A stretch of DNA of 64,000 bases from Pleodorina starrii (Eukaryota; Chlorophyta; Chlorophyceae; Chlamydomonadales; Volvocaceae), in the NCBI GenBank assembly GCA_030267565.1, contig BRXU01000012.1, positions 228,501-292,500 of the forward strand, read 5' to 3'. Of this stretch, positions 1 through 64,000 are shown in pieces. Below the pieces are notes generated by a model, which saw nothing but the letters and a program-made list of their open reading frames with translations, did no database searches and had not been told where the DNA came from. Position numbers and translations under genes: made by a program. How positions within the stretch are numbered: the stretch's first letter is position 1; every line of letters begins with the position of its first letter.

Positions 1-316
1 TAAGGGTGTCTACATCCGATTTGTGATTTGCCATCAAATGCCCATGCAAGGCATCACACCTATGTCGTTACTTGTCAGGAAATCACACTGGCCGCATCCC
101 GACCCAAACAACAAAAGAACTCGAACGCTTTCACCAACCACCAACGAACAACGAACATAACCCTAAACAACATGTGTAGCTGCCGTAACCTGTACCGCGC
201 CCTATACCGCACCCTGCACCCAGAGCCGTATACCCTGATGTGCTGTATACACACCCTGAAGTACCGTACTGTACCCTGCTGTGCCGTATATTTATACCCT
301 GCTTTGCCGTACTTAC

Positions 317-3300
317 CTGCAGGTTCTTGACGAGCACGTTTTTGTTGTGCATTCGCTTGGCGGTGAGCGCCAGTGCCACCGTCAGAGTCACCAGCAGTCC
401 CTCGGGAACCACCGCCACGATCACCGAAATGGCGAACACAAGCGCCTGGAGACGGGGGGGGCGGGGGGTTTTGTTTTTTTGTTTTTTTGGGGGGGTTTTG
501 GGTTCCAGGGTTTAAGGGTGTAGGGGTTTTAGGGGTTTTAGGGTTTTAGGGGCTGGGGTGAGGTGAGGTGACGGGGATGGGGCGGGTGAGGTGAGGCACA
601 GGCGGGCAGGCATCACCCACCCACCCACCTGAACCACTTCCATGACGCCCATGCCCAGACCCGCTGCCAGGAACACCGCTCCAATAATCATGGCGGCTGC
701 TGAGATGAAGGCGATGAAGCGGTTCAGCTGCGGGCGGGCGGGCGGGGGGGAGGAAAAGGTGTTGGGGTTGCGGGGCAGCGGGGTTACGGGGATGGGGCAA
801 CCCAAAGTTAGTGGCCGAGGGCCGTGTCATTCAGCTCAGCACAGCTCAGCGCAATGCAGTGCAGTCTGCAGTGCAGTGCTGGTGGAATACTCAACTCAGC
901 CCGTCTCAGCTCCTCTCACCTCTCGCACAATGGGCGGCTGATTGTCGCCGCGCGTCTCACCCGCTAGGCCGGCGATCTGAGGGCATTCGTGGGGGGTGTT
1001 GGTGGTGTTGGTGTTGGTGGTGTTGGTGGGGGGAAAGAGAGGGGCCCCGGTTAGTTGTCTGACGGCGGTTGGGAGTGGTGGTTGGTGGTTGGGCCGATGG
1101 GGCGCGTGTGCCAACCGCCGTACCAGCCGAGCCGCCAATGTGGCCCATGTGTTGGCGCACTGTTTCGGTCACACTCGCGCATTCACGGCCCTCAGCGCAC
1201 AGCCCTCTGCACTGCTGCACCTACTGGCTCCACCCTTTCCCCCACAACACACACCCACCCCACCCACTGATTCATATAACCCCTCGGGTTTGTGTGTGGG
1301 TGTATGGGTGTGTGTGGGGGTCTGGAGTATAACATCGTAACGCCAACACCATATCGTAACACAGGTGCGATACACACCGGCTTGCGTTCCTCCGGGTAGG
1401 TCCACTGTAAAACGGTTCGTACATATTAAACAAACGCAATGTACGACATGTCGTACCCACCTGTCCCATGACGGTGTTATCTCCGGTTCCGATCACGATG
1501 CCCCGTCCGTGACCCGACGCCACAATGGTCGAGTAGAACAGCAGGTTGGTGGCCTCGATGGCGGGAATCTGATGGATGTACGGAAATGAACGAAAGTGTA
1601 CGGCAACGAATGATGGAAGAAGGGCGAACAGATGAAGCACCCCGGGGGCCGCACATCGACACACCAGCTATGTACCTTTGCTCTGGGTCTGCCGTCGCCG
1701 CCACCCTCCTCAATGTCGCCCGCATGGTTTGTGGCGTACAGTGTGGGGCCGCGCTCACACGCCTCCGGCTCGCCTGGGGGGGGGGGGTAGAGGGCGGGGT
1801 GGGGTGGGGTGGGGTGGGATGGTGTGGGGTGGGGTGGGGTGGGATGGGGTGGGAGCGAGCGGCCGAGGGGTTGGGTCGTAGCTTGGGTGAGATCAGGGGC
1901 GGGGGCGTGAGCCGTTCGTCGTTGAGCCGTTCGTTTTCATGAGTAGTTGCCTTACCGCTTGAAGACGGGGATGGACACGGGTACCTGCGAGCAGAAGAGT
2001 ATGCTTGCTTCCGTGGGAGGAGGCGAGCCTGGTAACCGACTGCGCTATCTGCCGCGGGGCGGTGTAATGGGCAGAAGACGCAGCGGAAACCTGTCAGTAC
2101 TGACTATATGAACTCGCGAAATTGCTCTTTCCGTCGCGCTCAGCGCGACTTGCACTTCGCTCTCACTGGTACGGCCAGGCCGTACCACCAACGAACAGCC
2201 GAGAACGCTCTCGGCAAATACACAGAAAACCTTGGTTTTCTTCGTTTCACTCAGAAAACCTTCAGCCTTCTGCGCGATTCATAACCCGCTCGGCTGCACA
2301 CAGCAACACAGAGCACTAGCTCGCGCGCGCTGGGTGCAGATGTGCGTGTTTGGTTTTTCCCGGACACGTGTTGTACCGGTACTTTGCCCCCGGGGCTTTG
2401 CCGTACTGTCTCGTACACACCATTGCACACCTGTTAGGGACGAGTTGTCCACTTTGAGGTTGTACGAATCGATGACGCGGATGTCGGCCGGAACCTGGTC
2501 GCCCTCCTGTCGTACATGCATTCGTACCCGGGGGGCGATGGATGCGTGAAGGAGGGGCGGGGCGGGGTACATGCCGTCATGCGTTGTCGTCTGGACTGAA
2601 AGGTCGGCGGTGACACCGGTGGCGGTGGCACCGGTGCCCGTAGTTGTGCAGATAGATTGCGAAGCGCCCCAACCGCTCCCCAGACCCAGACTCAGTCCCC
2701 TCCACACACACACACTCCCCCACTTCCCCCCCCCCCACCTGGAACTCCACCAGATCTCCCGGCACCAGCTCCACCGCCTCCAGTACGTTGGGCGCCCCGT
2801 CCCGCACCACCTTGCACTTCTTGGGGATGAGGCTCTTGAAGCCGTTCATGATGGCCTGGGGGGGGAGGGGTCGGGGGGGTGGAGGGGTCGGGCGTCGGGA
2901 AGGGGAGGAGGAGGGATGGGGAGGAATGGTAAGGAGGAAGCGAACAGGAGGCAGTGAGGCGGAGGGTGGAAAGGTGGGAAGTAGGCAGGGGAGGGATATC
3001 GAGGGGATCAGGGAGGGGGGAGGCTGCTGCGAGAAGGGATCGATGGCGAGAAAAGGACAGCCGCTCGAAGCGTCTTCGGAGCTAACGGGCCGACGGGTGA
3101 TGGAGAAACGGTGAAATCGGTTATGGGCACAGTAATGGTGGACGATGCGACGGGAGAGGTACCATATACACAAGAGAGACATACCGGTACATGCCGCCGC
3201 AGCGAACCAACCTAACGGAGGCGACGTTGGCGATCGACTTCAACGTGTGGCGGGGGCAGGGTGGCTGTCTAAAGATTTGGATATGGAGAAATTTTTGGAA

Positions 3301-4358
3301 ATCTGAAGATAATTTTGCCATGCGGGTGTCCAGGGCCCCGAGCGAGGGCGGGAAAACGGGCGCGTCTGAACACGGGGGACGGGGCCAAGCAAGCGCGTGG
3401 GGTAAAGCAAACCAGGTTGCGCCCGTCACCGCGCCCACGCCGGTTGCACCCACCATCGCACCGTCACGCACCTGTGACTTTGCTTCCTGGAAATAGGCAA
3501 AGGTGGAGGAGATGAAGATCACCAGGATGAGCACAACTCCAAGGTACAGGTTGGAGACATCGGACTGGTCGATGCCGTACGCGATGAAGCACATCGCGCC
3601 GCCCGTGAAGAGCAGCAGACTGAAGAAATTGGTATATTGCTCCACGTATAACATCCTGTTGGTTAGTTGTTGATTGGTTCATATCGATCAGTTGGTTAAC
3701 ATTTACTAATGATGGTTTTTGGTTAGTTTTCATTTCAGCTAGCAGTTACAACACCGAAGAAGATATAACAAATTAGCTGCGTCGTTGTAGTCGCTTGGTC
3801 GATAAGGAAGGAAGTGTAGCAGGCGGTATCACGAGGTATCACGTGGGATTGGGTGTTTCATGTAGTCGGACGGCGGAGAAAAACAACTGGCCCGCCGTTT
3901 CGCGAGCATCCCAAATCCATAATGCAAGAATATTGAAGGCGAGGAATTAACACACGTGGACGAGGGAATGCCGTCGCAAAAATAGGGTAAGCCTAGTTTG
4001 CAGAGTTCTGTCGAGGGCTCAACTCGTTCGAGTCTGTCGGAGAGGCGACGAGGTGACTCAGTGACCGACTCGAGCCGGCGCTGCCGAGGACCTGCATTCA
4101 CGGACGACGGACCTACCATGCCGGCTTGACGTTCGGGGGTGTCAAGCGATTCTCGCCGTGCCTTTTCCGGCTCTCCAGAACCTGCGCCGTCGTGAGCCCC
4201 TGCTCGAAGGAGACGTTGTATTCGGCGGCGAGCTCCTCCAGGCTGAACTCATGCGCGACGATTGGCAGGTCCTTGCGTAAATTCTTCTGTTTCGTATCTC
4301 CACCAACGCCTTTCTTTCCGCCAAAGCATCCTCGGCCCCCGCTGTCTGCGTCGGCCAT
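317..4358 (-). CDS. P-type IIC (Na+/K+-ATPase type) catalytic subunit, N-terminal 370 residues, cut by window edge
   Basis: Ion-pumping ATPase of the plasma membrane. Nine phase-consistent exons: 4358-4117, 3655-3472, 2855-2739, 2506-2431, 1773-1676, 1568-1461, 976-920, 727-629, 445-317 (1,110 nt, 370 codons). The N-terminus has an LTPP motif before M1. M1/M2 lie in exon 2 ([11 protein letters not shown], then FAYFQEAKS). The actuator domain has [10 protein letters not shown] and DNSSLTG, and exon 6 has [10 protein letters not shown]3 is exon 8. M4 is exon 9, with VVPEGLL near residue 341 followed by LTAKRM and KNVLVKNLQ; this run separates the IIC pumps from SERCA and H+ pumps. The start is the ATG at 4358; an upstream in-frame ATG exists but gives no family similarity. 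The phosphorylation loop (DKTGT) would lie left of base 1. Oddity: the actuator TGES reads TGEP. Whether it moves Na+/K+ or H+/K+ cannot be told from this half. Confidence 0.9.
1797..1853. repeat. (GGGGT)n array in a pump-gene intron
   Basis: Tandem GGGGT with occasional GGGAT units, just downstream (on +) of the exon 5 acceptor of the ATPase gene. On the gene strand it reads CCCCA, forming part of the polypyrimidine region. The G-rich strand has quadruplex potential. Confidence 0.85.
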
Positions 4359-5003
4359 TTCGGAACTGCGCATGGGATGCCCGAGCGAGAAGAAAGTCAC
4401 GACGACGCGTTAGGTGGCGGAATAACTGATAGTTTGAAACTAAAGTTTCATGTAATATACAAGCAAGATGCACATCGGCCCTGCCCACCTTGTCACTCCT
4501 AGCTAGCCCTCCGCTCGTCGAGCCCGCTCTGCGCAAGAGTTCCTCGCGCTACTCCAAAACCGTTTACCAAACTGCTGACATATAAAATTCTAATCTGTAA
4601 CAGCTTAGCCACTTATGATTGATGGGTAGTGTAGTAGGATGCCCGTTGATGAGAAAAAAGGAACCTGAATCTGGAGCAGTTCGGCAAGGTAGGGTTTCTC
4701 TAATCCACTTGATCTAGAGAGTTCAAGCAAGGATGGGGCCCACTACCTGTAATAAATTATTGACGGGCCGGTCATTTTGCCGTGACGGTCACACTGCGGT
4801 TGCGGTCCGTGGACCAACGGTAACCCCGCTGCTGGTTATCTAAACAGTCTGACCCCGAATTCTGTAAACACCGACCGGACACAATAGCTGAAGTGGAAAC
4901 TCTTAATTTACGATATCAATATACTTATACTTAAGACTGTGTTGCGGTCATTCATCTGTCTCACTCGAAACTGTCTGGAGCGAATTAGGTCTTTGTAGGG
5001 ACA
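4359..5003. promoter_or_regulatory. Divergent intergenic region between the pump gene and the beta-like gene
   Basis: These 645 bases separate two divergent start codons and presumably hold both promoters. The sequence is noticeably more AT-rich than the flanking exons, with a TATA-like stretch near 4579-4589 (atataaaattc) and another AT-rich stretch near 4905-4935. No defined operator can be named from sequence alone. No gene is seen here. Confidence 0.45.
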
Positions 5004-6357
5004 ATGCCGGGCGTAGATGGAGCGCAATCAGGACAAGTGGTAAGCTAAAAAAATATGTCGTGAGCTGTGCTGGCGCTCCTTGCCGAATTTGATGTTTAAG
5101 GTCCTGACCTTGCGGGGCTGACCTTGCCATGGAGAACGCGCTCAGGCGCTTACCTTGGAGGACAAGGCAAAGAAGCGGCGTCTTAAAATCGTTGTGTTTG
5201 AGACAAGTAAGTTAGCGATGCTGCAACGGGAAGCTCCCCGGTCCACCGACGAGAGGAGGGCCGCCAAGGGTGCACGCCGGCACACAGCGGGTTACTTGTC
5301 AGCCGGCGGGTCACCGGCCATCGCTCCCTCCAAATGCGCTCGCTACCTCCAGAGCGCTTCCCGTCTTTCCATGTCCACGCACATATGCACATCATGGATG
5401 CAGATATTCAGCGCGCCGCTTGCTAGGCGGCCGTAATGACACCTGTCCGTTTATCGCGGGGCTGAGCCTACGCAGCAGGCCGCATCCCTCTTCACACACA
5501 CAGTCACACACCACCCACACACAATCACACCCCCCACACACACAGCACACACACATCGGGTTTTGCCCTTTGCGGTCATCGGCGCCACCAAAGACCAAAC
5601 GCTCCGATTATGTCATCACGCGCGAATCACCCACAAACGCCGCCGCGAGGGCCGGTTTTTTTCCAGTCGCTGCAGTGTTTATGGCTTATAGGCCGAAGGG
5701 CCCCCTCCCGCAGAGGCCCCCGCAGAGGCCCTCCGCCACCGCCTCCGCGGCCTCCATTACCGCAGGAGCACACGCTGTGGCGCTGCTCCCTCCTTCCCTC
5801 CCTCCCTCCCTCCCTCGCTTGCCGCGGCTCGATCGCTGCGGCTCGTCTTTCTTTATCCGCCCGCCCTCCCGGAGCGGTTAGGATAGATTGATTCTTGATA
5901 CCCTCCCTTCTGATCAGCACACGTCGTGTCGTGTTTCACACACCGATCGCCCGCTTTGCCCCCGCCCCCAACCCCGCCCCCAACCCCGACACCCAACCCG
6001 CGTACTGCATTCGGGCGCAGTCGGGCTGATCGCCTACCTGCTGGTGCTCTACGCCTTCTACGCCGGCTTCTTCACAGCGCTGTTGATGATCGCGTTGAGC
6101 GTCCGGAAAAATAACTACTTGCGTAAGTTCGTATTGCACGCAGCCGACCCATGGGTCATCCGTTGCGCCCCCGGACGGGTGCGCGGCATTGTGGTGGTGT
6201 CAGGGGTCATTGGTGAGCCGTACCTGTCGCACTGTCGTCCACCGCTGATTCCATCGCAGATCTAAACGCAAAGCTGACGGGCCACGTCATCCCGAATGAT
6301 TACTACACGACCCCCTGGATCTGGCTCCGAGACCATTTGGCGCACTCGTCCGGCTGA
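5004..6357 (+). CDS. 98-residue single-pass membrane protein resembling the N-terminus and membrane span of a Na+/K+-ATPase beta subunit
   Basis: Four exons: 5004-5039, 5146-5206, 6021-6122, 6260-6357 (297 nt, in phase throughout). Donors are GTAAGC, GTAAGT and GTAAGT; acceptors are CTCAG, CGCAG and CGCAG. Start ATG 5004, stop TGA 6355-6357. The order is a short N-terminus, a basic patch KAKKRRLK at residues 19-26, then one hydrophobic segment (about 34-59) rich in Tyr/Phe (LLVLYAFYAGFFTALLM), then a 39-residue tail. Beta subunits start the same way: basic cytoplasmic end, then a Tyr/Phe-rich single span. The roughly 230-residue ectodomain and its disulfides are absent. It is divergent from, and 645 bases away from, the pump gene, which supports an accessory role. 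The exon structure is well supported; the beta relationship is inference. It could equally be an unrelated small membrane protein. Confidence 0.7.
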
Positions 6358-7872
6358 TTCGCTGATTTGTGGGGGCGAGGGCGCCGGATCAACGTCTGCA
6401 GTGCACACCAGGGGTGGACAAACCTGCTGGCGCGCCGGCTGTGCCTTGCCTATCGAGGTTCCGGAGCCGCGCCATTTGCGACTTTGCGACAGGCCCCACC
6501 GCGGCTCAGATCTGCACTGGCGTCTGACTGACGGTTGTTGGCGGATACGGCAGAGCGCAGAGGCCGAGCGACGGGCATGACTTCGGGAAGAATCGTGCAA
6601 TGGTGGATCGTCGAGCGGCAGAAGGCGTACTGGTGGATGTATGCACGGCTGATGTACGGCGGAAGTACGGCGTAGGGTTGGGTTGGACGTTGGAAGGGTG
6701 GTGCGTGCGTTTCGGCGAAAACCGAGGAACCGACACGGGGGTTGTGTGTGCGGTGAGACCCACGGGTCGCGGGCGCTGATGGAGTGGGTTGGGCGGCGGC
6801 GGCCGCTTAAGCAACGCAACTTTTGGGAACTGACGGCAGTGTTGTGTGAATACGTTGTGTTTCGGGGACTGGAATGACGTGATGCATTTTGTGATGTCGC
6901 CGTCGTGGCGCTAGGCCGCAGTAAGCAAGCAGAGGAGTAACAAGTCGGAGTACCAGCCCTTCCGCCGTTCGGCTATGCTGACGGATGACGAACAGGCGAA
7001 GAGGCGAAGGAAAGGAGCAGGCGGGGGGCTGAGGCGCGTTGTTGTTCCTCTTGCGGAAAGTCAATGATTCATGTCGTGTAACGGGTATGCTGAGAGCGAC
7101 TCCGGCCCCCAGCACCGGTCTGTGCTGCTCCCTCCCTGGACCTGTAATCTCCTGGCTCTGCCGAGGCTGACGTGCTGACCGACTGGGCTTTGAGATAAGA
7201 GGGCAAGCGAAAGGGGAAGCGGGGACCGGCTGCGCTCCGCTGCATCCAAGTCAACAAGCCGGGAATGTGGAGGAGGAGGACGGTAAGCACGTGCACGTGC
7301 ACGTGCAGCTTCTGCGGACTACACGTGGACGTGGAGCTTCTCCGGGAAGTGGGGTGAGGATGAAGTGGGGAGAGGGCGCGCAGGAGGCAGGACGAAGCCA
7401 ATCGACGAGTTGCTGTTGTAAGTTTCGCCTCGCGCAGTGCGTTAGGGAAAGGTACCTTGGCAAAAGGTGCGTTTATTAAAATATCGCGCGCCAGGTCGGA
7501 TGAGCGGACCTTTCTACATGCTGACCTTTACACCGTCGGGTGCGCGCCAGTGTGCTGTGCTGTTGCCCGTTTGTCAACTGCTGGTCGTAAGATAGGACCG
7601 CACGGTACGGCCTAATTCGCACCGCGCGCGGCATGGGCCCTTGGATTGCTTTTCAAATGCAAGGTTCAAGTCTGCCCTGAATTGCGTTCAACATTCGTCA
7701 GCTGCAAAGGGGTAAAAGTGAGCTTGATCTGTACCGTAACGCCGAAATCTGAAAAGCTACTCATCGTGCAATAATTATTGGAGCAGAGCAACAATTGACC
7801 AGCAAACATCGGTGTTGTTTAGCTACGATTTGCGGGCGAAATTGCAGCTTACGGTGCTGTATTTGCGTGAGA
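6358..7872. other. Intergenic region, no gene seen
   Basis: About 1.5 kb between the beta-like gene and the SYLF gene. It presumably contains the 3' UTR of the first and the promoter and 5' UTR of the second. Open frames here are short, lack family resemblance and have no convincing splice partners. Confidence 0.5.
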
Positions 7873-10401
7873 TGGCCGAAGCCAGAACCGAGGCTCCTAG
7901 CGGGCCGGCCAACGCATCCGCAAATCGCGCATCACACGTTTATGAGTTCAAGGAGACCGCAGAAGACGCGGTGAAGCAGCAGTTGTAAGCGTTCCGCTTC
8001 GTTTCGTCCCGCACTTGGTAGTTTGGCTATTGGCTCGACGATTAAAATTCGTCCCGCCTGTGCCAGGGCCAAGGACGCGGAATGGGCAGCGGAGCTAATT
8101 ACCAAGCTTATTACAGCAGGCGGCGATGACGCCATGAAGCCTGGCATCGTGAACGCTTGCGAGGTGCGTGCGTTGGAACTGGCTTCTCACGGGCGTCGCT
8201 GCCCTGCACGACCAGCAACGCGATAACTTAATACAGCAGGAAGCAAAGAACCATACATTTTTATGTGCGTAATGTTGATTCGCGTCATTTCCATCCCCGC
8301 GCCCATAGTTTTCAAATCTCCGACTGACCAAAGCAGCGCCGAGAGAAGCCCCCCGACCTGTGTGCAACCCCACGCCCCGAACATGCCCCAAAACACACAA
8401 CAAACACACAAACACGCGCACGACTTCCCCCACAAACTCCCCCTTGCTGCTCCCCACAGGGCCTCGCATTCGTCCACGTGGCCAAGGGCGGGCTGGGCAT
8501 AACCCTCGCCCGTGGGTCCGGATTCGTCATCCGCAAACTTGACCAGGCAGGTTTGCAACAGTCGTACGGCCGTACGGCAGGGGATACGCTAGCGACTGCT
8601 GTAGCGCTGCTGGCACCGTGTACGAAACAGGCTTCCCCTCGATCCGAGATGAAACCGAGATGGCGAGTAGATAGGCCCGGTGCGCGTGTCTTGGGTCCTT
8701 GGTGCCTGGCGCCCCTCCTGCGAGGAACAACAACGGTGAACAGTGGCTGAAACGACTGATCGGAACCGCTCCGGAACCGCTCCGGAACCGCTGCATGCCC
8801 CCCAACAGGACCGCTTCGGCAACTCGCGCTGGTCGGCCCCCGTGTTCTTCACCGTGTCGCAGATCGGCTTCGGCGTCGCTCTGGGGTATCAATCGGTGGG
8901 TCGGTTGGGTTGGGTTGGCTTGGTTTTGGTTGGGTTGCACGGGGGTCAGTTTTGGGATTAATGCAGGATCACGTGCCCTCAACAACAGACGACTACAACA
9001 ACAGGTTCCCTCACGGATTAGATTTCACTCTGTACTCTGTAAGGGTGAAGCCGTACCCATTACCCCCGCGAAGAGGCGACCTTTTTCTCTGCCCCCGGGT
9101 TTAACGCAGGACCCCTAACGCCCTTAGCTCCCTGCGGCTCGGCTAACAGCGCAGTGAAGAGACCCTCGTGGCATTTCCTCAAATAAAGCAGCGCCTGCTC
9201 GTCCTCAACGCAACGTTTCCTTTTGATCTCTTTGTTATAATTATTCTGCCCTGTGGCCCCTGGCGACTTGTGGACTTCGCACAGGTGGATTCCGTACTGG
9301 CGCTCATGTCGTACAGCTCCATCGAGCGGTTCACGCACGACAAGGCGGTTGTGGGCACCGACCTGGGGTTGGTAACCACGGAGGGCGCCACCAGCGGCGT
9401 GCCGGCGGGTACCTTTGGTCGTACCAGCCACATGGACGTGCAGGTGGGGTTACGAAGGCCGTTGGCGGATAGTTGGTTAGTGGCATGGAACCATTTTGTT
9501 GCTGGCGGTTGGAAGTTGGGACTCGTTTGAAGCGTCATTATTCAGCCTCAGGGCGGGGCGCCCCATGGCCTTTGCGCCGCAGGCCGCCACCGCACCAGAC
9601 ACCACACGCGTGCCGCTGACTGACTGACTGACTGACGTGCCACTTTAACCCTTACCCTGTCCGGCACGGACGTTTGCACTGCCGTACTGCACGGCAACTA
9701 ACCCAGGCTGACAACACCAACGCCGTATTTGCGTACAGCTCCTCCGCGGGGCTGCTGTTCAACCTCTCTGTCAATGGTGAGTGAGTACGGAACCCACAGG
9801 GGCGCGAGGGGCCACATGGGGCAGTGGTTTCGGAGGCTGTAGCAGTGTTTTGCGGACAGCAGCAGCAGCAGGTTCGATCATTGCAGTGCGTTGGCACGGG
9901 TAGTAGCAGTAGTTTGTTCGTGTGGACAAAAGGACATGGCCGCTGCTTGTGGCACACCTTTCGTCCCCATGGAAGACGCATACGGTTCACCCGTCATGCG
10001 GCAAATTCTCAGCAGCACCTCACCCTCATGAAATCCCAGCACCCCTCCGCTGCGGTATCTTCTTCCTTACCCCTCATGTAACCCACCGTTCGCAGCCCCT
10101 CCTTCCCACAACTGGCGCCAACATCTTCTTGCCCATACACACGCCCGTCTCCCCCCCCGCCTTCCCTCTCGCTCGCCCATTATTATCCCGGTACTGTACG
10201 TGCGGCCTGTCCCTATTTTGCTGCCGTACCGCCGTACTACTGGGCTCAGGCACCCAGACGTGGCCAAACCGGGACCTCAACCGCATGCTGTACGGAGACA
10301 CGCCGCTGGAGGACGTACTGCACGGCCGTACGGCAACCTTCCAGGAGATGCTGCCGCTGTACCGCAAGATTGCGGACACGGGCAGGGCCGCGGTCGCCTA
10401 G
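7873..10401 (+). CDS. SYLF-domain (Ysc84/SH3YL1-type) lipid-binding protein, complete, 254 residues
   Basis: SYLF domains bind phosphoinositide membranes and, in Ysc84/Lsb3, actin. Seven exons: 7873-7985, 8067-8163, 8460-8546, 8809-8895, 9285-9443, 9707-9776, 10250-10401 (765 nt). Start is the ATG in agATGGCC; stop is TAG at 10399. The domain fills nearly the whole protein: a helical start (TAEDAVKQQL, AKDAEWAAELITKL), the family core GLAFVHVAKGGLGITLARGSG from about residue 71, then WSAPVFFTVSQIGFGVALGYQ, FTHDKAVVGTDLGLV, AVFAYSSSAGLLFNLSVNG, and the closing LNRMLYGDTPLEDVLHG. No SH3 or FYVE domain is attached, so it is a stand-alone SYLF protein. Intron 3 appears to use a GC donor (CAG|GCAGGT); using the nearby GT would break the frame. 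Intron 6 holds a copy of the dispersed GATACCGCAGCGGAGG repeat. Confidence 0.88.
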
Positions 10402-13228
10402 CAAGGTCGATAGAAAGGCAAGAACACGACAGTTGTTTCGGAGACCAAGGCGGAGCACACCGCGGGGTGTTGTGCGTATGCGTTCAGCAGTCCTTTTGCG
10501 ATGCGTCACAATCTTGCAGTCTGAGAGTGCGTTGGGGGATATCGTGTGTTGTTGTGTGATGGTGGGATTGGAAAACGGCGGACGGATGCCCGCACAGCAA
10601 CGCGCGCCGCGCCTGCCCACACCTGCCAACTTGGAAGCGGCATTTACAGGATTGTCGTGTCGTACAGCTACGTATGAAGCGGCACGGCGAGCCATCGCGG
10701 CGGGCGGGCTGGGGCGGGGCGGGGGGCGGCAGGAGGTTCGTTCAGTGCTCGGTTTCGGAACAAGCGGAAGGTTGTCGTGGACGAATGAATAAAGTACGGT
10801 ACTGTGTTTCCAGTCGAGTGGACCTCTCCAGGGGGGCCTCCAGTGGTCCGTCACTGGCTCCCTTCCGTTCTTCATACTGGTGTGGTTCGTCAATCTTCAA
10901 TTGTGTGTGTGTGTGTGTGTGTGTGTTACTGTGGTTGGTACAGTGGTTGCTCTAGAGTCAAGTGGCCACTATGTGTGTGTGGTGTGTGGTGGAACCCTTG
11001 CATCGCCAGCTGCTGCAGAGCCTGGCTCCTGCCGGCTGGCTCCGGACTAAGCACGATGGTCGCTGGTCAACTCAATGATCGAATGAGACATCATTCGGTC
11101 GCATTAGCTCACTTTGCTCTCTTTCATCGGCTTCGCATTCGTTCTTCTCTGTTCGGTGTGTGGTTGGCGTCTGCTGTCTGGCTTGTCCCGGTTTAGTTGT
11201 ATTTGGGGCTGCTCCTTTCCTTCCCTTCCCTGTCCCCTCTCCTTTCCGTTCCTTAGGCGCGCTCCCACCCAATTTTGTGTTTGTAACTTTGTAAGCTGCA
11301 AGACCCGGGCCGCAGCTGGGCCCGCCCTGGAGCCCGCTGCGGCCCTCACCCTCGGCCTGTGGCCCTCCTCCCCTTCCCACCATGCTCCCCGAACGACCCC
11401 CGCTCCCAACGACCCTTCGCCCTCGACTGTCTGGCAATCCATTCGAGAGCCCTAGGTCCGCCCTAGAAGGCAGAGCTATCCCAGTTGTCCAATGAGGATC
11501 GTCTGGAAGGTTCTGTGGTGCGGATGGTGCCCAGAGGAGAATGGGGCCATACCGTACAACTGTAACAATCTCTCTCTCTCTCTCTCGAGAGCCCTCTCGT
11601 GACATCATCCAGGTTACAACAACAAATTCACAACAACAGCTGCTGCAGCAGTCAGCAGCAGCAGCAGGAGGGCCGAAAACACTCGCCCGATTAGGCGACG
11701 CGAGAGGCGCGGGCTCAAGGAAGACTGCCACAGGGTTTGGGCAAGGCACATGACGACATGAGGTTTGGGCAAAGCACCACACGACCAGGTCGATTGGGTT
11801 GCACCTTGCACGCCGCCGCCCGGGTGCTGGCTGCTGTGATTGGCCCCCACCAATACCTCAGGCCATATCGAGCGAGCGCACCGATACACAGACATGTCCC
11901 CGAGAGGTAACAATCACACCCCGCCACCCCCCGCCTCCATTGGTCCATTCCCACGTCCTTCTTCACGCTCATGCCATACCAGTAGTAGTACTTGTGGTCC
12001 TTCTCAGTTCCGAAATTCATTGGTTTCGGTAATATATGTTCATACACAAAACACACAATATCGGGCGCAACGTGGAGTAGTACAGGACTGGTCACTATGT
12101 TTTTTTGTTGTGGATGCTTTGAGTGCTCCGGGCATGCACCCGGGCCACAACAAGCAGACCTCGAAAACACATCGGAGCTCGGAGGACAACACACACTAAG
12201 ACACATTCGCGGGCCGCGCGCGCTCGCGGCCGTCGGATCTGTACGACTTCCGCACAACGTACGGCAGTCGTACGAAGTAGGACCCTCCCCAAGGAAAGAG
12301 AGCGAGGACAGTCCCCTTGCTTTGCACCTTCTCAGTTCTCACCCTCCACACACGCACAGACACATACGGTTCGATCCGTCAGTATGTAAATGCACGAATA
12401 CAGCGGTGCAATAAATCAAGTAATGTCGATTTATAACCGCCCTAAAACTGCCGCCCTCGTCTTCAGGAGCAGGGCAACGGCGTGACGGCGGAATTGTACG
12501 GCAGGGGCGGCGCAAGCACGGCAATCGGTGCCGCTAAGCGCCCTCCTTCCAAATCATCTCACATGACGGGCGCATCTCACCGCATCTCATCTTATCTCAT
12601 CTCAGCTCAAACAGATCAACGACAGATCAACGGCAACCCCATTCGTCAATCTGACGCCAACGTCGCTGTGGCAGGTCCTTCTTTCCCCACACACAACACA
12701 CACCAACACACAGTTATCCATTCGCTGCGAATAATTAGCCCCAAATCGCAAACCCAAACCGCAGAAAGAGTGAGAGAGAGAGTGACACCAGAAAGGCGGC
12801 AGTACATCGAAAAACCCCGTCACGAAAATAAGAAGACTCGAGGCGCACTGGGCAAACGTCAAAGTACGCGTCGAGAGAAAGATGCAGGAGGTGAGCGATG
12901 GCTCACCCACAGCAGTAATGGACGACCAGTAGCGCAGTACGGCAGAAAGGATGGCGGCGCTAACGTCGACCCCTCCCGTCCCCCAGGCGCAGCGCCGTCG
13001 CCGCTGGCGGCGCTGGCTGCCAGTGCGTGTGACAGTGTGTGACAGTGCGTAACTCTTCACATCGCATGGTTTCAAATGCTGTTTATTTGGTGTTTCAATG
13101 TTTCAATATGTGTCACGGGTACCAATTCTACCTGACCAAATGCACAAGAGACGGACAAAAGGAAAAAAAGAGCGTGCCAAGAAAGGCGGGCGATGCTGCG
13201 CTCATCAATGTTTCGTCGTGACATGTTG
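10402..13228. other. Intergenic region with microsatellites, no gene seen
   Basis: About 2.8 kb between the convergent SYLF gene and family-X gene 1; both 3' UTRs lie here. It contains a (GT)n run near 10902-10927 and a (CT)n run near 11569-11588. The overlapping open frames on both strands show no recognisable domain or consistent splice structure. Confidence 0.5.
10902..10927. repeat. (GT)n microsatellite
   Basis: An uninterrupted GT dinucleotide run of about 25 bases in the region downstream of the SYLF gene. Confidence 0.9.
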
Positions 13229-14868
13229 TCAGTGCGGTTTGAGGCCGCCGCTGCTGTCCCGCCGCACTCGGCCGCCGCCGCCGCCGTGGAAGAGACCGCC
13301 GAGCAAGCGCCCCACGGAGCGCCCGCTGACCGCCGCCGCCGCCGCTGACGCCGCTGCTGGCGCTGGCGCCACCACCGCGCCCTGCTCGGCCGGCGGCCGT
13401 GCCGTGCCGTGCCCACCGCCGCCGATGCTGCCGTCCGGCGATGACAGTGCCGACACCACTGCCTTCGTCGCCCTCTCCGCCGGTGCTGCTCCCGCCGTGC
13501 CGCCGCCGCTGCGGCTGCCTCTGGCAGCCCAGACGAATCGGGCACCATTGGCTCCGGAACCTGATCGACCGACGCCATCCTCGCCGATGCTGGATTCAGA
13601 TTCGGATCCAGATCCGGACCGGAAGCTCACAGGCCCCACGGCATCCGCCGCAAAATGCACGCTGTACGGCGGCGCGGCGGCGCCAGCGGCGCTGCTGGCG
13701 GCGGCGGCGGCGCCGCCGCCGCCGTTGGTGCTCTGCCTGAGGTTTTGGCGGGCCGCCGCCGCCAGGGGCCTGCCGGTCCAGCCGCCCAACGGCGCGCAGC
13801 CGGAGGACCGCGAGGGGACGGTCGCCGCCGCTGCCGCCGCCGCCGCTGACGGCGTTGGCGACTGCTGCTGCTGTACGACCCCGACCTGGGACTTGCTGCG
13901 AACGGGAATGCCCTGCTGTGACCGGAGTGCCCCGCTGCTGCAAGACTGCGCCACCGTCGCCGCCGCTGCCGCTACCTCTGGGTGAGCGGGCCCGTAGGCC
14001 GGCGGGGGGTTCGGCCCGGCGGCGGCCGCCGCCGCCGAAGCGTGCGTTCTCAGAAGCACGACTTCGTCCTCCGTAGAGTCGAGCAAGTCGTCGTCGGGCC
14101 GCCAGGCCGCAGCCAGGCTTCCACCGCTATTCCTCAAAGCCTGCGCCTCTGCCGCGGCGGCCCGGACCGGCGAGTTGGGCGGCCCGACGACCGCGACGGG
14201 GGTCGGAAAGCGCGACGGCGTGCCGGCGGCGGCGGCGGTGGTGTTGACGGCGGCTGCGGCGCGGGACTCGCGTCTGGGGTTGATTGAAACCACGGGCCGC
14301 GGGACGTTTGCATCGGAAACCTCGCCCGGTGCCCAACCGCTGCAGCGGCGGGTACGGCCGCCACCGGCTGCGGCTGCGGCGGCGGCGGCGGCGGCCTCAC
14401 CGGCGCGTTGCGTGCGCTGCTGCTGCTGTTGCTGCTGCTGCTGGCGCGGGTTACCGGCGCAGGCAAGCGTTCCAAGAATCACGGGCGGCGGCTCTGGCCG
14501 CTTCGCCAGCCGCAAATCTTGAAGCATTTGGCCGACACGGTCCGGGGAGGAGGCCGCGTCAGCGATCACGGGACTGGAAGATTGAGAGGTCTGGAGCGCT
14601 GGCGGCGCATCGGCATCTGACGGCAGCGGCGGCGGCGGTGGCGGCGGCAGCGCGAGCGCACAGAGGGAGGCGCGCCGGGCGGCGGCGCGGGGCGGCACCA
14701 TGGGGGCGCCGCCAGGGACACCGCCGCCGCCGCCGCCGACGGCGATGCCGCCGTTGCTGCGGCGGCTGGCGCCGTCGGCTTGTCGGAGGTTTGATACCGG
14801 GCGGCCCGGTGCAGATTCGCGGCCGGCGAGGAGGGCGCTCCGGACGCTGGGGTCACGGCTGCCGGCTT

Positions 14869-14900
<32 letters not shown>

Positions 14901-15830
14901 CCAAAGTCACAAACGTCGCCGCCGCCGCTGCCGTACTCGTACGGCAAGCCAGTCGCCAGACTGAAGCGCATCGGCAGACCCACGGGTCGCTGTTGTGGCG
15001 CGTCCGCTGCTAGGCTGCTGAAGCTGTGTTGACTGGCGTTTGACTGGCGGCGCTGAAAGTGCGTGGTGGGCGCGCTAACGGTTGGGACGAGCAGCCCGGC
15101 GGGCGGCGCTGGCGGCGCCGGCGGCAGCGCGAGAGGTTTGCCGTAGTCGCGGCCGCGGAGGCCGTCGGGCTCGTCCGCTCCGGAACCGTTGACGTGGCCG
15201 CTGGGGCTGCCGTCGCGGCCGTCGTCGTTGTCAGATTCCTCGGAGCCGCTAAAGGCCTCCACCTCCGCCTCCGTCTCCGTCGTCTCCGTCTCGCCGACGC
15301 TGGATGCTCCAGTCGCCGAGAGGAGGGTGCCTCCGGAGGAGTGCCGCCGCCGGAGCGACTCCATGCTGCTTGGATGTTTGCTGCTCAGGTGGCCGGCCCG
15401 AAGCTCCCGCACCCTCAGGCCCTGCATTTCTGGCCGCACGGGGTCCTCCTCCTCCGGCGTTTTCGCATGATACCTCTGAAAGGCTGCGACGCTTGCTTCG
15501 TACTCGCCATCGCCGAACTGGAACCTGCAGGCAAACGGGCGCCGATGGCGAAGGAAACGGGGCACGCCAGGGTAAAAAGGCGGATCTCCCCGCGGAACAC
15601 CAAGATTTTGCCGGTTGGCAGCAGTTATGCCAGGCCGGCGGCCCGCATCGCCATGCCTCATGCGTCGCTGAGAAGTTGAGCCATTCCTACCTGGACAAGC
15701 CGATGTGTTGCCGGAGACCCGGCTTGCGCGCCTTGCCGTTCACGGTGGATTTGGAGTCAGCGTGCCTGGTCCAAGCATCGCTTAGTATCCGCTCTGGAGC
15801 TCGGGGCTTGTAAGGGGCCTGCGACAGTTC
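13229..15830 (-). CDS. Family-X paralogue 1: low-complexity protein with a conserved N-terminal block, function unknown
   Basis: I do not recognise this family. Two exons are visible, 15830-15691 and 15524-13229 (812 codons with stop), in phase 2 across the junction TCC AG|gtagga...ctgcag|G TTC. The first exon starts at CGCAG|GAA, an acceptor at the same place as in paralogues 2 and 3, so an upstream exon with the ATG is missing from the model. Shared features, in order: a helical motif (ERILSDAWTRH), RKPGLRQHIGLSR, FQFGDGEYEAS, a Ser/Arg-rich stretch (MESLRRRHSSGG), an acidic patch, VGQMLQDLRLAKRPE about mid-protein, CAPLGGWTGRPL, and a basic C-terminus. The rest is Ala, Gly, Pro, Gln and Ser runs, probably disordered. 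Arg-Arg-x-Ser sites are frequent, compatible with phosphorylation (inference). The ATG near 15661 in the long open frame lies inside the intron and is not the start. Confidence 0.7.
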
Positions 15831-18800
15831 CTGCGATTTGTTGGCACACGACAGGACGGCGCCTTTACTTTCGCCGAACCACTTCCGCAGGATTTAAATG
15901 GTTGCCATTGTATGTTTTTATCTTTAAGGAACGGCGCATCGCCAACCTGTAGTTGAGGACAGTAATATACACGTGTATGCATGGGCCCGCTAGTTTTAGC
16001 ACATTATCGGACGTCGCAAGCTAGGAGTACTGTTCAGCAACGAGCTGAAGTATTCCGGAATTCTCATGATCTGAAGCGCCAAAAAGTTGCAGGCGGCAGG
16101 AAGGGGCAAGCATCTTTTCCATACCTGCACATCGCCGTTTCGGACGGCCGTAATGGACCATGGAACCATGGCAAATTCTTATAATCGGTTGCAAATTTTA
16201 CCAATAAAATTGACCGAAAACCGATAAAGTCCGGGCTGCGGCAAGGTGTTACGTTTTGTGTAGATTAGCAGATATTAACAGTAATAATAATTGGGAAGCA
16301 ACACCTATAAGTGATCAATTGCACTTGTACGCCAGGCTAGCGTCCTTTGTTAAGCTTTATTACGCTGTACGGCATTAACTAAGCAGGGAAGCTGGAAGCT
16401 GGAAGGTTGCCCGCATCCAGCTCCTCGAAACAGATGCGGCATAAACATCACAGTTTTTTTGCTTTTATAAACTTTGATGATGATGTAACATTCTGGGATT
16501 CAGTGCGAACCGATCGACGCCGACGAAAGTGCCCTTGAACACCTGCAGTGGCGTGCAGCTAATTCACCCTACATTTACGCATATAAAACCCCACATCTCT
16601 CCAGATCTGTTGTATGATTTCTGTGCGGGTTCAGCCTGAAGCGATTGGTTGCCCCCAGGGGCCTTCGAGCGTCCCACGTCCTCGCTTCTCGTTTGCATGC
16701 GGTTTCGTACTGAATGTGATGCTGTGTCTGGGGAATCAACCTTCTTGTAACTCAGGGAAAGCTAGAGTTTGCGTGGCTTCCGTTCGTGTCTGTCGCCTCC
16801 ATACTTGGAACAAACCTCGTAATCACGGCATGTCATCCAAGACCGCACGAGAGCAACCCCGTCCACGCAACTTGATAACAGTCGGCAAAGGCCCGCTTGC
16901 AGTCCCAAACAACGCCAGCTCCTCCACAGCAACCGTACAGTGTAAGCTGCCTGAATCGAAACGGACAGCCGTACGACAAAGGGCGCTCGCGTCACGCACG
17001 TGACGCCACCGCCACGTGGCGGTTCACGATGTGGTTATCGTGTGGCAGCATGAGATTGAGATGCGGAAGGAAGCGCCGATATCCAATATCCGATCCCATC
17101 ACCCGGCTTCTCTTCGAAACCGCCTTTTTGAAACCGCCGAAAGGGAACCGAACGGACGATTCGCTGGCTGGCTGTCTGCCTTACATAAGCGCGGTCCCCT
17201 GTCCTCGGTCGGTACGGCATCAAGCAGGAATTTGAACAGACCTTTTAAGAATGTACCGTTTTCTAATTTTGTAGGAGAATCAAAAGGGCGGCCACCGATG
17301 CAATCCGCACTTACATGCGCGCGACAGCCATGCACGCACCACATTCATGTTCAAGAGTTCAGCGGCGGCGGCGAGCGGCGGCCGACAGAATGGGACAGAC
17401 GCACGGCGCCCAGATAGTACGTACGGCAATTAAGAATATCCACGGAGACGCATTGCTGGCCTCTAAATCCAATTCCCCGGAGCCAGTGGCGCGAGCGAAA
17501 ACTAACCGCGTCTGCCGAAACATGCAAGGGGCTTGCAAATCGCATCGCCTGCTATGATAGATAATCGGTCTCGTGCTCGGCAACCGCTGACGCAGCAGAT
17601 AGGCGTTTCTTGACGAAATCATACGGCGCGGTGCCCTGCCGTACGTACCCTGCCGTATCCTGCCCCTTCCTGCCGTACAGTAGCGAACGATGCGTGTATG
17701 CGTATTAATTGCGGTAGTTACAGAGGATGTATGCGTGCGTGATCAGGCATGTCGCAGTCCCCAACTGTGCATCCGCGCCCGTATCAATTGAATGGATTGC
17801 CCACAGCAGCAGCAATCGACTGACGAGCGCGCGGGGTCAGAGTCCTCACGTTAACAAGTTGTGCGCGCAGGGCGAGCGAGCGAGCGAGCGAGATGGCCGA
17901 GTACTTTCTCGGAGACCGCCAAGATAGAGATTACTCGGCAATCAAATGCACGTACTATTATTAGTATTAAAGAACGCGCCCCTCGCGCTCGCCGCGATCC
18001 TCGCGCCGCGCCGGCCCTCGATCGGCGGCCCTCGATCGGCCGCCGGCTCGGCGACGGTCTATTTATCGCATGTTGTCAATTGCTGCTGCGATCAAAACGA
18101 TACACGTGGATGGCCACAATTTATTTGTTTTTCAGAGCGCGCGTGTGCTGCGCGCCTGTTGCAGCGCGCGCGTGCGCGCGCGCAATGTCACAACGCGCGC
18201 CCCCATTACGGTACAATGAGGAGTGAGCAATTCAACGATTGTGCGTACGTGTGCGTCCCGTGTAGGTCGGTGCCGCGCAAGGAACCGATCACCAAGACGC
18301 GCGGATTCACGGGTCGCGGCCTCTTCGATTGCGCCGCCTCTTTCGACGTACGGTACTCGATGTCACGCTATCCGCAGGCCGCTCGCGCACGACACACTGA
18401 TGGATGATGACTAATACCACCACCCACTGCGATGGCAGCAACACAAAATAAACTGGACGATCAAAAAGGGAAAACAAGTGAGCAAGCGCAACAAAATCGA
18501 ACCCGAACCCAACAAGCAAAAACAATCACAACCTACAATAAGCGTGTTATTATTTCAGGTTGTGATCGCACAAGTGCCTTAATTATATTAATAATAAAAA
18601 CCAAAAAGCGGCGACTGCGCGTACGGCATCAAGTAAGCAAGGCCCAAAACTGACCGCAGTCGCGGCGGCGAGAACGTCCTGGCGTACCTTCCAAGGAAGT
18701 CCAATAAGCAGCAGTAAAGTTATCCCCCGGCCATGTGCCCCGGCCATGTGCCCCGACCATCCCCCGCCGATTTCTTTTATCCCCCGGCCATGTAGTAGCT

Positions 18801-19489
18801 TCCAGTTCAACTGGGATCCATCCGCAGCAATTTTATCATTCACCAATTCGCACATCATCAACACCCGGCAGCACCCACTGAGCGCATCCACTTGCGAAGA
18901 CCCCGGAGTCCCGAGCTTGCTGCTACACGCGGAGGCATGTATGCACGCCCCCGGCGAGTAAGCATTTGCGCACCGCCCCATGGCCCGACCCTGTCTCCAC
19001 CACATCCTGGCCATGTCCCGACCCTGCCCCAACACTGCCGGGGCCATGCCCCGACCATGCCCCAACCCTGCCCCAACCATGCTCCGACCATGCCCCAACC
19101 ATGCCCCGGCCATGTCCCGACTCCGTTCCGACCAATTGCATACCAATTGCATACATACCGCTCAAACACACACATACCCGTTCATACACACACGCTTGCA
19201 CACACCCCCCCCGCGAGTAACCCGGAGTGCGGAATGCGGAATGCGCAATGCCGGACAGGCGTGACTAAGGAAAGGCCCACCTCAGGGAGAGCTGGGGGGG
19301 GGGGGGGTTATCCACGTATAGGCCGGAGCCCGTGAACGGTAAAGGAACAGGAGAAGGCCGAGCCAGCCTCCAAAGGGAAGGGAAGGGACTTTAAGGGAAG
19401 GGAAGGAAAGGAAGCGCCTAAAACCCGAAGCCCCCACGCAACACCTCGTCGAGTCGTCGTGTGGGCACTGGAGCCCGCTCACGCCTCCT
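15831..19489. other. Intergenic region with a minisatellite, no gene seen
   Basis: About 3.7 kb between paralogues 1 and 2. It is less GC-rich than the genes, except for a GC-rich patch at 17.9-18.2 kb. The missing 5' exon of paralogue 1 should lie in its left part and the 3' UTR of paralogue 2 in its right part. A degenerate CCATGCCCCGAC minisatellite occupies about 18.72-19.14 kb. A copy of the TTATCCACGTATAGGCCGG repeat is at 19308-19326. Confidence 0.5.
18722..19136. repeat. Degenerate 12-base minisatellite, unit CCATGCCCCGAC
   Basis: Repeated units of the type CCATGCCCCGAC / CCATGCCCCAAC / CCATGTCCCGAC. They are dense at 19010-19136, with scattered copies from 18722. Unit variation (Gly/His/Pro/Trp-rich in translation) produces spurious open frames on both strands. 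Confidence 0.85.
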
Positions 19490-19599
19490 CTAGTACAACA
19501 GGCTGCTGCTGTGGGTACGACGAGGCCCCTCCCGAATCACGTTCCCAAACAGACGCTCCGTCAAGCGACTCGGGAAGGACGCGCCGGGCGACGAACCCA

Positions 19600-19633
<34 letters not shown>

Positions 19634-21432
19634 GGGCTGTGCAGCGGCGGCGGCGGCGGAAGCACTGCCGCCGGCTTCCCGCTCAACCGGAGCAGGCGCT
19701 GCCGCCGCCGCTGCCCTTGGGCTCGCTGGGTTGGCTGCGCCGCCGCCACCGCCGCCCTCGCTGCCACGGGCCCACGCCAGATCAAAGCTGAACCGCCCAA
19801 AGGGGTCCACGGCAGCGGCTCCGCCCCTGGACGTCCGCGGCCCCTCCTGATGCTGACCCCCAGCCGCCGCCGCCGCCGCCGCCACAGTTGGCTGGTCCCC
19901 GCTGCTGGTCAAGCTCGTGATGGTTCGGTGTAGTGCCTGGCGGCCCTGAAAGCGGCTGGTCCAGCCGCCTAGAGGCGGGCCGGCGGCGGTGGCGCGCTGC
20001 GGCGGCGGCGCCGCCGCCGCCGTCACCGCCGGCGGCAGGTCCCCGGTCGTAGTGATGCTGAGGCGCATCGGCGGTGGGGCTCTGGCGGCGCCGCCGCTGC
20101 CGCGGACCACTGCAGGGAGGGTAGAACCTCCGTTGAGGCTTCCCCTGGCGGCGGCGGCGGCGGCGACGGCTGCAGCGGCGGCGGCGGGAGTCGGTGACGG
20201 CGGCAGTGCTGCAGACGTAGAGGCGCGCAGGAGCTGCGCCAAGGCTGGGCTGGCGGAGCGGTGCGGGACGGCAGAGGCGGGGGAGGAGAGCCCGCCGTGC
20301 GCCGACAGCGCCGACGCATCGTCCTCGTCGGTGGATGTGGCGTGGCGGAGCGTGGAGAAGGAGGGAGGTGAGAGGAGGTTGGGGCTGGCAAGCGGGCTGG
20401 ATGTGCTGTACACGGGGCTGGGACCGACGACGGCAGTTTGCGGGCTTCCGCCGCCGCCGCTGCTGCCGGCGGCAGCGGCAGCGTTGGCGACGGTCGGCGG
20501 CGCCGCCTCCACGCCAGACAGACTCGACAGCGGCACGCGCAGCGCCGCAAGGCTGGCCCGGACGCTCCTGCCGCCGCCGGCGGCGGGGCCGCCGCCGGCC
20601 AGCTGTGGCTGCTGCGACGGCGGCGGCGGCAGCGGCAGGGGCGAGGAGGGCTGCGGCGGTGGCAGCAGAGGCGGCTGCCGGGGACTGTTCAGGGACGCAG
20701 GGGGAAGCCTGACGGCGGCGCCGTCACCCGTCTCGCTGACGTCGCCGCCGCCGCCGCCGCCGCCACCGCCGCCGCTGCGGCGGCCGCACTCTCGCTCGCC
20801 GGCTTCCAACAATGCTGAAAAGCTAGGCTGAAGCACCAACCGCAGTTCCTTACTGCTCCGCGTGCGCAGATCCGTTCCGGAGAGCGGCGCATTCGCCGGC
20901 GGCGGCGACGGCGGCGTCGAAAGCGTCAGCTGCGCCGACGAGTGCGACCTTAGTCGTGTGCCGCCGCCGACGGTGCTGCCGCCTCCGCTGCCGCCGCTGG
21001 CAGTGTTGCCTGATGAGGCTGCAGCGAAGGAAACGGCGGCGCCGCCGCCGCTGACTACCTCGGGACGCTTGGTGCTGATTCTTCGCAGGTTTCGGAGCAT
21101 CTGGTTAACGCGCTCCAGGCCGGCGGCGGCGGCGGCGGGGGAGTTGGGAGTGGAGCCCTGAGGTGACGGCGGGGCCGGGCTGCCGTACAGGCTGCTGCGC
21201 TGCGCACTACCGCGGGGAATAGCAACTGGCGCGGCCGCTGTGCCGATGCAGCTGCTGTCGTACTCGCCGCCACCGCCGCCGCCGCCGGTGTCGTGGAGTT
21301 CGCCACTTGGGATGTCCTGTTGCTGTGGCGGAGCCAGCGACGCTGGCGGCGGCGCTGGAACGTACGACGGGATGTAAGACACCGTTGCCCTGAGGCCGGC
21401 GGCAGCGGGGTCGTCGTCTCCGCCGACCGCGC

Positions 21433-21463
<31 letters not shown>

Positions 21464-22270
21464 GCCGCCGTAGGTCTCGCCTGCGATCGCGACGTCACCG
21501 CCCCAGCTGATACCGCGCCTGGCGCCGCCGCCGCCGGCGCTGCCGCCACCGCCGCCGCCGCCACTTCCGACGTCACGACACTGGCGGGAGGCGAAGAAGG
21601 AGAGGACGGCGTTGCTGCTGCGGGCGGGAGACGAGAGACAAGCCGACGAGGCCTCCTGGCTTGCTGGGCTGTCGCTCTGGCTCGGGTCGCCGGCTTGCTG
21701 GCTGAGCGCCGTACAGTTGAGCGAGAGCTGGTGCGACGATGCGAAACGACGGAGCAGGTCCGGGCAGGCACTGACGGCAGCCACCATCTTCACTGATATG
21801 CCCGCCTTGGCCGCCGGCCGTCGTTGCTCGTCCCTGCCGTACAGCTCGTCCGTGTCCGAGCAACATTCCGCCGTACCGTCGTCGTACGCGCAGGTTCCGC
21901 GCCCTTCGTCGTCGTTCTCGTCGTCACCTCCGTCCGAGTCATCGTCATCACCGGGGTGGCCATCCAGACCCATACGCCGGCGGGCAATGCGCGCCTTGGA
22001 CACTGTCCGAGTGGCATGGACGACCTCGCAGACCTCCGGCTTCGCAACGCCCTCCGCGGCGGCATCCGGGTATTGCTGAAGGGAAAACGAATCCGCCTCG
22101 AATTCGCCGTCGCCGAACTGGAACCGGGCGAGGCCGATGGCCGGCCGATGGCTGGCGGGCTTCCGGACGCCGAGGAAGCCGCTCGCTTTGTTTTGCGTGT
22201 GCCTCTGCCGCGCGACTCGGAGTATCTGCTCGGCTGTGTTGGTCGGTAACGGAGGCGGTGCGTCGGGTTC
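19490..22270 (-). CDS. Family-X paralogue 2: low-complexity protein with a conserved N-terminal block, function unknown
   Basis: One large exon, 22270-19490, open for 927 codons with stop, beginning at AATAG|GAA. That acceptor is in the same place as in the other two paralogues; the upstream ATG exon is not identified. Shared blocks: AEQILRVARQRH, GVRKPASHRPAIGLAR, FQFGDGEFEAD, LQQYPDA, EVVHATRTVSKARIARRR, an acidic Asp/Glu run, RRFASSHQLS, VNQMLRNLRRIS, SPALAQLLRAS, PPLGGWTSRFQG, and a tail ending LFGNVIREGPRRTHSSSLLY. Between the blocks are Gly, Ala, Pro and Ser tracts encoded mostly by GCC/GGC-type codons. There is no intron at the SR|FQFGDGE position that splits paralogue 1. No catalytic motif, signal peptide or membrane segment is visible. 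Retention of short motifs inside diverged low-complexity sequence suggests a scaffold or regulatory protein (inference). Confidence 0.72.
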
Positions 22271-25132
22271 CTATTGGGACGTTGAAGCGCATCGATCCAC
22301 ACGGGCGGGGGCATTGAGCGGGGTCTCATTTAGCAGACAGTGCCAACATTGAATCGCATCGCATTACATAGCTGCATATGTTGAACTATCAGATGTGTAA
22401 GTGGCAGTCCATGCTAAGGTCAAGCACGGCGTGCGGCGTTTGGCATCCGTTTCGCGTGACGTGACCACTCTGCATCAACACCGCCACACAGGTTCATGTG
22501 TACAGTCGACATCAATATCGTTTCCTGTGAATAATGTTAGGGTTGACTATTTTGCGGGCCCGTGCGTACCTTAAACTCGCCGGCTTGCATTGCAGCTACA
22601 AGCCAAGGCGCCATGATGAGCGCAATCGCAAGACTACTCCGTGTTATACCCCTATCACTGCCAAGATGTATTAATATGGGCGTAAGGAAAATAGGTCGGC
22701 GGAAGTAAGTACGCGGACGACACTTTTGTTTATGTCTACAGCTGCGCGTCGAACCGCGGTAACTGCATGTTGCCCACGAAGTATATTGTTATGTTGAGTT
22801 GAAGACATTCTGAGACGTAACAGGATTGTGACGAGCAGATTGCGTAAGGACTCGGAGCGACCCTGCCAGCCAACCTACCCACGTTTCCGCAGCGACGTAT
22901 TTCGGCGCAGGAACAGTGCCGCCGATTTGGCATTAAACCAATGCTATGCAGCCTCAAGACGCACAAGGTCCCTTACAAATTACTCATGTAAAATCTTACG
23001 CGTTCGATTCACTAATTAGCGTGCTCCCGCACGTACATGCCATGTACCATATCAATACGTGCATCCATTCAAAATTAATCTGTCATCCTTAAGGCAAGAT
23101 CCGGTCAGCCTGTGCCCTGCGGCACCGTACGGTACGGGAACCAACTGCTGCTCAACCTCACTCCCAACCATTCAACGGGGCGCCACTGCCCAAGCACGGG
23201 ACGCGCAGCGCCACGCGCCCGCCCGCCTCTCACACACCCGCCGTCCCCGCACATTTCCACCCTAAATTCGCACACATTGCCAGTGATTCAACCCCCCGAT
23301 GCGTTTCTCTAACCTCGGCGGCGAGTGCATCATCAGGCCATCTTCATTATTCACCAAGCCTTTACCCACCTTTCCCGTGTAACCGTAACGGGCAACGAAT
23401 CTGCTGGGACTGGCGGTCGGTCCATGACTTACTCATCAGGCCCCCCCGCCGGCGCACAGGGTACGGTCGGCGGCGCCCGTCGTGACCATCGACAGGCATT
23501 AATTAATTACAGTGGAGCTGGATAACAGCTACATAGTGCGATCGCACGACTCTGTGGGTCTAATGTTCAACAGGCAGGCTTCCAACCGATGCCAACACGC
23601 GCGTTAACTCACCGACCCCGGCAGAACAAACTCTTCCTGGCATGCCAGCTGCCATGCCATGCTTGCTGCAGCGCGCCCTCGTTTGGAAGCGGCAAAGCGC
23701 AGCGAAGCGGGGCGGCGCACTTGCCAACTGCACATAAAGGCTGTCGGCGGGGGCCTTACGGAAGCTAACTAGCTAGCGAGCGAGCTAGCCAGCTACCTAG
23801 CTAGGGAAGGGATGTAGCCGTTATGACCCTGGCTCCCTGGAGACTCCGTGTGAAACTCCGATGAGCAAGGCCCGTTTCCCCCCGGCGGCGGCTGTGACTC
23901 TTTAGTCATTCGGACTGCCCTGGCGGGATATGCCTCCAAGAAGGGGCAGAAGGGTGCGGCCCGGCCACCTGAGAGCCACCAGACAGCTATCGGCTGAAGT
24001 GCTTGACCCCCCTCCCCCCGCCAGCTCGGGCTTTGACCGAGGATGTGCGCCTTCGTGCCCTATTGCATCGTGGCATCGCTGCCCTGACAGAGGAAATGCG
24101 CAGATGCGGAGGGAGGCGGGTGTGGCATGGCTTGTTGGGTGGCACACGCCGTGGGCGCCCTTGGACCGTTGGACGGGTTCCTGAGGTAGGCGCATCTAGC
24201 TTCCGACCGGTCTGCGCGGCAGGGTTAACATGCAGTTTCAGTGTCATGTGGGATGTATATGTTAAATAGAAGACCTCAGATTCTTGAGACTGCGTGAAAG
24301 CGGCTGTTTGGCAGCGGGAGACATAGCTATGGAGGCGGGCCTGGGCACGGAGCCGCATGCCTGAAGAGACAACAGAGCAACGATATATTCTTCAAGGTAT
24401 AGGTAATTTAAGCTTTTGTCTGTGCTTAACAAGTTCGCGATGCTCGTCCACTTTTGTAACCGAGGCAAAGCGTACCGTCTGTCCGATTGTGCATGTAAAT
24501 GTATGAAGTATGCCTCACATAACATCGTATCCAGCTGGCAAAAATGTTGAAAACGCAGCGTGAGCGCTGCGTTTGGCCCTAAGTTTACTAAACAGGGGGC
24601 ACTGCAAGGGCCAGTCTTCAGTTTCAGGCGCGCGTATCTGCTGCTCCATTGAGAAGTCGCACCTCATCGATCAAACTCCAACATGACACCCTGGCTGGTT
24701 GCAGCCATACAGAGCGGGGACGTTCAGGTGCGGTCGAACAGTCCTGTACCTGTTACCTGTTTTGTTTTTTTCTCGCGTCTCGGTTCGCGTGGAGCGCCGC
24801 GCAGACTGCCCGCGATCAGCAGCGCTGATCTCCCTACACTCTCGATCTATAATATGCATTTGATGACTGGGAAGTGCAGAGCTGATGCCGAGCCTCAGCG
24901 CCGCTGCGACCGTTGAAAGTACTTGCCTGTTAAATGATCGCCTGTTCGTCCCCATCCCCACTTACTACCTGTAAGCTTCTCCAAAATAAAAGTTCAAGTT
25001 TTATAAAATATTATTTGCGCAGAAACCCTTTGCTAGCGTCGCTGCACAAGTACCGCAGTCGTTGCCGAGCCACTGCTCATTCGACCCGCGCCGCCCTCGC
25101 CTCGCCTTCCGGCCTTCGTTCGCCCCGCTCAG
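22271..25132. other. Intergenic region between divergent family-X paralogues 2 and 3
   Basis: About 2.9 kb, more AT-rich than the exons, between two divergent family members. It should contain their unseen first exons and promoters. Open frames are short and lack family resemblance. A palindromic GCTAGC/CTAGCT-rich stretch lies near 23766-23805. Nothing else was identified. Confidence 0.5.
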
Positions 25133-26882
25133 GATCCCTCGCTTCCGCGCCGGCCGCGTCTCCACGCGGCGGCCGAGATCCTTCGCGACGCGCGGCAAAA
25201 GCACAACGACAAGCGGAAGACCTCTTCCTCCACTTTAACCGCCAGCGTCCGCAAGCCGACCTATCGCCAGGTCGGGATGTCCCGGCTCCAGTTCGGCGAC
25301 GGCGAATGGGAGGCGGGCGTCATGGCGCTCCAAAAATTCCCCGACGGGCTGGTTTCTGAGCAAGGACCGTTGTCGCTTGAGGTGAGTGAGGTGGTGCCGG
25401 CGACGCGGACCATGTCCAGGGTCACCATCGCCAAGCGCCGTACGAGTTTGTACGAGGAACTGTACGGCGACAACGGAACAGACTCGAGTGAAGACGACGA
25501 CGCCGGCGACGCCGGCGACGGCGACGGCGAGGACGGCGAGGACGAGGACGACGAGGACGAGTACGGTGGCGGCGGCAATCTTTCTGCTAGGAAAGGGCAA
25601 GGGCTTGCGGCGATGTCAGCCGGGCAGCTGCCCTTGCCTTTCTCTTCCCCAGCAGCTGCCCCCGCGACCTTCCGGCGCTACACCTCGTCGCAGCTGATGC
25701 TGCTGCCAACCACCGGTTCTCAGAACGGCTCCGATGCGGGGCTGTCGTCGCCCCTGCCGCCACCGCCCTCCTCCTCCCGCATCGCCGTCGCGCGCGGCAG
25801 CGCTTCCGTCCTTCACAGCGCCGACGCTGGTTCCGGAGCCGCCGGCGTCGCCGGCGACGACGACGACTCGCGCTCGACGCTGCGCGCCCTGCGCCTGCAG
25901 CCCTCCTCCGCCTCCTACACCTCCCCATCACCCCTCCACCAGCCCAAGACGCATCCCCAGCACCCCCAGCAGCAGCACCGCCCCTCCGAAGCCGCCGGCT
26001 ACTCGGCACTCGAAGGGCCACTCTACGGTAGCGGCAGCGGCAGCGGCAGCCTCCAATCCCTGCCCACCTTCCGTCCACGTTCCCAGTTGCAGCTGCAACA
26101 CCTGAGCCACGTCACCGACGATGGCGGCAGCGTCAGCGGCGTCAGCCTCGGCCGCGGCAGCTTCAGCGGCGTCGCCGCCGCCGCCAGCCTGCCGCTGCAC
26201 CGCCAAATCACCCGCCGCAGCAGCGCGATCTGGCCGCCGCCGCCGCCGTCGTCCCCTGCCGTCGGCGCCAGTTCCATTCCGGGGTCCCCCATCGGGCCGC
26301 TGCCGGCCGTGGATGCCGTACCACACACGGGGCGTGCCAATCAGATGCTCCAGGACCTGCGCAAACTGAAGAGCAGCAAATGGGCGGAGACGCAGGCGAG
26401 CGGCTCGGCGTCGCCGTCGACTCCTCAGGCCACGGTTGGCGTCACCGCTGGCGGAGGCGCTCTACGAGAGCCGGCGCCGCCGCCGTCAATGGTGCCCGGC
26501 GGCGGCGGCGGCAGCCGCGCTCGGAGCAGCAGCAACATCCGGATGCTCCGCGCCCTCTCAGCGATCGGAAGCGTGACGGCAGCCGAACGCGGTGGCGGCG
26601 GCGGCGGCGGCGACGGCGACGGCGGCGACGGCGGCCAACAGCCGCAGCTAGCGCCGTGCTCTTCACAGCCGCTGGGCGGCGGCGGCGCCAGTGGCGCCAG
26701 TGGCTTGGTGATTCGCATACCGTCCAGCACGCTGGCCTCAGCGTCGTACAGTACGGCGCCAGATTCCATCGACGATGACGGCGGCCTGTTCTCCTCGCCG
26801 GGCCTCTTCTCCCCCGCAATGCTGCAGCTCATCAGCAGTCCAACCCTGGTGCAGCAGCTCCGAGCCGCGCCGCCCTTTGCCG

Positions 26883-26922
<40 letters not shown>

Positions 26923-27379
26923 GAGCGCTACCGCCCGCAGCTTTTCACGCGCGTCCACGGCCTTCGGCGATGCGACGGCGTCGCCGCCGCCGCTGCCGCG
27001 CGCCGCCGGAGCGCCCCTAGGCGGCTGGACCAACCGACCAGGCAGCCACAGAGGCCTGCGACGGACGACCACCATTGACAACTTCGCCACTGAGGAGGGC
27101 GATCGAGGCGCCGACGTAACGGCTACAACGCCCGGCAGCAGAGCCGGCGGAGCATGGAGCAGCTGCGGTGGCGGCGCGGCCGTCACCGGCGTCGAGATCT
27201 CGTCCAGGGAAGGTGCTCCGTCGGCCAGAACGGCCGCAGATGCGGCCAGCCCCGTGCCGCTCGGTCCCGCGCCTCCCAGCCCCATAGCGACCCCCGGGTC
27301 GGTCGCCCGGACTCCGTTCCGCCTCTTCGGCAGGTTGCGGGAGGGCCCGCGGCGCGCGCAGAGCACTGGATTCATGTAA
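25133..27379 (+). CDS. Family-X paralogue 3: low-complexity protein with a conserved N-terminal block, function unknown
   Basis: One exon, 25133-27379 (749 codons with stop), starting at CTCAG|GAT in phase 0, which matches the acceptor of paralogues 1 and 2. The upstream ATG exon is not found. The internal ATG at 25277 would drop the conserved AAEILRDARQKH and VRKPTYRQVG blocks, so it is unlikely to be the true start. Later blocks: LQFGDGEWEAG, LQKFPDG, EVVPATRTMSRVTIAKRR, acidic run DDDAGDAGDGDGEDGEDEDD, FRRYTSSQL, RANQMLQDLRKLK, SPTLVQQLRAA, a Gly tract, APLGGWTNRPG, and the tail PFRLFGRLREGPRRAQSTGFM. The tail matches that of paralogue 2 (REGPRR-x-x-S). No known domain is recognised. The antisense open frame at 26425-27522 is a shadow of the repetitive GC-rich code. 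Confidence 0.74.
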
Positions 27380-27779
27380 TGATGGAGACATTCTACAAAG
27401 GAGAGAAGATCTAAGAGAGAAGAAGGTTGGTTACTTGGTTTCACCGTTAGGATTGGTTTCCAAGTTGGTTGCTTCACCGTTAGCCCCGTTTCGCTGACTT
27501 CCGGGGCAAATATACCTATCACGTGCCTGAAGTGTTTTGTTTTCCTGTGTGTGGGTTATTGATAAATGTTTTCAACCCAACCTGTGGTGTTGTTTTAAAG
27601 GTTATTAAACGCACGCATACGAAGAGTACGTACGGTATCCCAAGGTGAGAATCTCGTCGTCTGAGATGGCAGTTTGTTTGTACGACTCTGTGCGGACTGC
27701 TGCTGCTGCTGCTGCTGCTGCTGCGACGGCGGCGGCGTTTTGCTACTTACGTATGCCTACGCATGACGTACGTGTGTGT

Positions 27780-27811
<32 letters not shown>

Positions 27812-30800
27812 TTGTAATACATGGTTGGGGGTGCGTGCCCCTCTCATGAACAAAAAACCCATACGAGTCGAGGTAGGGCCCAAGGGAACTGAGACGCCTA
27901 AAAGCACGACATCTGGCGAGCGTGTGTGTCAGGGCTCACAGCCAGACAGCCACCGGTCGCTGACCCGCCTTCAGTTTGGTGGTGTTCGCAGGAGCAGGGC
28001 AGCGAATGCAGCCATGCTACAGGGGTCATGTGACGGGTGTGAGATTGTTGGCGGGTGGTTCGGTGGAGGCCTTTGCTGGCAGGGGGCCGAATCGGCGGCG
28101 CCGCGAGCGATCGATGTGAGCGTGCTTTGGGGGGCATGGCCACGAGGAGGAGGTCGCAGTCGATCGGCTCGCTTCGCCCACCTGATCGGATCGTTTGGAA
28201 CGGAAAGTAATACAATTACGGTGGAAAGAAACGGTGTACTGAAGCGCTGTACGACGCGCCGTTGCACGACGACGACGGTAATTGTACGACGCACGTGATG
28301 CGCACCGCTGAATCGACGATAGATGAAACATGCGTGGTGGTGATGACGGATGGCGATAAAAAAATTGAGCATCAGTTTTTTTCGGTTCGACGATGTGGAG
28401 AGACAACCGAAGACAGTCTTGGGGACGTGGAGGTCGTGTCGGTAAGAAGACTAATGGATGCTCTCTCGCTCTTCGAGAAAAAGAAAGAAAAGGACGGCGC
28501 AATCGCTCAAAGTGCTGATGCGTTCGTTCCCTGTGACGGGCCGTGGGGTTGGGCGGGGGGTTGGCCGTTGCCGCCTTCCGTCCCCACTCGCAAGTGCACA
28601 GCACACGCCCGCTTGGCGTGCATGCCTAGTACCCTAGTTGGTTGAAGATCCTGGTCGTTGGTTGATGGGAAGGTTTGTTGGTTGTTGGTTTCAACAGGAT
28701 CTGTTTGTGTGTATGTGTGTGCGTGTGCGTGTGTGCGTGTGTATGTGCGCGCGCGCGTGATTTTTGGGAAGCGGACGGAGGACTAAAAGCCACTCATTCG
28801 GCGAAATGGAGCGGCGGGCGGAGGGAGGGCGAGTTTCGAGACGTTGTTTCTTCAAGGGTTTTGCTTTTGCGTTTGGTTCGAGCTCGGCCAGCGGTCAACG
28901 TGTACACACCGTCGCCTGGTGGCCGTGTGTCCCGACAGGCTGACTTACAACGGTCGTCAACCGTTTCAGCGTGTGTCCTGCTGATTTACTGACTTGACAG
29001 AGAGGCTTTTCGGATGTGTTTACTTAAAAAAAGAAGGTTAGCCGCTTTGTGCATGCTTTGATTACGGAGTACGGAGGGAAACTTGATCGGGTCAAAATTT
29101 CAAACGCCTTGATACACGGTTGGTTTAAGGATCTTGGCGTGCGGCGTTTACGCAGGAGCTGAAATGATTTGCTGTTAATCACTACTCGTTGTTGTTGTTG
29201 TCAGTCGGTCGGTCAAGGCGGCCTCAGCGATGTTGTCCATTTATGTCGGCCTCAGCGATTTATGCGGCGGCGGCGACGGCGCCGGCGACGGCCACGCTGC
29301 CTGTCTGGAATCGAGCGTCTCAGAGCTTTTGTGAGCTGTACGGATGACCCGTTCTTGTACGGCGTTTTTCTTGTTTTTTTGTTTTCCCGCAGTACCGGTA
29401 GTACACTTTTTGCCGCCTGCGTGCCGACCGATCGGGAGAGCGATATCCGATATGCGCGGCTTTTGTTAGTTATGCGGGCGTTACATCGGGGGCTGGAAAG
29501 AAAAGAGACGGACCTCTGTTCGATTGTGCATTGACGCATCGCGATGTGGAGTCTGGCGAGTGGCGACGCAGTTCATTCGCACGATAAGAGTGCGTGGCCT
29601 TGTGCCCACCACCCGGTTTCTGGGATGGTGTCTCCGCTCTCCGGCTCATCCACAAAGACTTCTCTCGGGACGTGAGCGATGAGAGGAATAAGCGTAAAGC
29701 AGTAGCGCCGCTTACTTGCGTGCCCCCACTTGCGTGCACGGGCTTTTTCGATGCGAGCAAATCCGTTTTGAGACATGGGCCTCATCTCTCATGCATGAGC
29801 GTTTGGCCGTAGTAACTCATCATCACCGACCGCCATCGGGGATGCGGGCCAGCTCGCTGTGCGCCGCCGTGTCTGTGCGCCGCCGTCGAAAAGGCAAGCT
29901 GGTGCAAGGGGCCCCGCGCTGCCCCGGCTCCCCCCAAAGACAATTCGCTCGTAGCTTTGTGTACGGCGTGGCGCGGTGCCGCGCTTTCGAAGCGGCTGAT
30001 AAGATGCTGGAATGCCGGAACGCTGGATTTTTGAAAGAGGAGTGGGAGTGGTTGGGATGGGCGCATCCTGATCTTGCCGTGCTATAGCAGTACTTGTTAC
30101 CAGAGGGCCCCATAGGGCCCCAGTGGGTCCTGTTCCTCCTGTATTTGTATTTCCTGACAGTGGGCCAGTGCTGCGCTGCTGCCCTGCTGTCTAGCGTTTT
30201 TGCTGCTGGGTGGCAGCCCTTGTGGCGGCGGTGGCGGCGGTGGCGGCGGCGGTGGAAAGATTACGTATACTCGTGCGGTGAGGCCGAGGGCTGTTGCAGT
30301 CACCGAGGCCCGTTGACTGCACGACTGCTAAGGCGATGAAAGGGGCCCTATGGAATGAATAAAAGATGTTGTGTTTGTCTGTGCGCGCGTAGGCGCGGGA
30401 AAGTCGGTACCGTAAATGCGAGTTGAGACGCGCTGTGGCGTCTTCTGAGTGGGCCCGTGACGTGTACGGCGGCGCTGCGTGGTTTTGACTGGCGCAAGCT
30501 CCACACGACTTGCAACGTCTGCCCATGCCTACCGGTGCCAGGACCTGCGCCCGCTTGTCCTACGATAGTGTGATGCCGGTATTCGCGCTGTTTAGTTGGG
30601 AGGACGAGGATTTGAATGGAAGTTGGTACGATAATAAGCCCAGCGGCCGCGAGCGCGCCTTGCGCACCTTGCCGCTGATTACCGCGGGTGCGGCGCGACG
30701 CGACCGCCCGGGGGGGAGTTGAATATTTCGCGGTTTGTGGTTCTCGGGAGTGTCGGGAGGCCTGTTGAGGGAGAGAGGCGCCGCCTGCAGATCGGAGGTC

Positions 30801-33800
30801 GGAGATGGAGGACGTGTGGGGTTTCCCAGGGGGCGTTGAGAGGGGCGTTGACAGGCGCGCACCTCATGCCTCACAATGTGTGAGTGTGTGTGTGTGGAGG
30901 GGGGCTGTGAGGCGCCGCCTTTTCAGGCTGTGGCCACCACAGAAACGTCTGCCCCGCCAGCGTTTGGGACATCACCGGGTCATCAGGCAACACGCGCCCG
31001 CCGGCGGATCCACCCGCGGCCCGCCCTTTTTGAACGCCCTTGCAACATCAGGTTTGGAAAGGGGTGCGGTGTGGGCGTGTGGTGCAGGCGGTGGCGGTGC
31101 GTGGTGCGTGGACCGGACCGGACCACCGCCGGCGTTGACGAGGCGCTTGGGGAGCCCCATACCGGTACGTACTCCGACAGCGTTTGTTCGTGTGGCAGGT
31201 GCTTGTCAGCTGGTGGTGTGGCGATGTGTCTGGGTGGTGGTCCCTTGCCGTCAGTGGCGGCGGGCGAGTAGTGCGGTGGGGGCTGGCCGTCGGTTTTTGG
31301 CAAGCGCCCCGGCGGGGATGTTTAGAGCCCGGGGGCTGCCATAGGGGAGCAATAAAGCCGCCCGGATTCCGGTTTCAGGTTTCCGATTCCTGCGTGGGGC
31401 CGGATTTCGATTCCCGGTTTCCGGGTTTCGCGACTTCAGGGCTTAAGCGATGCGATACCGTGGGGGCCAGTACGTCATCCAAGTCTCCAGGCGGCATGGT
31501 GGTCAACTTGGGCTTGGTCTGTGCGTGTGGGCCCCTTCCCCCTCTTGCTTGTTTGTGAAGGCCCGTGGGGACCGGAGCACCGCGCCTCTAGGTGGTTGTT
31601 GGCGGTGCTGGTTGGCAGGTAGGGCACTCGGGTGCGCATTGTTGTCTGCCCACAGTCCCCCACCGCATCCCTGACACCGCCCGTGGCGGTGGCGGCGGAG
31701 AGAGAACCAGTTGCTTCGTCGCTCACTCGCTGTGTGGCCGCCGAGTCCATGCGCCACGCACATACGGGGGGGGTCAACGGCCGCCGCGTCCTCGGTTGAG
31801 CTTGCCCGGCTCGAGGTTGGCTGTTCTGGGTCGTAAGTCTCTCTTCCGGGTCGCTTTTGGGCCCGCTACAGTCCCGCGGCTTAGGGTTTCGGCCACACAC
31901 GCAGCAGTGTCAGGTGCGGCCTAGCGGATGAACCGGCAGGTGGTGGTGATCCGGTTAGTGCCAACACTGTAAAGCGGTGTCTTCATGCAGGGGGTGTAAG
32001 CGGTGCCTTCTTGTGGACAGCCGCAGCGGGGCAGCGTCCTCACGCCAGGGGGTGACACCTGGGTGTGTTGTTTCGACCGATACGCCCGCGCTGACGAACG
32101 CCTGGCGGCGGCGGCGGCGATGGTGGTGATCGGAGGGCGACTGCATGCTCGCCGCGCAAACATACCGGTATTCACGTACTCTGCGAGCTTCTGTGCGACC
32201 AGGGTGTTCTGCGCTGTTCGGCAGCCGGCAGCAGCTCGTCAGCCTCCCTCCGTGCTCCATCCCCATCCGGCCGCGCTCCATGCCAGCAATCTCAGGCCCC
32301 GCTCCAATCCACTCCACTGCAAGACCTCGGAGCCGCGTGCTCGGTGCCTGTGTCGCACACCGCACTGCACCGCCACTGCACTGCGCACCTGTATCTCCAT
32401 CTCAGGGATTGTTCCGACGGATCGTTCCGACGGAAACCCCACGGTCCGAGAATAAAGTCCCCCAGCTTCCACCGGCACCAAGACCACGCCGTGCCGGCCT
32501 CGCTGGCAGGCTTATGCAGTGGCGGTGGCGGTGGGCGATGGCCAAGCAGAGCTTGATACCTAGATACCTAGGGAGTCCTACAAGCTAGCCCAGGAGTCTC
32601 CTATGCTAACGTAGTAGAACTAAAATTAGGAGTCCGTCCTCGACGACAACGACCACCATCACCATCACCAACACCACCCGCCGGGTGAACGCCGCCCACG
32701 CACCCTCGCACACATTCACACGCCGCACGCATTGCACCACCTTCTGCCGCCACGGCCCCAAAGCGTGGTTCACGAAACGCCGTGGCATATTGCTGCGGCC
32801 CGCCCGCAATCACCCGCACTCCGTCGACTGCCCCGCGCCCCATCGACTGCGCGGCCCCCACCCCACCCCCACCCCACCCCCCGGTCGGTCGGTCTGTCGT
32901 TTACGGTAAACTCCCCCCGAATGCTGTCAGCAAACAAGTATCCTTTTTCACCAAATATCTTTATTCCTCTCCAAAACACCGTCAGGTCATGTCCTCGTCC
33001 TCGTCAGCACCACCGCAGGCAAACACAAGCAGGTGTGATACCGGTATATAAAAAGAAAGAGAACACAACACGGCGTTGGCGACAGCGGACCTGCAGACCC
33101 CAGGCATAGGAGGAGGGCGCCCCTCCACGGCCGGCAGGGACGGCCACCCTTCCACAGCACAGCACAGCACAGCACAGCACAGCAGGCAGGCACGCGGATG
33201 CATCCGGTGGCTCCACCCCCCTCCCCCTCCCCCACAGGCGGGCGGGTGCGTCTCGATAACACGCCGCTGCCCCCCGGAGGAAGGGAGGGACGGAGGCGCG
33301 CTTTATTGTTTATTATATATATTATTATGAAGCATACGCGCGTGCATATGGAGTGAGGGAGTCGGGGTTCCTTTCCATCGGTAGATAAAACCCCCATGAC
33401 AACAAACCGAGCAACCAGGCAAGCAGGTAAAAAAACGATGCGGCGCCGTCCGTCTGTATATCCCACAGGAGTCACGTACCGTGCCGTCACGTCCAGCCCA
33501 AACACCCCCACTCCCACTCCCACTCACCTCCGCTCCCCACGCAGGGGCCCACGCACACACACACCCTACTCACCTTCCGTCCGTTCCCAGGCGAGGGAGG
33601 AAAAAGGACAGGCGAAACAGCGCCGCCGGCCAAAAAAGGGCTGGGCAGGGCGCGCGCCCTTCCCACACCCCTTCGTTTTCTTAGCAGTTCAACAAAACCT
33701 CAGAACCACAAACCCGACCCACACCACACCGTCCATGCCCTCCCGTCCATGCAAAACCACGATCGGGCCGCCGTCACTCCTACGGTAGCCCCAAACCCCA

Positions 33801-33818
33801 TATAACCCCTTACCCAGC
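27380..33818. other. Long stretch without a recognisable gene
   Basis: About 6.4 kb between paralogue 3 and the kinase gene. It includes the 3' UTRs of both, which converge here. It has a (CTG)n run near 27700-27724, (TG)n runs near 27774-27811 and 28710-28745, and a (CACAG)n run near 33155-33185. Many open frames exist on both strands, but none shows family motifs, codon bias or coherent splice sites I can defend. A poorly conserved or non-coding transcript cannot be excluded. Confidence 0.45.
27774..27811. repeat. (TG)n microsatellite
   Basis: A TG dinucleotide run interrupted once by GAG, shortly after a (CTG)n run at about 27700-27724, in the region downstream of paralogue 3. Confidence 0.85.
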
Positions 33819-36800
33819 TCAGGAGGTCCCCGATGCTGTCCCTGCTGCTGTCCCTGCTGCTCCTGCTGTCCCCGACGTCCCCGATGCTGCGCCCGCTGTC
33901 CCTGCTGCTGCTGCTGCGCCCGACGGCCCGCCGACGCGCCGCCTCCTGCTCTCATACACCTCCAGCTCATCCCCGGGGGAGGTCTGCAGGAAGCGCAGAA
34001 ACTCCTCGCGCGAGATGCGCCCGTCGGCGTCCTCGTCCGCCTCGCGCAACGCCGCCGGCACCACGTCGTCAAAGGGGCACTCGTCCAGCTCCTCTCCGCC
34101 GTCGCCGCCACCGCCACCGCCGCCGCGACCTCCGGCTCCGTCGTCGTTATCGTCGTTATCGTCGCTGTCGCTGGCGCTGGCGCGGCACAGCACCCGCTGC
34201 AGGCTCTCCCGCGTGAGGCTGCCGGTGTGGCGAGCGTCAAAGAGGTCAAAGACGCGGTTGACGTAGCTCTGCCACTCGGCCGACTCCTGGACCTGCGCGC
34301 GCAGCGCCGCGTGCCGCAACATGTCGCGACGTGTGTGTGTTTCGTGTGTTTCGTGTGTTTCGTGTGTTTCGGGTGTTTCGTGACTTATCGAGAGGAGCGA
34401 GGCGAGTCAACCGATCCTGGGGCGGGACACGGGTGGGACTACACCCTTCCGTCGGTTACTTGGGCTCGGCGGCGGCGAGCCACGTCGTCGCCATCCCATG
34501 CCGCCCGGAGCACACCCGGCGGAGCAACCACAGCAAGCACCCACCCAGTCGGCCGATCAGCGCCGCCCCTCCCCCCTCATACCCACCCCCTCTCCCCGCC
34601 CCGCCCCTCCCCCTCTCTCCCCTAGCCGCGCACCTCCCGCCAGTCGATCAGTGCCGCCAGCCACTCGTCGTAGTCCACATTGCCGTCGGTGTCCACATCA
34701 AAGGTGGCCAGCAGCTGGGACACCTCTGAGATGGCGGGTGGGGGTCGGGTTAGCGGGTGGGCTTATCCACGTATAGGCCGGATCGCGGGTGGGATCGGGT
34801 TCGCGGGTGGGGTCGGGTCGGGTTCGTGGGTTGTTGACACGACGCAGGGACGACGACTCACTGCACTGGCACAGCTCCCCCCACCCGCCCCACCAGCCCC
34901 ACCAGCGGCGGGGATGTCCTGCTCCTCCCCCTCCTCCTCCTCCTCCGTGCCGCATCCCCGCATTCGCAGCAACTCGGCCGGATCCGGATCTCCCCCCAGA
35001 TCCGAATGCGGCTCTAGATCCGGATCGGGAGCCTCCGACCGGCCCCGTCCGTCACGGTCACACAGTGGCCCACCCACCCACCCGGCTCAACCCCCCCCCC
35101 ACCCCCCCACCCACCCGTGGGGCTGAGGTCCCAGTCGCCGCCAGTCAGCATTGCCACCACCGCCTCGTACGGCACTCGTCCCGCGCCCGCCGGATCCAGC
35201 TGCCGGAACGCGGCGCCCAGGGAGGCCACCCGCTCTGCGTCGCTGGTGGCCATGAAGCTGGCGACGGCCCTGTTTGCCGTACATACACAGTACGGAAATA
35301 CGGAGAGACGGGTACGGATATACGGACACAGTACGGAAATACGGAAACATGGCACGAGACGGCACGACGACCCCGTCCACGTGCATGCACGTAAAAAATA
35401 CATGTTTTTGAATTGAATACGGTACATGCTGCGCTCGTTATAATCCCTCCTGCATATGCCGCAAGGGCTCCATCATCCGTATCTTCTCTTGGGCCCCACT
35501 CGTGGGTCTTGGCTGCACCCGCTCGTCGACAGCGCTTCTGTCGCCGACATGTCCGGCTGATCTGAATGCTGAGTTGCTGACAACCCGTATGCTGGGTTGG
35601 TGGGTGGGCGGGTGAGAAGGCCAAGAAGGACAAAACCGTTTTCGTTGCTGGCACGCTGGGGCCAAAACCACACACACACACAACTAACGGCGCCCTCGTC
35701 TGTGCAGGCGCTCTCCACACAAACAACAACTCACCGCAGCGCCAGCTGCTTCAGCCTGCCGTACGTGCCGTACCGCTGCAGCCGTTGGACCAATGAGTCG
35801 CTAAGCGGCCGGCTGCCACCACTTCCACCTCCACCTCCACCGCTGCCGCTGCCTCCGTTTGCAGCTGCCGCCGCGGCCCCCTCCTCCGCCGACAACGTCG
35901 TCGTCGCCGCCCCTCCACCACCATCCACTGGGTCGTACCGCTGCAGCCAGGGGTGGTGGAGCGCCTCCGCCGCGGTGGGCCGGATTGCGGGGTCGCGCTG
36001 TGTGTATACGCGCGCATTGCAGGAACGGCAGGATGGAGGGGAGGGGAGGCAGGGAGGAAGGGAAGGAGCAAGGGAGGGTAGGGAAGGGAGGGGAGGGCGC
36101 CAAATGTGGGCTTTTGCAGCGGAAGACAGCTGCATGAGGGCTCCATGAGGGTGGGTGCTGGGGGTGTCACGTAACGGACGGAGCGTGCCCGCCCCCGTGA
36201 ACCCCCGCCCACCCCCTCCCCCACACCCAATACATCCATCCACCCATCATCCGGACACAAGCCTCCGCCCCGGCCCCCGGCCCCGGCCCCTTTCTTCATC
36301 CCTTGATCCCCAGCCCAGCTCCCCCGCCCACGCCGTCTCCTTCTCCGCTGCGATTTTCTCTTTATACCCCGCCCTGTTCCCCAGCCCAGCTAATCCCCTC
36401 CCCTTCCTGCCCGGTCAGGTCGCAGCAATGCAGCAACGCAGCACTCAGCACCTGCAGCAGCGACGCCACAAACTCGCGGCCCAGCGGACTGATCTCGTCC
36501 CAAGGCGGCCGACTGAAATCCAGCTCGCCGTACAAGATGGCGAAGAAGACCTGCAGGGAGTGACGGGCGGGCGGGCGGGCGGGTCAGTCAGTGCACTCCC
36601 CCCTCCCAGACAACCCCCCCCACACACACACACCTACGGTCCTCGAGGCCGCCTACGTCCCTCCGCTGCGGTCTCGCTTTTCACATTTCATCACCCCCTC
36701 CCCCCCACCTAGCACCTACACGGCAACGCCACCTCACACTCCTGCCCCCCTCCTTGCTGCCCCGCCCCGCCCCGCACCTCCTTGTTCGTAAAGTGCTTCT

Positions 36801-39800
36801 TGCCCAGCACATCCAGCGAGCTCAGCAGCAGCCCCTGGTCCTCGTCCTCAAACGGAAACCGCCCCGTCAGCAGCTGGTAAGCAATCACGCCTGGGGGCGG
36901 CAGCACGCGCAACGGCGTGTGTGTATGAGCAGCAGCGGACAGCAGTGACGGACAACAGCGGACAGCGGACAGTAGTGGCGGGCGGAACAGCCACCCGGGA
37001 CCCCGCAAGGGAAGCCCTCCCCTCCCCCCATTCGCCCACCTGCGCTCCAGACATCGCAGGGCTGACCGTACGACTGCTTGAGGACCTCTGCAGGTACGGC
37101 GTACGACAGGCAGTCGCATCTCATCTCAAGACAGCAGTAGCACCACACTCAAGGCACAGTCACGGAAGGGGGGATGGGCTCCTCATCGGCCAAACCATGC
37201 TTTTTTGGTGGCAAGAACGGGGGGAGAGCTGTTACACAAAAAAAACCCCGTGTGAACCGGTTGAGCTCTTCGATCGCTGCGTCGTGTCAACAGCCAAATG
37301 AGGTCCCACACCGCTACACGCGGTGAACCCGCCACCACACATCGACACCCACGACCCACACCCCGAGACCCACATCCGAGAGAGAGAGAGAGAGAGAGAG
37401 AGACCCACATCGCGACATCGGGAGACCCACATCCGGAGAGAGAGAGAGACCCACGACCCACATCGGGAGACCCACATCCGGAGAGAGAGAGGCCCACATC
37501 CGGAGAGAGACAGACCCACATCCGGAGAGAGAGACAGACCCACGGGACGGTCCCACCTGGTGCCACATACAGCGGGGAGCCGGCCCGGTCGCTCAGCAGC
37601 TGTCCCGGCCTGGATGGCGGCGTGGCAGTCGGGGTCAGTGAGGGGTCAGTGAGGGGTCAGCTCCTTTGTAACGTTCCTTTTGTTTCCACGCCCGACCGAA
37701 AAATATTCCCCTTCTCTACCCCCCAAGCCCAACCACCGGCCCACAGTGCCCTTTCGCACGATGCCCGCTCCGGAACCCCGCATGCAGCAGCCAGATCCAG
37801 ATCCAGATCCCGCTGCCTACGTACTTGCAGTAGGTGGCCAGTCCAAAGTCGATCATCTTGAGGGGGGAGTCGGGTGCGGGCGTCAGGAACAGAAAGTTCT
37901 CGGGCTTGACGTCCCGCAGCACGATGCCTGATGGAGAGTGGCGTGGTGTGTGGTGGTGTGGGTGTAAGAAAGAAGGTACCGCAGCGAAGGAACAGAGACG
38001 GCGGGTTGACGAATGGACCCACGGAGGTGTGTGGTTGTGGGGTGGTGTGGTTGTGTGGGTGTGTGTGATCATCAGCACCATCATCCTCATCATCAGGGGG
38101 GAAGCCGCCGAATGGGCTGGCGGGTGGGCGGACGGGCGGCCGCGAGTTGAGGTTCGGGACCAGGTTCGGGCACATGCAGGATTGCAGGTGCGTGGATGGG
38201 GCGGGCGGGGCGGGGCGGGGAGGGGAGGGGCGGGGTTATCCACGTACAGCCCCACCTTTGGCGTGGCACTGCGCCAGCGTGCACAAAATCTCCCGTACAA
38301 TGTGCGCCGCCGCCGCCTCGTCGTACTTGCCCCGCTGGACCCGCGTCCACAGCTCACCGCCTGCGAGCGAGCGAGCGAGCGAGCGAGCGGAGGGTTGATG
38401 AGTCTGCGGATGTGTGGATCTGTGGGTCTGCGGATCGCGGAACGTCCGCCACAAACACACAGTTTATCCCAGCTTGTCCCAAAACAAAGGGCGACTAGGA
38501 AAGCGGAAAGCGGTGCTAAGGGGAACGGACCCCCAATGCCACAATCCATCCGGGAGGTGTGGGGGTGGGGGGTGACGGCGGCGATTGGGCGCGCGGGCAG
38601 ACAGGGATGCCTTCGTGGTCGGTCGGTGGGTGGTCGCACGCAGCTGGTCATAAGCTCATAACCCATTTAGTGATATACGGTAGGAGCAACGTCGCTGCCG
38701 GAGCGCGGATTCAGCCGCATTACCCCCCCCCCCCATGCGTCGGTGCCAATCGCACCCCGCGCCCAAACCCGCTTACCCTTGCAGAGCTCCATGACCAACT
38801 GGACCTGTACGGTATTTTCGTACGCGCCGTACAGGTACGCCACATTCAGCGAGCGGCCCACGTGGTTGTAAATGTCCACCTGTGTGGTTGGGTGGTTGGG
38901 TGGGGTGGGTGGGTGGGTGGGGCCACCGGCCAGGGCGTTTCGGAGGCAAGAGCTGGGCAACAGATGGGCAGAGATGGGCAGGAGGGATGGATGGATGCTC
39001 CCTCGGGGGGGGGGAGATGCGCGGCGACGTGGACACACACCTCGTGCTGCACCCGCTTCACGAACTGTCGCTCCAGGTAGCCGCCCATGATGCGCTTGGT
39101 GATCATCTTGACGGCCACCCTGCGGGCCAGGCGGCGGTGGAAGGGTTATCCACGTATAGGCCGGAGCCCGCAAGGGGGGAAGAGGAAGGGGAAGGGGAAG
39201 AGGCCGGGTGCGCGGGCAGGTGGTAGGAAGTAGGATACCGCAGCTTAGAGACGGAGGGGAAAGGACGGCGCGCGGTTGGGTGACGGGCGATGCGATGCGG
39301 TGCGAGGCGAAGCAAGGCGGTTCAGGGGATCGGCGGGGAGCTAGTCGGGGTGGATGAATGAACGGGCTGGTGGTGGTGGGCTGGTGGTGGCGGTTGGGTG
39401 GCGGTTGGGCGCAGAGGACAGGCCGTCAAGTTGGCGACACGATGGAGGGGCGATGCCGGGTCGGCCAGTGGCTCGGAGCCGGTGCCGGAGCGGGGCCATT
39501 GGGTCATGGCGGCGGGAGGGAGGGAGGGAGGAAGATGTGGTGCGCGGGGGAGGCACCGCACAGAGGCGTTCCGGCGAGCTGGGAGTGCGGCGGGCCGTGA
39601 TGATCAACGACTTCGCATTGGGATTTGGGAAGCACCGCTGCTGTCCCTCCCTGGTCGAGTGCGCTGCTAGGATTCGTGTGGCGTGCCGTGCTCGACAGTC
39701 CGTCCCTGATGTATGGGGGCCGATCGGCCCCGAGGGCCCCTCCCTGGTGTCTAGGGGCCGACCGGGACGGACTCAAAAAGGCCCCCGACTGCCCTGGAGC

Positions 39801-39920
39801 AGCCCAAACCCTAAGGCCCGAGCACCCAGGGACTCACTCCTGGCCAGTCGCTGTCTCCGTGGCGAGGTGCACTGTGCCGAAGGTCCCAGAGCCGATTTTC
39901 CTGCCCAGCGTGTACCTCTC
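33819..39920 (-). CDS. Calcium-dependent protein kinase (CDPK type), kinase domain plus four EF-hand positions
   Basis: Ser/Thr kinase switched on by Ca2+ through its own EF-hands. Fourteen in-phase exons: 39920-39838, 39119-39041, 38879-38777, 38360-38256, 37927-37825, 37609-37557, 37087-37040, 36890-36778, 36550-36452, 35997-35735, 35269-35115, 35013-34903, 34725-34634, 34292-33819 (626 residues plus stop). Landmarks in order: glycine loop GSGTFGTV, VAVK lysine, GIVLRDVKPENF catalytic loop, DFG, YVAPE, DVWSAGVIAYQLLTG, and RDPAIRPTAAEALHHPWL. A junction segment follows (LKQLALRAVASFM). EF1 is degenerate, EF2 canonical (DVDTDGNVDYDE), EF3 degenerate and EF4 canonical (DEDADGRISREE). An Asp/Gly-rich insert lies between EF3 and EF4. 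HRD reads LRD, but the catalytic Asp is kept. The first coding exon (N-terminus, possible myristoylation site) is not identified, so the 39920 end is an exon start, not the gene start. Confidence 0.88.
34337..34381. repeat. Nine-base tandem repeat GTGTTTCGT in a kinase intron
   Basis: About five units of TTTCGTGTG in the intron just upstream (gene sense) of the last exon of the CDPK gene. Confidence 0.8.
37370..37545. repeat. GA-run and ACCCACATCCGGAGAGA tandem repeat in a kinase intron
   Basis: Alternating (GA)n runs and CCCACATC(C/G)GGAGA units, with irregular spacing, in the intron before the YVAPE exon of the CDPK gene. Confidence 0.8.
37962..37997 (+). repeat. Dispersed intronic repeat B (consensus GGTAAGAAAGAAGATACCGC + AGCGGAGGG), one clear copy
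   Basis: Similar copies at 10043-10072 (-), 36657-36676 (-), 39222-39260 (+), 45996-46024 (+), 46259-46290 (-), 56187-56215 (+), 60607-60640 (+) and 62753-62790 (-), plus weaker ones near 36345, 47614 and 55477. All lie in introns of the SYLF, CDPK and CCDC17-like genes. Confidence 0.75.
39146..39164 (+). repeat. Dispersed repeat A, TTATCCACGTATAGGCCGG, one clear copy
   Basis: The same 19 bases recur at 19308-19326 (intergenic) and 34763-34781 (CDPK intron). Diverged copies are at 38236-38252 (CDPK intron) and 58316-58334 (CCDC17-like intron). All are in + orientation. Confidence 0.8.
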
Positions 39921-40491
39921 CTGAAAATCCTTTGCGAACCTTAGTTGACGGAGCAGGACGGAGGGGGAAAGTGCGCGGGGAGGGGCAGGGGCGGGAGGGA
40001 AGGGCAGTTCACTATTTTGACGGGGGGGAGGTATGCGCTGGGGAAGGAGGGGTGGCAGGGTGCAGGTGCGGGATATGTAAGAGGGCTTTTAAGACGGCCA
40101 ACCCGCGGGACGCCTCACCGCATGGGCGTGTGGAAGGTGCAAGACCGCCAACGGGCGGGCCACAAGGCATGGGTTGAGTCGAGGGATCCCCTTCCCATCC
40201 CCGCACTGCGGGGCGCTACCGGTAACTGGTCCGTGTCCCGTAAGACGCGGAAAGTTAAGGACGACCCTTAGGTTGTGCTTACACAAAGATGGAACTTGGA
40301 CAACTTAACCGACTTTACACTGCTCCAGACTGCTGCTGACAAAGTTAGCTAAAGGATGAACGCAGTTTAAACCAAGCTTACCCAAACTCGCGCAACTCCG
40401 TTGATACCGTATCCGTTTTGCTCCCAAGAGCTTGACAAATATAGCCACACGCATCATTTCGTCGTCTAGCAATCCCATTATAAGGGTGAAG
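39921..40491. other. Region upstream of the kinase, probably holding its first exon and promoter
   Basis: The kinase exon at 39920 begins after TTTTCAG. The initiator exon should lie to the right, but no convincing ATG plus phase-0 donor was found. The region separates the kinase from a possible divergent small gene at 40492. Confidence 0.4.
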
Positions 40492-41079
40492 ATGGCTCAC
40501 AGTAATCAACGGCCAGTCAGAGCTACAATGACGCGGGCTGCGAAACAACAAGCATCGCTGACGAGAGCGTTGTCGAGCGCTACCTATCGAAAGGTGACTG
40601 CGATTACCAAAACTGGCGCTGGACATCGGGCGTAGTCCCCGAAGCGCAAGAAACCTGAACTATATGAGCGGAGCTATACGGACAAATATCTGACAGATGT
40701 GATGTTACAAAGGAAACAACAGGAAGCATATGATTCAGTCCGCAGCTTGCTTAACCGCCCCGCGGTACGACCGCCACTCCAGCCGTCCGAAATGGAGGCG
40801 ATGCGTTTGAGAAGCGGCCACAGGCATCATGTCTCGAACCTTATACATGCGCTTGACAAAACATTGCTGAAACCCCAAACCTGTATCGTACAAACAAGGC
40901 CCCGCCCCGTGGGCCACCGCAACAGCCATTCAGCAGCAGCAGCAGCAGCAGCAGCAGTCGCAGCACAACAGAAAAATATCGGCATACCGGTAACGCAATC
41001 ATCCCTATTCCTGCAGGGACACATGCAGTGTCAAGACATAATAATGCACGCGCGGCCGCCTCTGTACCTGGTGTCCTAG
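40492..41079 (+). CDS. Possible small basic protein, function unknown
   Basis: Not recognised. ATG 40492 in gaagATGGCT opens a Lys/Arg/Ala-rich frame (MAHSNQRPVRATMTRAAKQQ). It reaches an in-frame TAG at 40633-40635 and then continues open to 41079 (SPKRKKPELYERSYTDKYL, QQEAYDSVRSLLNRP, HHVSNLIHALDKTLL). If the ATG is right, a short intron must remove the stop. AAG|GTGACT...GCGTAG|TCC would be a 42-base intron, shorter than the others here, so the junction is doubtful. The second part has a balanced, helix-like composition unlike the surrounding noise and then an Ala run from a (GCA)n repeat at about 40937-40957. It lies tail-to-tail with the PCF11-like gene, 179 bases apart. The coding status is a moderate guess. 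Confidence 0.35.
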
Positions 41080-41258
41080 CACTACTCGATGACGCCACCT
41101 AATGCCTAACTTTGGCCAACTCCTGCCTATGCTATACATGTGAAACTCCCAACATCAGTTCGCACAAACCCCCGTCCCGCCCAGCAAGCGCATCCGCGCT
41201 CCTCCGAATCCTGCGCGGCGTGCTTCGCCCAACATCGGCCGTACAACTATCCCCGTAA

Positions 41259-43963
41259 CTACTGCACTTCCAGCTTGACCCGTTTGGCCTCGTGAAAGCC
41301 CGGGCCACTCGCCATGCCCAGCACCGCATCCCCCGGCCCTGCGTGCCGCTTTAGGCCGTGCACGTCCGAAGCAGCAGCGCCCACTACGCCCATTGCCCCT
41401 CCCGCGTGCGGTTCCTCCTTGACCAACACCGCTGCAGACACGGGTTGTGCAAGGTGCGCCGTGGTAGCCACGGCAGCCGGCAACTGCTGCCACGCTGGCT
41501 CCGCCTGGCCCACTCCCAGGGGCGGCTGCGCCGACGCCGCACCGCCCGCGCTGCTGCCGGCCCCACTGCCGCCAGGTTGCGCTGCGGTGGCCTGCTGCAG
41601 CTCGTCCGCAGCAGCAGCTGCCGCGGTGGCCGCACGGAGCGTCGCCATTTGCAGCTTCGATGGCGCGCCTCCGAGGCACTGCACCTTGACGATGGAACCG
41701 TCCATGACGTTGTACCTGCGAGCACCACCGGAGAGCCGCTGGCTATTAGGCACAGGATCGACGACTCGGACGTACGGCACGACTGGGTTCACGGTGATAA
41801 CACATTTCGTTATAAAACGTCACTAATCGCAGAAATAATGAGAACGGCAATGCACAAAATGAAGTCGCGCGAGTCGTAAGAGCGCGAAGCTGCCCTGAAG
41901 GAAAATGTCGCGAACCGCGCGCAAACCTACTTGGCCGCTTCCTCGCCGGTGAGAACAACAGCGTCCTTGTAGCACCATTTGTCGGAATCCGGGTCGTAAA
42001 AGCGCTCAAAGACCTCGCCGGAAATGGCGCACTCCGGCTGCGACGGATCCTCCTCGACGGAAAACAGCCTATCGGTCTCGACCTCCTCGCCCTACATCAA
42101 GGAAAAGGACATAGTTACTTCACTGCGAACTTCACTAAATGACGTTATCGCAAGTTGCGAGGCCGCCTCTCACCTCAGGTTGGCCATCTGTAATGTCCGC
42201 TGCTGCGGCTGACGTGGTGCCTACCAGCCAGAGATCCACTGACGGATACCATTGGCGTGAAGTTGCGCCTGAGGCCGCCTGAGTGGCTCGCCGCTTGTTT
42301 CGAAGAAAGGCCGCGTCGAGGAAAGCCGGCCGGGTCCGGTCCGACGTTTCGCGCAAGTCTTGCACAGCCGTTTCATCGAGCTCCTGTGCACCGTATCAAA
42401 ACAGACTATTATTGGACTGGTCCCATATTAATCCTGGCGGCACGAGAGTCTTTTGGCTGCATGGCTGCCCGTCTTGAGGTTTTGGCTTCATTACAACTTT
42501 CTACATTACCGAGACGAGGCGGCATCGCGTTCGTAGGCCGCTGCCGACACAGCTTTACATCATGCGGCAGCTCTACATCCACCTCTACCGAAAACACATT
42601 ATTTCTATCGAGAGACACATAAAAACATAATCATGCCATATAAAAGCGACACCCCCGCAGCACCGTCCAGTCCTTCCCTCTGCATGCGTAGAGCCCCTTT
42701 TGCTGCTCTTGCCCAGCCCCACGCCATCACGCGCACGCTATTTACCTGCAAGGCCCGAGGCCCAGGGAACTCGGTTGAGCGCGGGCGGGCGCTCGACTGC
42801 TGCCGCTGCGGCGGCGGCTGTTGGGGGCTGTGGGGTGCCGGCTGCGGGCTAGCTGGCGCCGCAACTTGTTGCAATGCTGGCAGTGACGCTGCGTGCATGC
42901 TAAGCAAGGCCGGACGTATGAGTGGCCCCGACTGCGGAATGGGCGCTGGCCCCGCTGCCGCAGCGAAATGCACGGGTGCCACCGGCCGGACGGCGAACGG
43001 CAACGGCTGCTGCGCTGCTGGTGCGGTATACGACAACTGAGGCTGCTGCGCGGGAATGAACGCTGGCATCGGCACCAACACAGTGGGTGGACGCGCGGGC
43101 AGGTACGCTGGCCGGGTAACGTGCGCAGCTGGGAAAGGAGCTGACGGCACTGCCAGCTGCTGTACTTGCACGGGCTGACCCATCCCCCGGGAGTCAAAAA
43201 TGGGGGCATTACCTACTGCGGCCGGGGGCTGGCCGTAAGGAGCCGAGGGGCGCGGTTGGTGAGGCTGTGTCACAGGGTAGCCCCCATAGCCGGGTGGCGG
43301 CAGTGAACGTCCCGAGGCGGGACCTCCCCCGGAGGTCGAGGCCTGGCCGGCAGGCACCATGTACGTCTCACACGCCTGAACGACCTTCTGGTCCAGGCGC
43401 GGCACCATGCGCCACAGCTTGCACAACTTGGTGAGCGCCGGGCGTGTGGTTGCGTCCGCGTTGTCCCAGACAAAGACGAAGATCTGCACAAAAGCAGAGA
43501 ATTGCGCTCAGACAGTATCCCATATGCATGGGAACAGCATGATACTTACCTCCAGTAATGCCTGGCTCAGCTGCTCAGCGTAGATCGACGGGCAGGGTTC
43601 GCTCTTCAGCATGCAATCCACTAGGTAGAGCGCTGGCAACCGGTGAGCAGCCGAGCACTGCAGCCAGATAAAAGAATGGCTTTGTGTCAGCATGGCCGAA
43701 ATGGGCATCGCCCTCCAGCAGTGGCCGTGACGGCAGGAAACGCCTGGGCCGCCTACGACCAAAGACCTCTCTTTGCTACGCCAAAGTGGGACGGGCCATG
43801 GGCTCACCTGTTTAATATGCTGCCGAATTGCCCGAACAACATTGCTGCTTTCCGAGGGGTTCTCGAAAGCCAGGTCCTTGAGTGTCAGGATGAACCGCCT
43901 GTCCGGCGAGTTTAGGTCCGCCAGGTTCTCCAGATACGCTTTTCCGAACTCACTAAGCGCCAT
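41259..43963 (-). CDS. PCF11: PCF11-like pre-mRNA cleavage complex II protein, complete, 609 residues
   Basis: Nuclear factor linking the RNA polymerase II C-terminal domain to transcript cleavage and termination. Six exons: 43963-43808, 43657-43550, 43483-42746, 42383-42174, 42091-41931, 41715-41259 (1,830 nt, all phases agree). Residues 1 to about 125 form the CTD-interacting domain (SSNVVRAIRQHIKQ, RLPALYLVDCMLKSE, ALTKLCKLWRMVPRLDQ). Then comes a long Pro/Gln/Ala linker, the plant-type C-terminal block SRQWYPSVDLWLVG, and CAISGEVFERFYDPDSDKW, matching the second zinc-finger region of plant PCFS proteins. The tail is Ala/Gly-rich and ends with a basic FHEAKRVKLEVQ, which resembles a nuclear localisation signal. 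Several expected zinc ligands look replaced (see findings). Start chosen at MALSEFGKAYLENL, which opens the CTD-interacting domain directly. Confidence 0.85.
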
Positions 43964-45467
43964 GGTGCACCCTACAGCACCCAGCTGGCGCTCTGTGCGC
44001 TAAAGCACGAAAAGGCTCCCCTATTGAAGGTTCCTTGAACCTCAGTCACGTCACAAACGTAAAGATATCAGCTGGCAAAGAAACTGGCAAAAGCTGTAAA
44101 CGTGTGTGCAGAAGGAATAGTATAACAGGGAGCACTGTGAAGAGACTTCACCGATGCAAACAAATACGGCACGACAAGATGAGCAGCAACCTCAACCCAT
44201 GTCGGGACCACGACAGCCTTGCGGACTCTGTCCCTGATGTGCTTTATGTAATGGAGCGGAAGAGACACAAGAAAAGCCTCAGGCTCAGTCTGGGTCGATG
44301 CCGCCTCGACACCTACCAATGCTCTCTGCTAGGCTGTCTTCGCAACCGGTGGCCGGAAAACTTATGGTCACTTGGCCACTGTTTCGTCCCGTGCCTAAAG
44401 CGAGGGCTGGCTCCCCTGCGTTTGTATCCACTCTGCGTTCCTCGCCCCTGCGTGGCCCCCTGTGGGTGCTCCTCTCGCAACCACAATTATGCACAGGGGA
44501 GCACTGTGCATGCCGGGGGAATTAATTCCGTGTTGTATGGATGCCGGGCCAAAACGTCGCGGCGAGACCTGTCGGGTGCGACCCTTGTCCGCAGGGTACC
44601 CGAGAGCGAGGTATGATTACGTCAGTCCAGGGTCGGGGTCGTGCCACCAACCCGATTTTCTCTCAGTATGGTTTTGTTGATCCCCCAACAAAAAATGTTG
44701 ATAGGTTGCTCACGGCTATCCTCATGAGGGTGAACCCACCGACGGAATTATTGCACGAATTTTCATTACAATCGCCCCCGCCCCGCATGCTCCATTAGAC
44801 CATACCACTCCAAATTGCTTCACTCCCTCACACAACCCCAACGCTGCGCGGAAGCAACGGACCTTCGGCTCGGCAGTCGGCACGCGCAACATCGCCACGC
44901 CCTCGTCCCCAGACACCTCACTGCCTCCGAGCGACCCTGCCTTTGGGGGCCGGGGAGGAAGCGTCCTGGAGCCGGGCTTAATCCCGCCCCGTCATACCGT
45001 AACCGCAAGTTACGGTACCACCCCCCGTGTACCGGTACTTACCCCCCCCCCTCCCCCCCGCGTAGCGCGTACCTACCCACCCCACGCTGCCATCCCTTTG
45101 TCTTTCTCTTTGACGGTCGCCCTGCAGCGCAGGCATGACCCACCTGTAAACCTATACCTGCCTACTACAAGGCTAAAAGGTAAAACCCCAACCAAAAACT
45201 AGACCTCCCCTCCTTCCCCGCAGGAACCGTTTTGCAAATGGCATGTTAAATGAAGCATTCTTATACACTAATCTTGGGCAGCTGCTGCTTGCGGGTTGCG
45301 GCTGCTGCCTGCTGCTGCTGCTGCTGCTGCTGCGACTACCTGCCAGCGGGTTGCCCAGCTGCCTGACCCGAAGCTCGGGGAACACCGGCGGGCGCTGGCA
45401 GAGACACAGAGACACAGACAGAGGCTGCTGCTGCTGCTGAGGCAGGAGAGGTGGCACGTGGCAGAGC
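43964..45467. other. Intergenic region, no gene seen
   Basis: About 1.5 kb upstream of PCF11 and downstream of the CCDC17-like gene. It holds the PCF11 promoter and the 3' UTR of the latter. A 580-base open frame at 44035-44616 (+) has no family resemblance and no splice partners. Confidence 0.5.
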
Positions 45468-48400
45468 CTACTGCTGCTGAAGCGGTTGCTGCCCTGCTTG
45501 GCCGGATGTCCGTGGTGGCTGTTGGTCCAGTTGTTGCGGTTGTAGTTGCGGTTGTTGCGGTTGTGATGGTTGTTGCGGTTGCTGGTCCTGACCACCACCA
45601 CCACCACCACCAGCACCGGCAGCAGCACCGGGGAAGGCAGGCTGGGGTGCCGCCGAGGGGGCAGCCCCACCGGGAGACGCAGCGCCCTGTGGGCCGCCGA
45701 CCATGCCGCCCGACATCATGGGCGGCATGCCGTACCCGGGAGGAGGCATGCCGTACCCGGGAGGAGGCATGCCGTACCCGGGCGGGCGCATCATGCCGCC
45801 CATGCCGGGCCCGCCCATGCCGGGCATGCCCATGCCCATCCCCATGCCGTACGGTGGGAGGTACGGCGGAAAGTACGGCGGGCGGTACATGGGGTACGAC
45901 GGGTACGGCGGTTGGAAGGGCATGGGCCACGGATATTGAGGCCTGCGGGAGTGGGGGGATGGGGCGGCGGAGGGGGAGTTAGGGTTTGGGAGGGGGGTAA
46001 AAAGAGGATACCGCAGCGGAGGGGGGTGTCGGGAACAGAAGACGGCATCGTCGTACATTATTGGCTGGTTGTGTGTTCCTACGACGATGCCCCGTTGCCC
46101 GGCTCGTCTCCGCTGCACCGCAGCACAGCGCAGCCCAGGAACACGTGCAGCAGTTGACGCTCTACCAGCTGGCGCTGACCCTAAACCCCGACCGCACCCC
46201 CGGGCCCCCACTCTCTCACACACACACTCACTCACACACACACGGCGGGTCGCCCCACGTCCCTCCGCTGCGGTATCGTGTTTATTACCCCGCTGTTACA
46301 CCACAAACACCGACGCCACCACCACCACCACCACCAACAACAACAACGACTGTGCTGCTGCAAGTGTGTTGCCCGGTAAAGCCCGCAACCCTCGACCCCT
46401 TCACCCACGCAACCGCACCGCATCATTCCCGCCGTCCCGGGAGCCGGCGGAGGTGGCGCCGTGAGGGCGCCGCCGGCGCCCGCCGCTGTCAGCGGCGGCG
46501 GCGCAGCGGCGGCGGCGCTCGGCGCCGGCGACAGCAGCGGTGTCGCCACTGGCGCCAACGGCTGCACCGGGCCGCTGGCCCGGTTTCGGAGCGTCGCAGT
46601 ACGGCGCATCGATGCTGCGGTTCGAAGACGCGCCGCGGGTACGATGGAAGAGATGGCGGTCCCGGGGGGCCCGCCGGCGGAGGCGGAGGCGGCGCCGCCG
46701 CTGCCGCCACCGCTGGCGGCGGAGGCCGCCGCCGTGGCAGGCGGTGGCGGCGCCGCATCTGCTTCCTCCTCCTCCTCGTCCTCCTCCGCCAGCCCAGCCA
46801 CCTGCAGACCCATGGGTCGGTCGGCGGGCGGGCGGGCGGAGCAACTGCTAACCCCATCACAAACCCTAGACATACGAAAGGCCGCCTGTATGGCGCCGTA
46901 CAGCGTACAGCGTACAGCGCACAGCCAAACACACACATACATATACACATACATGTATGAACGTAAACGTGGGTGTGGGTGTGGATGGCTGCAAACGGAC
47001 GGACAGACGGCAAGATGCACGGCTGCCGTACACATGCCACACCGCACACCACACCTTTATGATTGCGTCATTGATCATCTCCACCCACACGTCATCCGGC
47101 ATGTTGCGGGGCTTGGCCTGGGCGTACGTCTTGTTGACCATCTGGCGGTTGGCGGTTGGTGGCGGTTGGGGATGAAGATCGATCAGATCAGATCAGATCA
47201 AACTAGGTCAGATTTGATGGGATTTTTAGGGGTTGGGTTGTACGTCAGGGATGGGTGACAGCAGCACCCTCCCCACCATCACCCGCCATCACCCACCACC
47301 ACCACCACCACCACCACCATCACCCACTCAACCCACCTCCCACCATCACCCACCCACCCACCCACCCCATCCCACCACCCCACTCAACCACCCTCACCGG
47401 CTTGCACATGGTTTCGTAGTGTTTGGTCCCCAGCTGCTGCGGTGCCATGGAGCAGTAGGCGGGTCGGCGCAGGGCGGCGAGCGGCAGGGAGGTGGCGGGG
47501 GTGTCCAGCTGCCCCTCACGAGACATGTCCATCAGCCGTACCTTTTGTAAATGGCGGGGAGAGGGAGGTGGGGGGTTATGGGGGGGGGACGTGGAGGGGG
47601 GACGTGGAGGGGGGAACAAAGGCGACGCCGCAGCGTTGGGAAGGGGACGGGGTGGGATGGGGCGATGCGGGGACGGGGTGGGGGCGATGCGTGTGTGTGT
47701 GTTTGGGTCAAATAGGAGGTTTGGGGGTCAAATGCTCCCCGACCCATCGCCTTCCTGACCCCCGACCCCCGCCCGCCGGTCTTCCCCTGCGATCGACCTT
47801 ACGACCCCTCCTCCCCACCTCACCCCACCCACCCCAACCAGTCCGTCAACTTCCAACTTCCAATCCAACTCCAACTCCAACGGTCTTCCACGCAGCACAC
47901 GTTTCCTTGCCGCCCCCTCCTCCGCCTGGTTGTTTCCCCTTTCCGCACCACGCCCTAAACCCTTGTCGTACCAGCACGCTGCCGCATTCCTCGTGGACGC
48001 GGATGCGGCCGGTCTGAGGACGGCGGCAGGGAGGGAGGGAGGGAGGCAGGGGAACGGGAGGGAGGGGAAGGGAGGAAGGAAGGAGTGAAATGCAGAACTG
48101 GTGCCAGGCAGTCAGGCAGCCAGGCAAATAGCGGTGCATGAATGCGCCCCAGCCCGAGCCCTGTGGCTAACGCCGCGCATCAGCCCACAGGCACCCGCAG
48201 GCACGCACCCCAGCCCCGTCTTATTCCCCCTTCCAGGCCGCAGGGGCAACGGAGGCGGCGTCGGGCGCGATGGCGGTGGCGGCAGCGGCGGTGGCGCGGC
48301 CATGGAAGTGGCTTAGGGGGCTGACCGGAGGTATGAGCCGCTTCGCGTTATTCAATGGAATTTGCGCGGGGTGGTCGACTGGAAGCTCGAGCAACGCGAA

Positions 48401-51400
48401 TTGCTCCAGCTCGCGATGCGTTACGATATTGTGGTGCTCACAGAAACACATGGGTCAGCCATGAGTGAGTTGTCACGTCTAATACCTAACGGGTCTCGTT
48501 GCTACTGTACGGGTAGATCTAGGGAAAGGGGAGGTGTTTGTGTTTGGGTGCATCAGCGCATTGCGCAGTCAGTCACGCATTGTACTTCGTCGGACGCTCC
48601 CAGGGGCATGAATAGTGTATGGCTGCGACTCCAAGGGGACGCGCTTGATCTGGGTGGTAATGGGCTGGTCATTGGCGCCGGGTATGCTGCACCTCTTGGG
48701 TCTCGTGTTTATGCTTCGGGTGGGCGCAGCTCGCAGGACAGCATTACGAGGCGCGTCATGGATAGGGTGCGCACTCTGGTGAGGCGTTTTCAACAGCCGG
48801 GCGATGAGATCTTGTTGTTGGGTGATTTGAATGCCAGAGTCGCTGGAGTTTGCGATCTCCCAGACGCAGACGGTGATGCCGAGCTTGCGGACTATGCGCA
48901 AGTGGAGCTGGGGCATGCTAACCTTCTGCGCGCCATCCCACCGCGTCGATCGGAGGACAGCGCTGATAATGCTTTTGGACGGGCTTTGGCGGGCCTCTGC
49001 AAGGAACTGGAGCTAGTCGTCTTGAACGGTCGGGTCCAAGGTGATTTGCAAGGGGCGTGTACGTTTTGGAGCCCTGCGGGGCAGGGAAGCAGTATGATTG
49101 ACCTGTTTGTTGCGTCCCCGGCCCTGTTCTTTCGGGCGGACCGCCTCAACGTCTTGAACATCCCTGTCGCGCAAAATGGGGAGAAGGTGGGCAGCCTCAT
49201 GAGTGATCACTGCCCGGTATCGCTGGAGTTACGGATTCTGCGGCAGGGCCCTCCTGCGGCGGGTAAAGGCAGCCTCAGAGCGTGCTTCGACGTGCAGCGC
49301 AAAGCCAGATATGAGACCCTTTTTGCCGCTGATGACGCGCCCGCCGTCCGGCGCATCGCGGATGCTGTCAACAAACTTGGTGCCGAAATGGATAGCACAG
49401 CGGTCGTTGGTGTTTTTATGAAGGCGTGTTCGGCGGCGTTGGAGAGGGCTTTTGGGGAGCGTCGTAGTAGGGTTCGTCGCGTCAGGGAAGATAAGGATGC
49501 ACCGTGGTGGACCGACGAGTGTGCCGCTGCTCGTAACGCGATGCTGCAGCACAAGGCGCATATGAGGGCACACGGGCTTCTTGCCGACGAATCAGCGCGG
49601 CAGGTTTTCACCACGCTACGCTCTCGTTATCAGAGGATTAGGAAGGACGCTCGCGTTGCGCACCGCGTCGCTTTTTTTACGTCTTTCCTGGAAGATTGCA
49701 AGGGCGACCCCCGCGCGCTGTGGCGTCAGCTTAACCAGGACCTGAAACCCGAATGTCCAATTCGCGACGTCAACACTTGGCGCGAATATTTTGATGCGTT
49801 GTATAATAACGAGGTGAATCCGTTTAATGATGTGCGGGCGGACTATATTCTGAACCTCATCAATGGGCGCCCCCTTGTAGCGTCCCGCGATTGGGCAGGT
49901 ACCGAGAGCGTAGCGCGAAATCAGAGGGTTGTTGCGGCGGCGTCTCTGAGTGCTCCGTTTACCCTGGCTGAGGTCATTGCGGCGTTGAAGTCGTTACGCA
50001 ACCATAAGTCACCAGGCCTCGAGCTGGCACCCGCGGAATGCTACAAATACGCCACTCGTTCGATAGAGAACAAAGAGGAGTTTGTCCTTGCGCCCTACCT
50101 GCTGCGTCTTTTGGAGCATATTCGGTCGACTGGGGACTATCCCAAGCAGTTCGAGGTTTCGGTCATCACCCCTCTTCACAAAAAGGGCGACGCGCATGAC
50201 CCGAGCAATTACCGCGGTTTGGCTGTCGGCGGGGCTCTCTCTAAGCTTTACGCGTTTTTGCTGGACCGGCGGTTGAAGGCGTGGGGAGAGGGTTGCGGAG
50301 CGCGCAGTCCTTACCAGGGAGGTTTCAGGCCCAAGCGTGGCACCATGCATAATTTGTTTTTGGTACGGCACCTTACGGACCGTTGCCGTAGGGACCATCC
50401 CAACGCACCGGGCCAGGGGCTCTTTATCTGTCAGATCGATTTTGAGAAGGCATTTGATCGGGTGAATAGGGGCTTATTGTGGACTCGCCTTGAAGAAAGA
50501 GGGGTCAAGGGCGCAGCGCTGGAGGCCCTGAAGCGTTGTTACGAGCGGGTGGAACTGCGGGTCAAAGTGAACGGCGCGACGGGAGAGGCGTTCCCCTCCT
50601 CACAAGGGGTGAAGCAAGGTTGTCCAATGAGTCCTACGCTGTTCGGGTTTTTTGTGGAAGGTTATGCCGATTACGTTGACGCCCTGGATGTCGCGCTCCC
50701 AGTTGCCATGGCGGCTCAGGATTGCACTAACGTGGAAGGCCGTCGCGTGCCCTTAGCTTTTTACGCGGACGATCTAAGCCTTTTTGCTGCGACAAAGCGT
50801 CGTTTGATGAGCCTGCTTGCAGCGCTGCGGGAGTGGTCGGAAGCGTTCGGTCTTACCGTTAATGCGAAGAAGTGCGAGCTGCTGTTTTTCCACCCCAATG
50901 CCCAGGTCAGGAGCCACTTTTATGCGATCAGCGACTTGGCTACTATGCGCGTGACGGAGGACGGGTTGCCGGTGGTCCGACCTATCACTTGGAAGACGCG
51001 CGCACGCTATCTCGGGCTGCATTTTGGTCCTAACAGCGCTTTCTCGTCCTGCACGGACGAGCTTCATGCTGCGGGCCGGCGGGCCATGTTCTCTCTGCTT
51101 AGCAAGCTGCGTCGGCAGGGGCTGTTGCTCCCCTCAGTTGGTATGAAATGTTTCAACGCTCAAGTTCGCTCTGTTCTTTCGTACGGTTCGCAGCTATGGG
51201 GCGCTGACCTGGTTTTAGCCATGATAGAGAGGGGTTTTCCGGCTAACGAAGCTCCGCGTTCTTGTTATTTTGAGGCCGCTATCCGGGACCGTATGGTCAA
51301 GCTACAAATCTCGTTTATGAAACAGCTGGTCGGAGCTGCCGTTCCACCCCTGCAGTTGTTGTTTAGAGAGCTCGGGCAGGTGCCTCTACAGTTGCATTGG

Positions 51401-54400
51401 GCTGAATCCGTTTTTCGTTTTTGGAACAGTTTGGTGGAGGACACTAGCAACGTGTATCACAGCGCCTTTCGTCATGAGATCCGTTTGGCTTTGGAATCGG
51501 ATCTGCAGGCAGACGGTTGGGGCTCCAAGGTCATTCGGGTTCTGAATCTCTTAGGGCACGACTGGGGCGAAGAAGCGGCGGCGGGTAACATGGACACTAG
51601 GGTTAGGCGTTTTTCGGCGTGCAGGCTTGACGTTGAGGCGCTGATGGACACCCTCAGGGGTCGCGTCAACGACGATTGGGGCAGTGATAGGTTGGCGGTG
51701 GACCCGGGCGCTTTCGTTTCGGACGGCAGGAAGCCTGGTGTTAAGATGTGCCGTTACAAGCACTGGATGGGGTTACCGAAGCAGTTCGAGGGGTACATCC
51801 CGCCGGCGCACCACCGTTCCTTACTTCGTTTTCGTTTGTGTGTGTCTGACTTAGCGATTAATAGCGAGAGCAGCAGGTCTAGGGAGCTTCGTGTGTGTAA
51901 GACGTGTCGCTCTAATGGTGCTGTGGAGGATGAGAAGCATTTTCTGCTGGAGTGCTCCGCGCTTGCGTCTGCGCGGCAGAGGCTTTGGGATTTGGGTGTG
52001 CCCGTTAGTGCGTGTGTTAACGATGTCATGCAAGTTGACGACCAGCGTGGTCTTGCGAGTGCTATTTTTGAAATGTTCCGCTTACGGCGAGAATGCATCT
52101 CTTCGTAAAGTTGTGCTTGGCATCTATCTTTCAAGTTATGCCATTCGTCTGTGCTTCTCCTGTATCCTGACGTTACATCGTTTCTTTGGTTACTGTTTCT
52201 CTTGTTTCCGTTTGCTTTTCTGCTTGGCTGAAGCGGTTCATGAGCCTCCGGGTTCGTTTGAGCCGTACGAGCTCGTTGAAGCTTGTAACATCATCATCAG
52301 GCCGCCCCCCTTCTCGCTTCTCCCCAGGCCCCCCTCCCTTTCCCCGCACCCCCCCCCCGCACCCGTAACCCCCCCCACCTTAAGCTGGTTGGCAATCACT
52401 GCGTCCAGATCGCCCGTGGCTGCGATGTCCTGATTAAATGAGTGATTAATTGGTGGACGGATGGATTGAGTGAGTGTCCAGCGGCAGAGGCGGCAGCAGG
52501 GGTGTGTATGTGTGTATGGGCGGGGGGGAGGGGGGAACGGGGGGGAATGGGGGAGGGGCAGCATTAGGAGGCGTAAGTGGGGGGTAAGCACCACCACCAC
52601 ATACACAAACACAAACACAAACCCACACACACTCACACACATCCCCCCGAGCCCCCCCCCCCACACACACACACGCCTGTAAGAATCCCCCTCCCCCCCC
52701 CTCCTCCCCCTCCCCCTCACCCTTTTCCCCCCCTTTCCCCTCCCCGCTACCCGGGTACCTGTATGAGCGCCCTTGATGGCACCCCCGCGAACAGCGGCAG
52801 GTGGTAGCAGCCCGAGGCCACGAACTCGCCCTCGCGCTCAAACAGCCGCACAGCACTCCAGCCGGCGGGGGCAGAGGTGCCGGTGGCGGGAACCGCAAGG
52901 CTGGGGCAGGGGGGAGGGGGGAGGCGTGAGGGGGATGGGTGGGTGTGGGTGATCGGGGATGGGAAGGCGGAGCTGAGGTGGCTGTGGTGGTGCTACAGCC
53001 AGCACCACTGTTTCTTCTTCTTCTTCTCCTGCTTCTTCGCGGTGGTTGCTTCCACCATCGTCTGCCGTACCCCTCAGCTTCAGCTGTTACCCATGCGGGC
53101 TTTTCTCCCATCTTGTCGGTCAACTGCCCCTCCCTCCCTTCTCCCCCAGCTCCCTCCCTCCCCAACAACCCCCCACCCACCCGCCCTCCCCCACCCCTTA
53201 CCCCTGCCACCCACCGCACGTCCACGATGACCGCCAGCCCCCGCTCGTACAGCGCCCCCGCGAAGTGTACGAACCCGTCGGTCCACCTCGGGTTGGCTAG
53301 GGGGGCACTCAGGTCGTAGTCCAGGGTCAGACGCACGTCGTCCACCAGCGGGCTGTCCTGGGGGGACGGGGAGGGGGTGGGGGCGTGGGGAGGGGTGGGG
53401 GGGTATGTGGCAGGGGTGCGTGTGCGTGTGTGTATGTGGTATCGGTTTGTTTTTGTGCAACCCATCCCCCCATCCACCCCCCAACTTGCTGCTGCGGCCC
53501 TCACGCCTCACCTGGTAGAAGCTGCCCGGCGGAGCGAAGGTGGTGAGCGCCGCCGCGGGCAGACCGCGTTGCAGCCGCAGCGCACCGTCCACGGCCACAC
53601 AGAAGCCCAGGTCGGGGTAGTACTCGGAGGAGAGGTTGTACGGCAGCTGGCGGTCGGACTTGTCGGGGGCTGGGGAGGGGGGGAGAGGGGAGGGGGGAGG
53701 GGGAGGGTGGGAATTGGGGGGAAGGGGGCAATTCTTAAAAGGACCTGGATTGGGCACGGGTTTGAGCGGGTTTGGGGGGGGGGGGTTTGGGGGAGGGGGT
53801 GCAAACACGGGAGACGGATCAGACGGACCCGTTGTGCCTACCCGCCTGCCAGCCTGTCTACACGCCTGCCTACCTGCCTGCCTGTCCGCGTTGGTGTCGA
53901 CAGTGTCGCTCTCAGTATCGCGAGCAGAATCGGATCTCCTAGCCAGTGTCCCGTGGCCGGGAAGGGTGGTAAGTACGGTACCAAAACACACACACACACG
54001 CAGTTCCCCTCCCCCCCAGCCCTCCCTTCCTCCTCTCCCCCTACTCGCCTGGTCCCCCCGTGACGGTCAGCTGGCGGTCGATCCAGTCCATGAGCTCCAC
54101 ATCGCTGGTGGGCAGTACAACTGTACGACCAGTACAAAGTACGGCAGCATGGCAGTACGACAGGTTTTGAGGAGCCAAGAAAGGGTCAGGTCAGTTCATG
54201 GACAGATGCATGGGAAGAAGAGGTCTGGGGTTCGAGTCTTCCCCCCCGCTTAAACCCAAAAAAGCCCTAAACCCCTAAAACCCCTTAAATCCTCCAATAA
54301 ACCCCACCCCACCCCACCCCACCCCACCCCACCCCACCCCACCCCACCCCACCCCACCCCACCCCACCCCCACCATCTGCTCCCCCCAAGGCGATGAGGT

Positions 54401-55916
54401 CGGCGTCATCCGCAGCGGCGCCCCCCGCGCGACCCAGCGGTCGACTGCACCAACGATGAAGATTACACACACACGGGCACACACACATACATATACGTAC
54501 AGGAGCACACACATACACACATTGACGCGTCATGTGCGTGTGTATGTGCGTGTGTCGGGGTGTGTGTGCGTGTGTGTGCGCGTGTTTTGGAAGGCCGGCG
54601 GGCGGGCGCGGGGAAGGGAAGGGACGACAAGAACCAGCCTACCTCCCCCTTGGGATACGACCGGGTCGAATCGGATCGACAGTCAAGAGTCACGGAAAAA
54701 CTGCCCTTCCACACACACACACACATACACACATACACACATACATACACGCTCTGACACACGGCAAGCCACAGCCTCGTGCACGGATTCAGAAACCGCC
54801 CGCCCTCGCGCGTCTTTTGTTCCGGAGCTTGACGTGATTCGAACTCGCGCGCGTTGTCAGCCCAGCCGTGTCCTCTCTCCGCCCCTCTCCGCCCCTTCCT
54901 CCGCCCGCCTCTCACCCACCCACCCACCCACCCGGCCACCAGCAGACGTGCCGCCTCCCGAACCAGCAGCTTGCGGCGGCGGAGGTACTTGTTGTACAAC
55001 CGCCGCTCCAGGGGGGTGGGCAGGTCGCGGGTGCTGTCGTACACACGGTCCGAGAACTCGGGCGGCTTGTTGCGCCTGGCGGGTGGGTAAATGGTGGTGG
55101 TGGTGGGGATGGGGGGGAGTAAAGGGAGGGGAGAGAGAGAGGGAGGGGGAGGGACGCAGCAGGAGGAGAGTAGGGGAGTGGGGGTGGGAATGAGATCCAT
55201 GCTATCCTAGGGTATCCCTTCAACATCGTCCCCTCACATGCACACAGCCTCTCTCCCTTCCCTCTTCTCCCTCATCTCGTGTCGTACCGTGTCAACCCGT
55301 GTCATCCCGTGTCATAACCCCCTCCCCCTCCCGTACCCCGCCTCCCCCTCCGCCTCCCCCTCCGCCTCCCCCTCCGCCTCCCCTCCGCATCCCCCCGCCT
55401 ACCCTCGCCTCCCTTCGCCTCCCTTCGCCTCCCTTCGCCTCCGCCCCCTCCCCTCCCCCTCCCCTCCCACCACCTCCGCTATGCGGTATTCTTTACACTA
55501 CCCCACCTCTGCATCTTGTGCAGCTCGGGTGTCAGTATGCGCACCAGCAGACTGGCGCAGGGCACCCGGGGGGTGGTACGCAGGGTGGCGGCGGAGAGCT
55601 TGGGATCGCGGGGGGGCTGCACGTGCAGGGGCAGCTGGAAAGAACCCTGCAGCGCAGTGCAGTGCAGTGCAGTGCAGCGCAGTGCAGTGCAGTGCAGTGC
55701 AGTGCAGTGCAGTGCAGTGCAGTGCAGTGCAGTTGGGAGGGAAGGGGGAGAGAGGAGGGGAGGGAGGGGGGTTAGGAGGGTTTGGGGGTGGGGGGTAGGA
55801 GGGAGAGCACCGAGTGAAGGGGGGCAGAGGGGGAGCGCAGAGGGAGGGAGGGGGGCGGGGATCCCCCACCAGCCCTCTCCATCCCTTTCCTCCCTCTCTC
55901 CTCCCCCTATCTCTCT

Positions 55917-55950
<34 letters not shown>

Positions 55951-58900
55951 CCACAAACACACACAACCACACAAACACACACACCTGGTTCAGCGCGTAG
56001 TCCAGCACATAGGAGCTGGCTGGCTGCTGCTGCGTCTTGGCGTCCACAAACAGGTTCAGCAGCGCCCACCCCACCACACAGGGGGAACGACTCCACCGCT
56101 CCAGGGTGGTCACCTGTGGGAGAACGTGATAGGGAGGGAGGGAGGGAGGGAGGGAGGGGAGGGGGAAAGGGGAGGGAGGGAGGGTCAGAAAAAAGATACC
56201 GCACCGCAATGGCGTGGAGATGGCGTGTGTGCGTGGGAGGGCGGGCAGGCGGCTGGGCGGGCATGCCGTTTAGGGTTGTTGTAGGGTTTTGGGGTGAATG
56301 GGTAAAAGAGATGAAACCATAGCTAACGGACGCAGGCGAACCTAGACCCTGGATGGGTGGCTGGATGGGTCGGTGAGTCGGTGGGTCAGTGGGTCGGCGG
56401 GTCGGTGGGTCGGTGGGTCAGTGGGCCCGTGGGTCGGTGGGTCTGTGGGTCAGCGGGTCGGTGGGTCAGTGGGCCGGTGGGTCGGTGGGTCGGTGGGTCA
56501 GTGGGCCGGTGGGTCGGTGGGTCGGTGGGTCAGCGGGTCGGTGGGTCAGTGGGCCGGTGGGTCGGTGGGTCAGTGGGCCGGTGGGTCAGTGGGTCAGTGG
56601 GCCGGTGGGCCCATGGGTCGGTCTCATTTTCTTAATGTCCCTCCCTTCCCCCCCCTCCCTTTTCCCCCTCCCCCCTTCTCCCCCGCCCCCAATAACCCCT
56701 ACCCCCCCCCCACCTTGAACAGCAGGGTGGCGGTGCTGTCATCGAACTTGTCGCTGCCTAGTCCCAGCGTGGCGGACTTGGAGAAACTGCGGGGGTGAGG
56801 GGTTGGGGGTGGGTGGGGGGGTGGACAAGAACAACACCACATCACATCACATCACCTGGGTTGGGTTTATGATTTAACGACGTCGAACAGGCATGTCGTA
56901 CTGTTCGTACAGTTCATACTGTTTGTACTGTCGTACGTACCGTGGATTCATGGCGTCCGAATCCGGCCAGGAGATGCCGTAGAAGCCGCCCGAGCCCAGA
57001 GCCCGCCGGTTGGAACCCCAGATCGAAACCTGTATGGAGCGACAAGCCCAAATCCAAATCCGGATCTTCAAATCCAGACAGTAAGCAAAAATGCGGTTGC
57101 GCAACGTGGCTCCAGAGGACGCCAACGAATCTCTGAAATGCACAGAAACATCGAATTCAGGGGCTGCGGGAGGGCAACAATAATCCCCCCTTCCGAGCCT
57201 GCTCGCCCTTGCCCTGCTCCTACACCCCCAACCAACTTTTCAGTGCTGCTGGGCCCCCAGGGCCCCAAGCAACCCAACCCACGGCTCCCAAAGGCTCCTG
57301 GGTGGGCATACTCTCGTACTGCCGTACTGCTGTACTGTCGTACCAACTCACCCCGACTTTGGTGATGGTCACGTTTGCAGGCAGGAAGCGCGCTCCGTCC
57401 AGACACACCACGAAGCCGTCACCTGGCGCACGAAAACGTGTGTGTGGGGGCGGGGCGGGGAGAGGGGGCGTTTGGGTTGAAAAAGAAGCAAGACAGAAGG
57501 CCCTAGGGTTGAAGGCTTTTAGAATTCTAGTCATGTGGCTTTTCGCTACCGGCATGCGCATGAAAAAGACCCCTCGTACATACCCGGCGTGTACGAATCG
57601 GACGGCACTACGCCTCGTGTCACGCGCATCCAAGCGTCCACCGACACTCCAGGGACGTCCTCCAAACGGGAAACGGCGCCGTGTCGGGCGCGGCCGTCGG
57701 CGCCGCCGCCGCCGCCGGCGGCGCCGGCGGCGTCGGAGGCGGCGGCGCCCGCCGTGTCCGCCAGGGTGGCGGCGGCGACGTCGCCGGGATTGCCGTCCCT
57801 GCCGTTACCACGACGAGGGTCGACGGCGGAGAGAGCGCGAGCGCACGAGGGCGCGGGTACGGCGTTTCGTGAGTACGACACGTACGGAAGTACGGAAGAA
57901 GCCAAGTCGTTTCTGTGCTCCACCCGCCCACCCACCCACCCACCCACCCAGCGCCCTACCTCCTCGCCAGCTCAAAATCCAGCGTTGCGTTCTCGTACGA
58001 GTACTTTCTCGCCGCCGATATCATCAGAGGCTGTCGGAACAGCGGTAGGGTCTGCTTACCCGCCACCAGGCCCCCACCCGGGCCCCCGCCGCCTCCTCCG
58101 CCGGCCCCCATCGCGCTGATCAGCGGAGAGAAGGCCCACGCCACCAGGGCCTCGCGACTGGGCATGCCCGCCACCGCCTGTTAAGGGGGGGGGAAGACAC
58201 GTTTAGGCCGGGGAAGACAGGAGGGGAGGGGAGGAAGGGGGGAGGAAGGGGAGGGAGGAAGGAAGGGAGGGAGGAGGAGGAAATGTGAGTGTTTGTGGAG
58301 GGTTTTCGGAGGTGGTTATCCACGGATGGGCCAGGAGGGGAAATGTTTGTTTTGGGGGCTGGTGGAAGTTGGGGTAATACAGCTGTACGACAGTACGGCA
58401 ATGCGACAGTACGGCATGGTTGTGTTGTGGGTTTTTTCCCCACACGACTGGATACGTGTATGTGTATGTGTGGCGGTACTGCTGCCGTACCCGTACTTGT
58501 ATCCGTACCCGTACCTGTTTTGCGACGTACAGCTCAAACACCAGCAGCGCAGTGGGCGGCAGCGGCACCCCCACCAGCCGCAACACCTCCTTAAAATAAA
58601 CGTACTGCGGACCACCGCCGCCGTACGACGTGTACGACGAGTAGCCGCCTCCGCCACCGCCGCCAGCGGCGCTTCCCGCGCCGCCGCTGCCGCCGCCAGC
58701 GGCGGCGGTGAGCGGCCGCGGCGGGTACGGCGCGCCGGCGGCGCCGCCACCGCCGGCGGCGGCGGCGGCAGCGGCGTCATCACTCATGGGCTCGAGGGCG
58801 CGGGAGGATGCACCCACCATCACGCCTGGCGGTGCCGTGCCGTGCAACGCAATAAAATGCGGGGTGTTGTTGTCATGGTCGGGTGTTGGGGCGGTATACG

Positions 58901-61900
58901 GGCGCGGTGAACTTGCTGACGGGATGGCGGAATACATAGGACTACGGTAAGCGGGCTGTGGAGGGGGACTGACGGACTGTGGCGGCGGCGGTGTCGGCGG
59001 TGAGGGAAAAGTTACCGGTACGTTACCAGACAGAGCGAAGCGCGCGATGACCACCAGGAGGTACGGAAAATGTGATGACGCCCGCCACGGACAGATGAAG
59101 CCCGGTGGTGGTGGTGGTGGTGGTGTGTGTACGGTATGTGTATGTATGTCATGCAGCACGCACCCGGCGCAGCTTCCATGGGCTGAAACCCGTCGTACAG
59201 TACGGCCCGTACTCGGTACGTCCCGCGTTTGTGGAAGGGTCCCGCAGAGCCCAGGTGAACCTTGGGTGATTGATCGGAGAGCATGTCGTACGCAGCAAGG
59301 GGTGTGTTGAGCGGAGGAGGTGTAACGGGGCGGAGGGTGGGGACGGTGGGTGGTGATGGTGTTAGTGGTGGTGGTGGTAAGCACAGTGAGAGTGAGAAGT
59401 GAGAGAGTGAGAGAATGACAGAGAAAGAAAATGAGAGAGAAAAGTCTATTTACCGGTGTATGCTGTTCAGGAACCACAAGCCGTGTGTGTTTGCCTGTCC
59501 AGGCGCCCGCCGCTAAAAGTGCATGTGCTGTGCTGCCGTACTATGCTGCACATACCGCCGTACTGTCGTACCTCGAGCACGTGCGATTCGGGCATAGGAC
59601 CCGGCATGCCGGACGAGGGCGGGTTTTGCGGGTTTCGGAGCAGCTGTTCGGAGGTGTCTTCCTGGTCGGGGTACGGCGGCCCCTCATCGTCTTCGTCGTC
59701 CTCGTCGCCATCACCACTGCCGCCGCCGCCCGCCTCCTCCCGATCAAGCGCCACCGCGCCACCCTGTGTACGACAGGGTACGACACAGTAGGAGACACGG
59801 TACGACAGGATGGGACAAGGGCAAGCAGTGATGGAACGCAAGGCAGCAGCGGCGGGGGAAGGGGAAGGGGAAGGAGGGAGGGCGGGTTTAGGGTTTCAGG
59901 CTGCAGCACGGCGACCGGGGATTGGTTGGGGATGCGGTTGGGGGCGGCCGGGAAGCGTCCCCGGGCCACTGCCCACAGCAGTCTTCCCTCCAGGGAGGTT
60001 CGGGAGTGCGGGGGAGCGGGCGGTTGTGTGTGAGACCCGTGTCACAGCGTGTGCTTGACATAGAGGGTGGGTGGGTAGGTGGGTGGGGGGGTAATGGGGT
60101 TGGTAATTATGAATCGAAATCTCCGCACCAAAATTCAAGATCCACACCAAGACAGACCCCTGGGTCACACACAGACCCATGGGTCACACACAGACCCATG
60201 GGTCACACACAGACCCATGGGTCACACACAGACCCCTGGGTCACATACAGACCCTTGGGTCACACAAAGACCCCTGGGTCACACTACCTGAGTCAGCGGC
60301 ACGCGGTCACCGGCTCCCTCCCCAGAGCCCCACACGGGCTGTGGCCGTAGCGACTTTGAATCCGGATCCGGCCAGGCCACTTCGGGAGGGGGCAGAAAGG
60401 CCGCTGACGCCGCCGCCGTTGCTGCTGCTGCAGCAGCTGCGGCCGCCTGGGCCTCTTGCTCCTCCCGCTGCTGCCGCTGCTGCTCTTCTTGCTGCTGTCG
60501 CTGGTGCTGTTGCACCGCCGCCGCCTCCGCTGCCGCCGCTGAGTCTCCTGCGGCCGGTCGGCAACAGTGAGGTGTGAGGACACAAAAGGTGGGGAAAGGA
60601 GGGGAGGGGTAAGAAAGAAAGGTACCGCAACGAAGGGAGTGAGGGGAGGGGCAGGGAAGGGGAGGCCGCAGAGGACGGTGGTATTGGGTAAGGAAGGGTG
60701 TAGGACCGAATTGGGTCACACCGGACGGTCACACATGACAGAACGAACGAAATGACCCGGGGCGAGCGATGGATCCAAGAACAGAAAACCATATTTGTAC
60801 CACGCAAACCCGTATGATTTGGCACGCACCCGGGCCCCGGATCTGCTGCAGTACAGCCCGGATCTGCTCCAGCTCGGCTGCCGTACGCGCCCGATCGATC
60901 TCCATTCGCAGCATGGCCATGTCCTTCGCGTGGCGTGTGGCGACGGCTCGCATCTCCGGATCGGCGGCCAACTCGGGCGGCAGGGCTGGCGCGGCGTGGG
61001 AGGAGGAAAAGTGCGTCATTGTATGGCAGTTGTCGGGAGGGGTGCAGTACGGTACGGCAGCAGCAGTACAGTGCAGCGAGTAGAGTATGTGGGTGTGGGT
61101 GTGTGGGTGTGCAACACACATGCGGTAGTGAAATAGGGGAGGCTTGGTGTTGTGGGAACAGGCGCTGTGGGTCACGACGACACATACACAAAAATGGCTT
61201 AGATGGTGTAATTATTTGGTGATGGCATTTTTTTTGTGGACATTGATGTTGAGACTTGAGAAAGGCTGCGGGGAGGATGTACGTCATGGCCGTACATCCA
61301 GGTACGGCAAACGTTGTAAAAACAGGAGTCTTGGCTACAGATGTGGCGACGGGGAGGCATGAGCAGGCACGCACCTGCAAAGACGGGGTCTGCACTCGGC
61401 TTCGGCGGCTGCGGCGGCGGCGGCTGGGGTGGCGGCGGTGGCGGAGGTGGCGGCGGGGGCGGCTGCGCAACGAACATCGGCATGGGCCAAAAGGGCGGCG
61501 ACATCTGCGCTGCATAGGCCTGCTGCTGCTGCTGCTGGTCTTGTTGTTGCTGCTGCTGCTGCTCTTGTAGCGCTCTCTGTTCCTGTTGCTCCCGCTGTTG
61601 CTGCAGCCTCAGCGCCTCTTCCTGTTCCTGTTGCTGCTGTTCCTGCTGTTCCTGCTGTTGCTGCAGCAGCTGCTGGTGGGCCACCTGCTGTTCCACTGCG
61701 GCTTGGAGAGCCTAAGGGTGCGCGGCAGGCAGGCAGGTTGAGACAGGCAGGCAAGTCGCGGCAGGCAGGCAGGCAGGTCGGCAGGCAGGCGGGAGCATGC
61801 AGGCAGGAGCATGCAGGCAGAAGCAGGCAGGCAGGAGCAGGCAGGGCAAAACCAGCCAAGTTTTAAAGATGAGACCGCGGTAAAATCCAACCTCCAACCA

Positions 61901-63673
61901 GGGGAGAAACCCAAGTTCGTTACCTTGACCTGCTCCTTGAGCTCCTCAATGTACGATGGCGGTTGGTCGTTGACGGTTGGCGGTTGGTCGTTCGAGGGCG
62001 GTGGCCTGGGGCTGTCGGTGGGGGGAGGAGCCGCCGCCGCTGCCGCCGCCGGCGGCGCTGTCCGTGATGACGGCGGCGGCGGCGACAGCGGCGGCAGGAG
62101 TGAGGCCGCGGCGAGGGTGGCGGCGAACGCTGGCGGAGGGCCCGCTCGCGGCGGCGGCGGCGGCAGTATCCGGAGGGGCTCCAGGAAGGGGCTGACGGTG
62201 GGGTGGGCTCCAGAGAACTGCAGCGTGTGTGTGGTCAGGGGGAGGGGGCTGTGTTGTCATGTCGTGTCATGCCGGGTGTGTCGCAGGATCTGGCCCCCTC
62301 AATACCACCTGCCACCACCCCACCTGCACGCTGTGGCCGTGGCCGTGGGCGGCGGGAGCGGCGGCGGCAGCGGCTGCTGGCGCCTCCCCGCCACCACCTC
62401 GCACGCCCCCCGACCGCGGCGACGGGCGCTCCAGGGCCGCGGCGGCGCCAACGGCAGCAGCGGCGCTGCCCGATTGCCGCCGAGAGCGCCTGCGCGGGAG
62501 CCAGGGCAAGGGTTTTAGGGTTTTGGTACCCTCTGGGCGAGGTACCGCAAGGATTATAGATCAAAAAACCCTCCTTAACAGCCCCCCCATCCTCTGGGCC
62601 TGCCACACACACACCCGGGGCATGCAGGGACGCGCATGAAACCCCAGGAAGGGGTTCCGGGCTTCGGGGGGCTGGCCCACCCATCATCCACGCTCGCAGC
62701 CCCGTCTCTTCCTTCGCTGAGGTTTACCGCAGCAGCTCTCATGCACCCTCTCCGTCCCTCCGCTGCGGTATCTTCTTTTTTTTTTACCCTCCCCCTCCGT
62801 AACAGTTCCTCCGTAACACGCTCTCACCCCTGGATGGGTGACCCGTGGGTCGGTGTCGGCGGCCCCAGGTCCACGCGCCAGCCAGCACCAGCACCCGCGC
62901 CGCCACTACTGCCAGACGCCGAGGCGACGGCGCGCCTTTCGGATCCCTCCCCCTTAGCCTCTGCCTCCTCCTCCTCTGCCTCCTCCTTCTCCTCCTTCTC
63001 CTCCTTCTCCGTGTGCCGCAGCAACACGGAGGAGAGCTGGGGGAAGGGGGCGGGAGCGGGGGAGGGACGGGGTTGTGGGCAGAAAAAGCGAGGGGGCGGA
63101 GGCCAGGGAACGGAGGAGGTAGGCCATGATCTCCCCGTATGCATGGGACCTCCCGCCATTGTAAAACCCTAAAACCCTAATCACCCGCCTCACCTTTGGA
63201 AGTAGCGCCAGCGACGGCCGCGACGTCACTACTTCTGTCGACGCGCCCCCCGTCGGCAGCTGCTGCGGCCGCTGCTGCGCCGCCGGCGGCGGCGCGGGAC
63301 CGCCCACTGACGGGGCTCGCGAAGGAATACCGCCGCGGCGGATGCCTCCCTGCCCTTGCTGCTGCTGCTGCTGTTGTTGCTGCTGCAGCCACTGCTGGTA
63401 CTGCTGTTGGTACTGCGTGGTTCCAATTCGGCGCGCCTCGTTCAGGGTCTTACCCTGTGGAAGTTTGGGAGGGGGAGGCGAGCGGCGGACACGCATGCAG
63501 GGAGGAGGTGGGCGGGCGGGCGGGTGACGGACGGCCGTGTAGGAGGCAGCAGCGGCGGGAACGGCCAGGGGAGAGGAGGCGGCAGCGGGAGGACATGGAT
63601 ACGCGCAGGAGGACACCGCACACCGCACCTGCTTGAGCGCCTCCAGAGCTGCAGCGGCCGCCAACTGCTCGGA
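45468..63673 (-). CDS. Very large CCDC17-like coiled-coil protein, N-terminus outside the window
   Basis: At least 31 exons, about 1,800 codons: 63673-63629, 63454-63194, 63036-62828, 62489-62324, 62217-61924, 61711-61375, 60985-60830, 60547-60288, 59763-59572, 59260-59164?, 58976?-58515, 58177-57960, 57798-57584, 57422-57352, 57029-56941, 56786-56714, 56113-55985, 55646-55507, 55075-54932, 54444-54374, 54120-54049, 53669-53512, 53357-53215, 52900-52759, 52429-52379, 48013-47972, 47541-47398, 47141-47055, 46801-46409, 46168-46083, 45942-45468. All phases agree except around 59.2-58.9 kb, where one boundary is unresolved. The N-terminal half is Gln-rich coiled coil (LRMEIDRARTAAELEQIRAV) with Glu and Pro runs. 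C2-like modules follow: VGWALLNLF, then QGSFQLPLHVQPP, resembling CCDC17, and a second unit AGWSAVRLF, then CYHLPLF. The C-terminus has PGYGMPP repeats and a Gln/Pro tail. Its role is probably cytoskeletal or ciliary (inference). Confidence 0.65.
48242..52297 (+). mobile_element. LINE (APE-type non-LTR retrotransposon), antisense in an intron of the CCDC17-like gene
   Basis: The element lies wholly inside the 4.4-kb intron between exons 52429-52379 and 48013-47972 and points opposite to the host gene. It carries one long intact ORF with endonuclease and reverse transcriptase. No gag-like ORF1 is present, so it is probably 5'-truncated. The 3' end after the ORF is about 190 bases, closing in ACATCATCAT. 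The 8-mer CAGGCCGC at 48234-48241 recurs at 52298-52305, immediately after that tail, and is a candidate target-site duplication; 8 bases is short, so the exact ends are tentative. Its base and codon use (more AT, fewer GC runs) differ clearly from the host gene. Confidence 0.75.
48362..52108 (+). CDS. LINE ORF2: endonuclease-reverse transcriptase, uninterrupted
   Basis: About 1,250 codons without a stop. Family similarity begins a little upstream of 48362, at IQWNLRGVVDW in the same frame (48350 onward), but an in-frame TAG at 48314 and no upstream ATG mean the natural start is lost. The first in-frame ATG is within LAMRYDIVVLTETH. The endonuclease part shows LTETHG, LLLGDLNAR, SMIDLF and MSDHCPVSLEL, the APE-type catalytic set. 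The reverse transcriptase part shows SNYRGLAVGGALSKLYA, QGGFRP, CQIDFEKAFDRV, SQGVKQGCPMSPTLF and the catalytic FYADDLSLF, followed by LTVNAKKCELLFF. The C-terminus carries a CCHC-type knuckle (CKTC, then H and C in EKHFLLEC). No RNase H domain is seen. The intact frame suggests recent insertion. The protein copies its RNA into DNA at a nick made by the endonuclease. Confidence 0.92.
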   Translation: MRGVVDWKLEQRELLQLAMRYDIVVLTETHGSAMSELSRLIPNGSRCYCTGRSRERGGVCVWVHQRIAQSVTHCTSSDAPRGMNSVWLRLQGDALDLGGNGLVIGAGYAAPLGSRVYASGGRSSQDSITRRVMDRVRTLVRRFQQPGDEILLLGDLNARVAGVCDLPDADGDAELADYAQVELGHANLLRAIPPRRSEDSADNAFGRALAGLCKELELVVLNGRVQGDLQGACTFWSPAGQGSSMIDLFVASPALFFRADRLNVLNIPVAQNGEKVGSLMSDHCPVSLELRILRQGPPAAGKGSLRACFDVQRKARYETLFAADDAPAVRRIADAVNKLGAEMDSTAVVGVFMKACSAALERAFGERRSRVRRVREDKDAPWWTDECAAARNAMLQHKAHMRAHGLLADESARQVFTTLRSRYQRIRKDARVAHRVAFFTSFLEDCKGDPRALWRQLNQDLKPECPIRDVNTWREYFDALYNNEVNPFNDVRADYILNLINGRPLVASRDWAGTESVARNQRVVAAASLSAPFTLAEVIAALKSLRNHKSPGLELAPAECYKYATRSIENKEEFVLAPYLLRLLEHIRSTGDYPKQFEVSVITPLHKKGDAHDPSNYRGLAVGGALSKLYAFLLDRRLKAWGEGCGARSPYQGGFRPKRGTMHNLFLVRHLTDRCRRDHPNAPGQGLFICQIDFEKAFDRVNRGLLWTRLEERGVKGAALEALKRCYERVELRVKVNGATGEAFPSSQGVKQGCPMSPTLFGFFVEGYADYVDALDVALPVAMAAQDCTNVEGRRVPLAFYADDLSLFAATKRRLMSLLAALREWSEAFGLTVNAKKCELLFFHPNAQVRSHFYAISDLATMRVTEDGLPVVRPITWKTRARYLGLHFGPNSAFSSCTDELHAAGRRAMFSLLSKLRRQGLLLPSVGMKCFNAQVRSVLSYGSQLWGADLVLAMIERGFPANEAPRSCYFEAAIRDRMVKLQISFMKQLVGAAVPPLQLLFRELGQVPLQLHWAESVFRFWNSLVEDTSNVYHSAFRHEIRLALESDLQADGWGSKVIRVLNLLGHDWGEEAAAGNMDTRVRRFSACRLDVEALMDTLRGRVNDDWGSDRLAVDPGAFVSDGRKPGVKMCRYKHWMGLPKQFEGYIPPAHHRSLLRFRLCVSDLAINSESSRSRELRVCKTCRSNGAVEDEKHFLLECSALASARQRLWDLGVPVSACVNDVMQVDDQRGLASAIFEMFRLRRECISS
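54296..54371. repeat. (CCCCA)n array
   Basis: About 14 near-perfect CCCCA units in an intron of the CCDC17-like gene, next to the exon ending at 54374. The G-rich complement has quadruplex potential. Confidence 0.9.
55653..55732. repeat. (GTGCA)n array
   Basis: About 16 units of GCAGT with two GCAGC variants, immediately upstream (gene sense) of the acceptor of the exon at 55646-55507 in the CCDC17-like gene. Confidence 0.9.
56356..56622. repeat. Minisatellite of GTGGGTCGGTGG/GTGGGTCAGTGG units
   Basis: About 260 bases of tandem GGTGGGTC(G/A)-type units in an intron of the CCDC17-like gene. It is open in three + frames (Val/Gly/Trp/Ser repeats), which are artefacts of the repeat. Confidence 0.9.
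60158..60290. repeat. Minisatellite with 17-base unit AGACCCATGGGTCACAC
   Basis: Seven to eight tandem units, variants CCCATGGG, CCCCTGGG and CCCTTGGG, just upstream on the + strand of the exon 60547-60288. Each unit contains the palindrome GACCCATGGGTC. Confidence 0.88.
61728..61856. repeat. GCAGGCAGGCAGG tandem repeat
   Basis: Irregular (GCAG)n and GCAGGAGCAT units in the intron between exons 62217-61924 and 61711-61375 of the CCDC17-like gene. Confidence 0.8.
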
Positions 63674-64000
63674 CTGCGCACCGGCGCGTATGTGTATGTG
63701 GGTGGGGGGGTTGGGAAGGGGGCGGGGTGAGAAGGGGGTTCGGGTTGAGAAGGAGGGAGCGGGAAGAGGGGGGCGAGGAGCGGGAGGTTGTGGAGGGGGC
63801 AAGAGAAGGGAGAGAGGAGGGACGGAGCAGTGGCGGCAGGGGCGCAGGCAAGGACTCCCCGCCCCTCCTCCCTCCTCCCCTCCTCCCGTATCTGTAACAT
63901 GCTACTCGTTATACGGTTTGTTTGGTAAGTACCACTAGTACATATCACTGGTGGCGGGGTGGGCGGTTCCTGGGGGTGTTCCCCAACCCAGCGTCGCCTC

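Follow-up and report, generated by a model that had tools for sequence, protein, structure and literature searches.

A type IIC P-ATPase and a membrane protein of 98 residues are encoded head to head in the green alga Pleodorina starrii, which raises the question of whether the small protein is a partner of the pump. Animal IIC pumps need a beta subunit, and a sequence-only reading of this locus had proposed the small ("mini") protein as a minimal, perhaps ancestral or reduced, beta. We analyzed a window of 64,000 nucleotides corresponding to C12:228501-292500, where C12 is the contig used for coordinates in an assembly of 136 Mb and 95 contigs; positions without a prefix are those of the window. 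The locus probably holds a self-contained IIC pump and a separate, real mini membrane protein that have a divergent promoter region in common.

Architecture of the gene pair and its second copy

The pump in the window (pump A) has 28 exons and 1215 residues in our splice model and is read from the minus strand. Exon 1 (4117–4358) opens with a start codon at 4358 that is kept in a second copy of the gene (copy B, below), and is followed by exons 2 (3472–3655), 3 (2739–2855), 4 (2431–2506), 5 (1676–1773), 6 (1461–1568), 7 (920–976), 8 (629–727), and 9 (317–445). Exon 5 completes the motif TGEP, which is TGES in copy B, and exon 9 contains PEGLL and ends at 317, exactly where the sequence-only reading had placed it. 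Exons 10–28 lie on the same strand to the left of the window (C12:228455-218577). The database protein of pump A (P0006, PLESTB_000939400) is 859 residues long, starts just before exon 10, and is missing the first nine exons; a sequence check placed a stretch of it inside pump A. At the exon 25/26 junction, P0006 has an arginine versus a glutamine in the 28-exon model. Both pumps have a GC-AG intron 25 (C12:219722 / 219439 in A, C12:177339 / 177609 in B).

The pump is of an already known kind. Its assignment to class IIC holds: paralogue B (P0001) scores 1014.5 bits against TIGR01106 (NCBIfam), versus a cut-off of 946.1, and pump A is assigned through its 93% identity to B. The motifs DKTGTLT, PEGLL, and TGDGVNDAP are found in both pumps.

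The mini gene is read from the plus strand in four exons, all kept in copy B: exon 1 (5004–5039), exon 2 with a basic segment (5146–5206), exon 3 with the transmembrane span (6021–6122), and exon 4 with the stop codon (6260–6357). It is complete, as had been claimed, with GT-AG introns and 98 codons plus stop. The region between the two start codons (4359–5003, no strand assigned) measures 645 bases, confirming the divergent pair, and 655 bases in copy B. A 24-base block on the plus strand (4958–4981), shortly before the mini ATG, is conserved between A and B; this top-scoring local alignment between the two intergenic regions, the sole one considered, reaches 36, whereas none of 100 shuffles exceeded 29. 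TGTAA is an algal polyadenylation signal, and a possible copy lies on the plus strand at 7077–7081, 720 bases past the mini stop (796 in copy B), although the signal is weak at a motif rate of 0.75 per kb.

The mini protein was rightly described as having a basic end and no ectodomain. Lysines and arginines within 15 residues of its single hydrophobic stretch number six to the left and three to the right in mini A, and four and three in mini B; about 30 residues follow the span, and neither copy contains a cysteine. The protein most likely spans the membrane a single time, leaving its basic end on the cytoplasmic side and exposing some 30 residues on the outer side.

A search of the mini protein against the whole P. 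starrii assembly returned five exon matches, three at its own locus and two at C12:159078-159616 on the opposite strand. BLAST revealed an inverted duplication in which C12:218569-237978, overlapping positions 1–9478 of the window, matches C12:155714-178849. The duplicated block contains the pump, the mini gene, and a third, Ysc84-like gene on the plus strand, whose approximate extent from conserved segments is 8052–9478 and whose successive weak matches to PF04366 (E 0.03 in frame 9147–9530, E 0.015 in 9632–9784) fall below the curated cut-off. The two blocks are separated by about 40 kb, and the mini start codons are 73 kb apart. Pump B has 28 exons and 1214 residues, is identical to the public protein P0001, and stands head to head with a 94-residue mini B across the 655-base gap. 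Intron 18 of pump B (C12:168983-175035) spans about 6 kb versus about 0.7 kb in A, probably owing to a later insertion. Elsewhere in the assembly, contigs C56, C65, C66, C68, C69, and C86 give P-type ATPase matches in uninterrupted frames of 658–829 codons, several with identical scores, and are probably bacterial.

A FastTree phylogeny of 17 pumps groups A with B as a sister pair (support 1.000), beside the pumps of Volvox africanus and V. carteri, and the duplication is therefore later than the split from Volvox; the branch of A is longer (0.061 versus 0.017). Because a single segmental duplication carried the third gene along as well, the pump–mini linkage seen twice counts as one event, and linkage alone is no argument for a joint function. 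Head-to-head neighbors are common in compact genomes. We regard it as an even prospect that the mini protein has its function at another place in the cell and is linked to the pump only by a common promoter region, a view favored by the single duplication that kept the Ysc84-like gene too and by the sister position of the two pumps after the Volvox split, but opposed by the near-constant spacing in the two copies and by a weak beta-like character of the span.

The second copy also bears on whether the mini gene is real. Mini A and B are identical at 60 of 94 aligned residues and retain all four exons together with their phases, splice sites, and reading frame. Apart from a shorter end in B, no gap interrupts the exon alignment, and the run YAGFFTALLMIALSVRK in the span is unchanged. 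Intron lengths are 106/814/137 in A versus 101/492/338 in B. The mini gene has a dN/dS of 0.33 (dN 0.24, dS 0.74) and the pump of 0.19 (dN 0.04, dS 0.21); in mini exon 4 alone the ratio is 0.77, so constraint there is weak. Neutral simulations yielded as few amino-acid-changing differences in 0, 0, 3, and 11 of 1000 runs at transition biases of 1, 2, 4, and 8, respectively, and 86–90% of the neutrally simulated mini copies acquired a stop codon. These comparisons indicate that the mini gene is under purifying selection, and we thus take it to be real. There is next to no chance that the four exons are a fortuitous reading of non-coding DNA, an idea to which the missing entry among public proteins and the lack of a detected homologue outside this genome lend some color, but which the conserved copy, judged from its exons, phases, splice sites, and frame kept beside differing intron lengths, practically refutes.

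The mini dS is more than three times that of the pump, possibly because the pump underwent gene conversion. The proportion of synonymous differences (pS) falls from 0.88 and 0.70 in mini exons 1 and 2 to 0.33 and 0.31 in exons 3 and 4 and 0.185 in the pump, which hints at uneven gene conversion.

The M7-M8 domain of the pump

The animal beta subunit docks at the pump between M7 and M8. In the P. starrii pump, this stretch is 213 residues long (MNDYGY to SAYF) and contains eight cysteines. Among the best 120 of 7893 scored homologues, a selection that biases the set to green algae, 107 have the complete domain (159–248 residues), three have a partial or weak one, and ten have none. The latter comprise five overlong models of 1862–2060 residues, of which four carry the name of a mammal or fish sodium pump and one has no name, and five shorter proteins of 748–1027 residues. 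None of the 107 complete loops from these best 120 lacks any of the eight cysteines, which fall among the invariant columns of an alignment of 65 sequences chosen from the 120. The motifs DPFxEF, GFRG, and YWW-like recur in the loops of the same 107 homologues.

The AlphaFold model of P0006 has block-mean pLDDT values of 78–96 over residues 551–740, where the listed elements account for 52 helix and 18 strand residues and the rest is loop. A profile of the domain hit nothing in the PDB up to E 10, and neither Pfam nor NCBIfam yielded a match to it. With a Foldseek query that covered more than the domain alone, every one of the best 50 of 548 matches was a pump chain of the Na,K or H,K type. 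The beta ectodomain has a fold unlike this loop-rich, strand-poor model. We rejected the domain as a beta homologue, given the missing PDB, Pfam, and NCBIfam matches and a model that is mostly loop with few strands. The eight-cysteine domain may deserve a family of its own.

The insert is present in the pumps of Volvox, Gonium, Chlamydomonas, and Pleodorina, all freshwater or soil algae. This spread is wider than stated in the accessible part of PMC7911474, with which we disagree on this point. There, the algal M7-M8 insert was put forward as a beta equivalent with 'high similarity' to beta, a similarity that our profile search did not reproduce. In its accessible text, PMC3355532 deals with the P2C pumps of C. 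reinhardtii and O. tauri and regards P-type ATPases of plants as single-subunit enzymes, and a term search of that text found no mention of the insert; the examined passages of PMC10654040 and PMC12066774 are likewise silent on it.

A sequence scan found the SYGQ motif in neither pump A nor pump B. According to the accessible passages of PMC9609216, SYGQ is the assembly motif of IIC pumps with an animal-type beta and, among fungi and protists, is confined to choanoflagellates.

Sequence and model together show that a cysteine-rich extracellular domain is built into the catalytic chain itself, between M7 and M8. This domain would cap and stabilize the pump or assist its folding, presumably held by disulfide bonds, and a pump so equipped would therefore need no beta ectodomain.

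Weak resemblance of the mini protein to beta subunits

A further question is whether the mini span is related to that of beta. The sequence-only reading had called the span typical of beta; database searches did not bear this out, although a weak in-register resemblance did appear in a small local test. Pfam yielded no family for mini A up to E 10 or for mini B up to E 1, PF00287 included, with the proviso that HMMER filters drop most matches above E ~0.1. In the PDB, phmmer and profile searches with the mini proteins found only unrelated proteins, such as Rab GTPases and MalG, and no beta chain up to E 10. In hhalign comparisons, the probability of a relation was 13.5% for a three-beta profile and 5.2% for human beta-1.

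In the local test, mini B aligned without gaps to beta-1 residues 21–58 (score 51, shuffle p 0.004), and mini A scored 35 (shuffle p 0.11). Residues Y43, A47, G48, F50, and L58 of the mini protein match beta-1 at equal spacing. Under the three-beta profile, mini B scored 10.3 bits, mini A 6.2 bits, and the signal anchor of a bacterial hydrolase (L020) 1.3 bits; none of 709 natural helix windows from the listed pumps, which are helices of multi-pass pumps and not single-pass anchors, reached the score of either mini protein. Shuffled sequences reached the mini A score in 47 and 73 of 1000 cases and the mini B score in 4 and 9 of 1000. In the reverse direction, under a mini profile, the betas scored 6.8, 6.4, and 3.8 bits, which 5, 8, and 39 of the 709 windows, respectively, equaled or exceeded, versus 19.7 bits for the bacterial anchor; this anchor had come out of a search that used the mini proteins as queries and is therefore a selected case. 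Its likeness illustrates that a span of this kind also turns up in unrelated proteins.

Relatives of the mini protein were sought widely. A word-based search of ~5.8 billion proteins, many green algae among them, which required three shared 5-residue words, found no homologue of mini A; with a wider length range, mini B gave four candidates with common words, none at E 1 or better. The two P. starrii mini genes were also not found in the protein database, so the gene appears unannotated, and the absence of relatives elsewhere may reflect the same annotation gap. In viral contigs, 32 stretches matched a search pattern and none was confirmed, and of 108 matching stretches in prokaryote genomes, one was confirmed (L020). 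The latter was rejected as a relative; it lies on a bacterial contig and not in algal DNA, in a frame that to judge from its sequence encodes a hydrolase with a signal anchor. The published papers searched, mostly open ones and with other terms, yielded nothing on such a protein next to an algal pump. So far, the mini protein is lineage-restricted. A PF00287 scan of the P. starrii genome found nothing and was also silent in all 14 control genomes, and is therefore weak evidence that no beta exists.

The mini protein may serve the pump as an accessory helix packed against it, a reasonable possibility though short of an even one, and true beta ancestry within that is improbable. A functional version seems rather unlikely; in it, the ectodomain is provided in cis, while a beta-like transmembrane helix near M7/M10 comes in trans from the mini protein and tunes or stabilizes the pump. 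Such an arrangement would not require common descent with the animal beta. Adjacency with near-constant spacing in both copies, beta-profile scores above those of all 709 windows and the bacterial anchor, the part of the span unchanged between A and B, and the position of the pump ectodomain in the M7-M8 loop are all consistent with it. The shuffles that match mini A and its p of 0.11 against beta-1 speak against it, as do decoys drawn from multi-pass helices, the bacterial anchor that outscores every beta under the mini profile, and the many other green algae that have such a pump and in which no mini protein was found. We consider quite unlikely a split beta, with the ectodomain residing in the M7-M8 loop and a separate protein of 94–98 residues, encoded head to head with the pump, giving the beta-like helix and cytoplasmic tail.

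The beta reading of the mini protein is not established, and the proposal of an ancestral or reduced beta subunit finds no support in the PF00287 and PDB searches, in the hhalign probabilities, in the search for homologues elsewhere, or in a linkage that traces to one duplication. A true beta that lost its ectodomain or never had one is disfavored and very unlikely: the five in-register residues and the 10.3 bits of mini B argue for it, but an ancestral subunit would be expected in other algae, where no homologue was found, and, beyond the Pfam, PDB, and hhalign results, SYGQ is missing from both pumps.

These explanations overlap, since the probable one, a self-contained pump and a separate mini protein, includes the chance neighbor as well as the accessory helix as sub-cases. 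Against this probable reading, a short gene adjacent to the pump at a spacing of 645/655 bases, with a beta-like span in B, has the look of a possible partner, the PF00287 genome scan is weak, and the absence of the mini protein elsewhere could be an annotation gap.

Comparison with known pump systems

The eight-cysteine M7-M8 domain offers a testable explanation of how algae run IIC pumps in the absence of an animal beta. Should the mini protein bind the pump, the two halves of beta would have arisen separately; if it does not, the locus cautions that a beta-like span and a head-to-head order are insufficient grounds for a partnership.

Pumps A and B share 76–78% identity with their counterparts in C. 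reinhardtii and C. incerta and resemble the green-algal P2C ATPases CrNAK1 and OtNAK1 in their eight-cysteine M7-M8 domain; unlike those, the P. starrii pump is duplicated, with copy A on a longer branch. The bacterial signal-anchored alpha/beta hydrolase has the string VLYAFYAGF in common with mini A, but is an unrelated protein of 299 residues whose function is read from its sequence. FXYD/gamma, phospholamban, and sarcolipin are described in the examined part of PMC10654040 as small one-helix proteins on P2 pumps, and the mini protein is likewise small with one helix; it differs in that neither A nor B has a Pfam match, PF02038 included, or an FXYD motif. With the animal Na,K- and H,K-ATPase beta (PF00287), it has in common one span, a basic side that is probably inside, and a weak in-register pattern, and it differs in having neither the glycosylated, disulfide-bonded ectodomain of beta nor a significant sequence or profile match.
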